In this document: positions 1 through 64,000 of the stretch, piece after piece | Layout: the number at the start of each line of letters is the position of its first letter | How positions within the stretch are numbered: position 1 is the first letter of the stretch | Assembly (NCBI RefSeq): GCF_900009145.1 | Contig: NZ_LN889802.1 | Span: 367,640 to 431,639, forward strand | DNA length: 64,000 bases | Origin: Planktothrix tepida PCC 9214 | GTDB taxonomy: Bacteria; Cyanobacteriota; Cyanobacteriia; Cyanobacteriales; Microcoleaceae | Direction of reading: 5' to 3' | Position numbers and translations under genes: made by a program | Notes under the pieces: model-generated | Told to the model about the DNA's origin: nothing | Database searches by the model: none | What the model saw: only the letters and a program-made list of their open reading frames with translations

Positions 1-198
1 TTTTAAGCGATCGCCCGTTTGATTAATAATCCAGTCTGTTCCATTAAACTTAATGGGTTGAATCATCAACAGGTTTTCATTATAAAACTGCTCATTGACA
101 ATACGGCCATCTTGAATGAATGGATCTTCATCCCCAAAAGTATTATGAGTGATTGCCCAACCACTGGGAATATTCAGACGCACAAGTTTTGAATACAT
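1..198 (-). CDS. Hypothetical protein, N-terminal part only
   Basis: An open frame starts at an ATG (complement of 196-198) and runs off the left edge of the window, giving 66 codons without a stop. The peptide begins MYSKLVRLNIPSGWAI and is soluble, with no signal peptide or recognised motif. A HIP1 site (7-14) lies inside it. The next gene (420) is on the opposite strand, so 199-419 is a divergent promoter region. I do not recognise the family; function is unknown. Confidence 0.5.
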   Translation of the reverse strand, partial: MYSKLVRLNIPSGWAITHNTFGDEDPFIQDGRIVNEQFYNENLLMIQPIKFNGTDWIINQTGDRLK

Positions 199-419
199 AA
201 ATTAGGATTGACTGGATCAAGACTCAATGTAAACCATGAGAACTAACGCTGTCAGCAGCAGTTGATGTTGCTTTCAGCTTACTTCTGGTGGAATTATAAT
301 GCAACTTCTGATCTATATCATGTTTTTTCCTCAATTGCAGTCTAAAAATCAATGTCCCTTTTCCGGATCGAAGGTTGACAGGCGGATCAGTGGAAGTATG
401 ATTGCGTTGAAGTAAGTTT

Positions 420-890
420 ATGTTTAAATCTCGTATTTTAATCTTAACGACCCTAGTAACGACTCTCAGCTTAGGGTTAGCTTCCTCAAGTCTAGCTGAA
501 TGGTTTTCTGACTATCCTGACAGGTTTTCTGACTATACTGTGTCCCCTTCTGACTCTAAGGTAGAAGCAACGGTTGATCCCAGTCAATTGATCACGGTGA
601 GACTGCGGAATAAAACTGACCAAACCCTAGTTTATGCCTTAGCCAATGATAATTCTCAACAGTTAGCACCGGGTAAAACCGGAGAATTTTTAGTTCGAGT
701 GGGACGTCATCCCGGAGAAACTAGCACAATTTTAATTAACACACCCGAATATACTTATCCATTAATTTATAGTGTCCGGGTTATTCCCAAAAATACATTA
801 ATGGTTGAAATTACCCCCACCAGTGCCGCAAACCCCCATCAAGAACGTACCATTTATATTGATGAACAGGGAAGAGTTTACTCATTTTAA
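420..890 (+). CDS. Small exported protein of unknown function
   Basis: 156 residues. Residues 1-26 form a clear signal peptide: a basic N-end, a hydrophobic stretch rich in Leu and Thr, then LASSSLA before EW. The mature part is about 130 residues, probably beta-rich, with no cysteine pairs and no lipobox, so it is expected to be a soluble periplasmic or secreted protein. The C-terminus contains a TIYIDEQGRVYSF tail. It stands alone between divergent and convergent neighbours. I do not recognise a family. Confidence 0.7.
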   Translation: MFKSRILILTTLVTTLSLGLASSSLAEWFSDYPDRFSDYTVSPSDSKVEATVDPSQLITVRLRNKTDQTLVYALANDNSQQLAPGKTGEFLVRVGRHPGETSTILINTPEYTYPLIYSVRVIPKNTLMVEITPTSAANPHQERTIYIDEQGRVYSF

Positions 891-892
891 TT

Positions 893-1017
893 AGAGCAGG
901 GAACAGGGAACACTTCGACAGGCTCTTTGCTTCGCAGGGAACAGGTAGGAAAAGAGGAGTTTACGGTTTAGATTTTAGCATCAGTCTATGTCCTAACTTC
1001 CAGGCGTGACTGCTATA
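893..1017. repeat. MITE-like dispersed repeat, copy 1
   Basis: This intergenic block starts with AGCAGGGAACAGGGAA, contains TTTTAGCATCAGTCTAT and TCCTAACTTCC, and ends with GACTGCTATA. The same order of segments recurs at 11934-12042, where the ends are a perfect inverted repeat. Here the left end (AGAGCAG) has decayed. It has no coding capacity and follows the stop of the exported-protein gene. Confidence 0.55.
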
Positions 1018-1107
1018 AGTTGCGAGGGAAGTTATATTCTATATTCCATGCTTCAATATTTTCTACAAATAATTGTCCGGGTTGCTAATCACTTTTTCCC
1101 ATTCCCT

Positions 1108-1139
1108 ATTCGTAATTCGTAATTCGTAATTCGTAATTC
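1108..1139. repeat. Short tandem heptamer repeat (STRR type)
   Basis: Four complete copies of the 7-bp unit ATTCGTA (1108-1135) and a partial fifth lie just downstream of moaE. Short tandemly repeated heptamers between genes are a known feature of filamentous cyanobacterial genomes. No function is evident. Confidence 0.8.
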
Positions 1140-1149
1140 CCTGTTCCCT

Positions 1150-1641
1150 TTAACAATTAATTTCACAAGCCCCAATACTCACCCAACTACTTGAAGCATC
1201 TTTCCAATGTTCTTTTTTCCAAATAGGTGCAGTATGTTTTAAAGTATCAATTGCATATTGACAAGCTTCAAAGGCTTCTCGACGGTGAGGACAACCCACC
1301 GCAATTAAAACACTAATTTCACCAATTCTTAAACGTCCAACCCGATGATGAATCACTACACGAGTCACATCTAACCATTGTTGGCGGATGTCCGTAGCAA
1401 TTTTTTCAAATACTTTTAAAGCCATCGGTTGATAAGCTTGATATTCTAAAGATTCTACGGCTTGACCTTGGGTTTGATTTCTCACCATTCCACTCATGAC
1501 CACAATTGCACCATTCCTGGGGTCATCGGCTAAAGCATAAATCTCCTCCAATAAAAGAGGCGCAATTGTAATCGAGAAACTATCGTGAAACGGAGAAGGA
1601 ATCAGTGTTAAATCCTTCTCCAAATCATTAGAAACAATCAC
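1150..1641 (-). CDS. moaE: Molybdopterin synthase catalytic subunit MoaE
   Basis: 163 residues, full length for MoaE. The large subunit of molybdopterin synthase transfers sulfur from thiocarboxylated MoaD to precursor Z to form the molybdopterin dithiolene in the cytoplasm. Family signatures are visible: the GAIVVMSGMVR strand, LEYQAY, the HHRVGRLRIGE segment, and the active-site stretch CPHRREAFEACQYAID followed by LKHTAPIWKKE, which carries the conserved lysines. A short N-terminal extension of about 20 residues precedes the core. No moaD or other moa gene is adjacent, so it is a single-gene unit here. Confidence 0.93.
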   Translation of the reverse strand: MIVSNDLEKDLTLIPSPFHDSFSITIAPLLLEEIYALADDPRNGAIVVMSGMVRNQTQGQAVESLEYQAYQPMALKVFEKIATDIRQQWLDVTRVVIHHRVGRLRIGEISVLIAVGCPHRREAFEACQYAIDTLKHTAPIWKKEHWKDASSSWVSIGACEINC

Positions 1642-1690
1642 AACTTTTGGCTCCTAAATTAATGGATGAATTGGCTTAGAGTTTCAATCC

Positions 1691-1703
1691 GAAACCGGGT
1701 TTC
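1691..1703. repeat. GAAACC-GGTTTC palindrome
   Basis: A perfect small palindrome (GAAACCGGGTTTC) between two minus-strand genes. Related hairpins occur at 18790-18816 and 53223-53252, so it belongs to a dispersed family. It could act as a weak terminator or be a decayed mobile repeat. Confidence 0.5.
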
Positions 1704-1747
1704 TACATCCATCTTATTTTAATCCATTTTTTCCGATGATTTCTGAT

Positions 1748-2743
1748 TTAGGGTTGGCTGCTATCCGTTGACTGAGGTTGTTCAACTGGTTTTTGATCAG
1801 CCAGTTTTAATAATTCAGGAATTGTCACAAATGTATAACCCTGCTCTTTAAGTTTCTTGATGACAATGGGTAAAGCTTTTACCGTTGCTGAACGATCTCC
1901 GCCCCCATCGTGCATTAAAATAATTCCACCGGATTTAGCTTGTTTTAAAACATTACTAATAATTTTGTCCGATGAAGATTTCCAATCCTGCGAATCCACT
2001 GACCACATAATATTAACATGATTTTGCTTAAACGCATAATCCACTAATCCGTTATCTAAAACACCTCCTGGCGGTCGGAACATCGGAGTGTTAATTCCTG
2101 TTAAGTCTTCCATTAATTTAGCCGTGCTTTCAATTTCTTCGGAGGCACCAGAAGGACTATATTTTTGATAACGATGGCTCCAAGTATGGTTCCCTACAAC
2201 ATGACCCTCGTTAACCACTACCTTCGCAATATCTTTCTGATTTTTTAAAGCCGAACCCACCCAGAAAAATGTAGCTTTAATATTATTTTCTTCTAAAATA
2301 TCTAAAATTTGGCGAGTGCTTTTCGGCCAGGGGCCATCATCAAATGTGAATGCAATTACTTTTTGTTCGCCAGGGATTGTTACTTCTTTAATGGTTTGGC
2401 TTTGAAATTGTTCGGGAATACTATAACTAAAGCGTTGGGTTTGCAATTGTTCTAAGGTTTTTTGGACATTATCAACTCGTTGAGTGATTGCTTTCTGAAG
2501 ATTTAATCCCGACTGTGATAAGGGTTGAGAAGGTATTTCTGAGGAAGAATTTTTGAGTTTTTCAGTAATATTAGAAATAATCCTGGGGGGTTGGGAAGAA
2601 CGAGCAGAAAGGCTTTGTTTTGTCGCTCGCTCTACACGCAGATTAAGGGGTAACATCACACCCATCGCAAAACTAGCAATGGCTGCTACAAGAGCAAATA
2701 AAGCCACTTTTTGTTGTCGTAAGAGAGGACTGTACTGAGCCAC
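1748..2743 (-). CDS. Polysaccharide deacetylase (NodB-like), membrane-anchored
   Basis: 331 residues. One N-terminal transmembrane segment (about residues 14-32) probably anchors the enzyme facing the periplasm, followed by a Gln/Ser-rich linker to about residue 120. The NodB domain covers about residues 125-310 and shows its motifs in order: TFDDGPW (catalytic Asp and metal Asp), HTWSH (metal His pair), RPPGG, WSVDSQDW, and ILMHDGGGDRS near the end. It removes acetyl groups from amino sugars of peptidoglycan or exopolysaccharide; the exact substrate cannot be told. The C-terminal tail is Pro/Gln/Ser-rich. All catalytic motifs are present. Confidence 0.9.
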   Translation of the reverse strand: MAQYSPLLRQQKVALFALVAAIASFAMGVMLPLNLRVERATKQSLSARSSQPPRIISNITEKLKNSSSEIPSQPLSQSGLNLQKAITQRVDNVQKTLEQLQTQRFSYSIPEQFQSQTIKEVTIPGEQKVIAFTFDDGPWPKSTRQILDILEENNIKATFFWVGSALKNQKDIAKVVVNEGHVVGNHTWSHRYQKYSPSGASEEIESTAKLMEDLTGINTPMFRPPGGVLDNGLVDYAFKQNHVNIMWSVDSQDWKSSSDKIISNVLKQAKSGGIILMHDGGGDRSATVKALPIVIKKLKEQGYTFVTIPELLKLADQKPVEQPQSTDSSQP

Positions 2744-2965
2744 GAGATTACTCCTTCACACGGAAATAAATTTTAGAATTGAGCGTGATCGAACCGCATC
2801 TAAAAAGCCAACTGATTCACCCTTGACATCAGAGATGCACATTTTCAATAAAAAGTCAAGCCTCTGATTACAAACGTAATCATCTGAATTTTGAGGGTTG
2901 AACAATAATACCTCTAAAATCCTAGTGCATAAGGACACGAACAGGAAGACACTTTTAGGAAAACG

Positions 2966-4501
2966 TTAGGTTTTGTTGATAATGGTTTCACGGTATAAAC
3001 TCACCGCTCGTTGAATCACATCGTCAATTGTTAAATTGTCCGTTTGAATTTCAACCGCATCGACGGCTTTTCGCAAAGGTGAAATGGCCCGATTACTATC
3101 AAGGTGATCCCGTTGAGCAATATCCTGTTCGAGTTGTTCTTGAGTAATATCCGTTTGACCTTTAGCGTGCAGTTCTAATAATCGCCGTTTAGCCCGTTCT
3201 TGCACGGATGCCGTTAAGAAAATTTTCAATTCGGCATCGGGAAATACCGTTGTTCCAATATCCCGACCTTCTGCTACAATTCCCCCTTGACGACCGAAAG
3301 CTTGTTGCTTTTTCACTAAAGCTTGACGAACTGCCCCTTGAGAGGCGATCGCAGACACATTCGCCGTTACCTCTAAGGATCGAATTGCCTCGGTTACATC
3401 CTGGCTATTAATCACCGTTCGCGGTTGTTCCCCATCAGGAATTAATTCAATTTGGCATTGACTCACGATTTCAGCAATGGCAGGTTGATCATCAATCTCA
3501 ATTCCCGACTGAAGCACCAACCACGTCACCGCCCGATACATCGCCCCCGTATCCAAATACAACAACCCTAACGCCTCGGCAATTTGGCGAGTCACCGTCG
3601 ATTTCCCGGCTCCGGCTGGCCCATCAATGGCAATAATCGGTTGACGATGACGCAAAATCAGATTATCAATTAACCGAGTTGTCCCGACCCGGGCTGCAAC
3701 CGCTAATAAACCCGTTGTGTCTAAGGTTGTCAGTGGAATTAACGTTTCAGGTTCGACTAAATCAATATATTCGACTTGTACCCCAGGTTCAGTGTCTAAT
3801 TCTGCTTGTACAATCTGCTTAATTTCCGTAGCGACAGAACAACCTTGTTGAAAGTGTTCTTGACCTCGACGCAGCGCCCGATATAAAACAGCGGCTTGCT
3901 GTTTTTCGTCCTGTGTTAAATATTGATTGCGAGAACTATAAGCCAGTCCCGATGATTCTCGAATAATGGGACAGGGAATAATCTCAATGGGCCAGTTTAA
4001 ATCCTGAACCAAACGTTGAATAATTGCAATTTGTTGAGCATCTTTTTGGCCAAAATAAGCACGATCCGGTTGCACTAAATTGAATAATTTAGCCACAACC
4101 GTCGCCACCCCTTGAAAATGTCCGGGTCGAGATGCCCCACACAACCCCGACATCATTGATGCTAGGGGAATCACCATTGTCTGCATTGAGGAAGGATACA
4201 TTTCCCCCACTTCAGGAGCAAAAACTACATCAACCCCCGCTTGTTCACACTGTTGCAAATCCGCCTCCAACAAACGGGGATATTTTTGGAAATCCTCTTG
4301 GGGGCCAAACTGTATAGGATTGACAAAAATACTGACCACCACTAACGAATTTTCTGATCTCGCCCGTTGAATTAAACTCAAATGCCCTAAATGTAACCCT
4401 CCCATCGTGGGAACCAAACCCACTAACTTGTCAGGGTTTTGGGTTCGGTAGCCCCGAAGATAACACCGCAGAGCCGCAACGCTAGTCAACAGACGAATCA
4501 T
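2966..4501 (-). CDS. panC/cmk: Bifunctional pantoate--beta-alanine ligase / cytidylate kinase
   Basis: 511 residues, a fusion typical of cyanobacteria. PanC occupies about residues 1-280: PTMGGLHLGHLSLI carries the nucleotide-binding HxGH-type motif, and YFGQKDAQQ and SSRNQYL follow. It condenses pantoate with beta-alanine using ATP, the last step to pantothenate. Cmk occupies about residues 288-511, with the P-loop GPAGAGKST, the LDTGAMYRAVT acceptor segment and EGRDIGTTVFP; it phosphorylates CMP and dCMP. Both halves look intact. The start overlaps a heptamer repeat region upstream. The two activities belong to unrelated pathways, so the fusion probably serves joint expression. Confidence 0.95.
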   Translation of the reverse strand: MIRLLTSVAALRCYLRGYRTQNPDKLVGLVPTMGGLHLGHLSLIQRARSENSLVVVSIFVNPIQFGPQEDFQKYPRLLEADLQQCEQAGVDVVFAPEVGEMYPSSMQTMVIPLASMMSGLCGASRPGHFQGVATVVAKLFNLVQPDRAYFGQKDAQQIAIIQRLVQDLNWPIEIIPCPIIRESSGLAYSSRNQYLTQDEKQQAAVLYRALRRGQEHFQQGCSVATEIKQIVQAELDTEPGVQVEYIDLVEPETLIPLTTLDTTGLLAVAARVGTTRLIDNLILRHRQPIIAIDGPAGAGKSTVTRQIAEALGLLYLDTGAMYRAVTWLVLQSGIEIDDQPAIAEIVSQCQIELIPDGEQPRTVINSQDVTEAIRSLEVTANVSAIASQGAVRQALVKKQQAFGRQGGIVAEGRDIGTTVFPDAELKIFLTASVQERAKRRLLELHAKGQTDITQEQLEQDIAQRDHLDSNRAISPLRKAVDAVEIQTDNLTIDDVIQRAVSLYRETIINKT

Positions 4502-4503
4502 AA

Positions 4504-4538
4504 ATCAGTTATCAGTTATCAGTTGTCAGTTGTCAGTT
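4504..4538. repeat. Heptamer tandem repeat RTCAGTT
   Basis: Five perfect-length copies of a 7-bp unit: three ATCAGTT then two GTCAGTT, immediately upstream of panC/cmk. Related TCAGTT / TCAACTG strings are scattered through the rest of the 4502-4627 gap and in other intergenic regions (26850-26890, 31389-31430, 50160-50212, 57683-57735). Confidence 0.8.
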
Positions 4539-4627
4539 GTAGGGGCCGGGTTTCCCCGCCCGTACTCAGTTATCAATTATCGGTCAACCGTCAACAGTTA
4601 ACAGCCTACTCCGACACTGATAACTGA

Positions 4628-5728
4628 TCACTGATTCGGAGTCAATACATCAATCTGGACAGGAGCAACTCCACTGCCAATCATGCCAATGGCTTCGGCT
4701 GCACCTGTGGATAAATCAAGCACCCGGCCTCCGGCATAGGGGCCACGATCATTAATCCGCACGACAACGGATTGACCATTATCTTTGTTGGTAACTCTTA
4801 CCTTTGTGCCAAAGGGTAAAGAAGGATGGGCTGCCGTTAAATCGTATTGATTAAAGGTTTCTCCATTCGCCGTTTGTCCGCCATCAAAACCAGGGCCATA
4901 CCAAGATGCCCAACCCTCGATTCGCCGGAAGAAGAACCCAGTAGCGACCTCTGGAACAGATGGCTTGGGTAAACCTTCAATTGTATTTAAAGGGGGAGCA
5001 TTGCCAATCTGCCGTCGGATGCGATTAGTCGCTTGTAAAGCATCCGTTGCTTTGTCATTGGTTGTATCCGGCAGAATGGTTTGTGAGTCAATGGCGACCA
5101 GTTCTTTACCAGCCGCTTCAATCAGGTAACGCTGGCGCTGTTCGTCCCATCGGACTTGAATCGTCGTCGCATCAAAGTTATTGCGAATGAGTTGATTAAT
5201 TTCGGCTGCAACGGCAGTAGCACGGGAAACTGGGTCGGAGGTGATGGTAGATTGCGTTGCAGGGGTTTTAGGATTGGGTAGATCAGCTTGGTCAGAATAC
5301 GATCCCACTTTTATTGGTTGAAGCGTTGGGGCTGTTCTAGCTTTGGGATCAAAGTTGGCATTCTGGATAAAGGTCAGGACTGGAATATTCCTAATGTAAA
5401 GGGTTGCTGCTTGTTCTTGATTCAATTCATGAGCTTTGATTTTGGCAACCGTTTCGGGTAAAAAGGCGGTAGTGGTTTGTTGGGATTGATATTCTCCAAC
5501 TTTTACCACGTCGGCAGGTTCAGTTTTGGTCGCAGATAGGATGATCTCTTCAGAGGGCGTTTTTAATAATGGGATTGACGGTACAAAATCGGGAGGATTT
5601 AAACGTTCTCCTTGATTTGAGGGCTTGGGGTTAAACGCTGAGGTAGATTCAGCGTGGCTGGAGGAGCTTATGCTTAAAATCGGCAGAAGAAGAACTGCTG
5701 TAAGACCGCTCCAAAGTTGATGCTTCAT
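4628..5728 (-). CDS. rlpA: RlpA-like septal/cell-wall protein with double-psi beta-barrel
   Basis: 366 residues. An N-terminal signal peptide ends near SSSHAES (residue 27). The middle is a low-complexity, Pro/Thr-rich stretch that probably spans peptidoglycan. The C-terminal domain (about 272-363) is the RlpA double-psi beta-barrel: [47 protein letters not shown] and [14 protein letters not shown]. RlpA proteins bind glycan strands, and some are lytic transglycosylases at the septum. The Asp of NDRGP is present. There is no SPOR domain in this protein, although the separate protein at 9600-10889 has one. It is divergent from purM. Confidence 0.88.
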
Positions 5729-5901
5729 AAGTCTATTCTCAAAACTGCTGGTTGATCGAGTTGAAGCTTTACACTGGTTGAAATCTCCTGAATGGGAAGC
5801 ATTAAGTCTCGCAATTCGTGTTTAGGCACTGAACAGCTAAAGATTTTAATGCTGGGTTGAAAACCCGAATCTAGGGAGATTCAATTCGTCAACTCACACT
5901 C

Positions 5902-5996
5902 GTTCCGCATTCACCTTTGTTTGAGGAACTGCAACAGACTAACATGAACTTGCGAATTTGGGGATCACTCCCTCACGGGGGTTTGGAGTGCTTTTT
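5902..5996 (+). ncRNA. Candidate small RNA or purM leader attenuator ending in a terminator
   Basis: The 475-nt gap between rlpA and purM contains two plus-strand hairpins. GTTCC (5902-5906) pairs with GGAAC (5925-5929). CACTCC (5966-5971) pairs with GGAGTG (5985-5990) and is followed directly by CTTTTT (5991-5996), the form of a Rho-independent terminator. No plus-strand gene lies upstream for it to terminate. It therefore ends either a small RNA or a prematurely stopped purM leader; purM starts 208 nt further on. The 5' end is unknown. Confidence 0.4.
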
Positions 5997-6203
5997 AAGA
6001 AACTAAACTGTTCAGTTTTAAGCCCAAACCCTCATCTGTCAAAGGATGTAGAGATTCTTACTTAGTAAAAATTTTCAAAATTTAGTTTTGATTGAATTTT
6101 CTTATAGGTTTGACAACGTGCGACAGAATCGAGAAGACAGAACCGCAAATAACAGAACCGAAAATTGATTAAATAGGTTGTAGAAAGACAAGGATCGAAC
6201 AAG

Positions 6204-7235
6204 ATGGATTATCGGGAAGCTGGTGTAGATATTCAAGCAGGTCGAGATTTTGTTGATGGCATTCGTAGCCTCGTTCAGAAAACCTATCGACCGGAAGTAT
6301 TAGGGGGATTAGGGGGGTTTGGAGGTTGTTTTGCCCTTCCTTCCGGGTATAACGAACCCATCCTCGTTTCTGGAACTGATGGGGTGGGAACTAAATTAAA
6401 ACTAGCCACAAGCCTCAACCGTCACGATACCGTTGGTATTGATTTAGTGGCCATGTGCGTTAACGATGTTCTGACCTGTGGGGCAGAACCCTTATTTTTT
6501 CTGGACTATTTAGCCACTGGAAAGCTCGACAGTGACCAATTAACCCAAGTCGTCACCGGAATTTCCCAAGGATGTCAACAAGCGGGATGTAGCCTTCTGG
6601 GGGGAGAAACAGCCGAAATGCCCGGATTTTATCAACCGGGGGAATATGATATGGCGGGTTTTTGTGTGGGAATTGTGGAAAAAAGCCGAATGTTGAACGG
6701 TTCCCAAGTCCAAATCGGCGATATTGCCATTGGATTAGCGAGTAGTGGTGTTCACAGTAATGGCTTTAGTTTAGTGCGAAAAGTGGTCAGTGATGGCGGA
6801 TGGAATTGGAATGACTGTCCTGAAGCTTTGGGAGGTCAATCCATTGGAGATGTGTGTTTAACGCCGACGCAAATTTACGTTAAACCAATTCTACAAGCTC
6901 GGAGCCAGGGTGTAGAAATTCATGGCATGGCCCATATTACCGGAGGCGGTTTACCGGAAAACTTACCACGCTGTTTGGGAGAAGGACAAGCCGTGAAGAT
7001 TCATCCCAATAGTTGGCCCGTACTTCCGATTTTTAATTGGTTAGCTGAAGTGGGACAAGTGAACCTAGCAGCAATGTTTGATACCTTTAACATGGGTCTT
7101 GGTTTTGTGGTCTTAGTTCCTCCTCAACAAGCGGAAACCACACGAGAATGGTTTGAAACTCAAGGAATTCTAGCCTATACCATTGGGGAAGTTGTATCAG
7201 GAACCGGGGGTTTAATCGGATTACCACTCAATTGA
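6204..7235 (+). CDS. purM: Phosphoribosylformylglycinamidine cyclo-ligase (AIR synthetase)
   Basis: 343 residues, the usual PurM length. It closes the imidazole ring, converting FGAM and ATP to AIR, the fifth step of purine synthesis. Family signatures are present: [12 protein letters not shown] at the N-terminus, [38 protein letters not shown], the glycine-rich [11 protein letters not shown] and [14 protein letters not shown], then [13 protein letters not shown] near residue 245. The start ATG has a nearby AAGGA element (6189-6193). It is transcribed alone, preceded by the hairpin-containing leader described at 5902-5996. Confidence 0.97.
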
Positions 7236-7264
7236 TTGATATCCTAATCGTAGGATAAGCTAGA

Positions 7265-7341
7265 GTGCTACCCATTACAGTTAGGATACTGTTGAATTCA
7301 GCAAACTCTTTCACTTCCTACTGTTCCCTGTTCCCTGTTCC
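7265..7341. repeat. Dispersed intergenic repeat (purM-menB gap)
   Basis: The segment GTGCTACCCATTACAGTTA, followed by CTCTTTCACTTCCTACTGTT and CCCTGTTCCCTG, closely matches the order seen at 32660-32732. The CTGTTCCC / GGGAACAG string is a recurrent motif of intergenic repeats in this window (897-950, 11941-11970, 12392-12405, 56462-56470, 58917-58935). Confidence 0.5.
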
Positions 7342-7371
7342 TTGTTCTCTCTTTCCTATTAATTACCCATC

Positions 7372-8205
7372 ATGTCAGTTGCATGGCAAATTGCCAAAAC
7401 CTACGAAGATATTCTCTATCACAAAGCCGGGGGTATCGCTAAAATTACGATTAACCGTCCTGAAAAACGTAATGCCTTCCGGCCGAAAACTGTTTTTGAA
7501 CTCTATGATGCCTTTTGTGATGCCCGTGAAGACATCAATATTGGTGTAGTATTATTCACCGGATCGGGGCCACATACCGATGGTAAATATGCCTTTTGTT
7601 CCGGCGGGGATCAAAGCGTGCGGGGAGATGCAGGATATATTGATGATATTGGAATTCCGCGATTAAACGTTTTAGATTTACAACGATTAATCCGAACAAT
7701 GCCCAAAGTTGTGATTGCAATGGTGGCAGGATATGCAATTGGAGGCGGTCATGTTTTACATTTAATTTGTGATTTAACCTTAGCAGCAGATAATGCGGTT
7801 TTTGGTCAAACGGGGCCGAAAGTGGGAAGTTTTGATGGGGGATTTGGAGCGAGTTATTTAGCCCGAATTGTCGGTCAAAAGAAAGCACGAGAAATCTGGT
7901 ATTTGTGTCGTCAATATGATGCTCAACAAGCCCTAGATATGGGGTTAGTTAATTGTGTCGTTCCCGTAGAACAATTAGAATCTGAAGGGATTCAATGGGC
8001 TCAGGAAATTTTGGAGAAAAGTCCCATTGCCATTCGTTGTTTAAAATCTGCCTTTAATGCTGATTGTGATGGTCAGGCGGGTTTACAGGAATTAGCGGGA
8101 AATGCCACCTTACTGTATTACATGACGGAGGAAGGAACTGAAGGCAAACAAGCCTTCTTGGAGAAACGGCCACCCAATTTCCGCCAATATCCTTGGCTTC
8201 CCTAG
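7372..8205 (+). CDS. menB: 1,4-dihydroxy-2-naphthoyl-CoA synthase
   Basis: 277 residues of the crotonase superfamily. MenB cyclises o-succinylbenzoyl-CoA to DHNA-CoA; in cyanobacteria this pathway makes phylloquinone for photosystem I. Visible signatures are [12 protein letters not shown] (the CoA-binding start), [35 protein letters not shown] with the oxyanion-hole glycines, the MenB-specific [20 protein letters not shown] loop, and the C-terminal [17 protein letters not shown]. All are intact. It follows purM on the same strand, but a repeat lies between, so co-transcription is uncertain. Confidence 0.96.
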
Positions 8206-8221
8206 GGAAAAGATAATCTGT

Positions 8222-8247
8222 GGGGGGACGAAAAACACTTCGCCCCC
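8222..8247. terminator. Hairpin between convergent genes
   Basis: A G-run at 8222-8226 with a CGAA tract pairs with TTCG and CCCC before 8247, giving a strong imperfect hairpin between menB (plus) and the small gene at 8260 (minus). It is followed by AAAATG on the plus side and lacks a long T-run, so termination is plausible but not certain. Confidence 0.45.
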
Positions 8248-8259
8248 AAAATGTCTGGA

Positions 8260-8529
8260 CTAAGCTAACAAGGACTTTGCCTCTTCTGGCTCATGAACTC
8301 GATGGGACTCTAAGGGAATAACATCGCGTAACCGAGGTGTTTCCGGTTGTAACTGAATCAAGGTTTCTAAAGTTTCCCAGGATGGAGCAAAGGCGGGGAT
8401 CGCTAACTGACAAGACTTCCACCCGCCTTTAACTGAAACTTGAAGCAACTGACAGTGCCCCCCACGATGACCTTCGGGTGTGTAACGTTGGCAATGCCGA
8501 CAGACTGAGATCAAGTTTGCAGACTCCAT
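8260..8529 (-). CDS. Small conserved-looking cysteine-containing protein
   Basis: 89 residues, soluble. The N-terminal half has CRHCQRYTPEGHRGGHC and, further on, a lone Cys (SCQLA), a spacing that could bind a metal but is not a standard zinc ribbon. The C-terminal half is acidic (HEPEEAKSLLA). It is convergent with menB. I do not recognise a named family; function is unknown. Confidence 0.65.
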   Translation of the reverse strand: MESANLISVCRHCQRYTPEGHRGGHCQLLQVSVKGGWKSCQLAIPAFAPSWETLETLIQLQPETPRLRDVIPLESHRVHEPEEAKSLLA

Positions 8530-8852
8530 TTGTAATTCCCCAAGAAGATTATCTATTTATAATTGTCGGGGATCAGCAAATCCGGGTTTTTTATCGGCAA
8601 ACTTAGATTCTGTCTGCGTTTGAGTTCGATTTTTAGGGGGTTTAAATTTAATACTTCTTTTATGTTTTGTTTAAAATTAGACACACAATAAATCCAAAAT
8701 ATTAAGAATTGTAAATTTCCTAGAGCGTGCCTGAAACAGGATAAAATGAATGGGGATCAAGGTAAAATTCGGTGGAAGGAATTAATAACTCCGTATAAAT
8801 CCCGTTGAAACCTAATTGTAAACTACCTAAAGATAGAGTTTCATAGAGGAAC
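8530..8852. other. 323-nt intergenic region without a recognised gene
   Basis: AT-rich sequence upstream of the 8260-8529 gene and downstream of the DciA-like gene. On the minus strand an open frame of about 50 codons starts inside the 3' end of the DciA-like gene but has no ATG, GTG or TTG start. It may be chance or a gene remnant. No hairpin with a T-run or repeat was recognised. Confidence 0.4.
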
Positions 8853-9452
8853 TTAGGTTTCAGTTCCAGAGCCTTCTAAAGTTTTCATGGCACAAAGACA
8901 ACAAACTGACCAGCGAGTCAATTCCCCTGGAGGAGTTGGACAGTGACATTGAGGACAGAGGGGGATATGTTGCGATCGCTGTTGAATAATATTGGCCCAA
9001 CGTTGAAAAGCGGTTAACGGCGTAGTAGAAGCATGAGGATGAGAATGAATCAAAGGTTCGGTGGGGGTTGGAGGCAAATTAACCCGACTTGGATGATCCT
9101 GCCAAAGTTGAGAGAATTCATCTGAGGTTGAACCCAGAGAACGGTGTTGCTCCCCATGACATTGATATCGCCATTGCGCTGTAGAAAACCGGATATCTTC
9201 AACGGGAAATAATAGTTTTTGATTTAAGCGATACAGCAGTTGAATTCGTTTTAAAGTCAACTCTTGAGACCAAGTGGCACTAGAGGTGGCAACATTCAAC
9301 ACCCCTCGATGCCAACTCACCGCACGGCTATGAAGACGAGCAACAGTTCCGACAATTTCCGGCCAATAGGCACAAAGTTCTTGAAATTGTTGTTGTTCTG
9401 GGGTGAGAATTTGAGATTGAAGCAGACTTAAGACCTGATGGAGGGATTGCAT
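8853..9452 (-). CDS. DUF721 (DciA-like) protein with C-terminal zinc ribbon
   Basis: 199 residues. The N-terminal half (about 1-90) has the DUF721 pattern: WPEIVGTVARLHSRAVSW, then GVLNVATSSATWSQELTLKRIQLL. DciA proteins load or recruit the replicative helicase DnaB in bacteria that lack DnaC, which is the suggested role here. The C-terminal end carries a four-Cys arrangement, CPQCHCP followed by CCLC, that looks like a small zinc ribbon. The linker is rich in His, Pro and Thr. It stands alone, divergent from the SPOR-like gene. Confidence 0.7.
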   Translation of the reverse strand: MQSLHQVLSLLQSQILTPEQQQFQELCAYWPEIVGTVARLHSRAVSWHRGVLNVATSSATWSQELTLKRIQLLYRLNQKLLFPVEDIRFSTAQWRYQCHGEQHRSLGSTSDEFSQLWQDHPSRVNLPPTPTEPLIHSHPHASTTPLTAFQRWANIIQQRSQHIPLCPQCHCPTPPGELTRWSVCCLCAMKTLEGSGTET

Positions 9453-9599
9453 CTTTAAAAAAATGAGCGAAATCGATCAAAAATAGATAAACTGACTTGT
9501 TAGCCGATCTAAGAATTGTCAATAATAAGGTTTATTCGTGAAACCCTAAATCTAAAAATCTTTATTTTAAAATTATCAACAAGTGGGTAGGAGTTAACC

Positions 9600-10889
9600 A
9601 TGAGTCAAGGAGCCCGGATGAAATCCCCTCAATCTCCACAGCCAGAATTAAAGTCTGAACTCAAAGCGGTTTTAGGCTGTCTGGATGTGCAACTAGAGCC
9701 AGAATTAACCCGTTATCGGCGTCATCGACGACGCACGAAACAGACAACCCCCGACTCAACAGGACAAACCACCCCCCAATTTCAACAAACTCCTGATGCG
9801 GTAGCGGTCGCTGTCAATGAGGGGGCTGCATCTCAAGGAAAACTGTTTGAACCCCAAGCTCAACCGTCGGGCTGGGAAACGGTGGTTCCCTCCCAACCTG
9901 CACCCTTAGTCGTTTCTAACTCAGCGACAACAACAAACGACCCCAAAACCAATGGTAAAGATCCGGCGGTCAGTTTTAACTTAAAGTCATCGGCTCCGGT
10001 AGCAGCACCATCAGACGGATATTTAGAATCAACGGAAGCCCTAATCAAAAGTATAGAAGAACGGCGTTCTCAGTCACCAGAAAAACGGAGTTTGATGGCG
10101 AGTTTATTAACTCCGATGGGAATTGCCTCAATGTTCTTATTTTTGTTATCTTGCACCGCCTTAAGTTATGTTCTGTCTTCCCCATCCAGTCGGACTAGCT
10201 TAGGGTTAAATCGGTTTTTCCCAACCCCAACCCCAACGGCTAACCCCAGTCCAACGACTCCTCCAACAACTGCCTCAACGGACACTTCACTCCCAGCGAC
10301 AGATTCCCTATCTCCCAACTTAGCGGCGAAGGAATTTGTTAACTTGGATTTAGATACCTTGAGCAATATTAATCCTAACCCCAATACCCTGCCGACACCT
10401 GCGGTTGCTCCCCCTGTGCCACCGAGTCCCGCCACAACCTTACCCGCACCTTCAAACAACCTGACCTCTCCAACTGACCCCGGTTTGAATAATCTCACTC
10501 AGGAATTGTTACCTAAAAAGCCCACCACTTCTACTGTTCCTACTCCCACAACAACCGCCCCAGCCCCAGTTACAGGGCAAGGAAGGAGTGCTGCGACGGT
10601 GCAACCGGGGGGTGGTACAGCCCCAAAAGTTGCAACTGCATCCACTCCACCTAAGCCAACGGAACCGATCAAATCCCAGGATGGTTATTATTATGTTGTC
10701 TTGGATTACGTCGATGAACGTTCCTTTGAGCAGGCTAAAGAAGTCATTCCTGATGCTTATATTGCTGAGTTCAAAACCGGGAAAAAAATCCAAGTGGCGG
10801 CTTTAACCGATGCGGCTTCAGCCAAACGCCTGCGGGATGAGTTAAAAGTTCAAGGGATTAATGCTTATTATGATATTCCTAAGCCGTAA
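9600..10889 (+). CDS. Single-pass membrane protein with Pro/Thr-rich region and SPOR-like C-terminus
   Basis: 429 residues. The cytoplasmic N-terminal part (to about 165) is basic near residues 35-50 (RYRRHRRRTK). One transmembrane segment follows at about residues 172-192 (MGIASMFLFLLSCTALSYVL), then some 160 residues of low-complexity Pro/Thr/Ser sequence. The last 70 residues (YYYVVLDYVDERSFEQAKEV, then VAALTDAASAKRLRDELKVQG) fit a SPOR-type peptidoglycan-binding domain. A role at the cell wall or septum is inferred. It is followed after 90 nt by vipp1 on the same strand. Confidence 0.75.
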   Translation: MSQGARMKSPQSPQPELKSELKAVLGCLDVQLEPELTRYRRHRRRTKQTTPDSTGQTTPQFQQTPDAVAVAVNEGAASQGKLFEPQAQPSGWETVVPSQPAPLVVSNSATTTNDPKTNGKDPAVSFNLKSSAPVAAPSDGYLESTEALIKSIEERRSQSPEKRSLMASLLTPMGIASMFLFLLSCTALSYVLSSPSSRTSLGLNRFFPTPTPTANPSPTTPPTTASTDTSLPATDSLSPNLAAKEFVNLDLDTLSNINPNPNTLPTPAVAPPVPPSPATTLPAPSNNLTSPTDPGLNNLTQELLPKKPTTSTVPTPTTTAPAPVTGQGRSAATVQPGGGTAPKVATASTPPKPTEPIKSQDGYYYVVLDYVDERSFEQAKEVIPDAYIAEFKTGKKIQVAALTDAASAKRLRDELKVQGINAYYDIPKP

Positions 10890-10979
10890 TTAGTCCACTC
10901 CTCCTGCATCATGAACTAGCGTTAAACTGTAGACAGAAGTGATTACAGAACCGTACACCCTCAAAGGAAGAACAGCGTC

Positions 10980-11741
10980 ATGGGATTATTTGATCGGATT
11001 GGCCGTCTTGTTAGAGCTAATTTGAATGATTTGGTCAGTAAAGCCGAAGATCCAGAAAAAATTCTGGAACAGGCGATCATTGATATGCAGGAAGACCTGG
11101 TGCAGTTACGTCAGGCTGTTGCTCAAGCGATCGCCAATCAAAAGCGCACCGAACAACAATATAATCAAGCCATGTCCCAAGCTAACCAATGGCAATCTCG
11201 CGCCGAATTAGCTTTGCGGAAAGGGGATGAAACCTTAGCCAGAGAAGCCTTACAGCGCAAAAAAAGCTACATGGAAACGGCGAATACAGTGAAACTGACT
11301 TTGGATCAAACGTTCGGTCAGGTAGATGCTCTAAAACGCAATTTAATTCAGTTGGAGAGCAAAATCTCTGAGGCTAAAACCAAGAAGAATATGCTCAAAG
11401 CTCGGGCGCAAGCTGCAAAAGCCAACGAACAGTTACAAGGCTTATTGGGGAATATTAATCCCAGTAGCGCAACAGCAGCTTTTGAACGCATGGAAGAAAA
11501 AGTATTGCAGTTAGAATCACGTTCTCAAGCCGCAGGAGAATTGGCGGGTTCAGATTTTGAAAGTAAATTTGCAGCGTTGGAAGCAGGAAGCGATGTTGAT
11601 GACGAATTAATGGCTCTGAAAGCCCAAATTTCTGGCGCTCCGGCTCCCCAGGCTTTACCTGCGGGACAAACAACGGCGAAAAATCCAACACCAGTGGATG
11701 ATGAGTTAGAGGCGTTGAAAAAGGAATTGGATAAGATGTAA
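10980..11741 (+). CDS. vipp1: Vipp1/IM30, PspA-family membrane-remodelling protein
   Basis: 253 residues, longer than bacterial PspA (about 222), because it carries the Vipp1-type C-terminal tail. The protein is nearly all coiled-coil. MGLFDRIGRLVRANLNDLV is the membrane-binding amphipathic helix; the EDPEKILEQAIIDMQEDL segment is characteristic of the family. The C-terminal extension ends VDDELEALKKELDKM, separated by a Pro/Ala/Thr linker. ESCRT-III-like Vipp1 rings maintain thylakoid membranes. The second acidic DDEL motif (residues around 205) repeats the tail motif. Confidence 0.93.
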   Translation: MGLFDRIGRLVRANLNDLVSKAEDPEKILEQAIIDMQEDLVQLRQAVAQAIANQKRTEQQYNQAMSQANQWQSRAELALRKGDETLAREALQRKKSYMETANTVKLTLDQTFGQVDALKRNLIQLESKISEAKTKKNMLKARAQAAKANEQLQGLLGNINPSSATAAFERMEEKVLQLESRSQAAGELAGSDFESKFAALEAGSDVDDELMALKAQISGAPAPQALPAGQTTAKNPTPVDDELEALKKELDKM

Positions 11742-11933
11742 GCTGGAATTTCTATCTATTAAAGCGTTTGGGCTTTTTGTCAGGGGTCAAGGGAAACTGT
11801 AACAGTCACCATTGACTCCCAGAGTTCGATGGAAAGCCATTGTCTGGAAATGTTGAAAAAACTCCGATGTGTTTAGCCACCTATTAGAATTTCGCTGTAT
11901 AGTATTAACGAGTTTGATTTGGTAGTTTTACTT

Positions 11934-12042
11934 ATATAGCAGGGAACAGGCAACAGGGAATAGGGAACAGACAGGTTCATAGGGAAATAAGTTTAGGTTT
12001 TAGCATCAGTCTATTTCCTAACTTCCTTGGCGACTGCTATAT
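11934..12042. mobile_element. MITE-like element, copy 2, with perfect 9-bp terminal inverted repeats
   Basis: A 109-bp non-coding block bounded by ATATAGCAG (11934-11942) and CTGCTATAT (12034-12042). Inside are GGGAACAGG strings and TTTTAGCATCAGTCTAT ... CCTAACTTCC, shared with 893-1017. This occupies much of the 392-nt gap after vipp1. No transposase is linked. Flanking target duplications were not clear. Confidence 0.6.
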
Positions 12043-12133
12043 TAATCCTGATTAATCCTGAAATAAGAGAAGCAGAAACGACAGATCAACTGAATAACTC
12101 TATTTAATTTTTATTCAAACCTATCCCTTAACG

Positions 12134-12382
12134 ATGGCTAAAGTGCGTTTACTGATTCTCAGTTCATTTGCAGCTGGATTTGGGCTTTGCTCAATTGTTT
12201 TTTCCATCTTTACGATGATGTCTGAATTCAATTTTTCCACCGTATTTAGATTTATTTTAACTTTAGGCTTTTTTGCGATTAATTTTTTATTTGCCTTACA
12301 TTATTATGGATTACTCTTGAAAGAGTTTAAACTCATTAGTAAAATGAAAGCTCAACTTAAACGCTTAAATTATGATTTTTAA
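12134..12382 (+). CDS. Small membrane protein of unknown function
   Basis: 82 residues with two predicted transmembrane helices (about 5-28 and 34-57) and a basic C-terminal tail (LISKMKAQLKRLNYDF). The second helix is rich in Phe. Codon use is AT-rich, like its surroundings. It lies between the MITE-like repeat and the glutaredoxin gene. No family is recognised; it could be translated as a minor integral membrane protein. Confidence 0.6.
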   Translation: MAKVRLLILSSFAAGFGLCSIVFSIFTMMSEFNFSTVFRFILTLGFFAINFLFALHYYGLLLKEFKLISKMKAQLKRLNYDF

Positions 12383-12497
12383 TGGATAGGAAGGAACAGG
12401 GAACAGGGAATAGTTATAATTCAGAGTCATCACTATCCTAAAATTAAAAATAGGTTAAAGTTAAAACTAAAGTGAATTGATTTTGAGGAATGTGATT

Positions 12498-12809
12498 ATG
12501 TTAGATGCGTTTAATTCCCTATTCAGTCGTCATCCTGAACGAAATCAAGCCAACGTCGAAATCTATACTTGGCAAACCTGTCCCTTTTGTATTCGAGCTA
12601 AACTGTTGCTGTGGTGGAAAGGAGTTAATTTCACAGAATATAAAATAGATGGGGATGATAGCGCACGATCTCAAATGGCTGAACGTGCCAATGGATGTCG
12701 CACAGTTCCCCAAATTTTTATTAATAATCAACATATTGGCGGGTGTAATGAGCTCTATCAATTAGATGGAGAAGGAAAATTAGAACCCCTATTAGCTGAA
12801 CCAGCTTAA
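12498..12809 (+). CDS. grxC: Glutaredoxin 3
   Basis: 103 residues from the ATG at 12498. An upstream TTG (12477) would add seven residues, but GAGGAA at 12485-12490 lies 7 nt before the ATG and decides the start. The thioredoxin fold carries the dithiol active site CPFC in WQTCPFCIRAK, the cis-Pro segment GCRTVPQIFINNQHIGGC, and EL. It reduces disulfides and glutathione mixed disulfides using glutathione in the cytoplasm. A strong terminator follows directly. Confidence 0.93.
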   Translation: MLDAFNSLFSRHPERNQANVEIYTWQTCPFCIRAKLLLWWKGVNFTEYKIDGDDSARSQMAERANGCRTVPQIFINNQHIGGCNELYQLDGEGKLEPLLAEPA

Positions 12810-12813
12810 TATT

Positions 12814-12843
12814 TAGGGTGAAAATTACTAACCCTATTTTTTT
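12814..12843 (+). terminator. Rho-independent terminator of grxC
   Basis: TAGGGT (12814-12819) pairs with ACCCTA (12831-12836), followed by a run of seven T. It starts 4 nt after the grxC stop and ends at the last codon of convergent folB, so it may serve both strands. Confidence 0.8.
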
Positions 12844-13203
12844 CTAAATCGACTCACGAGTTAGATCGATTTGGATTTTTCCCGTAAAATCAGGAATTGG
12901 GGGGTTTGGTTTCGTTAACTGTATACGCACTTTTTTGACTAAGGGCTGTTTTAATAAGGTGTCGGAAATTTCTGTAGCCAATCGTTCTATAAGAGCAAAT
13001 TTGCAAGTTTTAATGATAGTCTCAACGGTGGTAATGGTGTGGCGATAATCGAGGGTATCTGCGATTTGATCACTGGTTCCGGCTGGTGTTAAATCCAACC
13101 ACAGGGTCACATCGACTTCAAACCATTGGCCTAACATTTGTTCTTCGGGTAAATAACCCGTATAGCCGTAGCTGCGAATCCCGGTAATGTGAATGGAGTC
13201 CAT
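12844..13203 (-). CDS. folB: Dihydroneopterin aldolase
   Basis: 119 residues, the normal FolB length. It cleaves dihydroneopterin to 6-hydroxymethyl-dihydropterin and glycolaldehyde in folate synthesis. Signatures: DSIHITGIRSYGYTGYLPEE (substrate-binding start with the catalytic region), TLDYRHTITTVE, the glutamate in LIERLATEI, and VRIQLTKPNPPIPDF near the end carrying the active-site lysine and pterin-binding residues. Full length and intact. It ends against the grxC terminator. Confidence 0.93.
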   Translation of the reverse strand: MDSIHITGIRSYGYTGYLPEEQMLGQWFEVDVTLWLDLTPAGTSDQIADTLDYRHTITTVETIIKTCKFALIERLATEISDTLLKQPLVKKVRIQLTKPNPPIPDFTGKIQIDLTRESI

Positions 13204-13259
13204 GATAACTTAAATTAAAATGACATTTTCCAAAGGATATGTTATAGTAACAAAAGTAT

Positions 13260-13332
13260 GGGTATGTAGCTCAGTGGATAGAGCATCAGATTCCGGTTCT
13301 GAGGGTCGGGGGTTCGAGTCCCTCCATACTCG
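13260..13332 (+). tRNA. tRNA-Arg (anticodon CCG)
   Basis: A 73-nt cloverleaf. The acceptor GGGTATG (13260-13266) pairs with CATACTC (13325-13331), with G at the discriminator. The D arm is GCTC/GAGC. The anticodon arm is TCAGA-TTCCGGT-TCTGA, placing CCG at positions 34-36. The T arm has TTCGAGT in its loop. The CCA end is not encoded. Confidence 0.96.
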
Positions 13333-13356
13333 TTTAATTTAACGGTTATCAAACGT

Positions 13357-13481
13357 ATGTATAGATTTTAGATACGGACCATATCTCTGATGTTCTGTCT
13401 CAACAAGCAATTTTAGTCACTCGTAACCGTCAAGATTTTGAAAAAATACCGAATTTATTAATAGAAGATTGGACAGTTTAA
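13357..13481 (+). pseudogene. Remnant of a VapC-type PIN-domain toxin, internally deleted
   Basis: The reading frame 13368-13481 encodes LDTDHIS joined directly to ILVTRNRQDFEKIPNLLIEDW, then a stop. LDTDHIS is the usual N-terminal beta-strand/acidic motif of PIN-domain VapC toxins, and ILVTRN-DF-IP-IEDW is their usual C-terminal end, so the roughly 90 central residues are missing. The apparent start ATG (13357) is one base out of frame, with TAG in between. No antitoxin gene is adjacent. It sits 24 nt after tRNA-Arg. It cannot be a functional nuclease. Confidence 0.75.
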
Positions 13482-13484
13482 TTC

Positions 13485-15164
13485 TTAACTTTCTGCAATG
13501 CGATCTAAGCGTTCTCGAATAGCCAGATTAAAGAGCGATCGCACTGACATCCATAACCCTAATATTGATAAAAGTAAGACAAATACTGCCCATCCTTGAT
13601 AATTTCCAATTAATAAAATCGCACCTGCAATTAAAGTAAACCCTGTCCAACAGATATAAATTAAACTTTTTAAGGCTAAATTAATTCGTTTTAAGGCGCG
13701 ATCGCTTTCTACAGACCTGACTCTAATTTGTAACTCTCCTTCTTCTAAACGTTCTTCTAAACGACGAATTAAAACCTCTGATTTACTGGGTTGTTGTAAT
13801 CTAAATTTAATAAAATCTCGCGCCTGTTGTGCCAATTCTCCGACTAAATTACCCCGTTCTTGAGAAATGGTTAAACTCTTAACAAAGGGTTGAGCACAAG
13901 CGACTAAACTATATTTGGGATCTAAGGTTCTCGCTAAACCATCTAAGGTGGTTAAAGACTTTAAAATAAACATCATTTGAGCAGGTAAACGGAAGGGTTG
14001 TTGCTCAAACATGACATAAACTTCTTCTTTAATTTGATTAAACATTTGAAAATCAACCGGTTTTTCTGTAAATTCTTCTAATAAAAACCGAACCATTCTC
14101 CGTACTGGTCTCATATCCGCTACGGGTTCTATTAAACCAATATCCACTAACGTATCTAACACCACATCCGTATCTTTTTTTAACACAGCAAAAAAGGTTT
14201 TAATCATCTGATCTTTGGCTAAGGCTTTGACTTCTGCCATCATGCCAAAATCATAAAAAATTAAATTCCCATCCGCACTCACCGCTAAATTTCCAGGGTG
14301 AGGATCAGCCTGAAAAAAACCATCCTGAAGAATTTGTTTTAAATAACAACAAATCCCTAATTGATTTAACCGTTTAACATCAATTCCATAGGCTAGTAAT
14401 TGATCTCGATCATCCGCTTTTATTCCCGGTAAATATTGCATTGTTAAAACTTTATGGGTGGTATATTTCCAATACACTTTAGGAACTAAAATCCCTGGAT
14501 AATTTTTAAAGTTATCTCGAAAGTGATCGGCATTTTTACCTTCTTTAATATAATCAATTTCTTGATATAAAATTAAAAAAAACTCATTATACAAATCATC
14601 CAGATTATAAAGCCTTGTCCAATTAAAATTCTGTTGACAAAATTGAATCACCCGACGCACCGCTTGTACATCTAAATCAAATAATTGTTTTAAGCCTGGA
14701 CGCTGCACTTTAACAATTACATCTTCTCCAGTATGGAGTCTAGCTTTATGAACTTGTCCTAAACTAGCAGCCGCTAACGGTTGTTCATCAAAATCTCGAT
14801 ATAATGTAAATAAAGAATTGCCTAATTCCGCTTCAATAATAGCGACGGCTTGATCACTACTAAAGGGTGGAACTTTATCCTGTAATTTCTCTAATTCTTC
14901 AACATATTCTAAGGGTAAAATATCGGCTCTTGTCGATAAAGCTTGGCCAATTTTAATAAAGGTTGGCCCTAAATCTAACATGGTTTTAACTAACCAAGTT
15001 GCCCGTTTTCGTCTCTGAAGCGAGGTATTATTTGCCAGTGTTCTATCCCACCACAAAAAGAACATAAACAGTCCGCAGGCGGTGAAAACATCTAATTGTC
15101 TCGTTAAGGGAGAATATCGAGTTTGTTGCCAGCGAAGCGGTTTAGAATCCATTTGAGTGAGCAT
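13485..15164 (-). CDS. ABC1/UbiB-family atypical kinase
   Basis: 559 residues. The ABC1 (AarF/UbiB) core shows LGPTFIKIGQALSTRADILP (the KxGQ motif), AAASLGQVHKARL (the Ala-rich loop), VIVKVQRPG (lysine), DPHPGNLAV (catalytic Asp/Asn) and YDFGMMAEV (metal Asp). Two hydrophobic helices close the C-terminus (about 495-540), probably a membrane anchor. In plastids and cyanobacteria these proteins influence quinone, tocopherol and carotenoid metabolism; the substrate here is unknown. Upstream it is spaced 51 nt from the PilB-type ATPase gene. Confidence 0.9.
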   Translation of the reverse strand: MLTQMDSKPLRWQQTRYSPLTRQLDVFTACGLFMFFLWWDRTLANNTSLQRRKRATWLVKTMLDLGPTFIKIGQALSTRADILPLEYVEELEKLQDKVPPFSSDQAVAIIEAELGNSLFTLYRDFDEQPLAAASLGQVHKARLHTGEDVIVKVQRPGLKQLFDLDVQAVRRVIQFCQQNFNWTRLYNLDDLYNEFFLILYQEIDYIKEGKNADHFRDNFKNYPGILVPKVYWKYTTHKVLTMQYLPGIKADDRDQLLAYGIDVKRLNQLGICCYLKQILQDGFFQADPHPGNLAVSADGNLIFYDFGMMAEVKALAKDQMIKTFFAVLKKDTDVVLDTLVDIGLIEPVADMRPVRRMVRFLLEEFTEKPVDFQMFNQIKEEVYVMFEQQPFRLPAQMMFILKSLTTLDGLARTLDPKYSLVACAQPFVKSLTISQERGNLVGELAQQARDFIKFRLQQPSKSEVLIRRLEERLEEGELQIRVRSVESDRALKRINLALKSLIYICWTGFTLIAGAILLIGNYQGWAVFVLLLSILGLWMSVRSLFNLAIRERLDRIAES

Positions 15165-15215
15165 GGGAAAGATTAGATAAAAATGAATAAAATTTGAGCC
15201 GTTAGAAATCAGTTT

Positions 15216-16877
15216 TTAGGATTGCATTACTGAGGCATTTATTGAGAATTTTCGAGCTAAGGCACTGCGGGGTAAAACACGCTGAACTTCTTCAACAGTT
15301 GTCGCTCCAGTTGTTACTTTTTCAATGGCAGCCATGCGAAAGGATAAAAAACCGGTTTCATGTAAATAACGATGTAATTCTGTTAAGGTTCCTTCATAAA
15401 TAATTTGACGAATTCGATCATCTACGGCTAATAATTCTACTATCGCTTCTCGCCCTGAATAGCCGGAATAAAAACAGTTAGAACAGCCTCGACCTTTGCG
15501 CCAACTGTCGGGATTTGCTTCTTTTAATTTTAACCCTAAAAGGTCTAAATCCATCGCCGTTGGGGTATAAGGTTCGGCACAGTGGGGACACACGCGACGA
15601 GTTAAGCGTTGTCCGACAATTCCTAATAAAGCATCACTAATTAACCCTGGATCGGGGCCGATATCTTTGAGCCGAGGAATTGCACCAATAGCATCATTAG
15701 TATGCAAAGTTGTTAACACTAAATGACCCGTTAATGCGGCACGGACGGCGGTATCTGCGGTATCGCGATCGCGGATTTCTCCCACCATAATAATATCAGG
15801 ATCTTGTCGCAAAATCGCGCGTAATCCGGCTGCAAATGTCATCCCTGCTCGTTCATGAACTTGTGTTTGAGTAATGCCGGGTAAAACATATTCAACGGGA
15901 TCTTCAACCGTAACCACATTAACATTTTCTGTGGCAACGGCTAACAAACTATTATAAAGGGTACTGGTTTTTCCTGACCCCGTTGGCCCGGTAAAAATAA
16001 TCATTCCTTGGGGTTGACAGAGCCAACTTTTATAAATATTCAGTGTTTTTTCTGAAAAGCCTAAATCCTGTAATCCTGAGAAAGGATTTTCTTGAGGTAA
16101 TAATCGAATCACGGCTTTTTCTCCCCCCACACAAGGGAGGGTACTCACGCGCATATCCAGGGCAACTTCTAAGTCTTGTTCAGAGACATAATTCTCTCCA
16201 ATTCTACCATCTTGGGGGCGACGACTTTCGGCAATATCCATATTAGACATAACTTTAATTGCCACAATTACTTTGCGCCCAATATCTGAAGGTAACAGCG
16301 TAATATTACGAAGTAAACCATCAATTCGATAGCGAACTCTTAAGCCCTCTTGGGAAGGTTCTAAATGAATATCGCTGGCACGATTTCTTAAGGCTCCTGA
16401 AATTAAGGTTTTAATTCGAGTCAGTTGATCAGCCGCTTTTGATAAATATAATTCTGTGGTTTCACTAACATTTTCTGATTCTAATTCTCCCGTTAAAGGG
16501 TTAATTAATGGAGTAGAACTAATCCGATGGGGATCAAGATTTTGAGCATGATACCAAGCGCGATAACTTTTATCATCAATGGGAATAATTTTAATATCAG
16601 AAAAGGTGCGATCGCCCATCATTCTCAGGGCATCCATTGAAACTTCTACCGGACAGCCTAAATAATAACAATTTCGCCATAATAATAACGGAATCACGGG
16701 GGGTAAAATGTTGCGATCGGGAAATTCTCGAAAAAATCTGAAACTAACATCCCGATCTAATAATTTTAGGTTTAAAATTCCCTGGTCATCAACTAAATTT
16801 TTTAAGGCTTGTTCACAGGTAATACTTTGGTTCCTCAGTTGTTGCCAAGCTGATAAAACGGGTGTGCTTGAAGTCAT
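15216..16877 (-). CDS. Type II/IV secretion ATPase (PilB/GspE family)
   Basis: 553 residues. An N-terminal GspE-like domain is followed by the ATPase core (about 150-545): Walker A GPTGSGKTS (297-305), the Asp box VVTVEDPVEY, Walker B DPDIIMVGEIRD (359-370) and the His box LTTLHTNDA. A zinc-binding four-Cys motif, C430-C433 and C465-C468, is typical of GspE/PilB rather than PilT, so it should power pilus extension or a related system. It is shorter than the main cyanobacterial PilB (about 670 residues), with a reduced N-terminus, and no pil neighbours are present. It may be a second, specialised copy. Confidence 0.9.
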   Translation of the reverse strand: MTSSTPVLSAWQQLRNQSITCEQALKNLVDDQGILNLKLLDRDVSFRFFREFPDRNILPPVIPLLLWRNCYYLGCPVEVSMDALRMMGDRTFSDIKIIPIDDKSYRAWYHAQNLDPHRISSTPLINPLTGELESENVSETTELYLSKAADQLTRIKTLISGALRNRASDIHLEPSQEGLRVRYRIDGLLRNITLLPSDIGRKVIVAIKVMSNMDIAESRRPQDGRIGENYVSEQDLEVALDMRVSTLPCVGGEKAVIRLLPQENPFSGLQDLGFSEKTLNIYKSWLCQPQGMIIFTGPTGSGKTSTLYNSLLAVATENVNVVTVEDPVEYVLPGITQTQVHERAGMTFAAGLRAILRQDPDIIMVGEIRDRDTADTAVRAALTGHLVLTTLHTNDAIGAIPRLKDIGPDPGLISDALLGIVGQRLTRRVCPHCAEPYTPTAMDLDLLGLKLKEANPDSWRKGRGCSNCFYSGYSGREAIVELLAVDDRIRQIIYEGTLTELHRYLHETGFLSFRMAAIEKVTTGATTVEEVQRVLPRSALARKFSINASVMQS

Positions 16878-17090
16878 AGGGTTAGCTCTGGGATGAAGGT
16901 GATGAAATTTAAAGTCAAGTTAAGAAATACTGAGACTCTAATCGCTCCTCTAAAATAATTATAAAGGGAAGGAATATTTTTTAAACTTTTTTAACTTGAA
17001 TCCTTCTCATCTATATCAACAGGACACAATTAACGCATAATAGAGAATGAACTCCCATCGGTCACTGTTATTCGCTCAACTGTTAAATTT

Positions 17091-18779
17091 ATGAAAGGAC
17101 GCTCATTTCCTAAGATTTTGGTCATTGGTCTAGTCGTTTTGGGACTCCTGGGAATTGGGGGGTTTTATTGGCTGTCGGGTACTGATCCCGCCTCCTTAGT
17201 AACAGGTAGCACAAAAACAGCCCCAGAGGCGGCAATGTTTGTTCCTCGAACTGCACCCGCAATGGTTTCATTATTAGTGAATCCAGATCGGTTAGAATCT
17301 GTTGGAAAGATTTTAACCTTTTCCCAAAAAAGTAATAATAATCGAATTCAACTAAACCCAATTAAAGAAAGTCTTTTAACGAACACAGGGTTAAATTATG
17401 GGCGGGATATTCAACCTTGGCTAGGAAATGAAATCACTTGGGCATTAGTTACCCCCGATGTAGATCGAACCCCAAATAATGGTCAACAACCGGGGTATTT
17501 TGTCGCTTTATCTACAAAAAATTCTCAAAAAAGTCAAGAAGCTTTAGAACAATTTTGGCAGAAACAAGTCAAAGCAGGATTAGATATTATTTCTGATCAA
17601 TATCGAGGGGTTAAATTAGTCTATCGCCGACCTTTTGAAGGAGAGGTTAACGATGCACCGAGTTTAGTCACAGCCATGATTAATGATCGCTTTGTGTTAT
17701 TTGCTAACTATCCCAAAGTGATGAAAGAAGCGTTAAATACGGTGCAAGCTAATCTAAATTTAAGTCAATCAGAATCCTATCAAAAAGCTTTACAAGAATT
17801 AAAACCAAGGGGAGTTGGATTTGGATTTTTTAATTTAGGAAACTGGCAATTAGTGGCTGATCAAGCAGAAGAATTTATTAGTCAAAAACCCAGTTTAGCC
17901 GTATCTTTAGGAATTAACCCGAAAGGAATTTTAGCAGAAACGACATTAATTACAGCCCTAGAATCAGATACGATTAATCCTTCTCCTGCCTTTTCCAAAC
18001 CTGTGGAAGCCTTAAACTATATTAGTGCCAATAGTCCCTTATTAATTGCCGGAAAAGACTTAAAACAACTCTGGACAGACTTTTCAAAAATTGTTTCAGT
18101 AAATCCAGCTTTAGCAGAATTTGTTGACCAACCCATTGAGGGAATTAAAACTTTATGGGGGTTAGATTTACCTCAAGATATTTTTAGTTGGGTAACGGGA
18201 GAATATGCTTTAGCTGTTGTTCCTCATGGGGATGAAAACTGGGACTGGGTTTTTGTCGCAGAACGTTCAGAGAATGCGGATCAATCGATTGAAAATTTAG
18301 ATAAAATAGCGACAGCACAAGGCTATAGTGTGGGATCATTTAATCTCAATAATAATACCCTTTCAGCTTGGACAAAATTAACCCCTGTGGTGTTGGAGAA
18401 AAAAGATAAAGCAAAAACCCAAACCCGATTAATTCAAGCTAATGCAAAAGGAGTCCATTCGACAGTCGGGAAATATGAAATTTTTACAACTTCTGTTGAA
18501 GCCATGGATGAAGCCTTAGAAGTGGCAAAAACGGCAAATATTATTACTCAAGATCCCGATTTTAAAGCCAGTCTTGAAGTCTTACCCCAAACCCATGATG
18601 GTTATTTCTATCTCAATTGGTTAACCAGTCGAGACTTTTTGAATCAACAATTACCTCTGTTTAAATTAGTGGAACTTTCCGCTAAACCCTTTTTTGATAA
18701 TTTGCGATCGTTTACCATTAGTAGTAGCGATCGCGTGGGAAATGTTCAACACGCAACGGTATTTTTAAGACTGCGTTAG
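17091..18779 (+). CDS. DUF3352 protein, membrane-anchored
   Basis: 562 residues. The N-terminal transmembrane segment (residues 8-28) puts the rest outside the cytoplasm. From about residue 45 the sequence follows the DUF3352 pattern found in cyanobacteria: PEAAMFVPRTAPAMVSLLVN, LTNTGLNYGRDIQPWLGNEI and ALVTPD near the start, and WVTGEYALAVVPHG in the middle. The biochemical role of the family is not established. It is divergent from the PilB/GspE gene and ends with a GAAACC-type hairpin. Confidence 0.8.
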   Translation: MKGRSFPKILVIGLVVLGLLGIGGFYWLSGTDPASLVTGSTKTAPEAAMFVPRTAPAMVSLLVNPDRLESVGKILTFSQKSNNNRIQLNPIKESLLTNTGLNYGRDIQPWLGNEITWALVTPDVDRTPNNGQQPGYFVALSTKNSQKSQEALEQFWQKQVKAGLDIISDQYRGVKLVYRRPFEGEVNDAPSLVTAMINDRFVLFANYPKVMKEALNTVQANLNLSQSESYQKALQELKPRGVGFGFFNLGNWQLVADQAEEFISQKPSLAVSLGINPKGILAETTLITALESDTINPSPAFSKPVEALNYISANSPLLIAGKDLKQLWTDFSKIVSVNPALAEFVDQPIEGIKTLWGLDLPQDIFSWVTGEYALAVVPHGDENWDWVFVAERSENADQSIENLDKIATAQGYSVGSFNLNNNTLSAWTKLTPVVLEKKDKAKTQTRLIQANAKGVHSTVGKYEIFTTSVEAMDEALEVAKTANIITQDPDFKASLEVLPQTHDGYFYLNWLTSRDFLNQQLPLFKLVELSAKPFFDNLRSFTISSSDRVGNVQHATVFLRLR

Positions 18780-18789
18780 TTGAGCCAAT

Positions 18790-18816
18790 AAACCCGGTTT
18801 CTGAGAAACTGGGTTT
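18790..18816. terminator. Hairpin after the DUF3352 gene
   Basis: AAACCC and GTTT (18790-18800) pair with AAAC and GGGTTT (18806-18816) in a near-perfect stem 11 nt after the stop codon. It belongs to the GAAACC palindrome family. The T-run is weak, so it may be a terminator or merely an inserted repeat. Confidence 0.5.
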
Positions 18817-18853
18817 CTGTCTAAACTGTAAATCTAAAATTAGAGGTTAAACA

Positions 18854-19102
18854 ATGATGAACTTACTAAATCTTTCTCTCCCTGAGTCAATTCAAACTTT
18901 TGTTGAACACCAAGTTGCTAAAGGAGGTTATGCTAATGCTAATGAATATATCCTAGATTTGCTGCGTCAAGAACAAGTAAAAATAGAACGAGTTGAATCT
19001 TTATTATTAGAAGGGTTAGAAAGTGGTGAACCGATAGAGTTAACAGATGAATTGTGGGATCAAAAACGTTCTCAATTAATACAACATTTTCAACCAGAGT
19101 AA
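18854..19102 (+). CDS. parD: ParD-like antitoxin
   Basis: 82 residues. The N-terminal ribbon-helix-helix segment NLSLPESIQTFVEHQVAKGG, then YANANEYILDLLRQEQ, is the ParD/CopG DNA-binding pattern. The C-terminal part is acidic and disordered-looking, as needed to bind the toxin. The gene starts with two ATGs (18854, 18857). Its stop overlaps the toxin start (TAATG), indicating translational coupling. It should repress its own operon as a complex with ParE. Confidence 0.88.
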   Translation: MMNLLNLSLPESIQTFVEHQVAKGGYANANEYILDLLRQEQVKIERVESLLLEGLESGEPIELTDELWDQKRSQLIQHFQPE

Positions 19103-19419
19103 TGACTAAAAGAATTATAATCACTCCTAAAGCAAGCCAAGATATTGATGATCATTTTATGTATATTTCTTCAATAAATCAGAATGCAGCATTACGTTTT
19201 TTTGATGCAGTCCGTGAAACCTTGGCAAACTTGGCTAGAATGTCAGAAATAGGGAGTTTGTATCCTATTAATAATGTTCATTTAGAAAAGTTAAGGAGAT
19301 GGTCAGTTAAAGGATTTGAAAAGTATTTAATCTTTTATTTATCCTTTGAAGATCGGATTTTAATTGTTCGTATTCTTCACTCGGCTAGAGATATTGAAAG
19401 AATTTTAAAAGAAGAATAA
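19102..19419 (+). CDS. parE: ParE/RelE-superfamily toxin
   Basis: 105 residues from the ATG at 19102, which overlaps the antitoxin stop by one base; an upstream in-frame ATG (19054) lies inside parD and is unlikely. The fold markers are ITPKASQDIDDHFMYI at the N-terminus, ALRFFDAVRETLANLARM, a central GSLYPINN, WSVKGFEKYLIFYL, and IVRILHSARDIERIL at the end. ParE toxins poison DNA gyrase, though relatives act on ribosomes. The module looks intact. Confidence 0.88.
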   Translation: MTKRIIITPKASQDIDDHFMYISSINQNAALRFFDAVRETLANLARMSEIGSLYPINNVHLEKLRRWSVKGFEKYLIFYLSFEDRILIVRILHSARDIERILKEE

Positions 19420-19445
19420 CGATTGACTATTCTTGAGAAAAGCAA

Positions 19446-19463
19446 GCGAGCGAGGACGCTCGC
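19446..19463. terminator. Perfect 7-bp hairpin between convergent genes
   Basis: GCGAGCG (19446-19452) and CGCTCGC (19457-19463) flank an AGGA loop, between the stops of parE and the aminotransferase gene. It is GC-rich but has no T-run, so it is either a bidirectional terminator or a small repeat. Confidence 0.4.
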
Positions 19464-19471
19464 ACTGCAAT

Positions 19472-20623
19472 TTAACGATTTAAAACCCGTTTTAACGCCG
19501 ATAATAATAACAGAACATTTTCAGGACGGCTATTATATCCCATTAACCCAACTCGCCAAACTTGACCTGCTAATTCTCCTAAACCATTGCCGATTTCAAT
19601 ATTATATTCAGTCAATAATTGACGAGAGATCGCTTTTCCATCTACCCCTTCAGGAATGCGAACCGTTGTTAATGTGGGTAAACGATAATCTTCATGAACA
19701 TGACACTTTAATCCCAAATCGTTTAACCCCTCCCATAATAATTTAGCATTGGTGAGATGACGATTCCAACTCGCTTCTAATCCTTCTTGTGCTAAAATTC
19801 TGAGAGCTTCTCGCAAAGCATAATTCATATTAATAGGAGCCGTGTGATGATAGACTCGATCCTGACCCCAATATTGAGACAGAAGAGACACATCTAAATA
19901 CCAATTCGCCACTTTAGTTGACCGATTTTTCAACTTTTCAACGGCGCGAGGACTCATGGTAAACGGCCCTAAACCGGGAGGACAACCTAACCCTTTCTGA
20001 CTACAACTATAAGATAAATCCACACCCCAACTATCTAAAAATAAGGGCACACCGCCTAAACTGGTAACAGTATCAACTAATAACAAACAATCAAATTCTC
20101 GACATAATTCCCCTAACCCTTCCAACGGTTGACAAGCACCTGTAGAAGTTTCCGCATGAACTATCGCTAACACCTTGGGACGATGGGTTTCTATCCCTTG
20201 GCGCAATTCTTCCAAACTAAACACCCGACCCCAGGGTTTGACTAATTTTCTCACATCAGCCCCATAACGGCCCGCCATATCCACTAACCGATAGCCGAAA
20301 TACCCCATCACCCCTACTAACACCACGTCTCCAGGTTCAACAATATTCGCCAGAGTCGCTTCCATCGCCGCGCTTCCCGTCCCACTCATGGGGATAGTCA
20401 TGGGGTTATCGGTTTGCCAAGCATAGCGTAATAGGGTTTGTACCTCATTCATCAGTTGCAGAAAATAGGGGTCAAGGTGTCCAACGGGAGACATCGCCAA
20501 GGCTTGCAATACACGCGGGTTGGCATTGGATGGCCCAGGCCCTAACAACAGACGGGGAGGAACATTCAATTCTGGGGGAATAATGCGATTTTTATCATTA
20601 ACCGAAGGTGAAACTAAACTCAT
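19472..20623 (-). CDS. Alanine--glyoxylate/serine--pyruvate aminotransferase family protein
   Basis: 383 residues, class V PLP enzyme. Signatures: LLGPGPSNANPRVLQAL at the start, MSGTGSAAMEATLANIVEPGD, VHAETSTGACQPLEGL, LLVDTVTSLGGVPL (PLP aspartate), and CSQKGLGCPPGLG with the Schiff-base lysine. The C-terminus ends RVGLMGYNSRPENVLLLLSAL. Likely roles are glyoxylate or serine transamination in photorespiration. Some older annotations call this family the small subunit of soluble hydrogenase, which is misleading. It is full length and alone in its transcription unit. Confidence 0.9.
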   Translation of the reverse strand: MSLVSPSVNDKNRIIPPELNVPPRLLLGPGPSNANPRVLQALAMSPVGHLDPYFLQLMNEVQTLLRYAWQTDNPMTIPMSGTGSAAMEATLANIVEPGDVVLVGVMGYFGYRLVDMAGRYGADVRKLVKPWGRVFSLEELRQGIETHRPKVLAIVHAETSTGACQPLEGLGELCREFDCLLLVDTVTSLGGVPLFLDSWGVDLSYSCSQKGLGCPPGLGPFTMSPRAVEKLKNRSTKVANWYLDVSLLSQYWGQDRVYHHTAPINMNYALREALRILAQEGLEASWNRHLTNAKLLWEGLNDLGLKCHVHEDYRLPTLTTVRIPEGVDGKAISRQLLTEYNIEIGNGLGELAGQVWRVGLMGYNSRPENVLLLLSALKRVLNR

Positions 20624-20819
20624 AAATTATTTTTGACTCAATACTATTATTGTGCTGTAATTTGCCTTTAAGGAAAATATGGGTGGGAATTACGATTTTC
20701 TTCTGATGAAGAATTATTAAATTAAATTGCATAGAGTTGTCTTTGCACTCTCCTTCTCAGGACAGAATTTCTGGCTGATAATTCCGATAGTGCAGGCGTT
20801 TTGTTTTTAGGATTAAGAA

Positions 20820-20893
20820 CGGGACTGACGGGGCTCGAACCCGCAACTTCCGCCGTGACAGGGCGGTGCTCTAACCAATTGAACTACAGTCCC
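20820..20893 (-). tRNA. tRNA-Asp (anticodon GTC)
   Basis: A 74-nt cloverleaf on the minus strand. The acceptor GGGACTG (complement of 20887-20893) pairs with CAGTCCC (complement of 20821-20827), with discriminator G. The anticodon arm CCGCC-CTGTCAC-GGCGG places GTC at 34-36. The T loop is TTCGAGC. No encoded CCA. Confidence 0.97.
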
Positions 20894-21058
20894 TTGCTGT
20901 CGTTCTTTTTTTGCGACAATTTTTATTATTACTGCTTTTTTTGAATTTGTCAACACCTGCTGGAAATTTTTTTGGGGGGAGGTCTGGATGGACGGTTAGC
21001 CAATGACCCAGGAAGGGGAAACGCTAGACTAAAGAAAATCAATCAGGAGCGATCAGGA

Positions 21059-21985
21059 GTGAATTTAGGGGTTAAACAGTTAGACGGATTAACTCAAAAA
21101 CGACTGGAAACTTGGGTTAAGGAAGCACAACGGCGGAGTCAATTGGGCCAATTACCCACCTATATTCCCCAATTAGCTCAGGTGAAACCCCTGGAATTTG
21201 TGGTACAAATCCTCACCCTGACCGGGAAATCTTACCAAGCCGGAGATGCCACCCTTCGGTTTCCGTTGATGAGTGTGATTAAGCCTTTTTTATTACTTAA
21301 TCGACTGGTGGAATTAGGAGAAGATGAGGTGTTCAAGCGGGTCGGTGTTCAACCTTCTGATCAACCCTTCAATTCCCTCGAACAACTTCAAACCGATGAC
21401 GGATGGCCGCGTAATCCCATGTTAAATAGTGGAGCCATCGCCCTAGCCGCATTACTCCCTGGACAAGATGCTGATTCTCGCTGTGATTATCTCTGTTCTT
21501 GGTTAAATCAATTTGCCCATTGTGATCTCGTTTTAGATCAAGACATTCTGGAGTCGGTGCGTTCGGTTCCCAACCCCAAAAACCAAAGGCTGATTGCTAC
21601 CCTACAAGCGTCCGGTTATATCAATAATCCTGATGTAACCCTCGATACCTATAACCAAATCTGTTGCTTATCAGCCACAATTTCAGATTTAGCTCAATTG
21701 GGTCTATTATTAGCCCAACCCTCCCAGCCACAATGGCAAGTTTGCTGTCGCATGGTGAAAGCGTTAATGATGACCTGTGGGTTATACCAAGCATCAGGAC
21801 AGTTTGCAGTACAGGTGGGACTCCCGACAAAATCAGGGGTAAGTGGGGCTGTATTATCGATTATTCCACAACAAGGAGCGATCGCGTGTTACAGTCCCCC
21901 CCTCGATTCCGAAGGAAATTCCGTGGGGAGTTTATTTTTAATTCAAAAAATGGCTCAAAGTTTAGGATTAAGTGTGTTTAATTAG
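21059..21985 (+). CDS. glsA: Glutaminase
   Basis: 308 residues from GTG at 21059, the usual glutaminase length; AGGAG at 21045-21049 is well spaced. A TTG at 20972 would add 29 poorly conserved-looking residues. The enzyme hydrolyses glutamine to glutamate and ammonia with a serine beta-lactamase-like fold: FPLMSVIKPF (the catalytic Ser-x-x-Lys), MLNSGAIALA, DTYNQICCLSATISDLA, and SGVSGAVL near the end. It ends 8 bp into the convergent ThiO-like gene, a tail-to-tail overlap. Confidence 0.92.
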   Translation: MNLGVKQLDGLTQKRLETWVKEAQRRSQLGQLPTYIPQLAQVKPLEFVVQILTLTGKSYQAGDATLRFPLMSVIKPFLLLNRLVELGEDEVFKRVGVQPSDQPFNSLEQLQTDDGWPRNPMLNSGAIALAALLPGQDADSRCDYLCSWLNQFAHCDLVLDQDILESVRSVPNPKNQRLIATLQASGYINNPDVTLDTYNQICCLSATISDLAQLGLLLAQPSQPQWQVCCRMVKALMMTCGLYQASGQFAVQVGLPTKSGVSGAVLSIIPQQGAIACYSPPLDSEGNSVGSLFLIQKMAQSLGLSVFN

Positions 21986-23084
21986 GCTGAATTAATTCTC
22001 GAATTTCCTGAGCCGTTGCGGGTGCTAATAAAATCCCATTTCGATAATGTCCAGTGGCTAATAAAATATTAGAAAATCCGGGTAAATTGCCAATAACAGG
22101 AGCCGGAATACCTTCAGGACGAGGACGTAAACCCGACCAGGTTTTAAGAATGGTTGCCTTTTCTAAAGCTGGACAAATGGCGAGTGCTCCTTTTAATACT
22201 AAATCCAAAGGTTCAGGATTCACCAAAATTTCTTGATCATTTTCAGGAAATTCAACCGTTGCTCCTACCCAATATTCGGCATTTCCTAACGGTACAATAT
22301 GAATATCATTTCCCGTAATTACAGGTTCTCGTCCTAATATTCCTAACGGTTCAATACAACGAATTTGCAAAGCTTGTCCTAAAACCGGACGAATTTTAAT
22401 CGGTTTTTTCCCTGAATTTTCGGTTTCCAGGGGAGAAATTAAGGGTGTTGTTCCTAACCCTGATGCCATCACCACCCAATCAAAATTAAAGTCTCCTCTA
22501 TTAGTTTTAACTTGTTGTGCTTCTAGGGTTTGTAAGGTTTCTAAAGACTCTACCGTTACGCCGAATTTAAAAGTTACCCCTCGCTGTTGTGCTGCTGCAA
22601 CTAAGGCTAAGGTTAATTGAGTGGGATCTAGTTGTCGATCCTGGGGAGAATAAACCGCACCGAATACTTGTTCAGTATTAATTTGAGGATAGGAATTTTT
22701 AATTTCCGTTGGGTTTAACCATTGTAATTCAAAGCCTTGAGAACGCCGTAAATTAATTAACTGATGCCATTTTTTTATTTCCTCTTCGGCATAACATAAT
22801 AATAAAATTCCTTGACGATTAAAGGGAATTTTTTGACCTGTTATGGCTTCTAATTCAGGAATTAAGGTTTCATAACGTTGCATACTATATTGTCGGAGTC
22901 GCCACGCTCGTCCTTTTGTTTTTTGGCTAATAATCCCCATTAAAACTCCTAATGAAGCTTTCGTTGCAGCTTGAGCCGGAGGGTTTTGATCAATGACTGT
23001 AATTTGGAAATTGGGAATTTGGGAAAGTTCATAAGCCAGGGTTGCCCCAACGATACCACAGCCAATAATAACGATAGAATTCAT
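21978..23084 (-). CDS. FAD-dependent glycine/D-amino-acid oxidase (ThiO-like)
   Basis: 368 residues, DAO superfamily. The FAD-binding start IVIIGCGIVGATLAYEL (GxGxxG) is followed by an acidic residue at the end of the second strand (TVIDQN). The C-terminal end has TWSGLRPRPEGIPAPVIG and ATGHYRNGILLAPATAQEI, the ThiO/DAO signature with the Arg and the Tyr-Arg-Asn-Gly stretch. It probably makes iminoglycine for the thiazole moiety of thiamine, but other amine substrates are possible because no thi genes are adjacent. Confidence 0.82.
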   Translation of the reverse strand: MNSIVIIGCGIVGATLAYELSQIPNFQITVIDQNPPAQAATKASLGVLMGIISQKTKGRAWRLRQYSMQRYETLIPELEAITGQKIPFNRQGILLLCYAEEEIKKWHQLINLRRSQGFELQWLNPTEIKNSYPQINTEQVFGAVYSPQDRQLDPTQLTLALVAAAQQRGVTFKFGVTVESLETLQTLEAQQVKTNRGDFNFDWVVMASGLGTTPLISPLETENSGKKPIKIRPVLGQALQIRCIEPLGILGREPVITGNDIHIVPLGNAEYWVGATVEFPENDQEILVNPEPLDLVLKGALAICPALEKATILKTWSGLRPRPEGIPAPVIGNLPGFSNILLATGHYRNGILLAPATAQEIRELIQPN

Positions 23085-23134
23085 AACTCAATTTTTAGGA
23101 ATTTTTTCAATCTGAAAATTAATCAAATCCCGTT

Positions 23135-24598
23135 TTAAAACAAGTTAAATTGTTTTTCTGTAATTCGATTTGATTCATACAATGTTTCTGCAATTTCGGA
23201 TAATTTTAAAACCGCATGGGCATTATAATCATTCTCTTTTAAACGTTCTTTAACTCCTCGTTCATGATCAATTAAAACCACAATATCATACACTTTTAAT
23301 CCTGCTGATTTTAATTTTTCGGCTCCTTTCATGACACTGTTTCCAGTAATTAAAATATCATCAACCACAACAATAGTTTCTCCGGGTTGAAAATGCCCTT
23401 CAATTAATCGTCCTGCACCATAAGTTTTGACTTCTTTTCGGGGAAAAATCATCGGACGTTGTAACCGTAAAGATAACCCCGTTGCTGTGGGTAAAGAACC
23501 GTAGGGAATACCTGCTATGCGGTCAAAGGTTAGGGTTTCTAAAATTTCTCCATAAGCTCCTACAATTTGATGGAAAATCTGCGGGGTTGAAATAATTCGT
23601 CTCAAGTCAATATAATAGGGAAAAATTTCACCCGATGCTTGAACGTGATCTCCGAAAGTAATACAACCAATATCATAAAGTTGTAAAATTAAATCTCGAT
23701 GGGGTTGATGCCTTAAAAAACAGACATCAGGCAACCATAAATCACAAGTCGGATTTCCTTGAATGACCCGATATCGTTCTTCATTAATTTGATCTCGTAA
23801 TTGTTTGACTCCCTTCTTAAGGTTTTCTTGTTCTAATAATTTAGGCGGGATAGGTAATAATAATCCTTCCCCATTTAAACTTAATCCTGCGGATAAAATA
23901 GAAGTTAAATCTTCTATATCCGTTAAATCATTTTCTTCCGCTACATCTCCCTGCAATAAAATTAATCGTTCCGGTGCAGCTTGACGAATTTTAGCTAACA
24001 TATCTGGAACCATTCCCACTTCTAACCCTAATTGCTCATGAGTTCCCCAGGTTTGAGACGCATTGACTAATTCTAAATATAAAGGTTTATCAAATTGGGG
24101 ATATTCTTGGATAATAGAAGCAGAAGGATTAGCCGTTGCACATAAAATAAAAACAGCTTTATCAGGATAAACTAAAAACGGTGCAACTTGATCTAATCCT
24201 GCATAGGGAGTTAGGGTACAAGCATCTACTTGTAAATCTTTAAATATAAAACGTGCAAATACGGTACTGGAATTAAAATCGCTGTGTTTTGCATCTAAAA
24301 TAATAGGAATATGATCGGGAATCAATTTTAGGGTTTTTTCTAATAATTTTAACCCAGGAATTCCCAACCCCAAGTAAAAGCCTAATGAGAGTTTATAAGC
24401 ACAAACTAACGCTGCTGTTTCCCGAATAACAAACTGTAACCATTCTTGCCATTGTTCAATAATATCATGGCGATCGCCTTCAATTCCTCCACAATTACCA
24501 TTATCAAAAATATGGCTATCAGGATCAGGTTCTAAAGCCACATAAAGTAAACTATTCTGTTGTTCGATGGCCATTAATAATTTATCAAAAAAGTTCAT
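23135..24598 (-). CDS. pyrF/pyrE: Bifunctional orotidine-5'-phosphate decarboxylase / orotate phosphoribosyltransferase
   Basis: 487 residues. The N-terminal half (about 1-275) is type-2 OMP decarboxylase: YVALEPDPD, ILDAKHSDFNSS with the Lys/Asp active site, and LILLQGDVAEE. The C-terminal half (about 285-487) is OPRTase with GIPYGSLPTATGLSL, FPRKEVKTYGAGR, and the PRPP-binding loop IVVVDDILITGNS. Together they carry out the last two steps of UMP synthesis, in the reverse domain order from eukaryotic UMPS. The fusion is known in cyanobacteria. A dead insertion sequence lies 95 bp upstream of its start. Confidence 0.93.
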   Translation of the reverse strand: MNFFDKLLMAIEQQNSLLYVALEPDPDSHIFDNGNCGGIEGDRHDIIEQWQEWLQFVIRETAALVCAYKLSLGFYLGLGIPGLKLLEKTLKLIPDHIPIILDAKHSDFNSSTVFARFIFKDLQVDACTLTPYAGLDQVAPFLVYPDKAVFILCATANPSASIIQEYPQFDKPLYLELVNASQTWGTHEQLGLEVGMVPDMLAKIRQAAPERLILLQGDVAEENDLTDIEDLTSILSAGLSLNGEGLLLPIPPKLLEQENLKKGVKQLRDQINEERYRVIQGNPTCDLWLPDVCFLRHQPHRDLILQLYDIGCITFGDHVQASGEIFPYYIDLRRIISTPQIFHQIVGAYGEILETLTFDRIAGIPYGSLPTATGLSLRLQRPMIFPRKEVKTYGAGRLIEGHFQPGETIVVVDDILITGNSVMKGAEKLKSAGLKVYDIVVLIDHERGVKERLKENDYNAHAVLKLSEIAETLYESNRITEKQFNLF

Positions 24599-24692
24599 GA
24601 GTTAACGGTTGAAAGTTGACAGGTGCAGACAAGACCTAACTTAAAATTGTAATATTTTAGGGTAGGGGTGGCATCCCTTCCCATCCTATTTA

Positions 24693-25490
24693 GGGCTTGC
24701 TGAAAAAAGGGGAAAAGCCAGAACAGGCGGGAGAAGAAGACAAGAAAAAATGAATCAGGTGCACGGGAGGGGTGTAAAATAGCCCAAAAACCTTGCAGGA
24801 GTCGGGGAAAATGTACCGTAAAGACGAGCAACCAACAACATCAGCAGAAAGCTTTAAACTGCCATTTGATAGCTTAATATTAGTGCACTTTCGGACAAGA
24901 ATCAATGTAAATTTAGTCAATAAAGTCAATCGGGTAATGGTCAAAAGAATGCGAGAGGCGAGTAACGAGCCAGTCGGAGAAAATCCATCAGGATCTGAAG
25001 AAGGAAGTGAGAGGAAAAACCGAGGAAAATTAATAGAGTCGTACAACTTGTGCCCCGGCTGATATAACGTATCCAACGGACTTAAAAATTTTAAATCAAG
25101 CCAGAGAACAGACAGAAAAAATCATTGATAGTTGGCAGAAAAGCTGTCAGGATAAATCAGAAAAGAAACCCAGAACTTATAGAAAGAAAGCCAGAAAAGA
25201 CTACCTAGAAATAGCCAAACAACGCCGAGCTTCCCGACAAAAAAGACGAAATGCAATTAAAAAGCAAAAGAATATACGGGACATTATCCTGAGTCAGTCC
25301 ATGTAGATAAGATTTACCGAACTAGAGACAACCGAGCTTGGTGTAAAGAAAAAGGGATTAGAATCAGTGGCCTCCCGTTAGGGAGACCCCCAGTAAATCT
25401 TAGTGAAGCTACTAAGAAACAGGCGTTAGACGATGAAAAGATTCGGAATTCAATTAAGGGCAAATTTGGGCAAGAGAAAAGAAGATTTAG
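24693..25490 (+). mobile_element. Decayed IS5-like insertion sequence, copy A
   Basis: The left end GGGCTTGCTGAAAAAA (24693-24708) matches the termini of the copy at 44931-46301. The transposase frame begins MYRKDEQPTTSAESFKLPF (about 24811). At PFD it jumps straight to LILVHFRTRINVNLVNKVN, then KRMREASNEPVGENPSG. It later has DLKILNQAREQTEKIIDSW and a second deletion (junction about 25269) into ESVHVDKIYRTRDNRAW. Frameshifts and stops are present. The right end is missing, replaced by the fragment at 25491. It keeps the central region that the other copy lost. Confidence 0.8.
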
Positions 25491-25690
25491 CCCCAAAATG
25501 ACTCTTAATAATACTAGCCATATGGGATGCCTTGTTCCCTGGGCATTCCGGTAATCCTTGACTTTTTTAAGTTTTTCTATTAAACTTGTTAGCATCTTTA
25601 TTTTAGAAAAAAATAAGCGACCGCTCTTAATTTTATCAAGTAGCGATCGCTATTTCTTTACTCTTTTTCCCCGACTTTGAAACAGCCCTG
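25491..25690 (-). mobile_element. ISAs1-type insertion sequence fragment (5' end only)
   Basis: On the minus strand the end CAGGGCTGTTTCAAAGTCGG (complement of 25671-25690) resembles an ISAs1-type terminus. From 25595 it encodes MLTSLIEKLKKVKDYRNAQG, then TRHPIWLVLLRVILG, the usual N-terminus of ISAs1-family transposases. The similarity stops at about 25491, where the frame enters the IS5-like copy A. Only some 35 codons survive. Confidence 0.75.
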
Positions 25691-25715
25691 ATCTAACACC
25701 CAATACTAACGACCT

Positions 25716-26810
25716 ATGGATAGTCATGCTTATCTTATTTTTGCAATTAGGTTAATGCGTTATGCAATTGCAGCTTCTGCGGTTCAAGAAATTTTTTTCC
25801 TCCCCGAATTAACTCCACTTCCATCGGCTCCGGCTGATTTAGTAGGTTTAATTAATCTACGTGGGGAGTTAATTCCGATTATTGATCTCACGATTCGATT
25901 AGGGTATCCTCCATCCAATTATGCTATATCGGATAGCGTTGTACTCTTAAAATTTAACAACATTAAAATCGGAATTATTGTGAATCAAGTTTATGAAGTT
26001 CAGATGATTACGACTGATGCCATTAAAACCGAATTGGCTTATAATCTTCAACATAAGTTTAATTCTACTAATAATTCCTATTATCTTCAAGGAATTGCTC
26101 AAGTAGATGAATATCTAGTCATGGTCTTGAATCCCGAAACCCTGATTCAATATATAAGCCATTTCTTAAGAGATATTAATTTAGACCAAGGAGAAATTAA
26201 TCTTGAAGAAAATCAACAAAAACTCGCAGAATTTTCAACTAAAAACCATTTCAAAACTCAACAAAATTTTGTTTTTTGCCCCGATGCAACTTCAGAAGAA
26301 CGGACTCTTTTTCAAGAACGAGCTAAAAATTTAAGACGTTCCCTAGATAACCAAGATTTTACGGGGTTAGTTCCTTTAGCGGTCATTGGTTTAAATGGGG
26401 AATACTTTGGTGTGAATTTAGAAATTATTCGAGAGTTTACGGATATTCATCATGTTACACCCATTCCTTGTACACCGCTTCATATCGTGGGAAATATGAA
26501 TTTACGAGGGGAAATTTTAACCTTAGTTGATATTCGAGGATTGGTTAATTTACCGTTAGAGATATCTCAGACCTTATCCAAAGCAATGATTGTTAAAATT
26601 AATGATATGGTTGCTGGAATTGTGGTAGAAGGGATTTTTGATGTGATGTACTTAAAAGAGTCCGAAATAAAAACGATTCCCACGGCTGTCCATTTAAAAC
26701 AAGATGAATATTTACAAGGCACAGCATTTTATCGGGATAAAATGATGAGTATCCTGAATATTCCTAAAATCATGATTCAAGGAGAATTAGTTGTGGAGCA
26801 AGAAGTTTAA
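25716..26810 (+). CDS. cheW: Chemotaxis coupling protein with two CheW domains
   Basis: 364 residues. The first CheW domain spans about 5-150 ([20 protein letters not shown], then [13 protein letters not shown]) and the second about 205-360 ([20 protein letters not shown], then [10 protein letters not shown]). CheW links receptors to the kinase CheA at the polar or lateral arrays. Having two domains in tandem is unusual and may allow one protein to bridge two partners. It is the first gene of a plus-strand chemosensory cluster: CheW, receptor, CheA-REC and CheB. Confidence 0.9.
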
Positions 26811-26893
26811 AGGGATGTCGGTTGTCGGTGCTCTATTTTCTACCAACGGTCAAGCTCACAGTCAACAGTCAACTATTAACGATTAACAATCCA

Positions 26894-28342
26894 ATGCTAA
26901 CTAACTTAAAACTTCGAGAACGGTTATTATTAGGCTATACCATCCCTGTTGCTTTGTTTATTGGGTTAACGGTGGTCGTATACAGTAGTATCAATCAAGT
27001 TTCTAATATCTTTAAAGAAGTAGAACGAGTTCAAAATGTCATATTAGAAGTGAACTTGATGGAGCGAGGAGCCCAGGGGATGATTCGCAATCTGCGGGGA
27101 TATTTAGCGTTAAAAAACTCCGAGTTCCTGACTGAATATGAAACAAGCTTACAGACCTATCGTAAAGCGTCTGAAGATATTGAACCTTTAATTATCAATG
27201 AACAGCAAAAAGAACGTTTAAATCGTTTAAATACTTTAGTTAATCAATATGATCAAGTCGCTCGCAGAGCATTTGATTATGTCAATCAAGGTAAACTGGA
27301 GTTAGCCTTTGAGCAAGCTCGAATTGGGACTCAATATGTACAAGATTTTGATACAGAAAGTATGAGTTTCTCTGAGTTTGAACGTTCAATGTTAGCTCAA
27401 AAAACTAACAATACTGAAGAATCTTTACAGTGGTTATTATATGCTCTGGCATTGGGTTCGATAGTTATCCTAATTGCAGCGATTGTAATTGCTTTATCTA
27501 TTGCCGTTAATATTAGTGGGACGATTCATCGTGCGACGCAGGTGATTGCGACTTCTTCGACTGAAATAGCAGCGACTATTGAAGAACAGGAACGAACCGC
27601 GAACCAACAGGCAGCTTCTGTTCATGAAACAACAACTACAATGGATGAATTAAGTGCTTCTTCTCAATCAACCGCCGAACAAGCCGAGTCTGCAACATTC
27701 GGAGCTAGACAAGCGTTAGGCTTAACAGAAGGAGGGAAAAAAGCCGTTAGTACCACCTTAGAGGGGATGGGAAATCTTCAACAAAAAGTTGAAGCCATTG
27801 CTCAACAAATTATTCGATTAAGTGAACAAACCAATCAAATTGGCAATATTTCGGAATTGGTGAGTGATTTGGCAAATCAAACCAATATGTTAGCGTTAAA
27901 TGCGGCAGTAGAAGCTGTTCGAGCCGGAGAACATGGGAAAGGATTTGCCGTTGTAGCGACAGAAATTCGTAAATTAGCGGATGAAAGTCGAAAATCGGCT
28001 TTAAAAATCAATACTTTGGTCGCTGATATTTTAATGGCGATTAATTCAACGGTAATGGCAACGGAAGAAGGAACAAAAACAGTATTATCCAGTGTAGAAT
28101 TAGCCCGAGAAACAGCAGATACTTTTGCTGGGGTGGCTGAAGCCGTGAATAATGTTGTTTTAAATAATCAACAAATTTCTCTCAATGTCAAGCAACAAGC
28201 AATTGCTATTGGGCAGGTTTTAGAAGCGATGAATACCTTAAGTCAAGGAGTCGGGGAAACGGCGAATGGGTTAGGTCAAGCTAAAATTGGAATGCAAAAA
28301 TTAAATGAAGTTGCTTTAGATCTTAACTCCATTGTTTCATAA
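26894..28342 (+). CDS. Methyl-accepting chemotaxis receptor (CHASE3-type sensor)
   Basis: 482 residues from the ATG at 26894; an earlier in-frame ATG (26822) would run through a TCAACAGTCAACT repeat and is rejected. Transmembrane helices at about 12-34 and 187-211 bracket a helical periplasmic domain of CHASE3 type ([19 protein letters not shown]). A HAMP domain is not evident; the signalling helices start directly. The tip [20 protein letters not shown] followed by [12 protein letters not shown] is canonical for CheA/CheW contact. Gln/Glu pairs for methylation are present. Confidence 0.9.
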
Positions 28343-28507
28343 CTGTTCCAAGACATGAACTTTTTTAATTAGGATTGAGGAAAGGAGAAACCTATTGGTT
28401 AAAATAATCATAAAGTTTTCGTTCTCATTCCTAAGATGACTGCTATAGTATGCGGGAAAGAGATAAGCGTGAATCATCGTGTTCAAAACCTTGAAATTTA
28501 TTTCAGG

Positions 28508-28543
28508 TGTAGAGAAGGAGATGCACTACAGTGTGTCTCTACA
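28508..28543. repeat. Inverted repeat in the receptor-cheA gap
   Basis: TGTAGAGA (28508-28515) and TCTCTACA (28536-28543) are a perfect inverted repeat inside the 28343-28623 gap, whose short open frame (28436-28624) looks non-coding. It resembles a palindromic intergenic repeat inserted between the receptor gene and the receptor remnant at 28624. Confidence 0.45.
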
Positions 28544-28623
28544 ATTGAGAATGGGGGGTCAAGGTGCAAGGAGGTTAGAAATGTACCCTATATCATCAGA
28601 CTTATGTTAAATTTTAATAATTA

Positions 28624-28800
28624 ATGCAGGCTATTAATAATTTAATTTTGGCGATAAAAGACATAACAGTTGAACAAGTAGTTGATGCGATGAATAACTT
28701 AAATTTTGTCGCGAAAGAAATGGCAACCAGTATCAACCAAACAAAACAAGGGATTGAAAAATTAAATGAAACTGCAAAAAACCTGCAAACCCTCGTTTAA
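28624..28800 (+). pseudogene. Fragment of a chemoreceptor C-terminus
   Basis: 58 codons beginning MQAINNLILAIKDITVEQVV. The segment DAMNNLNFVAKEMATSINQT followed by KQGIEKLNETAKNLQTLV aligns by eye with the last 50 residues of the receptor at 26894-28342 ([20 protein letters not shown], then [15 protein letters not shown]). It has no sensor, no transmembrane region and no signalling tip. It is most likely the leftover of a second, deleted receptor gene, though it could be translated as a short coiled-coil peptide. It ends 39 nt before cheA. Confidence 0.6.
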
Positions 28801-28839
28801 TCGTCCACAATTGAATTAGAGTCAAAGGATTAACCACCC

Positions 28840-31383
28840 ATGATGATTGAAGATGATGAACTGCGAGAAGTTTTTAAAACCGCCAGTGCAGAACATTTGC
28901 AAAACTTGAATGACGGATTGTTATATCTGGAGAAAAATCCCCATGACCTGATCAAACTTGAAGAATTATTACGAGAAGCCCATAGCCTCAAAGGGGATGC
29001 GGGAATGTTAGGGGTAAAGGATGTTGCCACTTTAGCCCATCAAATTGAACATTTATTAGGAGGATTAAAACGTCAAGAAACGATCCTATCTGCGGAATTA
29101 GTCGATCGCATTTCCCATGGAATTGATGCGATGGGTCAATTGGTTCATGCAGCCGTGACCGGAGAACCTTCTGGAATTAATACCTTTCATAGTCTTGCCT
29201 ATTTGATGGGTGCTAAACCGGCTACTCCGGCTGCAACTGTTTCTATTCCCCCTGCTGTTGTAAAACCTGAACCGCCCGCCCCTGCTCCTGTAGTGGTGGA
29301 AACTTCAGAAGAAGATAAAATTGCTCCCGTTAAGATTCATCAGCCTCCCACCCCCAGCCCAGAGCCTATTTCCCCGACTCCCTCCAAGCAAAAAGTTCCC
29401 GTCACGACAACCCCGGAAGCCGCGTATAAAATTGAAACCATTCGAGTTCCGACGGGGAATTTAGATGGGTTAATGACTCAAACCGGAGAATTAACCGTAA
29501 CAAAAATTCGCATTGCCCATCGATTAAGTGAAATTGAAGAAATTACCAGCTTATGGGAAGAATGGAGCCGAGATGCCTTTGTCAATCGCTTTATTGTTCA
29601 TGACTTAGAAAATCGCCTGAATCATCAAAATTCCGGTAATGGAACAATGGGGCAACTGCAAAATTATTATCATCGCAGCGCGGAACGTTTAGAACAGTTG
29701 GGACGATTAATTAATCAACTCAGAAACACCTTTTCTGAAGATATTGCCCGCTTAGAAATGATTAGTGACGAACTTGAAGATGGAGTTCGGACACTGCGAT
29801 TATTACCCTTATCAACTATTTTTAATTTATTTCCCCGGATGGTACGGGATTTAGCACGACAACAAGGCAAAGAAATCGAATTAGTGATTTCGGGCGGAGA
29901 TACCCGTGCGGACAAGCGGATTTTAGAAGAAATGAAAGATCCGTTAATGCACATTTTAAGAAATGCCATTGATCATGGAATTGAAACGCCAGAAGAGCGA
30001 GAACAAAAAGGCAAAGTTCCTCTAGCAAAAATTGAGTTAAAAGGGTATCAAACGGCAACCCATGTTGTGTTGGAAGTCAGGGATGATGGTCGAGGTTTAG
30101 ATATCGAACAAATTAAACAAACGGCTTTAAAACGAGGTATTTGCCAAGCAGAAGAATTATTAGGGATGAGTGCCCAACAAATTCATGCTTTAATTTTTAC
30201 CCCTGGTTTTACCACCCGAACCGTTGTTACCGAAGTATCAGGACGGGGGGTTGGTATGGATGTGGTACGAACCAACGTTGAACGATTAAAAGGAATTATT
30301 CAAGTTGATTCTTCTCCGGGAAAAGGTTGTTTATTTCGGATTCAATTAGGCACAACCTTAGCTACTGCTCATGTTTTAATTGTGTCGGTTCAGGGCATTT
30401 CTTATGCCATTCCTGTAGAATTTGTTCAAATGACTCGGCTGGTGATGTCCACTGAAATTTTTGCAATTGAAGGGCGAGAAACGATTGTTTTTGAAGATCA
30501 ACCTATTTCTGTAGCCAAACTCGCAGATTTATTAGAAATTCGTTTAATTCAATCTGAAAGGGCATCGGAAAAAATATCGTCTACCGAGACAAAATCTCGC
30601 AGTTCGGCTTCCTCATCATTCCTTCAAAGTTTCGCTCAAACTTCCCCTTCAGTTGGGGGAAATGGGCTATCCATGCCTGCGGGTAATCTCGAACAAAGTT
30701 TCTCCCCTCGAACCTTGAACAAGACTGAAAATTCTGAACCTGTTGATGTTTCTTTACCTTGCATTATTCTGAAAGTTGGGGAAGAGAAATTAGGATTATT
30801 TGTTGATGCTTTAATTGATGAGCAGGATGTTGTGTTAAAACCCCAAAGTCAATTATTAAAGCGGGTCAGAAATGTTGCAGGTGCAACGATTTTAGGAACG
30901 GGGGAAGTGTGTATTATTTTAAGCCCCCAAGACTTAATCAAATCCATTCGCAAACAAGCTGGTGTAATTCCCTCTCCAACTCGGCGAGCGCCTTTAAATA
31001 TTCAGGAGTCTTCCTCCCATAAACCGGTAATTTTATTAGTAGAAGATTCCATTGCTACTCGTACCCAAGAGAAACGAATTTTAGAATCTGCGGGTTATGA
31101 AGTGGTCACGGCTGTTGATGGGTTAGATGGGTTTAATAAGCTCACGGCTCGTGCCTTTGATGCTGTGGTTTCTGATATCCAAATGCCTAATCTTGATGGG
31201 TTAAGTTTAACCGCCAAAATTCGACAAAATCAAGACTATAGTGAACTGCCGATTATTCTTGTTACCTCCCTGGCGTCGGATGAAGATAAACGTAAAGGAG
31301 CAGAAGCAGGAGCAAATGCTTATATTACCAAAGCCTCCTTTAATCAGGAAGTGTTGATAGAGACTTTAAAAAGACTGGTATGA
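28840..31383 (+). CDS. cheA: Hybrid chemotaxis histidine kinase CheA-REC
   Basis: 847 residues. Order: Hpt domain (1-110, phosphorylated His48 in REAHSLKGD); Pro-rich linker; dimerisation helices (about 200-320); HATPase (about 340-505: RNAIDHGIETPEE, DDGRGLD, SGRGVGMDVV); CheW-like domain (about 510-700); REC receiver (about 725-847: LLVEDSIATRT, SDIQMPNLDG, lysine in ITKAS). The CheW-like domain carries an unusual Ser-rich insert of some 60 residues (about 583-640). A CheY-like receiver fused to CheA is common in cyanobacterial tactic systems. Two adjacent ATGs can start it. Confidence 0.95.
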   Translation: MMIEDDELREVFKTASAEHLQNLNDGLLYLEKNPHDLIKLEELLREAHSLKGDAGMLGVKDVATLAHQIEHLLGGLKRQETILSAELVDRISHGIDAMGQLVHAAVTGEPSGINTFHSLAYLMGAKPATPAATVSIPPAVVKPEPPAPAPVVVETSEEDKIAPVKIHQPPTPSPEPISPTPSKQKVPVTTTPEAAYKIETIRVPTGNLDGLMTQTGELTVTKIRIAHRLSEIEEITSLWEEWSRDAFVNRFIVHDLENRLNHQNSGNGTMGQLQNYYHRSAERLEQLGRLINQLRNTFSEDIARLEMISDELEDGVRTLRLLPLSTIFNLFPRMVRDLARQQGKEIELVISGGDTRADKRILEEMKDPLMHILRNAIDHGIETPEEREQKGKVPLAKIELKGYQTATHVVLEVRDDGRGLDIEQIKQTALKRGICQAEELLGMSAQQIHALIFTPGFTTRTVVTEVSGRGVGMDVVRTNVERLKGIIQVDSSPGKGCLFRIQLGTTLATAHVLIVSVQGISYAIPVEFVQMTRLVMSTEIFAIEGRETIVFEDQPISVAKLADLLEIRLIQSERASEKISSTETKSRSSASSSFLQSFAQTSPSVGGNGLSMPAGNLEQSFSPRTLNKTENSEPVDVSLPCIILKVGEEKLGLFVDALIDEQDVVLKPQSQLLKRVRNVAGATILGTGEVCIILSPQDLIKSIRKQAGVIPSPTRRAPLNIQESSSHKPVILLVEDSIATRTQEKRILESAGYEVVTAVDGLDGFNKLTARAFDAVVSDIQMPNLDGLSLTAKIRQNQDYSELPIILVTSLASDEDKRKGAEAGANAYITKASFNQEVLIETLKRLV

Positions 31384-31445
31384 TCAAAGTCAGTGTTGAC
31401 CGTTGATCGTTAACCGTCAACTGACAACTGACAATCACTTGACAA

Positions 31446-32591
31446 ATGCCAATTCGAGTTCTCCTTGTTGAAGATTCGACCGTTGCTTTAATTATTCTGA
31501 AACGAATTTTATCGATTTCTCCAGACCTTTGTATTGTGGGAACGGCTCAAACCGGTAAGGAAGCATTAACATTAGTTCCCACTTTACAACCGGACGTGAT
31601 TTGTACCGATTTTCATATGCCCCAAATGAATGGGCTGGAATTTATCCAGGAAGTTATGGTACTTTATCCTCGTCCAATTTTAGTGATTAGTGCCTCCGTT
31701 CAAACCGATGATACCCATAATGTTTTTCAACTGTTAAATGCTGGGGCTGTTGATGTCTTTCCCAAACCCAAAACAGGTTTAGCTTCTGATTATGAGTTAA
31801 TTGGACAGGAATTAATTCAAAAAATTAAAGTGCTTTCTGGGGTGAAAGTTTTTACTAAACATCGTAAATCTCAACAGACGTTAAATCCCTTACCCTTGAA
31901 TAACCGCCTCTCTATTCCTCCTGCTCCTTCCCCCTTACCCGTCACAAGAACAATAGGTTCTTCCCCTACCTCTATTTCAAATTGGACTGATACCCCAAAG
32001 GTTCCGTTTGTTTCTTCTAAAATCATTAAAATGCTGGCGATTGGTGCCTCGACGGGTGGCCCCCAAGCATTACATACTATTTTGACCCAACTTCCGAGTA
32101 ATTTTCCTGTTCCCGTGGTTTGCGTTCAGCATATTAGTGAGGGATTTTTGCAAGGGTTGGTGACTTGGCTTGATGGGGAATGTCATTTATCGATTAAAAT
32201 TGCGACACCAGGGGAACTGCCTCACGCAGGATGTGTTTATTTTGCCCCAGAAGGGCATCATTTAGAATTTAGTCGGAATGGTCGCTTTGCTTACTCCACT
32301 GCACCCCCTCTGGCTGGTCATCGCCCTTCAGTGACAACAACGTTAGAATCGGTCGCCCAATTTTATGGCAGCAATAGTGCGGGTATTTTATTAACCGGAA
32401 TGGGACGAGATGGTGCTGATGGGATGAAAGCTATTGCTGAGGTGGGAGGTTTAACCATTGCCCAAAATCAGGACAGTTGCGTTGTCTTTGGAATGCCCGC
32501 AGAAGCAATTGCTTTAGGGGCAGCCCAATATATTCTATCCGTTAACGAGATTGCACCCTTTCTATTAAATCGAGTCAAGGGCTTGAGTTGA
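31446..32591 (+). CDS. cheB: Protein-glutamate methylesterase CheB
   Basis: 381 residues. An N-terminal REC domain (1-125, Asp55 in CTDFHMPQMNG) is joined by a Pro/Ser-rich linker to the methylesterase domain (about 195-378). The catalytic Ser is in IGASTGGPQ, the His in VQHISEGF and the Asp in GMGRDGADGM. It removes methyl groups from receptors and so resets signalling. Its usual counterpart, the methyltransferase CheR, is not in this window. It follows cheA by 62 nt, an interval filled by TCAACTG-type repeats. Confidence 0.95.
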   Translation: MPIRVLLVEDSTVALIILKRILSISPDLCIVGTAQTGKEALTLVPTLQPDVICTDFHMPQMNGLEFIQEVMVLYPRPILVISASVQTDDTHNVFQLLNAGAVDVFPKPKTGLASDYELIGQELIQKIKVLSGVKVFTKHRKSQQTLNPLPLNNRLSIPPAPSPLPVTRTIGSSPTSISNWTDTPKVPFVSSKIIKMLAIGASTGGPQALHTILTQLPSNFPVPVVCVQHISEGFLQGLVTWLDGECHLSIKIATPGELPHAGCVYFAPEGHHLEFSRNGRFAYSTAPPLAGHRPSVTTTLESVAQFYGSNSAGILLTGMGRDGADGMKAIAEVGGLTIAQNQDSCVVFGMPAEAIALGAAQYILSVNEIAPFLLNRVKGLS

Positions 32592-32659
32592 TTGTTCACG
32601 ATTTGCTATCTCTTGATTCCAGGATGCTCTATTGCCGATTCCCTATTCTCAGCTATATA

Positions 32660-32732
32660 GCACTACACATTACAGTTAAAACTTCGGAGTGAATCCTGAA
32701 ACCCTTTCTCTTCTTACTGTTCCCTGTTCCCT
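32660..32732. repeat. Dispersed intergenic repeat (cheB-FecR gap)
   Basis: GCACTACACATTACAGTTA, then CTTTCTCTTCTTACTGTT and CCCTGTTCCC: the same succession as at 7265-7341. Just outside are CTATATAGC and GCGCTATAG, which could be decayed terminal repeats of the same MITE-like family as 11934-12042. Confidence 0.45.
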
Positions 32733-32771
32733 TGCGCGTAGCGCTATAGTTTTGAATTAAGGACGATTAAC

Positions 32772-33521
32772 ATGAACTTGAAGATGAATTTTAAACAAGA
32801 GGGTAATCAGCAAAATCCCATTTTCAAAAGTTTAAAACTATTCAGTTTAGTTGCAACCTCTTTTTTCATTAATTTTCCGGCTTTAGCGCAAATTAATTTA
32901 GCGACGTTGATGGATATTATTGGGAATAAAAATGAAGTCTTTATTGAAGAGCAAGTGGCTCAAGTTCCAGAACAAGCAACATTAGGACAAAATATCAGAA
33001 CAGAACAAGCTCGTGCTCAAATTGATTTTAATACAGGGGCGACGGGACGGATGGCGGAAAATTCTAAAATTATCGTTGGTCAATGTGTGGAAGTCCAAGA
33101 AGGAGTTTTAATTGCTTCTGGCCCTGCCAATGGTTGTCTTTTAGAGTTTGCAACGGGAGTCCAAGGCACGATTTATATGTTAAATGTAGACAGAAATAAT
33201 AATACGAATAGTAATACAGGAACGATTCGGGTTTTGGAAGGTAAAATTCAATTATTGTCACGAAATAATCCGAATGATCCTAATCCCATCACCATTCAAG
33301 AAGGACAAAAAGTTTCTAGTTTAACGCCAGGTTTAACTTTATCTCAAGTCTCGGTTCAACAAATTAGTAAACAAGAATATGAAGACATCATTACAGGGCC
33401 ATTGTTCCAAGGGTATAAAACTCCCCTTCCCAATCAAGATAAGCTGAATGAGGTTTGTAAACGACTCTACGGAAATTGTCGTCCCGTAGGCGGAAATGGC
33501 CCAGTTCGGGGGTTATGGTAA
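32772..33521 (+). CDS. Exported FecR-like domain protein
   Basis: 249 residues. A signal peptide ends about residue 40 (NFPALAQ). The mature part resembles FecR-type beta-rich domains: LGQNIRTEQARAQIDFNTGA, TGRMAENSKIIVG, GTIRVLEGKIQLL and ITIQEGQKVSSL. Three cysteines lie in the middle (GQCVEV, NGCLLE) and near the end (EVCKRLYGNCRP). FecR proteins are anti-sigma regulators, but the exported domain alone occurs widely in cyanobacterial envelope proteins; the role here is unknown. No sigma factor is adjacent. Confidence 0.65.
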   Translation: MNLKMNFKQEGNQQNPIFKSLKLFSLVATSFFINFPALAQINLATLMDIIGNKNEVFIEEQVAQVPEQATLGQNIRTEQARAQIDFNTGATGRMAENSKIIVGQCVEVQEGVLIASGPANGCLLEFATGVQGTIYMLNVDRNNNTNSNTGTIRVLEGKIQLLSRNNPNDPNPITIQEGQKVSSLTPGLTLSQVSVQQISKQEYEDIITGPLFQGYKTPLPNQDKLNEVCKRLYGNCRPVGGNGPVRGLW

Positions 33522-33623
33522 GGGTTGCGTAAGCTGTGTACACGGATTTTACAATAACCGTATTCAAAGCCCACGTCTTTCAAGCGTGGGATGTAGAATA
33601 CCCGCCTTTAGGCGGAGTGAAGG

Positions 33624-34022
33624 CTAGTGAGAGTTTTGGTTAGCAATATACTTTTTGATAGTTTCACTAGAAACAGAACCAGCCGTCCCACAATAATAGC
33701 TTCGACTCCACAAAGAAGGTAGTTTAAGTAAATGAGGAAATTCTTTTCTTAATATTCTTGATGATGCCCCTTTGATTCTGAACATAATTTGATGTGGAGC
33801 AATCAAAGGGTGACAACTAATAAATAAATGCACATGATCAGGCATTATCTCCAGAGCTAGGACATCACATTCTAGCTCTTTTGCTTTTTGGTAGATAATT
33901 TCCTCTAATCTTCTGCTCACTCCGTTAACCAACACCCTTTTCCTCCTTTTTGGGCAAAAGACAAAATGATAGTTGATCAGACTAACTGATGTGTTTTTTC
34001 TTCTATATTGATTTTCTGTCAT
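33624..34022 (-). CDS. tnpA: IS200/IS605 Y1 transposase TnpA
   Basis: 132 residues, full length for TnpA. This single-strand transposase carries the HUH motif in MPDHVHLFISCHP and the catalytic tyrosine in SSETIKKYIANQ. LWSRSYYCGTAGSVS is also conserved. It nicks single-stranded DNA at the lagging-strand template. It is divergent from tnpB, with 35 nt between start codons. Confidence 0.95.
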   Translation of the reverse strand: MTENQYRRKNTSVSLINYHFVFCPKRRKRVLVNGVSRRLEEIIYQKAKELECDVLALEIMPDHVHLFISCHPLIAPHQIMFRIKGASSRILRKEFPHLLKLPSLWSRSYYCGTAGSVSSETIKKYIANQNSH

Positions 34023-34057
34023 TGTCGATACACACGATTCATCAACCTTATGTTATC

Positions 34058-35284
34058 ATGGATGACATGACAAAAATAACTCGGACGATTAAATTGAAAT
34101 TCGTGGATCTCAACCGTTGTAAAGCTCAGGTGTTTGAGCAAATGACGGCAGAAAACACACGGGTTGCCAACAAGCTGTTGTCATTGCCGATTAAAGAACG
34201 GCGTAAAATGACAACAGCTAAAATTATGTCCGAGTTAAAATCTGCCCTTGTTAACCAAGTAATCCGACATACCACATCACCCACAGGTCGTAAAACCAAA
34301 CAATATAAAGTTCTTCCTGTGGAAGTTAACAACCAAAACTGGAAGTTAACCCTAAAAGGGAATACTTATTCAATTAGTTTTCCAACCCTTAAAGGTGAAA
34401 AAAGAATTCCCATTGAAGTTGCATCTCCCCATTGGCAACCTGTTTTAGACGGATTGTTAGAGGGAACAATTCAAGGGGGTTCTTTTAAATTAATTAAACA
34501 TCGAAATAAGTGGTATGCCTATCTGTCAATTACTGAGGATGTTCCAGAAGTTAAGACGGAGAAAAGATTAGGATGTGACCGAGGACAGAATAATTTAGCG
34601 GTAGTTGCACCTAAACAGGGTTTTGGTAAGTTCTTTAATGGTCAAAGCGTTAAGCATCGGAGACGTTATTTTCAACAACGAAGAAAACAACTTCAAGAAG
34701 CTAAAAAGTTTCGAGCATTAAAGAAATGGGACAAAAAAGAACGACGATGGATGGATGCAATCAATCATACAATCAGCCGTCGAATTGTTCGTTTTGCCGA
34801 ATACCATAATGCTGATGTTGTTATTGAGGATTTAGAAGGATGTCGAAGCACAATGAAACAGAGCCAAAAATCTCGTTCTGATTCCGGTGAATCTCGACAT
34901 AATTGGTCTTATTATTCTTTGGAACAGAAACTTAATTATAAGTTGGCTCTTAAAGGATTGAAATTAATTAAAAGACCTGCGCCATACACTTCCAAATCCT
35001 GTTCAACCTGTGGTTTTATTGGTAAAAGAAATCGACATGATTTCAATTGCCCTAATGGTCACTACCATAACTCTGATTTGAATGCTGCGAAAAACCTAGC
35101 TCAATGGGACGGTTTTTCTTGTCAGTTAGACCTACAGAGAGATGCTTCTGTAATGGATTCATCCGGTTTAACTGATGGGGTGCTTGGCACACCCCTGAAC
35201 TCGGTGAATACAGTCAAACAAGAGTATATTCAACTGTCTCTGCTTGACTGGACTAGATACGAGAATCCCACCCCTTTAGCGTAG
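34058..35284 (+). CDS. tnpB: TnpB RNA-guided nuclease
   Basis: 408 residues from ATG 34058 (a second ATG at 34067 is possible); an ATG at 33989 lies within tnpA and is unlikely. The RuvC-type nuclease residues are all present: Asp in LGCDRGQNNLAVV, Glu in VVIEDLEG, and Asp in HNSDLNAAKNLAQW, with a four-Cys zinc finger before it (CSTCGF, CPNGH). TnpB uses an omega RNA from the element's right end to cut at the donor site. The stop codon lies within the right-end hairpin, as expected when the gene overlaps its guide RNA. Confidence 0.93.
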   Translation: MDDMTKITRTIKLKFVDLNRCKAQVFEQMTAENTRVANKLLSLPIKERRKMTTAKIMSELKSALVNQVIRHTTSPTGRKTKQYKVLPVEVNNQNWKLTLKGNTYSISFPTLKGEKRIPIEVASPHWQPVLDGLLEGTIQGGSFKLIKHRNKWYAYLSITEDVPEVKTEKRLGCDRGQNNLAVVAPKQGFGKFFNGQSVKHRRRYFQQRRKQLQEAKKFRALKKWDKKERRWMDAINHTISRRIVRFAEYHNADVVIEDLEGCRSTMKQSQKSRSDSGESRHNWSYYSLEQKLNYKLALKGLKLIKRPAPYTSKSCSTCGFIGKRNRHDFNCPNGHYHNSDLNAAKNLAQWDGFSCQLDLQRDASVMDSSGLTDGVLGTPLNSVNTVKQEYIQLSLLDWTRYENPTPLA

Positions 35285-35297
35285 CGCAGGGGTGGGA
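35266..35297 (+). promoter_or_regulatory. Right-end hairpin of the IS200/IS605 element
   Basis: TCCCACCCCT (35266-35275) and AGGGGTGGGA (35288-35297) pair perfectly, and GCG/CGC pairs can extend inside. Such right-end hairpins are recognised by TnpA and also form the 3' part of the TnpB omega RNA. A guide would then be read from the flank beginning about 35306. Confidence 0.75.
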
Positions 35298-35326
35298 GTG
35301 TCAACAATTAACCGTCAACATCCCAT

Positions 35327-35794
35327 TTAATACCGTTTCATCGCCCTTTCCATTGTCCGTTTATCATCCCGTTGGCGAATATCTTCCCGTTTATCGTGGA
35401 GTTTCTTACCGCGACCAACGGCGATGTCAATTTTAACTCGTCCGCCTTTAAGATACATTTTCAAGGGAACTAATGTTAGTCCCTTTTGTTCGACTTGTCC
35501 TAAAAGTTTATTAATTTCTTCTTTATGCAGCAACAGTTTGCGGGTGCGACGAGGATCATGATTAAAATAACTACCCGCTTTCTCAAAGGGTGATATATGG
35601 GCATTCAACAGCCATGCTTCACCTCCCCGAATTAAGGCATAGGCATCTTGCAGGTTAACTTTACCCGCCCGAATCGATTTGACTTCCGTTCCCTGGAGGG
35701 CGATTCCCGCCTGATACGTTTCTAAAATTTCGTACAGATAGCGGGCTTTGCGGTTGTCGCTAACAATTTTATATCCTTCACTGTTTTTGCTCAT
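35327..35794 (-). CDS. smpB: SsrA-binding protein SmpB
   Basis: 155 residues, full length. SmpB brings tmRNA to stalled ribosomes. Motifs in order: [84 protein letters not shown], and the basic tail that reaches the decoding site ([20 protein letters not shown]). The IS200/IS605 element ends about 20 nt after its stop codon. Confidence 0.97.
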
Positions 35795-35867
35795 ATTCCC
35801 AATTTAGCAGATTTCCCCACAATCAGTAATCCTGAGAAAAATATCAATTTTGTTGGTGTTGGGTCGT

Positions 35868-37316
35868 TCACACCATTGATTTTAAGTGATCAGCGACGAT
35901 TTTTAAGTTCGCCATTCCAATTTTAACTTGGGAAATTCCGGCGGTTGTTTCTTGGACAGCACGATTGAGTTGATTCATTGCTGTAACCACTTGTTCAATC
36001 GCCCGTTCCTGATCTTTGGCACAATTTAAACTTTGTTGATTATCTGAAACAACATGGCGCATCATTTCATTCATACCCATAAATGTTTGAGAAATTTTAT
36101 GAGTCATTTGTACCCCTTGTTCTACAGCTTCCTTGCCTGCATGAGTAGCTTTGACTGTGGAATCTACGGCGGTTTCAATATCATTAACTAACAGATCAAT
36201 ACTACTTGCAGATTTTTGACTTTGATTGGCGAGATCTCTAATTTCAGAGGCGACAATACTAAATCCTTGATTCTGAGTATCTGAGCGCACCCACTCAATA
36301 CGAGCATTCAAGGCTAAGACATTCGTTTGATTAGCAATATGACTGACTAAGGTAGAAATCTGGCTAATTTGTTCCGCATGATATTGTAAATTGAGCATTT
36401 TTTCAGAAATCTGGTTGACTTTCTGATTTAATAGCTCCATTCTGGCTTTAATATCAGTTATTGATTGATTATTTTGTTCAATTAAATTCAAGGATCTCTC
36501 GGCATATAAAACGGTATGTTCAGATTTTTCATAGGATTCTTGATAGGCATTATTTAAAGACTCCATCAAGCTTTTCGTTTGCTGAACGACGGTAGATTGT
36601 TGTAGAGAAAGTTGTTCCTGTTCATCCACAACGGCTGCAATTTCTGTAGAAGAGACAACAATATTATTAATAATGGTTTCAAAGGTTGAAATAATACCCC
36701 GCCTAATCACGAGAAATCCTACAGGAGAACCGACTAAGATTGCCAGAAATAAAAGCGGTAAAAACACTTTTAAAGTTTGTTGATAAATTAAAGCGGATTT
36801 TTGACGTTCTTCGGCTGCAATCTGTAATTGAATATTGCTTAATTCTTCTAGCTTTTGAGTTAGGGGGTCAATCACTTTATATAAAATTTTTATAGATTTA
36901 TAAACCTCAGATTTATTTCTTTCATTTAATACTTGTTTTAAGTCTTGGATGTGAGAATCGGCATCAAAAAATAATTTCTCGATTTCATTGGCTAACTGTT
37001 TCTCTCTGTTCTCTAATTTAGTGTTTTTATAAGCTTTCCATTGTTTCCTGATATCAATTTCAGCTTGATTCACAGAGCTTAAAGCTTCTCCCATGGATAA
37101 CATATTAGCATTGACTTTATTAACAGAATCAATAATATTAACTGCATAAGAATCTGAAACAATTTTTAATTGTTGTAATGGCACAACCCGATCATCATAA
37201 ATCGTGGAAACTTGACGATCAATTTGTTGAAAAGAATACAAAGAATAGGAACCCATGAGCACTAAGGTTGCTAAAGGAATCCCGCACCCAATATATAATT
37301 TTTGACTTAATTTCAT
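35868..37316 (-). CDS. Methyl-accepting chemotaxis-like receptor with atypical signalling tip
   Basis: 482 residues from ATG 37316; the longer open frame to 37439 adds 41 residues with no Shine-Dalgarno sequence. Transmembrane helices at about 6-26 and 182-204 bracket a four-helix-bundle sensor. It lacks an obvious HAMP domain and equals in length the receptor at 26894. The signalling tip reads NVLALNARIEWVRSDTQNQG followed by FSIVASEIRDLA, where the usual AARAGE part is replaced by EWVRSD. That may weaken CheA/CheW contact. It is encoded opposite the che cluster. Confidence 0.85.
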   Translation of the reverse strand: MKLSQKLYIGCGIPLATLVLMGSYSLYSFQQIDRQVSTIYDDRVVPLQQLKIVSDSYAVNIIDSVNKVNANMLSMGEALSSVNQAEIDIRKQWKAYKNTKLENREKQLANEIEKLFFDADSHIQDLKQVLNERNKSEVYKSIKILYKVIDPLTQKLEELSNIQLQIAAEERQKSALIYQQTLKVFLPLLFLAILVGSPVGFLVIRRGIISTFETIINNIVVSSTEIAAVVDEQEQLSLQQSTVVQQTKSLMESLNNAYQESYEKSEHTVLYAERSLNLIEQNNQSITDIKARMELLNQKVNQISEKMLNLQYHAEQISQISTLVSHIANQTNVLALNARIEWVRSDTQNQGFSIVASEIRDLANQSQKSASSIDLLVNDIETAVDSTVKATHAGKEAVEQGVQMTHKISQTFMGMNEMMRHVVSDNQQSLNCAKDQERAIEQVVTAMNQLNRAVQETTAGISQVKIGMANLKIVADHLKSMV

Positions 37317-37584
37317 ACCGTTCTCTTCTCGACTTCTGATCCTGTTGTAACACGTCCAAGGAGCTAGGTACTGACACACTAAGTAGGTAGGCAGGATTAA
37401 GCTATACCATGTAACAATATGTAAAGAAGCCTCGATCAACCATTACAGAGCGTTAGAGCGGTTTACAATCGTTTACATAGTGGCGTTTTATAGAGCCTAC
37501 CTACTTATATAGCAATCCTATTTGATTTGTGTCCTATCAAGTCCAGAAAGTATTTTCTCAATTTCATTAATCATGATTACTTTC

Positions 37585-40500
37585 TTAAGCCAACCCCTGC
37601 TTAATTAATGATACCAAAGCATAAGCCGCTTCAATATGAAGATTATGTCCTCCTGAAACAAAGACTCGTTTTGCTTCAACCATAGCAATTTGTTGTTGTT
37701 GCAAATCTTCTGGACGATTCAGTTTACTGTGTTCTCCATAGACTAATATAGTCGGAATTTTAATCTGTTTAAGCATTGCTAAATATTGCTCTCGACCTCC
37801 ATTAAAACTGCTAAAACTTAGGGGAGAACGGGTACGAAGAATTTCATCCCAACTCCACATCACTCCCCCTTCACAGGGTTGGGTTGTTCTTTCAGCTAGA
37901 ATATGAGAAAATTCTTCCGACAGAGCGGGCGTAACTTGACGCAATCTTCTTGCTGCGGTTGCCACATCTGGGAAGATTGGATGTTGAGGTGCAGAGGCAA
38001 AATATTCTAAAAAAGTTGTTAGCTGATTAACGGGTTCTTGCTTCTTTTCTGCCGCAGGTACTGGAGGTTCTACTAACATTAATCCTTTTATTTTATTCGG
38101 TCGTACACTCGCAATCATCGCGGCTAACATTGCCCCCATAGAATGACCCACTAAAAACAAAGGTTGGTCAGGCAATTCCTGAATCACCCGATCTATTTGA
38201 GCTAAAAATGTCAGAGAATTGTAAGAGGTTGCGATTTCCAAATGAGCAGAACGTCCATGACCCAATAAATCAGGAGCCACTACCCAATAACCGGCATTTG
38301 CTAGAGGAAGTGCGACTTCTTGCCAAGCTAATCCTTGTTCCAAAATTCCATGAATACACAGGACGACAGGATGATTTTGGGAACCCCAACTACACAAGCA
38401 AATCTGTTTGCCTTTGAAATCTAAAAACTTTTCCTCATGCTGATTTTTTCTCTGGAAAATTTGAGCAACTTCCCTTTTACTAACAGAGGAAATCCTGTCA
38501 ATTGAGTTAGGGAATTCATAATTGAATTGTTGGGCAATCTGTTGCGTTTCTTTACCTAAATCATGAGGTAATTGAATCGTTTTCCATTGATCTCCTAAAC
38601 TGGAATCAATAGAACTGTGTTTAAGAAAGTTGGGATCACTGATTGACAAAGAACTTTCATAAATGCCCTCAGTCATGCGATGACCTTCATAGGGTTGCAA
38701 AAGTGCAGAATTAAAATTAATATTCAGAAAATCGCAGAGTTGTGATAATATTTTATCGGGTTGTTGAACTAATTCCTCATAGCGTATCTGATGGTGACGT
38801 TCGGGTTCTAATTTTGTCAGAAAATCTAATATATTTTGATTACTCTTAGTCCATATTTCTTCTGCGAATTGGTAAGGATTTCCATCTCCTAATCCTGCTA
38901 ATTTTTGCATCCGCATCCGCACGAATGATTCAATGACTGAATAGGGATGACGAACTAAGTGAATATATTTAGAGTTAGCAAATAGAGATTCTGCTCTTTC
39001 TAAAATTGCACGATTTATGGCGTAGGATGGAGATTTATCAACTAGCAAACGAGGGGCTATATTTTGTTGAATTTCCTGATACATCTGCTGAATAGAAAAA
39101 TTCTGCAAGCATTTATCTTGAATTAATACTTGACTAGCGGCTGCACTAGACTTGTAAATTGCCATCAAAGCTTTCTGTAAACCTTCACCCAAATGAGAAA
39201 GCTTGAGTTTTTCCTCTCGTTCTCTCATCGTATTAAAGGGTAAAAGATGCAATTCAGGTGGAGAAAATAAACCCGGATGACCTGCTAACATTACCCTCAG
39301 TAACGTTGACCCAGACCGAGGACTAGAAAGGATAAAAATAATCCCAGGGAGACGTTCTGAACTAGGAGTTACAAACGGAGAATTAGCAATAGATTGTGTC
39401 TCTAAGATTTCTAAAGTTTTGGAGGATAGTTGTTGGGAACTTAAGCTGGTGTCTTGCTTCCTAAGTTCAGCACTCAAATACTCAGTTAAAGAGTCTATTC
39501 TCGGTCGTTCATAAAATTCTCTGGGATAAATTATAAAATTCAAATCCTGACTTAATTGATTCACAATCTCCATTGTCATCAGAGAATCCATACCCAGTTC
39601 AATCAGATTCCTCTGGGTGGGAATTTCTGATAAATTGATTTGCAGAGTCTTGGCAACTAAAGATAGGAGATAATTTTGCAAAATATCTTTATATTCTGCT
39701 TCCGTCGTTGCTTTTAATTTCTCTAAAATTCCTTGATTATTCTTCGGCGTTATTGCTGGTTTCTGTTCTAATTTCTCCTGTTCTAACAGTTCCGAAAGTA
39801 ATGAATTGGGGTATCCTAAACTCCATTGTTCTGTCAAAATTGACCAATCTGCGGCTAGCACTCCCACCTGTGGAGAAGACTGATTGAGTAAAAGTTCTCC
39901 TAATATTTGTAACCCTTGTTTTGGAGTAATAGAACTGATGCCAAAAGTTTTCCATCGATTTTGATATTGACTAGCTACACGAGTCGCCATTCCAGCTTGT
40001 GACCATGCTCCCCAGTTAATAGTTAATCCTGGTAATCCTATCTGACGGCGATAATAAGCTAAAGCATCTATAAACGCATTTGCTGCCGCATAGTTTCCTT
40101 GACCGGGGGAACCGAGTAACGAAGCCATTGAAGAGAAACAAACAAAGAAGTCTAGTGATAGTTTTTGCGTGAGTTTGTGTAGATGGCAAGCCCCTTTTAC
40201 TTTCGGTGCTATCACCTGAGTAAAACGTTCCCAACTCATATTTTGTAAAATCCCATCATCCAAAATACCAGCAGCATGAATTACTCCTCGCAGTGGCGGT
40301 AAGGATGTTTGAATTTTGTCTATAATTTTGCTTAGATCGGTTTCAATAGAGATATCACTAGAAAAAATATGAATACTAGCACCTGCGGTTTCTAATCTCT
40401 CAATTTTTTTCTGTGCTTGTTCAGAAGCTGGGCGACGACTTATTAATACTAAATGTTTGGCTCCCTTTGACACCATCCACTCGGCAGTATGTAATCCTAA

Positions 40501-43500
40501 ATCTCCTAATCCTCCAGTAATTAGATAGGTTGCTTCTTCATAGAAAGACATTTCTACTTTTTGTGGCTTTAAGTTATATTTAACTAAAGAAGCTTTATAT
40601 AATTGGTCACTGCGTAGGGCGAGATGGTCTTGTTTTTGCGAGTCTATTACAAGTTGCAATAATGTTTCTATTTCCTGTTGTGAACCTTGAGAATCTAAAT
40701 CAATTAATCCTCCCCAAAGATGCGAATATTCCCAAGAAATTACTCGACCTAATCCCCATAAAGATGATTGAGTAACTGCTATTTTTTCTGTGTTTAATAC
40801 AGGCTGAGATCCTCTAGTGATTAACCACAATTGCGGTAAGATAGTCTTGGAGTTTTTGATTACAGCTTGTAACCAGTGGATTACACTACCACATCCCCAA
40901 AGTTGTAATTCTTCTAAGGCAGAAATGGTTAAATTCTGTTCGGTAGTAGCATCTAAACTCCACAAGTGAATAATTTTTTGTAAAGGTAATGTACTGCTTT
41001 CAATAATAGCTTGATAGAGTTGATCAAATTCCTGGGGCTGTTCGGGATTTAGTCGATAAATTCCTGTCTCTGAATGTTGATAGGTATCGGCTCGATAAAC
41101 TAAACTACATTCATGTCCTTGGTGCTGTAATTGATTCTTTAAGGCTTGTCCTAATCCTTTGGAATCAGCAAAGATTAACCAATGACTCGGTTGGAAAATA
41201 TGATGTGATTGAGTAATATTTAAAGGTTTCCACTCAATTTTATAGAGCCAATCTTTAATATTAGGTTCTGATAATTGACTCTGCTCTTTTTTAGTCAAAT
41301 CATTTAAGGAATTAACAAGTATTTCTAGCTGGCTGTCTGAAAATTTATCCGTTTTTTCCAGCTTTTGAACTAATTCTTCAATATCTTTTTGATTCAGTTG
41401 TTTAAGCGGAGAAATGTTATTTTGTCTGGTAATGGAGGTAAGTTTTTTTTGTGTGTCTTGTAACGATTCTATCCAGTATCGTTGCCGTTGAAAGGGATAG
41501 GTTGGTAAGGAAACTTTAACAGGCAAGATGTCTGTTCTATAGGGATAGTTTATTTTAAATCCTTGCACATATAACTGTGCCAAACTGGAAAACGTTTGTT
41601 GGGAATCTATTTGAGGTGGATGCAAAGAGGGCAACCATATTGCTTTATTTCCAGGGAGACATTGACGACCCATTCCTAACAGAATCGGCTGAGGGCCAAT
41701 TTCCAAAAAAACTGTATATCCCTGCTGATGTAATGTATCGATACCCTGAGCAAACTTTACAGGTTGTCTGAGATGTTGCACCCAATATTGAGAGGTGGCA
41801 ATACTTTGGTCATTTTGCTGACCTGTAATATTAGAAATTAGTGGAATTTGAGGCAAGTTGTAGGTAATTTGTTGAGCGATCGCAGCAAATTCTGTTAATA
41901 TCGGTTCCATTAATGGAGAATGGAAAGCATGAGATACCTGTAATTGCTTTGTCTTGATTCCTTGTGATTCTAAATGACTACAAATTGCCCTAATCGCTTC
42001 TTTGGTTCCCGAAATTACGATACTTTCAATCCCGTTAAAAGCGGCAATAGAAACTTGTGAATTGTAGGGTGTGATCGCTTTTCTAACCACCGACTCTGAA
42101 GCTAACACTGAAACCATTTCACCCGCTTGGGTTAACTGCATTAACCTTCCTCTAGCAGCAATTAATTTCAAACCTTCTTCGAGACTAAAAACTCCGGCAA
42201 CAGTTGCGGCAACATATTCTCCCACACTATGACCCATCAGAATATCTGGTTTGATTCCCCAGGATTTCCATAACTCGAATAAGGCATATTCAATGGCAAA
42301 TAAGGCGGGTTGAGTATAAACAGTTTGGTTAATAAGATCGGGATTTTCTAAATTAGAATAAAGTGCTTCTAGGAGAGGAATTTCTAAATAAGGTTGTAGA
42401 ATGCGATCGCATTCTTGTAAAACTTCACGAAAGCGAGGTTGAGTTTGATATAAATCCCATCCCATTCTATGATATTGAGCACCCTGACCTGTAAATAGAA
42501 AAGCAATCTTAGGTTGTCTGCTCGTATTCAGAACTTGACCATAAAATGCTCCCGATGCTTGATTTTCCCTCTGGAAATTTGCCAATTTTTCCCCAAGTTC
42601 GGCAGAGGTTGTTGCTAATAAAGCTAAACGATATTGAAAATGAGATCGTCCCATATTAGCGGTAAAACAAACATCTTGTAATTTTTGTTCGGGATACAGT
42701 TGTAGATGATTTTGATATCGATAGACTAAATCTTTGAGAGCATTTTCAGTTTTCGCTGACAGCATTAACAGATTTACAGGACGCTTTAAACCCTCTTCAG
42801 ATTTAACCGTTTCTGGAGCTTCTGACAAAATCACATGAACATTGCTGCCACTCATGCCGAAGGAACTCACCCCCGCCAAACGCGGCGCTTTTTCCCAAGG
42901 CATAACTTTCGTTGAAATCACCACAGGAATCTGATTCCAAGGGATATAAGGATTGGGTTGATTAAAATGTAAATGAGGGGGAATTTCCTGATTTTTAATT
43001 GCTAAAGCGACTTTAATTAAACTAGAAATTCCAGCAGCGGCTTCTAAATGTCCAAAATTGGTTTTCACCGAACCTACAATTAGAGGTTGATTGATAGGCC
43101 TGTTTTTCCCATAAACTGCTGCTAAAGCCTCTAATTCAATCGGATCACCCAAAGTTGTGCCTGTACCGTGAGCTTCTACATAACTAACTTGATGGGGTTC
43201 AATTCTAGCATTTTTCAAAGCTTGCTCAATCACATCTTTTTGAGCCTTTTTATTAGGAACTGTCAAACCACCACTCGGCCCATCATGGTTGGTTGCCGAA
43301 CCGCGAATCACTGCTAAAATTCTATCCCCATCGCTGATAGCATCGGAGAGACGTTTGACGACGACCATCCCACATCCTTCTCCCTGACCATAACCATCTG
43401 CGGTGGCATCAAACGTCTTGCAACGACCGTCAGGCGCTAGAGCTTTCATTTGGCAGCGAGCAATTGTATTTCCTGGGGACAAAATCAAGTTAACTCCACC

Positions 43501-44220
43501 CACAAGAGCGAGATTGCATTCTTTTAAACGCAAACCACAACACGCCAAATGTACAGCAATTAAAGAAGAAGAACAGGCGGTATCTAACTGAATATTCGGC
43601 CCTTGTAATCCGAGAAAATGGGAAATTCGACCCACTGCAATACTACGAGCACCACCGATACCAGTGTAGGCATCAACAGAGGTAGAAACTTCTTGATTTG
43701 TAAGTGCTTGGGTGACTAATCGAGTTGTTGCGTTGATGATTTGGTTAGATACATAATCGTCTGTGCAAATGCCAACATAAACACTCGTGCGACTATTTTT
43801 GAGTTGATGGGGTGCTATTGCTGCATTTTCCAAAGCTTCCCAAGTCACCTCTAAAAGCAGTCTTTGTTGTGGGTCTAAACTCGCTGCTTCTCTCGGAGAA
43901 ATCCCAAAAAATAAAGGATCAAACTGGTCTATTTGCTGAAGGAAACTACCTTGTTTTGTATAAGCTTTCAAAGGTGTTTTGGGATCGGGATCATAGAAAG
44001 CTTCAATATCCCATCGGTCTGATGGGATTTCTGTGACCGCATCTACACCTTTGCGTAATAACTGCCAAAATGAAGCCGGATCGTTGACGTTACCGGGAAA
44101 TCGACAACCTACACCAATAATTGCAATGGGTTCGGTTTTTTCCCGTTCAACTGCCTCCAATTTATTGTGAACTTGCTCTAAAAGTTCAAGTAACTGTTGA
44201 GATGAAAGCGGTTGATTCAT
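37585..44220 (-). CDS. Polyketide synthase KS-AT-KR-ACP-ST-TE (olefin-synthase/CurM-type termination module)
   Basis: 2,211 residues. An N-terminal docking helix (5-28) is followed by KS (31-460; Cys216, His351, His391), AT (570-870; Ser665, HAFH at 764-767, predicting malonyl-CoA), KR (1230-1410; GGLGDLG at 1236-1242, Tyr1377), ACP (1510-1590; Ser1546), sulfotransferase (1625-1900; PAPS loop SSPRSGST from 1632) and thioesterase (1945-2205; Ser2027 in GHSMG, His2192). In curacin synthase CurM and cyanobacterial olefin synthases this ending sulfonates a beta-hydroxyl and then decarboxylates, giving a terminal alkene. All catalytic residues are present. No loading FAAL-ACP is fused or adjacent. 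Confidence 0.92.
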
Positions 44221-44396
44221 ATCATAACCCTCTTCTGTCAGTTTCCGAAAAACCTTGCATTTTTTGAATCCTAGAGCCTAGACAGAGCAAGTGATCGCGT
44301 TATTTTTTCTCAGTAGCAATTCCTGAGAGTGCGAAATTAGTCAAAATGCGATCGCCACATCCCAGACTGTTGACTATAACGTGGCTTTGGAAATTA

Positions 44397-44930
44397 CTAA
44401 TCATAGGAAAAACCGGAGAGTGACAGAAGAGGGATAGAGATAATTTGTTGCCAATCTTCTTGAGGCGGACGTAAACTTGGCAACCAAATTCCCTGCTTTT
44501 CTGGCAAACATTGCCGACCCATTCCTAACAAAATTGGCTTGGCTCCAATTTCTAAAAATAGTTTATATCCTTGCTGATCAAGAGTTTGCATCCCATCACT
44601 GAAACGGACAGGTTGTCGGATATGGTTCACCCAATATTCAGGAGTTGCTATTTCTTGTGTTGCTAACTGTCCTGTAACATTAGAAATTAGCGGTATCCCC
44701 GGCTGATTGTAAGTAACCTCTTTAGCTGCCAGTTCAAACTCTGCTAACATCGGTTCCATCAAAGGCGAGTGGAAAGCATGGGAAACTTGCAGAGGTTTGG
44801 TTTTAATTCCCATCTCAGTTAATCGGCTACAAATTTCTTGGATGGCTTCACTAAGACCAGAAATGACAACACTTTCCGGGCCATTAATCGCAGCAATATT
44901 AACTTGTGAATTGTAGGGAGTTATTAATTC
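44397..44930 (-). pseudogene. Remnant of another PKS acyltransferase domain
   Basis: The frame encodes [40 protein letters not shown] and [18 protein letters not shown], close to residues about 716-875 of the intact AT downstream, but distinct in sequence. The AT ends shortly after PPQEDWQQI in an unrelated tail and a stop. Upstream it is cut by the insertion sequence, so the KS, the first half of the AT including its GHSxG serine, and all later domains are missing. This shows that a separate upstream PKS gene once existed. Confidence 0.85.
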
Positions 44931-44985
44931 GGGCTTGCTGAAAAAGTAACAGAAAAGGAAACGAATGATGAACTAGCGAATGAAG

Positions 44986-45957
44986 TTAGAAGGGTAAATC
45001 AGTTTTTTTTTGAGGAAAGAAGTTAACCGATAAGTTATGATAATCAATGACTCGAAAAAAGTAATTGACTAAAAAAATTGACACCAAAATCTGCCTAAGA
45101 ATGGCAGAGAGATTCATGACTAAAAAAGTAATAGCAATTGCCGTTTCGGAAGTATGAGCTAGTTTATTCATAATCCGATTGAGGCTAAATCTTCTTTTCC
45201 CTTGCCCAAATTTGCCCTCAATTGAATTCCGAATCTTTTCATCGTCTAACGCCTGCTTCTTAGTAGCTTCACTCAGATTTACTGGGGGTCTCCCTAACGG
45301 AGGGCCACTGATTCTAATTCCTCTTTCTTTACACCAAGCTCGGTTGTCTCTAGTTCGGTAAATTTTATCTACATGGACTGACTCAGGATAATACCCCGTA
45401 TATTCTTTAAAAGCCTCTATTTGTGCTTTTAAATCACAGGATTCGTTAAAATTATCCCAACTAATTCGGTCAAGAAATACATATTCATCCAGACAACTCG
45501 CCGACAATTTGGCACCAAATTCTACTGAAGTTCCGGCTTTTCCTCGCACAATCGGACGAATATGAGGTTGGCTCAAACTGACGATTCTATCGGAAATACT
45601 CTGTTTGTTATTATCAAACATCCATTGCTGTTGACGGTAAACTTCTGATATTACTAATAAACTCTTATATTGCTTGTTATTTAAGCTATCCAGCGTTGCT
45701 CTATTGGCGATAAGTTGGTCTATATGTCCTAAGTTTCGTTTAATATATTGCAGTTGTTTTTTAACTGCCTTTCGTCTTTTTTGTCGGGAAGGTCGGCGTT
45801 GTTTGGCTATTTCTAGGTAGTCTTTTCTGGCTTTCTTTCTATAAGTTCTAGGTTTCTTCTCTGATTTATCCTGACGGCTTTTATACAAACTATCAATGAT
45901 TTTTTCCGTTTGTTCTCTGGCTTGATTTAAAATTTTTAAGTCCGTTGGATCTGTCAC
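44986..45957 (-). pseudogene. IS5-like transposase, C-terminal part
   Basis: 323 residues from a GTG, beginning TDPTDLKILNQAREQTEKII. It contains the basic KKPRTYRKKARKDY segment, GTSVEFGAKLSASC, the DDE-type VHVDKIYRTRDNRAW, and EGKFGQGKRRFSLNRI with the final glutamate region. The first catalytic segment, upstream of PTDL, is missing because of a deletion; copy A shows it as CPG/ADITYPTDL and more. It is out of frame with the N-terminal part. Confidence 0.8.
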
Positions 45958-46201
45958 TTATCCCTAATTTTTCTTTAATGATTAAGGCTCCCAATGCCAT
46001 TCTAAATCTTTTGGCTGGTGCTCCCATCACAGATGAGAATAATTCTTCATATTCTGCTTCAAATTCTTCCCAGGGTATCACTTTTGCCATGATGACCCAG
46101 CGATTCTCTTCCGACAGCTTTCCCTCAAACGGCAGTTTGAAATCTTCTGCTGGTGTCCTTGGTTGTTCGTCTTTACGGTACATTTTCCCCGACTCCTGCA
46201 A
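45893..46201 (-). pseudogene. IS5-like transposase, N-terminal part
   Basis: 102 residues: MQESGKMYRKDEQPRTPAED, then KLSEENRWVIMAKVIPWEEF and RMALGALIIKEKLGISDR, the DUF772-type N-terminus of IS5 transposases. After GISDR the frame breaks and reads nonsense through the start of the C-terminal part. An in-frame version would continue into the middle domain, which is absent here. Confidence 0.8.
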
Positions 46202-46363
46202 GGTTTTTGGGCTATTTTACACCCCTCCCTTGCACCTGATTCATTTTTTCTTGTCTTCTCCTCCCCTCTGTTCTGGCTTTTCGCCTTTTTTCAGCAAGCC
46301 CTAGGTAGCACAAGCTCAAAAATAGAGCCATTGCAGCCGTTCTCTGAGTTACCGAGTCACCCT

Positions 46364-46897
46364 TTAGAATTGGCCAAACAGCCAGTTACCAGGAGCATTC
46401 TCGTCTTCGGTCAAATAGAACTCTCGGACAGCTGCTTGTAATTCGGTGATATCGACTTCCCCATTACCGGATGTGTCAAGCTTGTTAAATGCAGCTTCAG
46501 CGTCACTTTCACTGACGTTCAACGCCGCAGCCAGCTTTTTGTACTCGTCCAAACCGAGTCTGTTGTTTCCTGTAGCATCTAAAGATTTCAGCACTGTCAC
46601 TGCGGTACTGAGGACATACTTATCGAACCGAGCCGAATCCTTGATCAACTCTTCAATGTAGCTGTACCATTCATCAAGGGTTACTCCCCCATTGCCATCA
46701 ATATCAGCTTTTGATGTTAAGTCATTCCAAATTTCTGTGTAGAGTTTCTTGGCTAGGTCGTTTGACTTGTTATTGATAGTGGTTAAATTTTCAATCAATC
46801 GCTCAAAGTCTGCTTGAGTTAATACCCCAGTACCATCAACGTCCTGAGAATCAAAAGCCACTTTAAACTTACGTTCTTGCAATTCGGTTAAAGCCAT
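46364..46897 (-). CDS. Four-EF-hand calcium-binding protein
   Basis: 177 residues with four EF-hand loops: DVDGTGVLTQAD (19-30), DIDGNGGVTLDE, DATGNNRLGLDE and DTSGNGEVDITE. Loops 1, 2 and 4 keep acidic or oxygen side chains at positions 1, 3, 5 and 12; the third is weaker (N at 5, G at 9). There is no signal peptide or membrane segment, so it is a cytosolic calcium sensor or buffer related to sarcoplasmic calcium-binding proteins. It lies between the PKS/IS region and apcE, in the same orientation as both. A link with the PKS is only an inference. Confidence 0.9.
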   Translation of the reverse strand: MALTELQERKFKVAFDSQDVDGTGVLTQADFERLIENLTTINNKSNDLAKKLYTEIWNDLTSKADIDGNGGVTLDEWYSYIEELIKDSARFDKYVLSTAVTVLKSLDATGNNRLGLDEYKKLAAALNVSESDAEAAFNKLDTSGNGEVDITELQAAVREFYLTEDENAPGNWLFGQF

Positions 46898-47064
46898 AAT
46901 TTGTGTCCTTATATCGAGGGAAAAGATTAGCTAGACTATATTGGCTGAAACCATTTTTTCATGTTTTCAGAAAAATAGTCAAATTTGTTACATTTATTAA
47001 TGTTGTGTTTGGTTAAGAATTGATTAAAAAAACGATTCTTTTGAATTTTCAAGCTGTTTCCAGC

Positions 47065-47097
47065 AATAAAAATCCCTCCGTAATAATACAGAGGGAT
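47065..47097 (-). terminator. Rho-independent terminator of apcE
   Basis: On the minus strand ATCCCTC (complement of 47091-47097) pairs with GAGGGAT (complement of 47072-47078) and is followed by TTTTATT. It lies 45 nt after the apcE stop and separates apcE from the EF-hand gene. Confidence 0.85.
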
Positions 47098-47141
47098 CAA
47101 ATTGATCAAATTTTCACGAATAGCCTGAAAACTCGTTTTCG

Positions 47142-50245
<3,104 letters not shown>

Positions 50246-51439
50246 ATGGAAGAAGTTAGTTCTGCGGTTAAACGGCTTTATGATACCTATCCCTTTCCTC
50301 CTGACCCCCTGTTAGATGAACCCCCGCCAGGGTACAACTGGCGATGGTCTTGGCCAGCAGCTTATAGTTTTTGCACGGGTCAAAAACCCAAACATCTTGA
50401 TATTCGCATTTTAGATGCAGGCTGTGGGACAGGTTCGAGTACGGAGTATTTAATTCAACTCAACCCAGAAGCGTCGGTACTGGGAATTGATTTGAGTGAA
50501 GGGGCCATTCAAACGGCGCAAGAACGCTGTCGTCGGTCTGGAATTTCTACCCCCGGAACACCCTCACCTGAATTTCGCCGTTTAAGTCTTTATGATGCAA
50601 CCCAGTTAGAGGGACAGTTTGATTTTATTAACTGTGTTGGCGTTTTGCACCATTTACCTGATCCGATTCGGGGCATTCAAACCCTAGCATTAAAGTTAGC
50701 ACCGGGGGGGTTAATGCACATTTTTGTTTATGCTGAATTGGGACGCTGGGAAATTCAATTGATGCAGAACGCGATCGCATTGTTACAAGGAAATAAACAA
50801 GGCGATTATAAAGATGGAGTTAAAATTGGTCGTCAAATTTTTGAAGCTCTCCCGGAAAATAATCGGTTAGTTAAATATGAATCTCAACGCTGGGGATTAG
50901 AAAATCAACGAGATGAATGTTTTGCTGATATGTATGTTCATCCCCAGGAAATTGACTACAATATTAATAGTTTATTTGAGTTAATTGATGCGTCAGGTTT
51001 AGAGTTTATTGGTTTTTCTAATCCTAATTATTGGAATTTAGAGCGATTAATTGGTAATTCACCGGAGTTACGTGAACGGTCAAAGGATTTAAGCGATCGC
51101 CAACGATATCGTTTAATTGAACTTCTTGATCCTGAAATTAGTCATTATGAATTTTTCCTCGGACGTTCACCTTTACCTCGGAATACTTGGTCAAATGATC
51201 AAGCGTTATTAGCAGCAATTCCTGAGCGCAGTCCTTGTATGAATGGGTGGCCGAGTCAAAATTTGTTTGACTATAATTATCAAATTATCAGTTTATCCGA
51301 TGCTGAATTTCAATTTCTAAACGCTTGTGATGAAAACACAGACTCTCCTCGAACTGTTGGGGAACTTTTAACTCAAAGCCAACTGGATTTAGATGGGGTG
51401 CGATCGCTCCAGGCTCGACAATTAATTTTGTTAAGTTAA
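50246..51439 (+). CDS. Class I SAM-dependent methyltransferase
   Basis: 397 residues. The Rossmann-type domain spans about 50-190, with ILDAGCGTGSSTEYLI (SAM-binding motif I), VLGIDLSEGAIQTAQER (motif II acid) and FDFINCVGVLHHLPDP. N-terminal YDTYPFPPDPLLDEPPPGYN is a typical start of a cyanobacterial group of such enzymes. The C-terminal 180 residues are not a known methyltransferase element and include a WNLERLIG segment. The substrate is unknown. It is alone on the plus strand, ending in a long hairpin. Confidence 0.82.
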   Translation: MEEVSSAVKRLYDTYPFPPDPLLDEPPPGYNWRWSWPAAYSFCTGQKPKHLDIRILDAGCGTGSSTEYLIQLNPEASVLGIDLSEGAIQTAQERCRRSGISTPGTPSPEFRRLSLYDATQLEGQFDFINCVGVLHHLPDPIRGIQTLALKLAPGGLMHIFVYAELGRWEIQLMQNAIALLQGNKQGDYKDGVKIGRQIFEALPENNRLVKYESQRWGLENQRDECFADMYVHPQEIDYNINSLFELIDASGLEFIGFSNPNYWNLERLIGNSPELRERSKDLSDRQRYRLIELLDPEISHYEFFLGRSPLPRNTWSNDQALLAAIPERSPCMNGWPSQNLFDYNYQIISLSDAEFQFLNACDENTDSPRTVGELLTQSQLDLDGVRSLQARQLILLS

Positions 51440-51450
51440 ACCGTAGGATG

Positions 51451-51497
51451 ATGCTCTGCTCATCGATTAGAAGTGAAATTGATCAGGAGCAGAGCAT
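51451..51497 (+). terminator. Long hairpin after the methyltransferase gene
   Basis: ATGCTCTGCTC (51451-51461) and GAGCAGAGCAT (51487-51497) are a perfect 11-bp inverted repeat, extended inward by ATCGATT/AATTGAT with one wobble, then GGTTTTATTT. It starts 12 nt after the stop codon and is a probable terminator. Confidence 0.65.
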
Positions 51498-51643
51498 GGT
51501 TTTATTTACTATAACTATTTAACTCTACGGATTTAATAACCTCATTAAATTTTGGAATAGAGCTTGAATCAACTTCCATTTGAACGGTATAAAAACATCT
51601 TGCAAAATAGTATAATATCAATTCATTATTTTTATCAATCATT

Positions 51644-52981
51644 ATGAAATGTTTTAACCCTGATTGCCTTCACCAAAATGCTCAACTTACTAATTTTTGT
51701 CAGAAATGCGGACAAAAGTTATTATTAACTGAACGTTATCGCGCCCATAGTTATCTTGGAGAAGGCGGTTTTGGGCGGACTTTTATTGGTGTTGATCAAA
51801 ATAGAAGAAATAGCTCTTGTGTGATTAAGCAATTTTTACCTTTATCACAAAATAGCGGTGCATTGCAAAAATGTATTCAACTATTTGAACAGGAAGCAGA
51901 GCTATTAGAAAAACTAGGTAAACATCCCCAAATTCCTGATTTATTGGCTTTCTTTGAACAGGATGGTAAGTTGTATTTAATTCAAGAATATATTGAAGGT
52001 CAAGATTTACTCAAAGAATTAAAACAACAGGGAAGATTTAACGAAACGAAGCTCAAGTCTTTTTTAGTGGAAATGTTACCTATTTTGGATTTTATTCATA
52101 ATAAGTCTATTATCCATCGTGACATTAAACCAGAAAATATTATTCGTAGAAAAAATAAATTAGATCCTACTATCTATGGACAAATTAGCGATTTAGTGTT
52201 AATAGATTTTGGTGTTTCCAGACAAGTTAGCGCGACTATTATGACCCGTATGGGAACTGTGACAGGCACTCCCGGCTATGCGCCACCGGAACAATTGAGA
52301 GGAGTAACGAATGCTTCTAGTGATATGTATAGCTTGGCAATTACTGCTATTAGATTATTAACGGGTGTCTTTCCTCAAGAAAGAAATGGAACCTTGGTTG
52401 ATGAGATTTTTGACCACTATAATTTAGGTTGGATTTGGAAGGAATGGTTAAGCAAAAATCGCCTATCTATTAGTCAAAATTTGGCTAGTGTTTTGGATAA
52501 AATGTTAGCGGATAAACCTAGCGATCGCTTTCAGTCTGCTCAGGAAGTTTTAACTGCTATTGGACAACCCAGTTTCGTTGTTGCACCTCAATTCCAACCT
52601 GCTCCAAAACCTAATATTAAGTTACAAACTTCTAAAGCTAATTTTACCAAACTAGACCAACTTTTATCAACAGAAAAATGGAAAGAAGCCGATCAGGAAA
52701 CTGGGAGAGTGATGTTGCAAATTATGGGGAGAGAAGAAGAAGGTTGCTTAAGGCTAGATGATTGTCGCAATTTCTCTCCAGAAGAATTACGCATTATTGA
52801 CCAATTGTGGTTAAAATATTCTGAGGGCAGATTTGGTTTTTCTGTGCAGAAACAAATCTGGTTAAAATTAGGTGGTAAATTAGATGGACACCCGGATTGG
52901 AATACCTTTGAGGAACTTGGGACGGAAATAGGCTGGAGTAAAAGGAGGAGAGTGGTTAAATTACGAACTTTTGACCTTTAA
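51644..52981 (+). CDS. Ser/Thr protein kinase with zinc ribbon and C-terminal GUN4 domain
   Basis: 445 residues. A zinc-ribbon-like start (Cys3, Cys8, Cys19, Cys22) is followed by a Hanks-type kinase (about 31-300): Gly loop GEGGFGRTF (39-47), Lys62 (VIKQF), HRDIKPENI, DFGVSR and PGYAPPEQ, with the activation segment between them. The last 110 residues are a GUN4 domain: LLSTEKWKEADQETGRVML, then WLKYSEGRFGFSVQKQIW and WNTFEELGTEIGW. GUN4 binds porphyrins and activates Mg-chelatase; fused to a kinase it may make phosphorylation respond to tetrapyrroles. Its targets are unknown. All key kinase residues are present. Confidence 0.92.
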   Translation: MKCFNPDCLHQNAQLTNFCQKCGQKLLLTERYRAHSYLGEGGFGRTFIGVDQNRRNSSCVIKQFLPLSQNSGALQKCIQLFEQEAELLEKLGKHPQIPDLLAFFEQDGKLYLIQEYIEGQDLLKELKQQGRFNETKLKSFLVEMLPILDFIHNKSIIHRDIKPENIIRRKNKLDPTIYGQISDLVLIDFGVSRQVSATIMTRMGTVTGTPGYAPPEQLRGVTNASSDMYSLAITAIRLLTGVFPQERNGTLVDEIFDHYNLGWIWKEWLSKNRLSISQNLASVLDKMLADKPSDRFQSAQEVLTAIGQPSFVVAPQFQPAPKPNIKLQTSKANFTKLDQLLSTEKWKEADQETGRVMLQIMGREEEGCLRLDDCRNFSPEELRIIDQLWLKYSEGRFGFSVQKQIWLKLGGKLDGHPDWNTFEELGTEIGWSKRRRVVKLRTFDL

Positions 52982-53222
52982 TAAAAATGCACTTCCGGGT
53001 CATCTCCCGTGGGGTTGGGGGGTGGGTGGGTCTTGGGTGGTCGTGTTTGGTAGTGAGTACGAAGTTATAAGGTTTTCCGCTTTTCATTACCTGTCATGAT
53101 ATGAGGGGATACTGTTGATTAAGGGACGAAATATAATTTCTCCTTAGAATTAAATCAAACAATGTATAAATAACTACAGAAATCAGCGTCAAAACATGAT
53201 TTTTGACACACTACTCCTATAA

Positions 53223-53252
53223 GGAAACCGGGCTAAAAAAAACCAGGTTTCC
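53223..53252. repeat. GGAAACC hairpin repeat
   Basis: GGAAACC (53223-53229) pairs with GGTTTCC (53246-53252) across an A-rich loop. It is a member of the GAAACC palindrome family also at 1691 and 18790. The remaining 52982-53222 gap, after the kinase gene, shows nothing recognisable except a G/T-rich stretch near 53010-53050. Confidence 0.5.
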
Positions 53253-53259
53253 AGCATTG

Positions 53260-53458
53260 TCAATAATGAATATAATTATTTAAAAATTCGGCTACCGATT
53301 TTTTGTTATAACAATTAGCAAAAATAAACTTTTCCGAAACTTCCACAATTTCAGGATGATTTTCTCGCCAAATTTCATAAAATCTTTTAGCTTCCTCATC
53401 GGGTTGATGAGGTTTTTTATTCTGAGGAGAAGCTTTCTTAATTCTAGTTAACTTAGGT
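53260..53458 (-). pseudogene. Displaced C-terminal part of the REP-type transposase
   Basis: Downstream of the 53453-54031 gene another frame continues: LTRIKKASPQNKKPHQPDEE, RFYEIWRENHPEIVEVSEKF and FIFANCYNKKSVAEFLNNYI, ending at a TGA (complement of 53260-53262). It overlaps the transposase stop and reads one base out of frame with it. It is best explained as the original C-terminus lost by a single frameshift. Confidence 0.6.
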
Positions 53459-54031
53459 TAATTTACTCCCCCAATGAAAGCCTTTAGACTGCTTTTCTGG
53501 GGGCTTGTATTTATAACAGAAATTACGATATTTTTCCGCACACTCTTCTAAGTTTTCTCCCAAAGCCAAAAAAGCAGGATGCCAAGTAGTAATACCATCA
53601 TCACTTAATCTTTCATAAACACCATAATTACTAAAATCATAGAAAAAGCCCTTTTGCATTCCCGCCGATTGGGGGTTAGCATGGATATATCTAAGAGTAT
53701 TTAAAGCCCTTCTTTGATCACTACTAGGAAAACTTGTACTATGGTATCTTTTTTCCCAAAAATGTCCCGTACGTTTTAACATTCGATTAAAACACATAGC
53801 ACTATACCAGTTAAGATAGTGCATGATTTTCGGTACATCTTCTGTTTTTTGAGGTTCAATTAAATAGTGAATATGATTAGACATTATACATAAAGAATAA
53901 AGCTTAAAATCATATTTAATAATTGCTTTTTTGAGAATGTATAAGAAAACTTGACGACATTCTAAACGAGTCAAGCGAAACTCACGATTATTACAACGGG
54001 AGGTAATATGATAGGAATAGGGCATTTTCAA
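53453..54031 (-). CDS. REP-associated (Y1-type) transposase, probably frameshifted at its C-terminus
   Basis: 192 residues. The Y1 HUH transposase core is present: YHITSRCNNREFRL at the start, IMSNHIHYLI (the HUH motif), HFWEKRYHSTSF, and ALNTLRYIHANPQSAGM carrying the catalytic Tyr. RAYT proteins mobilise or domesticate REP palindromes without terminal repeats of their own. The C-terminal continuation is in another frame (53260-53458). No paired REP hairpins were obvious immediately around it. Confidence 0.8.
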   Translation of the reverse strand: MKMPYSYHITSRCNNREFRLTRLECRQVFLYILKKAIIKYDFKLYSLCIMSNHIHYLIEPQKTEDVPKIMHYLNWYSAMCFNRMLKRTGHFWEKRYHSTSFPSSDQRRALNTLRYIHANPQSAGMQKGFFYDFSNYGVYERLSDDGITTWHPAFLALGENLEECAEKYRNFCYKYKPPEKQSKGFHWGSKLT

Positions 54032-54109
54032 TTTGGGAGTGATTCAGTCTATCATTAGAAAATCGGGATAAAGATACCCGACTCAAATTAAATCTACAAT
54101 TCAAAATCG

Positions 54110-54736
54110 ATGGAAGATCCCCAAAACAATCGTATTATCCCGATTAGAATTGTGGCTGGAATTGCCACTGTTTTAATTGCTGTGGGTGCAGGGTTAACCT
54201 GGTGGACATCAACGTCTCGTTCTCCCCAAGAACCCGTTATTTCTTCCCCGGATACAACCTCACCCAGTCCTCTAATTTCTCCTTCTCCATCACAAACCGT
54301 TGAAAAAACCCTTGCCATTTATTGGGTGAAGGATACAAACGGTAAACAGACAATTGTTGCTCAACCTGTACAAATTCAAGCCCAAAATGATCCCACGGCA
54401 TTTTTAACCGTCGCTTTTGATCAATTATTAACGAGTTCTCCCGATGCCAATCAATTGAGTGAAATTCCCAAAGGAACAACAATTCAGCAGTTAACCACTA
54501 ACAATGATGATGTTTATATAGATTTATCCCCAGAATTCACCCAAGGTGGGGGGAGTACATCAATGACCGGACGACTAGGACAAGTGGTGTATACCGCGAC
54601 AACCCTTAACCCCAATAGCAAAGTTTGGCTTTCCGTTGGCGGTAAACCGTTAACGGTTTTAGGCGGAGAAGGGTTAGAAATTCCTCAACCCATCACTCGC
54701 CCCATTTTCGAGAAAGAATTTTTACCTGTTCCCTAA
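54110..54736 (+). CDS. GerMN-domain membrane-anchored protein
   Basis: 208 residues. One N-terminal transmembrane segment (about 11-32, VAGIATVLIAVGAGLTWW), then a Pro/Ser linker. The GerMN domain (about 65-200) is recognisable by AIYWVKDTNGKQTIVAQPV, AFDQLLTSSPDANQLSEIPK, VYIDLSPEF and LNPNSKVWLSVGGKPL. GerMN proteins of spore formers act in germination; in cyanobacteria the domain is thought to bind wall components, and its role is not established. It is convergent with accB, 10 nt between stop codons. Confidence 0.8.
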   Translation: MEDPQNNRIIPIRIVAGIATVLIAVGAGLTWWTSTSRSPQEPVISSPDTTSPSPLISPSPSQTVEKTLAIYWVKDTNGKQTIVAQPVQIQAQNDPTAFLTVAFDQLLTSSPDANQLSEIPKGTTIQQLTTNNDDVYIDLSPEFTQGGGSTSMTGRLGQVVYTATTLNPNSKVWLSVGGKPLTVLGGEGLEIPQPITRPIFEKEFLPVP

Positions 54737-54746
54737 TAGCCCGTTT

Positions 54747-55277
54747 TTAATCCGGTTTAACTCGCATTAACGGCTGGCCATATTCCACCGGGGAACCATT
54801 CTGAATCAAAATTTCCATGACTTGGCCAGAAAATTCCGCTTCTATTTCGTTCATCAACTTCATAGCTTCAATAATACAAACGGTCTGACCCGTCGAAATC
54901 CGATCGCCCGTTTCCACAAAAGGCGGTTCATCGGGGGCGGGAGAACGATAGAACGTTCCCACCATTGGGGACGTAATTTCAACCCACTTAGATTCAGTCG
55001 AAGTCGGTGGGGGAGGCGGTGATACAGTTGGGCTGGATGCAGGGGAAGTTTTCCCAACGGAATCAATAACAGTGGGAACCACCGGAGACGAAACCAACTG
55101 TGAACTAACTCCTGCATCCGTTAACAGCGTCTCAACGGAAGGCAGAGTCCCAGAACTGAGCGAAATTTCTTTGCGAACAGTCAGTTCAAAATCTGCGCTT
55201 TTGAGCGTTAGCTCTGAAATGTTGGTTTTATCGAGATCAGCCAGCAGTTCACGAAGCTGGTTCAAATCTAGTTGCAC
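54747..55277 (-). CDS. accB: Biotin carboxyl carrier protein of acetyl-CoA carboxylase
   Basis: 176 residues. The N-terminal helix (1-35) docks the carboxylase; a Pro/Ser-rich linker (about 65-97) precedes the biotinyl domain (98-176). Lys140 in IEAMKLMNEIEAE receives biotin. It carries CO2 between AccC and the transferase in the first step of fatty acid synthesis. It lies downstream of efp, the usual cyanobacterial order, with an inverted repeat GTTGGGT/ACCCAAC (55324-55330, 55347-55353) between them. Confidence 0.96.
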   Translation of the reverse strand: MQLDLNQLRELLADLDKTNISELTLKSADFELTVRKEISLSSGTLPSVETLLTDAGVSSQLVSSPVVPTVIDSVGKTSPASSPTVSPPPPPTSTESKWVEITSPMVGTFYRSPAPDEPPFVETGDRISTGQTVCIIEAMKLMNEIEAEFSGQVMEILIQNGSPVEYGQPLMRVKPD

Positions 55278-55423
55278 AGTTGGTATGTCTCCCCTAAATT
55301 TGCAATCTATCTTGATTTAGTCTGTTGGGTGGCTATACGAGCAATAACCCAACATTCTAAATGCCTTGTGTTTTTATCTAAGTTTGGCACGCTTAAAATA
55401 TCAAATCATGGTTCGGTGAGTCT

Positions 55424-55981
55424 TTATTCTCGACCTTGATAGCTGTCAGTCCGGGTATCAATCCGAATCCGTTCTCCTTTAGCAATAAATAAGGGAACCA
55501 TCACTTGAGCGCCTGTTTCCACAATAGCGGGTTTTGTACCCCCTGTTGCTGTGTCTCCTTTGACTCCGGGATCGGTTTCAATGACTTCTAAGGTGACAGA
55601 GTTGGGGAGTTCAACTTCCAGAACCTGCTCTCCCCAGCGAACAACGTTAACGGTCATTCCATCTTTAAGATATTTCACGCGATCGCCAATTTCACTTGCC
55701 TTTAAACGGGCTTCTTCATAGGTTTCCATATCCATAAAGACGTATTCTTCCGCGTCTTTATAAGTATGTTGCATTTCGCTTTTTTCCAGGGTCGCTTGAG
55801 GAACCGTCTCTCCCGCCCTAAAAGTGCGCTCTACCACATTCCCGTTTTGTGCGTTTTTGAGTTTTGTCCGCACAAAAGCAGAACCTTTTCCGGGCTTAAC
55901 GTGAAGAAATTCTACTACACGCCAGACTGACCCATCTAATACAATCGTGACACCTGTGCGAAAGTCGTTACTGGAAATCAT
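55424..55981 (-). CDS. efp: Translation elongation factor P
   Basis: 185 residues, three-domain beta-barrel protein. It relieves ribosome stalling at consecutive prolines. The first domain has [20 protein letters not shown] and the tip lysine at residue 32 (PGKGSA); the second and third contain [12 protein letters not shown] and the signature [20 protein letters not shown] followed by [19 protein letters not shown]. Full length. Divergent from the structured element and the peptidyl-prolyl isomerase gene. Confidence 0.97.
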
Positions 55982-56007
55982 AAGAAAAATTGTGGGACGT
56001 TTGGAAA

Positions 56008-56411
56008 CTGCGTCTCTTTAGGGCGCAGAGGAAAAACGACTCAGGGGAATAAATTCCCCGTGAAATATTGTTGCCACCTGGGAGTTGCTTTACTCGGTGT
56101 ACTTTTGTGATGTACTTTCAACGGGACAGTTACCGTCTCAAGTATTGCAACTCTCTAGGCACAACAGTTTGCTCAAAAGAGCCTCCCATTACTGGGGTAA
56201 TGTTCGCTTCGCCAATGTTATCTGAGCTTGTTAGGCCAACCACACTGTCTTACCCCTCGTAAAACTGTTTAATGATTGACGATAGAGCCACAAACTAGCG
56301 ACGCATTTGTGGGTATCTTGACTCAGATAACGTAGCCAGTTAAGGCTTAGGCTGGTCAGCTACCTAAAGGGGAGGCACGAAGACCCGTCTCTTTAGAGCG
56401 GGGTGCTGACG
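56008..56411 (+). ncRNA. Orphan HEARO/IscB-type omega-RNA-like structured element
   Basis: The 561-nt gap between efp and the isomerase gene holds nested stems. Outer hairpins share the loop TCTCTTTAGRG: CTGCG/CGCAG (56008-56028) and CCCG/CGGG (56384-56402). Inside are GGGGAA/TTCCCC (56044-56059); TGTTGCC/GGC-AC-AACA (56069-56075, 56158-56166) enclosing GAGTTGC/GCAACTC (56082-56088, 56147-56153); GCCTCCC/GGGAGGC (56181-56187, 56370-56376) enclosing a 12-bp stem (56215-56226, 56322-56333) and CCACAAA/TTTGTGG (56288-56294, 56306-56312). The order, size and segments such as TAGCGACGC resemble HEARO RNAs. No iscB gene follows. Identity is inferred; structure is directly visible. Confidence 0.6.
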
Positions 56412-56542
56412 CAAGCTAATACCTGGGCAGAATAATCGGCATCTTATTTTACCCTTGAACGGGGAACAGGGGATTAATTTTTTTAGGATGACTGGTGACG
56501 GAATAATGGCAAGATCAGTAAAGAGAACAAACGTTAAGATTT

Positions 56543-57676
56543 ATGTTGCATTTGCCCAATTCCATGAAAAACACCTATAAACATTGGTTGAGAACGAGTT
56601 TGGTGGCTGTACTGCTGTTTACCCTATCCCTAGGTCTGAGTGCGGCTTGGTGGGAGGGAGGGAGTCCACCAAAACGAGAAAGTATTTTACCTCAAGGAAA
56701 TGCGATCACCGATGGTTCGGCACTATTACGCTATGCTCTGCCCATTGATAACGAAGCGGTCAGAAAACTGCAATCGAGTTTAGAATCTATTTCGTCTCAA
56801 CTGCGAGGAAAGCGTTGGAATAATATCAATGGAGATATTACCCTTGCTTCCAGAGTTTTATCGACCCGGGAGGCGGAACTCTTGGCTAATATTCCAGAGG
56901 AACGCCAACCCCAAGCTCAAGCTTTAGTTGACCAATTAAAACAAGACATTGATACCCTACGCTCTGCTGTTGAAGTTAAAGATGCGACAATGGTGTTAGC
57001 AACCCGGGGAAAAATGTTAGATAGTGTTGGCAAATTAGAAGAATTAATGGTACAGGAATTTCCCTTTGAAGTTCCCGCAGAATATTCTAATTTACCTCAA
57101 CTCAAAGGTCGGGCTACCGTTGCAATTCAAACCAATAAAGGCAACTTAACCGTTGTCGTTGATGGTTATAGTGCTCCAATTACGGCTGGGAATTTTGTGG
57201 ATTTAGTTCAACGGGGATTTTATAATAACTTAAAATTCATCCGTTCAGAAGAATCCTATGCGTTACAGGTGGGAGATCCTGATGGAGAAGAAGACGGTTT
57301 TATTGATCCCAAAACGGGACAATATCGAGGGATTCCTTTAGAAATTTTGGTTCAGGGAGAAACAGAACCGATCTATAATATTACCTTTGAAGAATCTGGT
57401 CGTTATCAAGAGCATCCAGTTTTACCCTTTTCTGCTTTTGGAACCGTTGCATTAGCCCGTCCAGAAGCCATTTTAGATGGAGGATCTTCTCAAATTTTCT
57501 TCTTTCTTTTTGAGCCGGAATTAACACCTGCCGGACTCAATTTATTAGACGGTCGTTATGCTGTCTTTGGATATGTGACTGAAGGAAAAGACGTGTTAGA
57601 ACAACTCCGTAAAGGGGATGTGATTGAATCTGCAAAAGTGATTCAAGGGGGAGAAAATCTCGTTGAACCTGCTTAA
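56543..57676 (+). CDS. Cyclophilin-type peptidyl-prolyl isomerase (CYP38/TLP40-like)
   Basis: 377 residues. A signal segment (about 15-34) directs it out of the cytoplasm, probably to the thylakoid lumen. Residues about 60-180 form a helical bundle like the PsbQ-like part of plant CYP38. The cyclophilin domain (about 190-375) begins RATVAIQTNKGNLTVVVDGY and includes SAPITAGNFVDLVQRGFYN, GDPDGEEDGF, and FGTVALARPEAILDGGSSQI. The two-domain order matches TLP40/CYP38, which helps assemble photosystem II. A second ATG (56564) could be the true start. It is preceded by the omega-RNA-like element. Confidence 0.88.
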   Translation: MLHLPNSMKNTYKHWLRTSLVAVLLFTLSLGLSAAWWEGGSPPKRESILPQGNAITDGSALLRYALPIDNEAVRKLQSSLESISSQLRGKRWNNINGDITLASRVLSTREAELLANIPEERQPQAQALVDQLKQDIDTLRSAVEVKDATMVLATRGKMLDSVGKLEELMVQEFPFEVPAEYSNLPQLKGRATVAIQTNKGNLTVVVDGYSAPITAGNFVDLVQRGFYNNLKFIRSEESYALQVGDPDGEEDGFIDPKTGQYRGIPLEILVQGETEPIYNITFEESGRYQEHPVLPFSAFGTVALARPEAILDGGSSQIFFFLFEPELTPAGLNLLDGRYAVFGYVTEGKDVLEQLRKGDVIESAKVIQGGENLVEPA

Positions 57677-57770
57677 TTAAGGTCAATCCTTAACAGTTGA
57701 CAGTTGATTTTCAAAAATTAGCTGTTAACTGTTAATATTGATTTTATTCCTATTTTCTATTGTGTTAACT

Positions 57771-58085
57771 ATGGCTATTATTGAATTAATTTCTATTGCT
57801 GGATTGGGTGTATTAGTCACTTTATTAATTGTGAATGTCGGAAATAATCGAGAACAACAGCGCCAATTAGATTCCGCATTTTATCGATTAATTGCTGCCC
57901 AAGCAGGTCGAGTTTCCCTAATTCAACTCTCTGCTTTAGCCGGAGTGAGTGCCGAAGTTGCCCAAAAATATTTAGATCATCAAGTACAAGTTTTTGCTGC
58001 ATTTCCTGAAATCGATGATGAAGGAAATACCTTTTATCGGTTTCCTAAACTGCGTTTACCTCCCCGCTTAGAGCGAGAATGGTAA
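57771..58085 (+). CDS. Small membrane-anchored protein of unknown function
   Basis: 104 residues from ATG 57771; an earlier TTG (57738) adds eleven hydrophobic residues and is less likely. One N-terminal transmembrane helix (about 4-24) is followed by a helix-rich part with YRLIAAQAGRVSLIQLSALA and GVSAEVAQKYLDHQVQVFAA, which looks like a winged-helix-like fold. It follows the isomerase gene on the same strand after a TTAACTGTTAA-type repeat. Function is unknown. Confidence 0.65.
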   Translation: MAIIELISIAGLGVLVTLLIVNVGNNREQQRQLDSAFYRLIAAQAGRVSLIQLSALAGVSAEVAQKYLDHQVQVFAAFPEIDDEGNTFYRFPKLRLPPRLEREW

Positions 58086-58191
58086 CAACACTAACTGACT
58101 AAAACTCCATAATCTGATATAAGTGTTAATGATCAACTCGATAGTCAAACATCTCATCTAAAGAGTCAGCGTCGTTAGTACATCTGAACCT

Positions 58192-58818
58192 ATGGCCAGT
58201 AAAATTGTATCACTTGTTTTTAACTTCTGTGGAGTGGCAGTAGTAGTGGGTGTTTCGAGTCTGAATCCAGCTTATTCATTGAATATTTCATCAACGTCGG
58301 AAACCACTGCCAATTCTAATTCTAACGCCGAACAAATCAACTCTTCATTCCAACGGAAGCAATACGGTAAACATCTTGATTGTTTTACATGGCATGATAA
58401 AAGTGCTATAGATGGTGGGCAACAAGATATTGATGGATACTGTAACTTAGAAGGTGTGACACCTAAATTAGAATTCAATGAACCTGCACCTGATGTATCC
58501 TCTGATCAACAGATTGAAAAATCTGTGATTGATCAAGAAAATATTGATCAAGAAAATATTGATCAAGAAAATCAGGATGCTTCCTCATTGCCATCAACAA
58601 CGACATCAACATCGGGGTCTAAGAAACAAGGGTCTAAAGAAAAAATTGTCAACTCAGAAAAGACAATACAACTTCCCGGTTTTCAAGATGCCCTTCAATA
58701 TCAAGCCTTAAATTCATCCTTAGATGAGGAACCCTCTTTTTCAATTCCCATCACTTGGGTTATGGGAATTGTGATTACATTATCATTAGGATTAACTGTG
58801 TTTTTTGAACAAAAATGA
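58192..58818 (+). CDS. Exported protein with C-terminal membrane anchor and IDQEN repeats
   Basis: 208 residues. A signal peptide ends near residue 29 (NPAYSLN). The body is Ser/Thr/Glu-rich with two Cys (HLDCFTW, DGYCNLEG) that could form a disulfide. Three tandem IDQEN repeats (residues about 113-127) are encoded by 15-bp DNA repeats. A C-terminal helix (about 183-204) may anchor it. I do not recognise a family. Confidence 0.65.
   Translation: MASKIVSLVFNFCGVAVVVGVSSLNPAYSLNISSTSETTANSNSNAEQINSSFQRKQYGKHLDCFTWHDKSAIDGGQQDIDGYCNLEGVTPKLEFNEPAPDVSSDQQIEKSVIDQENIDQENIDQENQDASSLPSTTTSTSGSKKQGSKEKIVNSEKTIQLPGFQDALQYQALNSSLDEEPSFSIPITWVMGIVITLSLGLTVFFEQK
58531..58572. repeat. 15-bp tandem repeat within a gene
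   Basis: Two complete copies of GATCAAGAAAATATT (58531-58560) and a third partial (58561-58572), all in frame, encoding DQENI units. Copy number could vary between strains by slippage. Confidence 0.85.
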
Positions 58819-59159
58819 AAACATAGATTTATAGCAACTGCTTTGCCTGATCAATGTTAAGACCTAACTCCCTATAGTAATCCTATTTGAGTTGTATCCA
58901 AAATTTGGGTTCAAAAGGGAACAGGGAACAGGGATAATACTTTTGGCTGTTTCATATGAGTTTTAAATTATTACAACCTCCGTCTCGAAGGCGCGGATTG
59001 CTAGAGTTTTTTTCCTCACAAGCGGAAGACGAGTCATTAGTATTTTTAAATGGCTGGGATGTTTAATAGGTAAAAGCCTTTTCACCCTGCTTGTAAGAGA
59101 AGAAGTTAAGGGGAGAGGCCTTACAAATCTACCCCCAGCAAAAAATCGTCCTATTTTTC
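58819..59159. other. 341-nt gap with dispersed repeats and a short open frame
   Basis: A segment TAGTAATCCTATTTGAGTTG (from 58876) matches TAGCAATCCTATTTGATTTG at 37508 and is a dispersed repeat. GGGAACAGGGAACAGGG follows (58917-58933). A 36-codon frame (58956-59066), starting MSFKLLQPPSRRRGLLEFFS, looks gene-like but is too short to judge; it could be the truncated start of a lost gene. Nothing else is recognised. Confidence 0.45.
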
Positions 59160-60452
59160 TCAAAAATCCTCTAATTGATCTACTTCAATTTTTCCCGTAT
59201 TAAATTTTTCGCGTAAACTTTGTTCTTGAAATTTAACAGCCGCTAAAAGTTCAGCATTTTGTAAAATTACCCCAACTTGATTATTAAAAATTTGCATATA
59301 TTTCTGATCATTACCATCAAAACTGACTCGAAATGCTTCTGGAACTTGGCTATTATAACTTAAAACTTGATCATCCTCTTCAACAAGTTGCTTTTTATTC
59401 ACTAATTGAGTAACACCAATTAACTCGCCATCGGGGTTCCAAACTGGCATACATAATAAACTACAGGTACGATATCCTGTTTTTGTATCAGTTTTTTTAG
59501 CCATTCCTGAGTCAGGATAATCATATAAATCAAAAGGAATATTTAAAGTCACTCCAATTTCTGCTACTTTTCCGGCATACCCTTGACCCACTTTAATTCT
59601 AATTTCTTGTTCTGAACCATCGTTAAAAATAATTTTAGTCCAAAGTTCATGATTTTGCCGATCTAATAACCATAATGTACTCCGATCAGCCATCATTAAA
59701 TCCTTAGCGGCCGCCATAACTCGCTTGAGGATTTCATCGAGTTCTAAACTACTTTGACTCACCGAACGTGTCGCTGCCATTAAGGCGGCTGCAACTCGTT
59801 GTCCTCTGGCAGTTTTATGATAGGAACAGAAGCTTTCTAAGATCATCAGTTCAATGGCGCGACCAATATTAAAAGGATTGTTGCTTTTATTCTGCATTAA
59901 ATCATGGGGAGAAGCCACTCCTAATAATGCAAAGGTTAATAATGGATATTCGTCACAGGTTCTAATAAAAGCAAAAAAATCATCGGTCGAAAAGTTGAGG
60001 CTCAAAATACTATCAACTTCATCAATAAAAATAACAATCGGTTGTTGAATACAATCTAATAAAACTTGTTCTATTAATTCACTTAACCGTTGAATAGGAG
60101 GTAAAAATTCTCGTTCCTGTAACCAAGCTTTTAAATGAATAGGAAGTCGAAAACTGGTAACTAAACGTCGCATAATTCCAGCATACCATTGATCGGGCGT
60201 AATATCCTGAGAACCAATTTTAGTTAAATCAACAGCCGCACAAGCAAACTCTTCATTTTGGAGTTGATGTAACGTTCTCACTCGTAAACTGGTCTTTCCC
60301 ATTTGTCTAGCATTTAAAACATAACAAAATTCTCCAGCTTTTAATGCTTCATAAAGTTCTCGATCTGCTTGTCGAGTTACATAACTGGGGGTATCCAGAG
60401 AAAGATGTCCACCGACTTTATAATGATAGGTTGGAGAAAAAGTTAAATCCAT
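59160..60452 (-). CDS. Truncated AAA_35-like ATPase domain fused to a GAF domain
   Basis: 430 residues. The first 202 follow the cyanobacterial AAA_35 type: [20 protein letters not shown], Walker [11 protein letters not shown] (47-56), Walker [10 protein letters not shown] (140-148) and [11 protein letters not shown] (192-202). There the ATPase stops; its usual C-terminal lid (present in the neighbouring protein) is missing. A GAF domain follows (about 215-400: [19 protein letters not shown], then [12 protein letters not shown] and [20 protein letters not shown]), resembling regulatory GAF domains. It starts 17 nt after the TIR-ATPase stop, on the same strand, and is probably co-transcribed. 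Confidence 0.82.
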
Positions 60453-60469
60453 AGAATGGGGGTCAGTAA

Positions 60470-62425
60470 TTAGGGTTTAAGTTTTAAACGACGACCAAAA
60501 TAGTTTTGATAAAGTTGAAACCGAGGAGTAACTTCATTTCCTTGGAGATGGACTAAACCTAAACTATGTAATTTAAACGCTAAAATTGATTCTAACTCTA
60601 CAGGTTGAGAAGAACAAACCACTTGATAAAAGGCTTCGGCTAATTGAGGATGTTGTTGTAAATTCCACAAATGTCGGCGGAGGTGGTCGCTATAAATTCC
60701 TCCTTCCGTTGGTGCAATTTCTGCAAATTGATCTAAACTCATTGAATATTGAACCAGATGATAAAGTGCGACCCGAACTAAATAAGGATGTCCGCCAACC
60801 AGTCTCATCAAAGTTTCAACTTCCACGCCTCCCCAATTTAATCCATGTCGCTGTGCTAATTCTTCAACTTGAGTCGCCGTAAATTCAGTTAATTCAATGG
60901 GTAAACCCACGTTAAACGGCGATTGATTAATATCTAAAGGAATATAAACTTCTGTCGAATGAACAATCACTAATCGCAATTTTTCCCACAGTTCACTATC
61001 TCCCCCTCCATAGTTAGCTTCTTCATACCAAGCACGGAGTAAACTAAAGAAATCATCAGCAATATTGGGATATTGAAACACCCGATCCACTTCATCTAAT
61101 CCTAACACTAAAGGTTGATCGCTTTGGGATAATAAATAATCTTCAAAATAGGCAGTACAATTATCTTTACTTCCAAAAGTATTACTCCAATAATCAGGAA
61201 TATGATAAGCTAACTTTAATTTACGAGTTACCTTAGAACAGAGCCATTGTAAGAGATGATTTAAGTTCGTAAAAATGGTTTTATCGGCGTGTTGAAAACT
61301 TAAAGGAACTGCACGATAACCTTGTTCTCGTCCTTGTTCTAAAATTCGCGCCATGAGTGAAGTTTTTCCCATCTGACGGGGTGCTTTTAAACGAATTAAT
61401 GCACCGGGATGGCTAATTTCTTGATAACATTGATCTTCATGGGGAACCCGTTTAATATAAAAAGCTGATTCTAAACGGACTTGTCCACTGGGTAGTTCAG
61501 GTTCTGCGACGGGGAAGGGAGAGGGAATTACTGAAGAATAAAAAGGTTTAATGGAAAGAGAAGAAATAGAGGGAGATTTATGAGATTGGATGACTAGATT
61601 AGGCTGATTTTCGAGTTCAGATTTATCCCAATCTAGCGGTGAATATTGGGGAGGAGATTCGTGAATTAACTCCTGGAAAACACTGAGAATTTTTTGTAGG
61701 AGTAAAACCGTATCTTGTTGACCACTCCAGGTATATTGCATTGTTCCCCATAAATAACTTCTTAGATCATGATTTAAGGGTAAATTCGCTGGACAATTCA
61801 CCCAAATCGGAATAAGTTTTGGTAAACGATGGGGATGAGTATCTTGTAATTCTCGAACTTGACGCAATTCTTCAATTACCATTTCACTATGACTAGATTG
61901 AGGAGATAACAATAAAATAAAAGCATCACACTGTTTTAATTCTTTGTCAATTTGAGCGAGAAAATCACTGTCCTGTTGATTGAGAGGAGATCGAATCACT
62001 TCCCAAGCCGCTAAAAATACAGAATTTCCAACTTGAGTTAAAACCGCTTCTAATTGTTGTGCTAAACGCAGATTTAACTCAGCATAACCATGACTCACAA
62101 ACACTCGATAAACTGGGGTTGAAAGTTGCAGCAGTTCCCCAGAAATTTGACTGGATTGAATAATATTTTCTTTTTGCTGATATCGTTCTACAGCACCTCT
62201 AATCGTTTTTTTAGTAACTTTATCTCCCAACGCTTGAGAAATTTTTTGCCAAAGTTTATAACCTACATATTTTTCAATATAAGTTGGATTCAAGGGGTAG
62301 ATTTCCAGGTAACTTTTTCCATCCCAAGAACCTAGAAAAACTTCTCGCTCTAAATCATTGAGATGCTTCCCTTGATGCTCAAAAACTAATTGGTCAACCC
62401 ATTCTAGTGCTACTTTAGCATCCAT
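60470..62425 (-). CDS. Effector-associated N-terminal domain - TIR - AAA_35-like ATPase
   Basis: 651 residues. Residues 1-85 are a small helical domain ([40 protein letters not shown]) found at the front of many cyanobacterial signalling ATPases. A TIR domain (105-250) has [30 protein letters not shown] and the putative NADase Glu185/Glu186. The AAA_35-type ATPase (305-650) has an unusual Walker [10 protein letters not shown] (348-356), Walker [10 protein letters not shown] (439-447) and a C-terminal [14 protein letters not shown] winged-helix region. TIR-ATPase proteins often sense infection or stress; the trigger here is unknown. First gene of a two-gene unit. Confidence 0.85.
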
Positions 62426-62830
62426 AGTCTCGTGATAATCCCTTTGGTTTATTCAGCCAAAACCACTTTGATTAAACTGATGATGCTACAATCTTAATTA
62501 AGATTTGTGAAAAAAGTTTTCTTATCCGTCACCATGATACCCTCTAGGAACTGGTAAATTTTTATTATAAGTATTTTTTGTATTGCCAGTGTGAGTGAAA
62601 TCACTGAAAGTTGATAGACAATTGTGATATGACCCAATCTAAGTTATCTCCTCCTGAATATTTCTGAGGTTTTATGGGGTTTTGAGGAGAAAAACCAAGA
62701 TAAAATATAACTTAGCCTCAAAAGGATTTTACAGGTTGGTAAAAATTTGGCAAAACTCATGGGCTTTTCTGGTTTTCATTGGGTTCAAATTGAATCAAAC
62801 TATAAGTAATCCATCCTCCATCACAATTGT
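62426..62830. promoter_or_regulatory. Divergent promoter region of the TIR-ATPase and HD-domain genes
   Basis: 405 nt, AT-rich, between two divergent starts. I see no gene, tandem repeat, or strong hairpin with a T-run. Promoters for both directions must lie here. Confidence 0.5.
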
Positions 62831-63781
62831 ATGAAGAACCCCCCTACCTCCTTAACCCAAACCCTCCTTATGTGCTACCAGACCCAAGTTTTTATGATTC
62901 AAGACTGCATTCATTCTTTATACACAGGTTACTATCAAGTTTATGGTCGCCAACACCTGAATTATGCGTCCTTAATTGCTAAAGTTGCTGACTTTGCTTT
63001 GCATCAAATTTTACACAGTGACGCACCTTACCACGACGTAGAACATACAATTTTAGTAACCTTAGCCGGACAAGCAATTTTACAGGGAAAATATCTTAGT
63101 GAAGGAAACGTTTCCCCTAGCGAGTGGCTTCATAGCATCATTGCTTTACTATGTCATGATATTGGCTATATTAAAGGCATTTGTGCCTCAGACAAAATCC
63201 CAGATAGAATTTATGTAGCAGGACAAAATGGAGGCTTAATTCAACTTCCACCTGAAGCAACAGATGCCAGCCTCACTCCTTATCATATTGATCGGGGAAA
63301 GCAGTTTGTTCAAGAATATTTTGAGCAGAACCCCCTGATTAATATTACCACCCTTCAAAATTATATTGAGTTAACTCGTTTTCCTGTTCCCAATGATGAA
63401 GAACATCGAGATACAACGGATTATCCGGGTTTAATTCGGGCTGCGGATTTAATTGGTCAGTTAGCTGATCAAAAGTATCTTAAAAAAATGCCGAATTTAT
63501 TTCAAGAATTTGAAGAAACGGGAACAAATCAACAGCTTGGGTATGCTCATCCCGATCATATCCGAGAAGCTTATCCGAAATTTTTTAATAACGTTGTTGC
63601 TCAATATATCCAAACGGGTTTGTATTATTTATCGTTGACTATAGAAGGAAATCAAATCATTCATAATCTCTATCAAAATGTAGAGTCTGCAAAACAACAT
63701 CCTGAACATAAACTGGGGAACGCTTATTTGATTTCCGCTTACAATTCTTCCCGATCTTCAATCTCAAGTCAAAAACGATAA
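62831..63781 (+). CDS. HD-domain metal-dependent phosphohydrolase-like protein
   Basis: 316 residues. The HD-type metal ligands are visible: YHDVEHTILVTLAGQ (His), ALLCHDIGYIKG (the HD pair) and later RAADLIGQLADQKYL (Asp). It is soluble. HD-domain enzymes hydrolyse nucleotides or cyclic nucleotides, but the substrate cannot be predicted. An insert around residues 115-150 (SDKIPDRIYVAGQNGG) is atypical. It is divergent from the TIR-ATPase gene, but it is not clearly part of the same system. Confidence 0.8.
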   Translation: MKNPPTSLTQTLLMCYQTQVFMIQDCIHSLYTGYYQVYGRQHLNYASLIAKVADFALHQILHSDAPYHDVEHTILVTLAGQAILQGKYLSEGNVSPSEWLHSIIALLCHDIGYIKGICASDKIPDRIYVAGQNGGLIQLPPEATDASLTPYHIDRGKQFVQEYFEQNPLINITTLQNYIELTRFPVPNDEEHRDTTDYPGLIRAADLIGQLADQKYLKKMPNLFQEFEETGTNQQLGYAHPDHIREAYPKFFNNVVAQYIQTGLYYLSLTIEGNQIIHNLYQNVESAKQHPEHKLGNAYLISAYNSSRSSISSQKR

Positions 63782-63875
63782 ACTTTTGAATCCTCAATTC
63801 ATTTAAACGTGTTAAAATTAAAAGAGTAGGGGTTCTGACTTCCCAATAAAATATCCTTAATTCAAAAAAAAGATT

Positions 63876-64000
63876 ATGTTAAAATCATCCTTAGCATTTC
63901 GTGCAGGATTTAGTACAGGCTTATTTTTTACCCTCTGCTTTATTGTGCTGGGGGACTCATTATTTACCAGTTTAGGGCTAGGGATTCTATCAGGATGGTC
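63876..64000 (+). CDS. Membrane protein, N-terminal part only
   Basis: 41 codons from ATG 63876 to the window edge, starting MLKSSLAFRAGFSTGLFFTL and continuing hydrophobic. It has at least one transmembrane helix, possibly two with a GDSLF turn between them. Truncated by the window; the family cannot be named. Confidence 0.55.
   Translation, partial: MLKSSLAFRAGFSTGLFFTLCFIVLGDSLFTSLGLGILSGW

Follow-up and report, generated by a model that had tools for sequence, protein, structure and literature searches.

Immediately before the ATG of efp in Planktothrix tepida PCC 9214 lies an inserted element of 429 bp, at 55982-56410 on the minus strand of the 64,000-nucleotide stretch analysed here (the window). 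It is a non-autonomous, MITE-like ISC element without iscB, and its structured part is a HEARO RNA, the omegaRNA of IscB nucleases, on the same strand. HEARO elements insert at ATGA or GTGA, and stand-alone omegaRNAs exist. The family as such is already known; the variant is docking on a start codon, which we observed for most distinct sites of orphan, ATGA-type copies in the genus. We hold with good confidence that the efp locus represents a non-autonomous ISC (IS200/IS605-type) insertion at the efp start, whose omegaRNA would use the captured efp promoter and which would depend on a Y1 transposase and an IscB supplied in trans.

The initial annotation had guessed that this interval holds a HEARO or omegaRNA and had named a cmscan search and a covariation analysis as checks; both agreed with the guess. 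Rfam RF02033 (HEARO/omegaRNA) matched from 56410 to 56197 on the minus strand over the full model (1-211 of 211) with 171.1 bits, twice the gathering score of 83, and a permissive search of 55500-56800 (E up to 1) returned nothing beyond this match. When the RNA and 14 downstream bases were aligned in 28 sequences, the relatives being 27 out of 49 genus copies within the length limit after those at least 95.5% alike had been dropped, 21 of the 36 predicted pairs were found to have changed on both sides. The minus-strand RNA of 55982-56410 folded with a z-score of -5.5, and the plus strand of the interval first marked as structured (56008-56411) with -3.0, none of 100 shuffles being as good in either case, so that the structure is real and above chance. 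The 12-bp stem described there (56215-56226 with 56322-56333) is present and corresponds to the central helix of the Rfam HEARO model, with 11 of 12 positions pairing on the RNA (minus) strand by hand count. The 7-bp stem (56181-56187 with 56370-56376) exists letter for letter but is not kept in the other copies compared and thus lies outside the conserved fold; we rejected it both as part of the fold and as a clamp on an iscB ribosome site. A plus-strand reading, in which the element would lead into the peptidyl-prolyl isomerase gene (ppi) that had been named as the next gene, was also rejected, because the Rfam match and the conserved structure are both on the minus strand; the RNA reads into efp instead.

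Just outside the 3' end of the Rfam model, a terminal GNRA hairpin, CCCA-GTAA-TGGG (56185-56196, minus strand), follows a linker, and its stem is kept in relatives. Its alignment cells were paired in 92% of cases, as compared to 76% in shuffles, and 12 cells had changed on both sides; pairing and the covariation score exceeded all 500 shuffles, whereas the counts of changed pairs and pair types did not, the double changes in 2 of the 4 pairs being equalled by 172 of the 500. Among 89 genus copies the stem reads CCTA in 61 (loops GAAA, GCAA and GTAA), CTGA in 9, CCCA in 5, CGGA in 2 and CCC in 2 (one with a loop that is not GNRA), while one match was unrelated and none was found in the remaining 9. 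The element therefore resembles HEARO RNA (RF02033) in its full-length model with helices and pseudoknot partners, its terminal hairpin and the 5' position of the guide, with score, helix covariation and the hairpin after the linker all in agreement; it differs in being followed by a housekeeping gene, with no iscB downstream. We also noticed that eight copies (L134, L142, L152, L165, L170, L172, L174 and L175) have TGACCAG swapped as a block for TCGTACCCG, and that L170, L174 and L153 have TTATTGAAGC in place of TTGGCGAAGC. This is either a paired block change or an artefact.

The boundaries of the insertion were derived from empty sites. In a comparison of the efp-ppi region with 25 genomes, own included, the insertion was absent from eight of the nine other genus genomes, and no bases were duplicated; in the ninth (G004, 73% complete), the match covered no more than a part of efp. 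Flank matches ending at 55981 and starting at 56411 fell on adjacent bases in six relatives and 7 bases apart in two, and all eight empty sites (L038-L045) read as one continuous site in which the leader joins ATGATTTCC. Compared with the bounds first drawn, the true element thus extends 26 bases further at the low end and stops 1 base earlier at the high end. Directly after its right end stands ATGA (55978-55981, minus strand), which is the insertion motif, a candidate TAM, and contains the efp start codon, as judged from the empty site and from the RTGA that follows other copies. At the other side, a 16-nt guide from the old efp 5' leader is predicted at 56411-56426 (minus strand) from its position relative to the scaffold and from the relatives' empty sites; the 16 nt before ATGA are identical in four of the eight relatives, differ by one base in two and are shifted by an indel in two. 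A guide length of 16-17 nt is given in excerpts of the OgeuIscB structure paper (PMC9640706).

Hairpins stand at both ends, as had been reported, with TCTCTTTAG common to the two. The first (56384-56402), which has this stretch in its loop region, is also the first hairpin of the omegaRNA; the second (56008-56028) reads CTGCGTCT-CTTTA-GGGCGCAG, and homologous right ends occur in other copies. Between them, a variable middle (56065-56184, minus strand) is predicted to fold into a long imperfect hairpin and was reached by one other copy, G005:C154, among the matches listed. The absence of iscB claimed for the element was confirmed, since the 429 bp hold no iscB and no long open reading frame. 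Exact insertion at a fixed short motif without target duplication, together with the end hairpins, places the element with ISC and IS200/IS605 elements; it has no Y1 transposase of its own, and we therefore file it only as a non-autonomous derivative. MITEs and non-autonomous IS200-IS605 derivatives are short, lack a transposase and keep both ends. The efp element shares these properties and differs from them in keeping an intact-looking guide-RNA scaffold. The suggestion that it is a guide-RNA element mobilised in trans is supported by the empty sites, the fixed RTGA motif and the many iscB-less copies.

The efp gene itself is intact (55424-55981, minus strand; elongation factor P, 185 aa), with Pfam EFP_N matching from residue 3, followed by the OB and C-terminal domains. 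Simple scans of 55400-56800 gave no terminator-like site and no sigma-70-like promoter (0 against a shuffle mean of 1.6, fewer than in shuffles), and no clear Shine-Dalgarno sequence is kept at the efp junction. The efp promoter would be expected within the 132 bp that separate 56411 from the start of ppi.

We then considered where the proteins might come from. The own genome has seven HEARO RNAs, all above the cut-off, of which the one at efp scores best. A genome search for iscB, proposed in the initial annotation, did yield one intact gene (469.8 bits, the only IscB match above the family cut-off), but it adjoins a HEARO copy of another subfamily, whose omegaRNA is 60.8% identical to that of the efp element. 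No closely matching omegaRNA-iscB locus was found in this genome, and at an identity of 60.8% the resident IscB may or may not be compatible with the omegaRNA of the efp element. Because the element ends at the efp ATG and has no iscB within its 429 bp, let alone directly downstream of the RNA, we do not file it as a complete OMEGA locus, that is, IscB and omegaRNA in one locus. Closer relatives with iscB exist elsewhere in the genus: class A iscB-bearing copies (G001, G002, G004 and G005) have omegaRNAs 85-88% identical to that of the efp element, as compared to 60.5 to 73% for the other iscB-bearing copies. The similar autonomous element in G001 (L091, 1599 bp, 425-aa IscB) shares 87.6% omegaRNA identity, homologous ends and insertion at RTGA with the efp element; it differs in carrying iscB and in lying off a start codon by the docking rule given below (frame of 21 codons). 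Overall, a HEARO match was present in 9 of ten genus genomes, own included (above the cut-off in 8), and in 29 of the 40 genomes searched, own included (above the cut-off in 26); IscB matched above the cut-off in 7 of the ten, those in G008 being only partial.

The own genome has 19 Y1 matches, none of which could be tied to the efp element. An abundant IS605-type element with a conserved unit of 1756 bp, whose Y1 match lies at 33636-33989 (minus strand) in the window and recurs as 16 same-score matches in the genome, is not supported as the mobiliser, as its ends differ in all 16 copies compared. The window also contains, at 53453-54031 (minus strand), a Y1-type transposase frame of 192 aa (Pfam Y1_Tnp, 69.7 bits), whose best NCBIfam match, REP-associated tyrosine transposase, is below the cut-off (58.9 against 80 bits).

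Several further observations concern the distribution of the family. G008 has 41 HEARO matches, whereas its IscB matches all fall short of full length, the best one spanning model positions 66-314; this single draft genome thus holds a large set of orphans. A HEARO-like stretch is found in a Microcoleus phage (OR578707.1, 11265-11422; 70% identical over 37% of the element), and 13 plasmid records also match the element, those with a name being mostly cyanobacterial. The only intact iscB element of the genome (L164, G000:C46, HEARO at 304285-304509) ends exactly at the fabH start codon; the gene upstream, which we take to resemble plsX, makes it probable that L164 lies inside an operon. A 318-bp HEARO element (L096 and L098) is common to two species with a scaffold difference of 0.8%, and the gene downstream of it is presumably glnB-like.

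To place the efp insertion among its relatives, we analysed 89 genus copies above the cut-off (88 others fetched and our own), leaving out 26 weaker matches. The copies begin with GTCA in 86 of the 89, and right ends were assigned in 76, 13 being dropped; L163 and L164 were later placed by hand and are uncounted. The original end rules required RTGA, and the test was therefore rerun without it, using motifs from ends already seen: the 67 end motifs sought in this way were then followed by ATGA in 58 cases, GTGA in 8 and CTGA in 1. A copy was called docked when it ended exactly where an open frame of 70 codons or more begins, provided that a stop codon precedes this start in frame and that the frame has no ATG further upstream. 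Orphans were recognised by testing for a motif of the IscB N-terminus, and some of them may therefore hold iscB fragments. Orphan copies with an ATGA end, the efp element included, represent 63 insertions at 57 distinct sites in the genus, and 36 of these sites (63%) lie exactly on a start codon. Under the same rule, start codons account for 22 of all 543 ATGA in the window and 22 of the 99 non-genic ones (22%); the excess over the latter is significant (binomial, 4e-11) against a null that consists of this single 64-kb window with ORF-based genes.

Docking was seen at 1 of 5 GTGA sites of genus orphans and, for iscB-bearing genus copies, in 2 of 3 with ATGA and 1 of 5 with GTGA. By class, it was found at 9 of 11 ATGA orphan sites in class C, 15 of 23 in class A and 10 of 21 in class B. 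Supply of a Shine-Dalgarno sequence was rejected as a general rule; visual inspection showed such a sequence in class C and in some of class A only. The docking rule misses the trigger factor gene, as L162 has an earlier in-frame ATG and L163 is unassigned. Four of the seven copies in the own genome are docked, at efp, tig, fabH (the iscB copy) and a 172-codon frame.

The hosts include efp, dnaN, leuB, folD, peptide deformylase, nuoH, acp and pfk. Of ten docked frames picked by hand for NCBIfam, nine matched a family (leuB, folD, peptide deformylase, NuoH, acyl carrier protein, phosphofructokinase, dnaN, tig and fabH, the last adjoining an iscB copy), although the best match for phosphofructokinase was below its own cut-off; the tenth, L129, had no NCBIfam match at 1e-20. 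Each of the nine best matches starts at one of the first four positions of its profile and at residue 1 to 17 of the protein, so that the docked starts are supported, if not proved to the codon. At dnaN, homology resumes no more than 3 bases from the junction in all nine other genus genomes, the upstream flank being listed a few bases away in three of them. The tig insertion occurs in both G000 and G002 and in part in G008, whereas seven of the nine other genus genomes have empty sites there, with both flanks a few bases apart.

Outside the genus, docking again followed the insertion motif. In G018, 39 of 44 HEARO copies were fetched and 35 gave a consistent end (three of the four dropped also have GTGA at the end motif); only 1 of 25 orphans at GTGA was docked, in contrast to the 36 of 57 at ATGA in the genus (Fisher, 4e-7). 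Similarly, the 10 copies fetched from G039 and G032 gave six ends, all GTGA and none docked. In G017, where orphan and iscB-bearing copies were taken together, 10 were fetched and 8 gave an ATGA end, several of these resting on few comparisons; 5 of the 8 were docked. These contrasts indicate that docking goes with ATGA specificity.

Part of this pattern might be expected if elements insert at random ATGA and purifying selection clears those inside genes. An insertion at a start codon spares the protein, and 22% of the non-genic ATGA in the window already lie on starts. However, at 63% the observed fraction is above this expectation, as measured against one 64-kb window, and some further factor, either selection for transcription or a preferred target, would have to be added. 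We put survivorship as the full account at slightly under an even chance; neutral insertion and survival at harmless sites explain part of the docking pattern, and not obviously all of it.

It is also possible, though we would bet against it, that only the insertion is real, and that the element at efp is a dead relic, inserted once and now immobile, with an inert omegaRNA. The lack of a closely matching omegaRNA-iscB locus in the own genome would fit, as would excerpts of a Limnospira RNA-seq study, which treated group I/II introns and HEARO RNAs as post-splicing, post-mobility remnants and left them aside, while stating that HEARO location should be analysed (PMC8400943). The scaffold, in contrast, is the highest-scoring of seven, and the efp site is empty in eight relatives, which makes the insertion look recent. 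Conservation gives a mixed picture. Where two species share an insertion, scaffold and right end are conserved to about the same degree, which gives no sign of scaffold-specific selection. In three of eight such pairs, the scaffold shows clearly fewer differences than the third codon positions of the gene that follows (5.1 versus 23.5%, 3.2 versus 10.5% and 3.4 versus 26.6%); among the pairs, the upstream flank has diverged strongly in one and the downstream frame is out of line in one. Co-opted regulation, with the structured leader controlling efp or the guide repressing gene starts, is improbable: the element does lie between the promoter region and the start codon, its guide is the old leader next to the ATG, and some insertions (6 sites) are common to two species, but the efp insertion is absent from the eight relatives in which the site was read, the own genome has no guide+RTGA match with up to 2 mismatches besides its own site (a backward control gave 2 chance matches), and the many unrelated genes hit resemble transposition rather than a regulon.

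Our preferred reading, an insertion with promoter capture and helpers in trans, suggests the following course. An IscB element kept both ends and its omegaRNA and lost iscB, and a Y1 transposase acting in trans may then have moved it to an ATGA site. At efp this ATGA is the start codon, which puts the element between the efp leader or promoter and the ATG, and a housekeeping gene should thereby acquire the omegaRNA as its 5' leader. An RNA transcribed from the efp promoter would then comprise the old efp leader as guide, the omegaRNA scaffold, the right end and the efp coding region. As most ATGA-type relatives in the genus are on start codons, host promoters probably make the guide RNA. HEARO 5' UTRs are naturally expressed in another setting, according to excerpts of one report (PMC9755519). 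By analogy, an IscB made elsewhere may load this RNA and cut chromosome copies with an empty site, where the guide sequence is followed by ATGA, and repair from an occupied copy would keep or spread the element in a polyploid cell.

Known systems resemble parts of this scheme. In excerpts of its structure paper (PMC9640706), the OgeuIscB omegaRNA is arranged in the same way, with a guide segment, a central stem, a nexus pseudoknot and a linker that leads to terminal hairpins; its TAM, NNRR, differs from the RTGA that flanks the efp element. For TnpB, one paper proposes that its RNA targets the empty donor joint (PMC8612924), and another describes TnpB as a gene drive in multicopy plasmids (PMC11870625). 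The likeness of this reRNA and its peel-paste-copy scheme to our model lies in a guide taken from flanking DNA, a target that equals the empty donor site and a proposed role in protecting or spreading the element; the nuclease is another one, the guide is at the opposite end of the RNA, and the efp element has no nuclease in cis. If the analogy holds, IscB with the RNA of the efp element should cut chromosomes with an empty efp site.

More tentatively, and with less than an even chance of being right, we propose for the family that ATGA-specific orphan omegaRNA elements use housekeeping start codons as landing pads, with a captured promoter, a guide from the leader and an IscB in trans that converts empty alleles in polyploid cells. 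Under this proposal a gene that is both needed and actively transcribed would make an insertion expressed and safe, and some right ends may supply a new ribosome-binding site (class C, GGAGGAAGAAAG joined to ATG). No paper on start-codon insertion of such elements was among the literature matches listed, which is weak evidence, the key family papers lying outside the search. For orphan guide RNAs of IscB, the Cas9 ancestor, docking offers a testable answer as to how they are expressed and retained: a docked orphan RNA would borrow a housekeeping promoter, and its guide would be fixed by the place of landing. Genes such as efp, dnaN and the one for acyl carrier protein can thus carry structured leaders of ~300-500 nt in some strains and not in their relatives.
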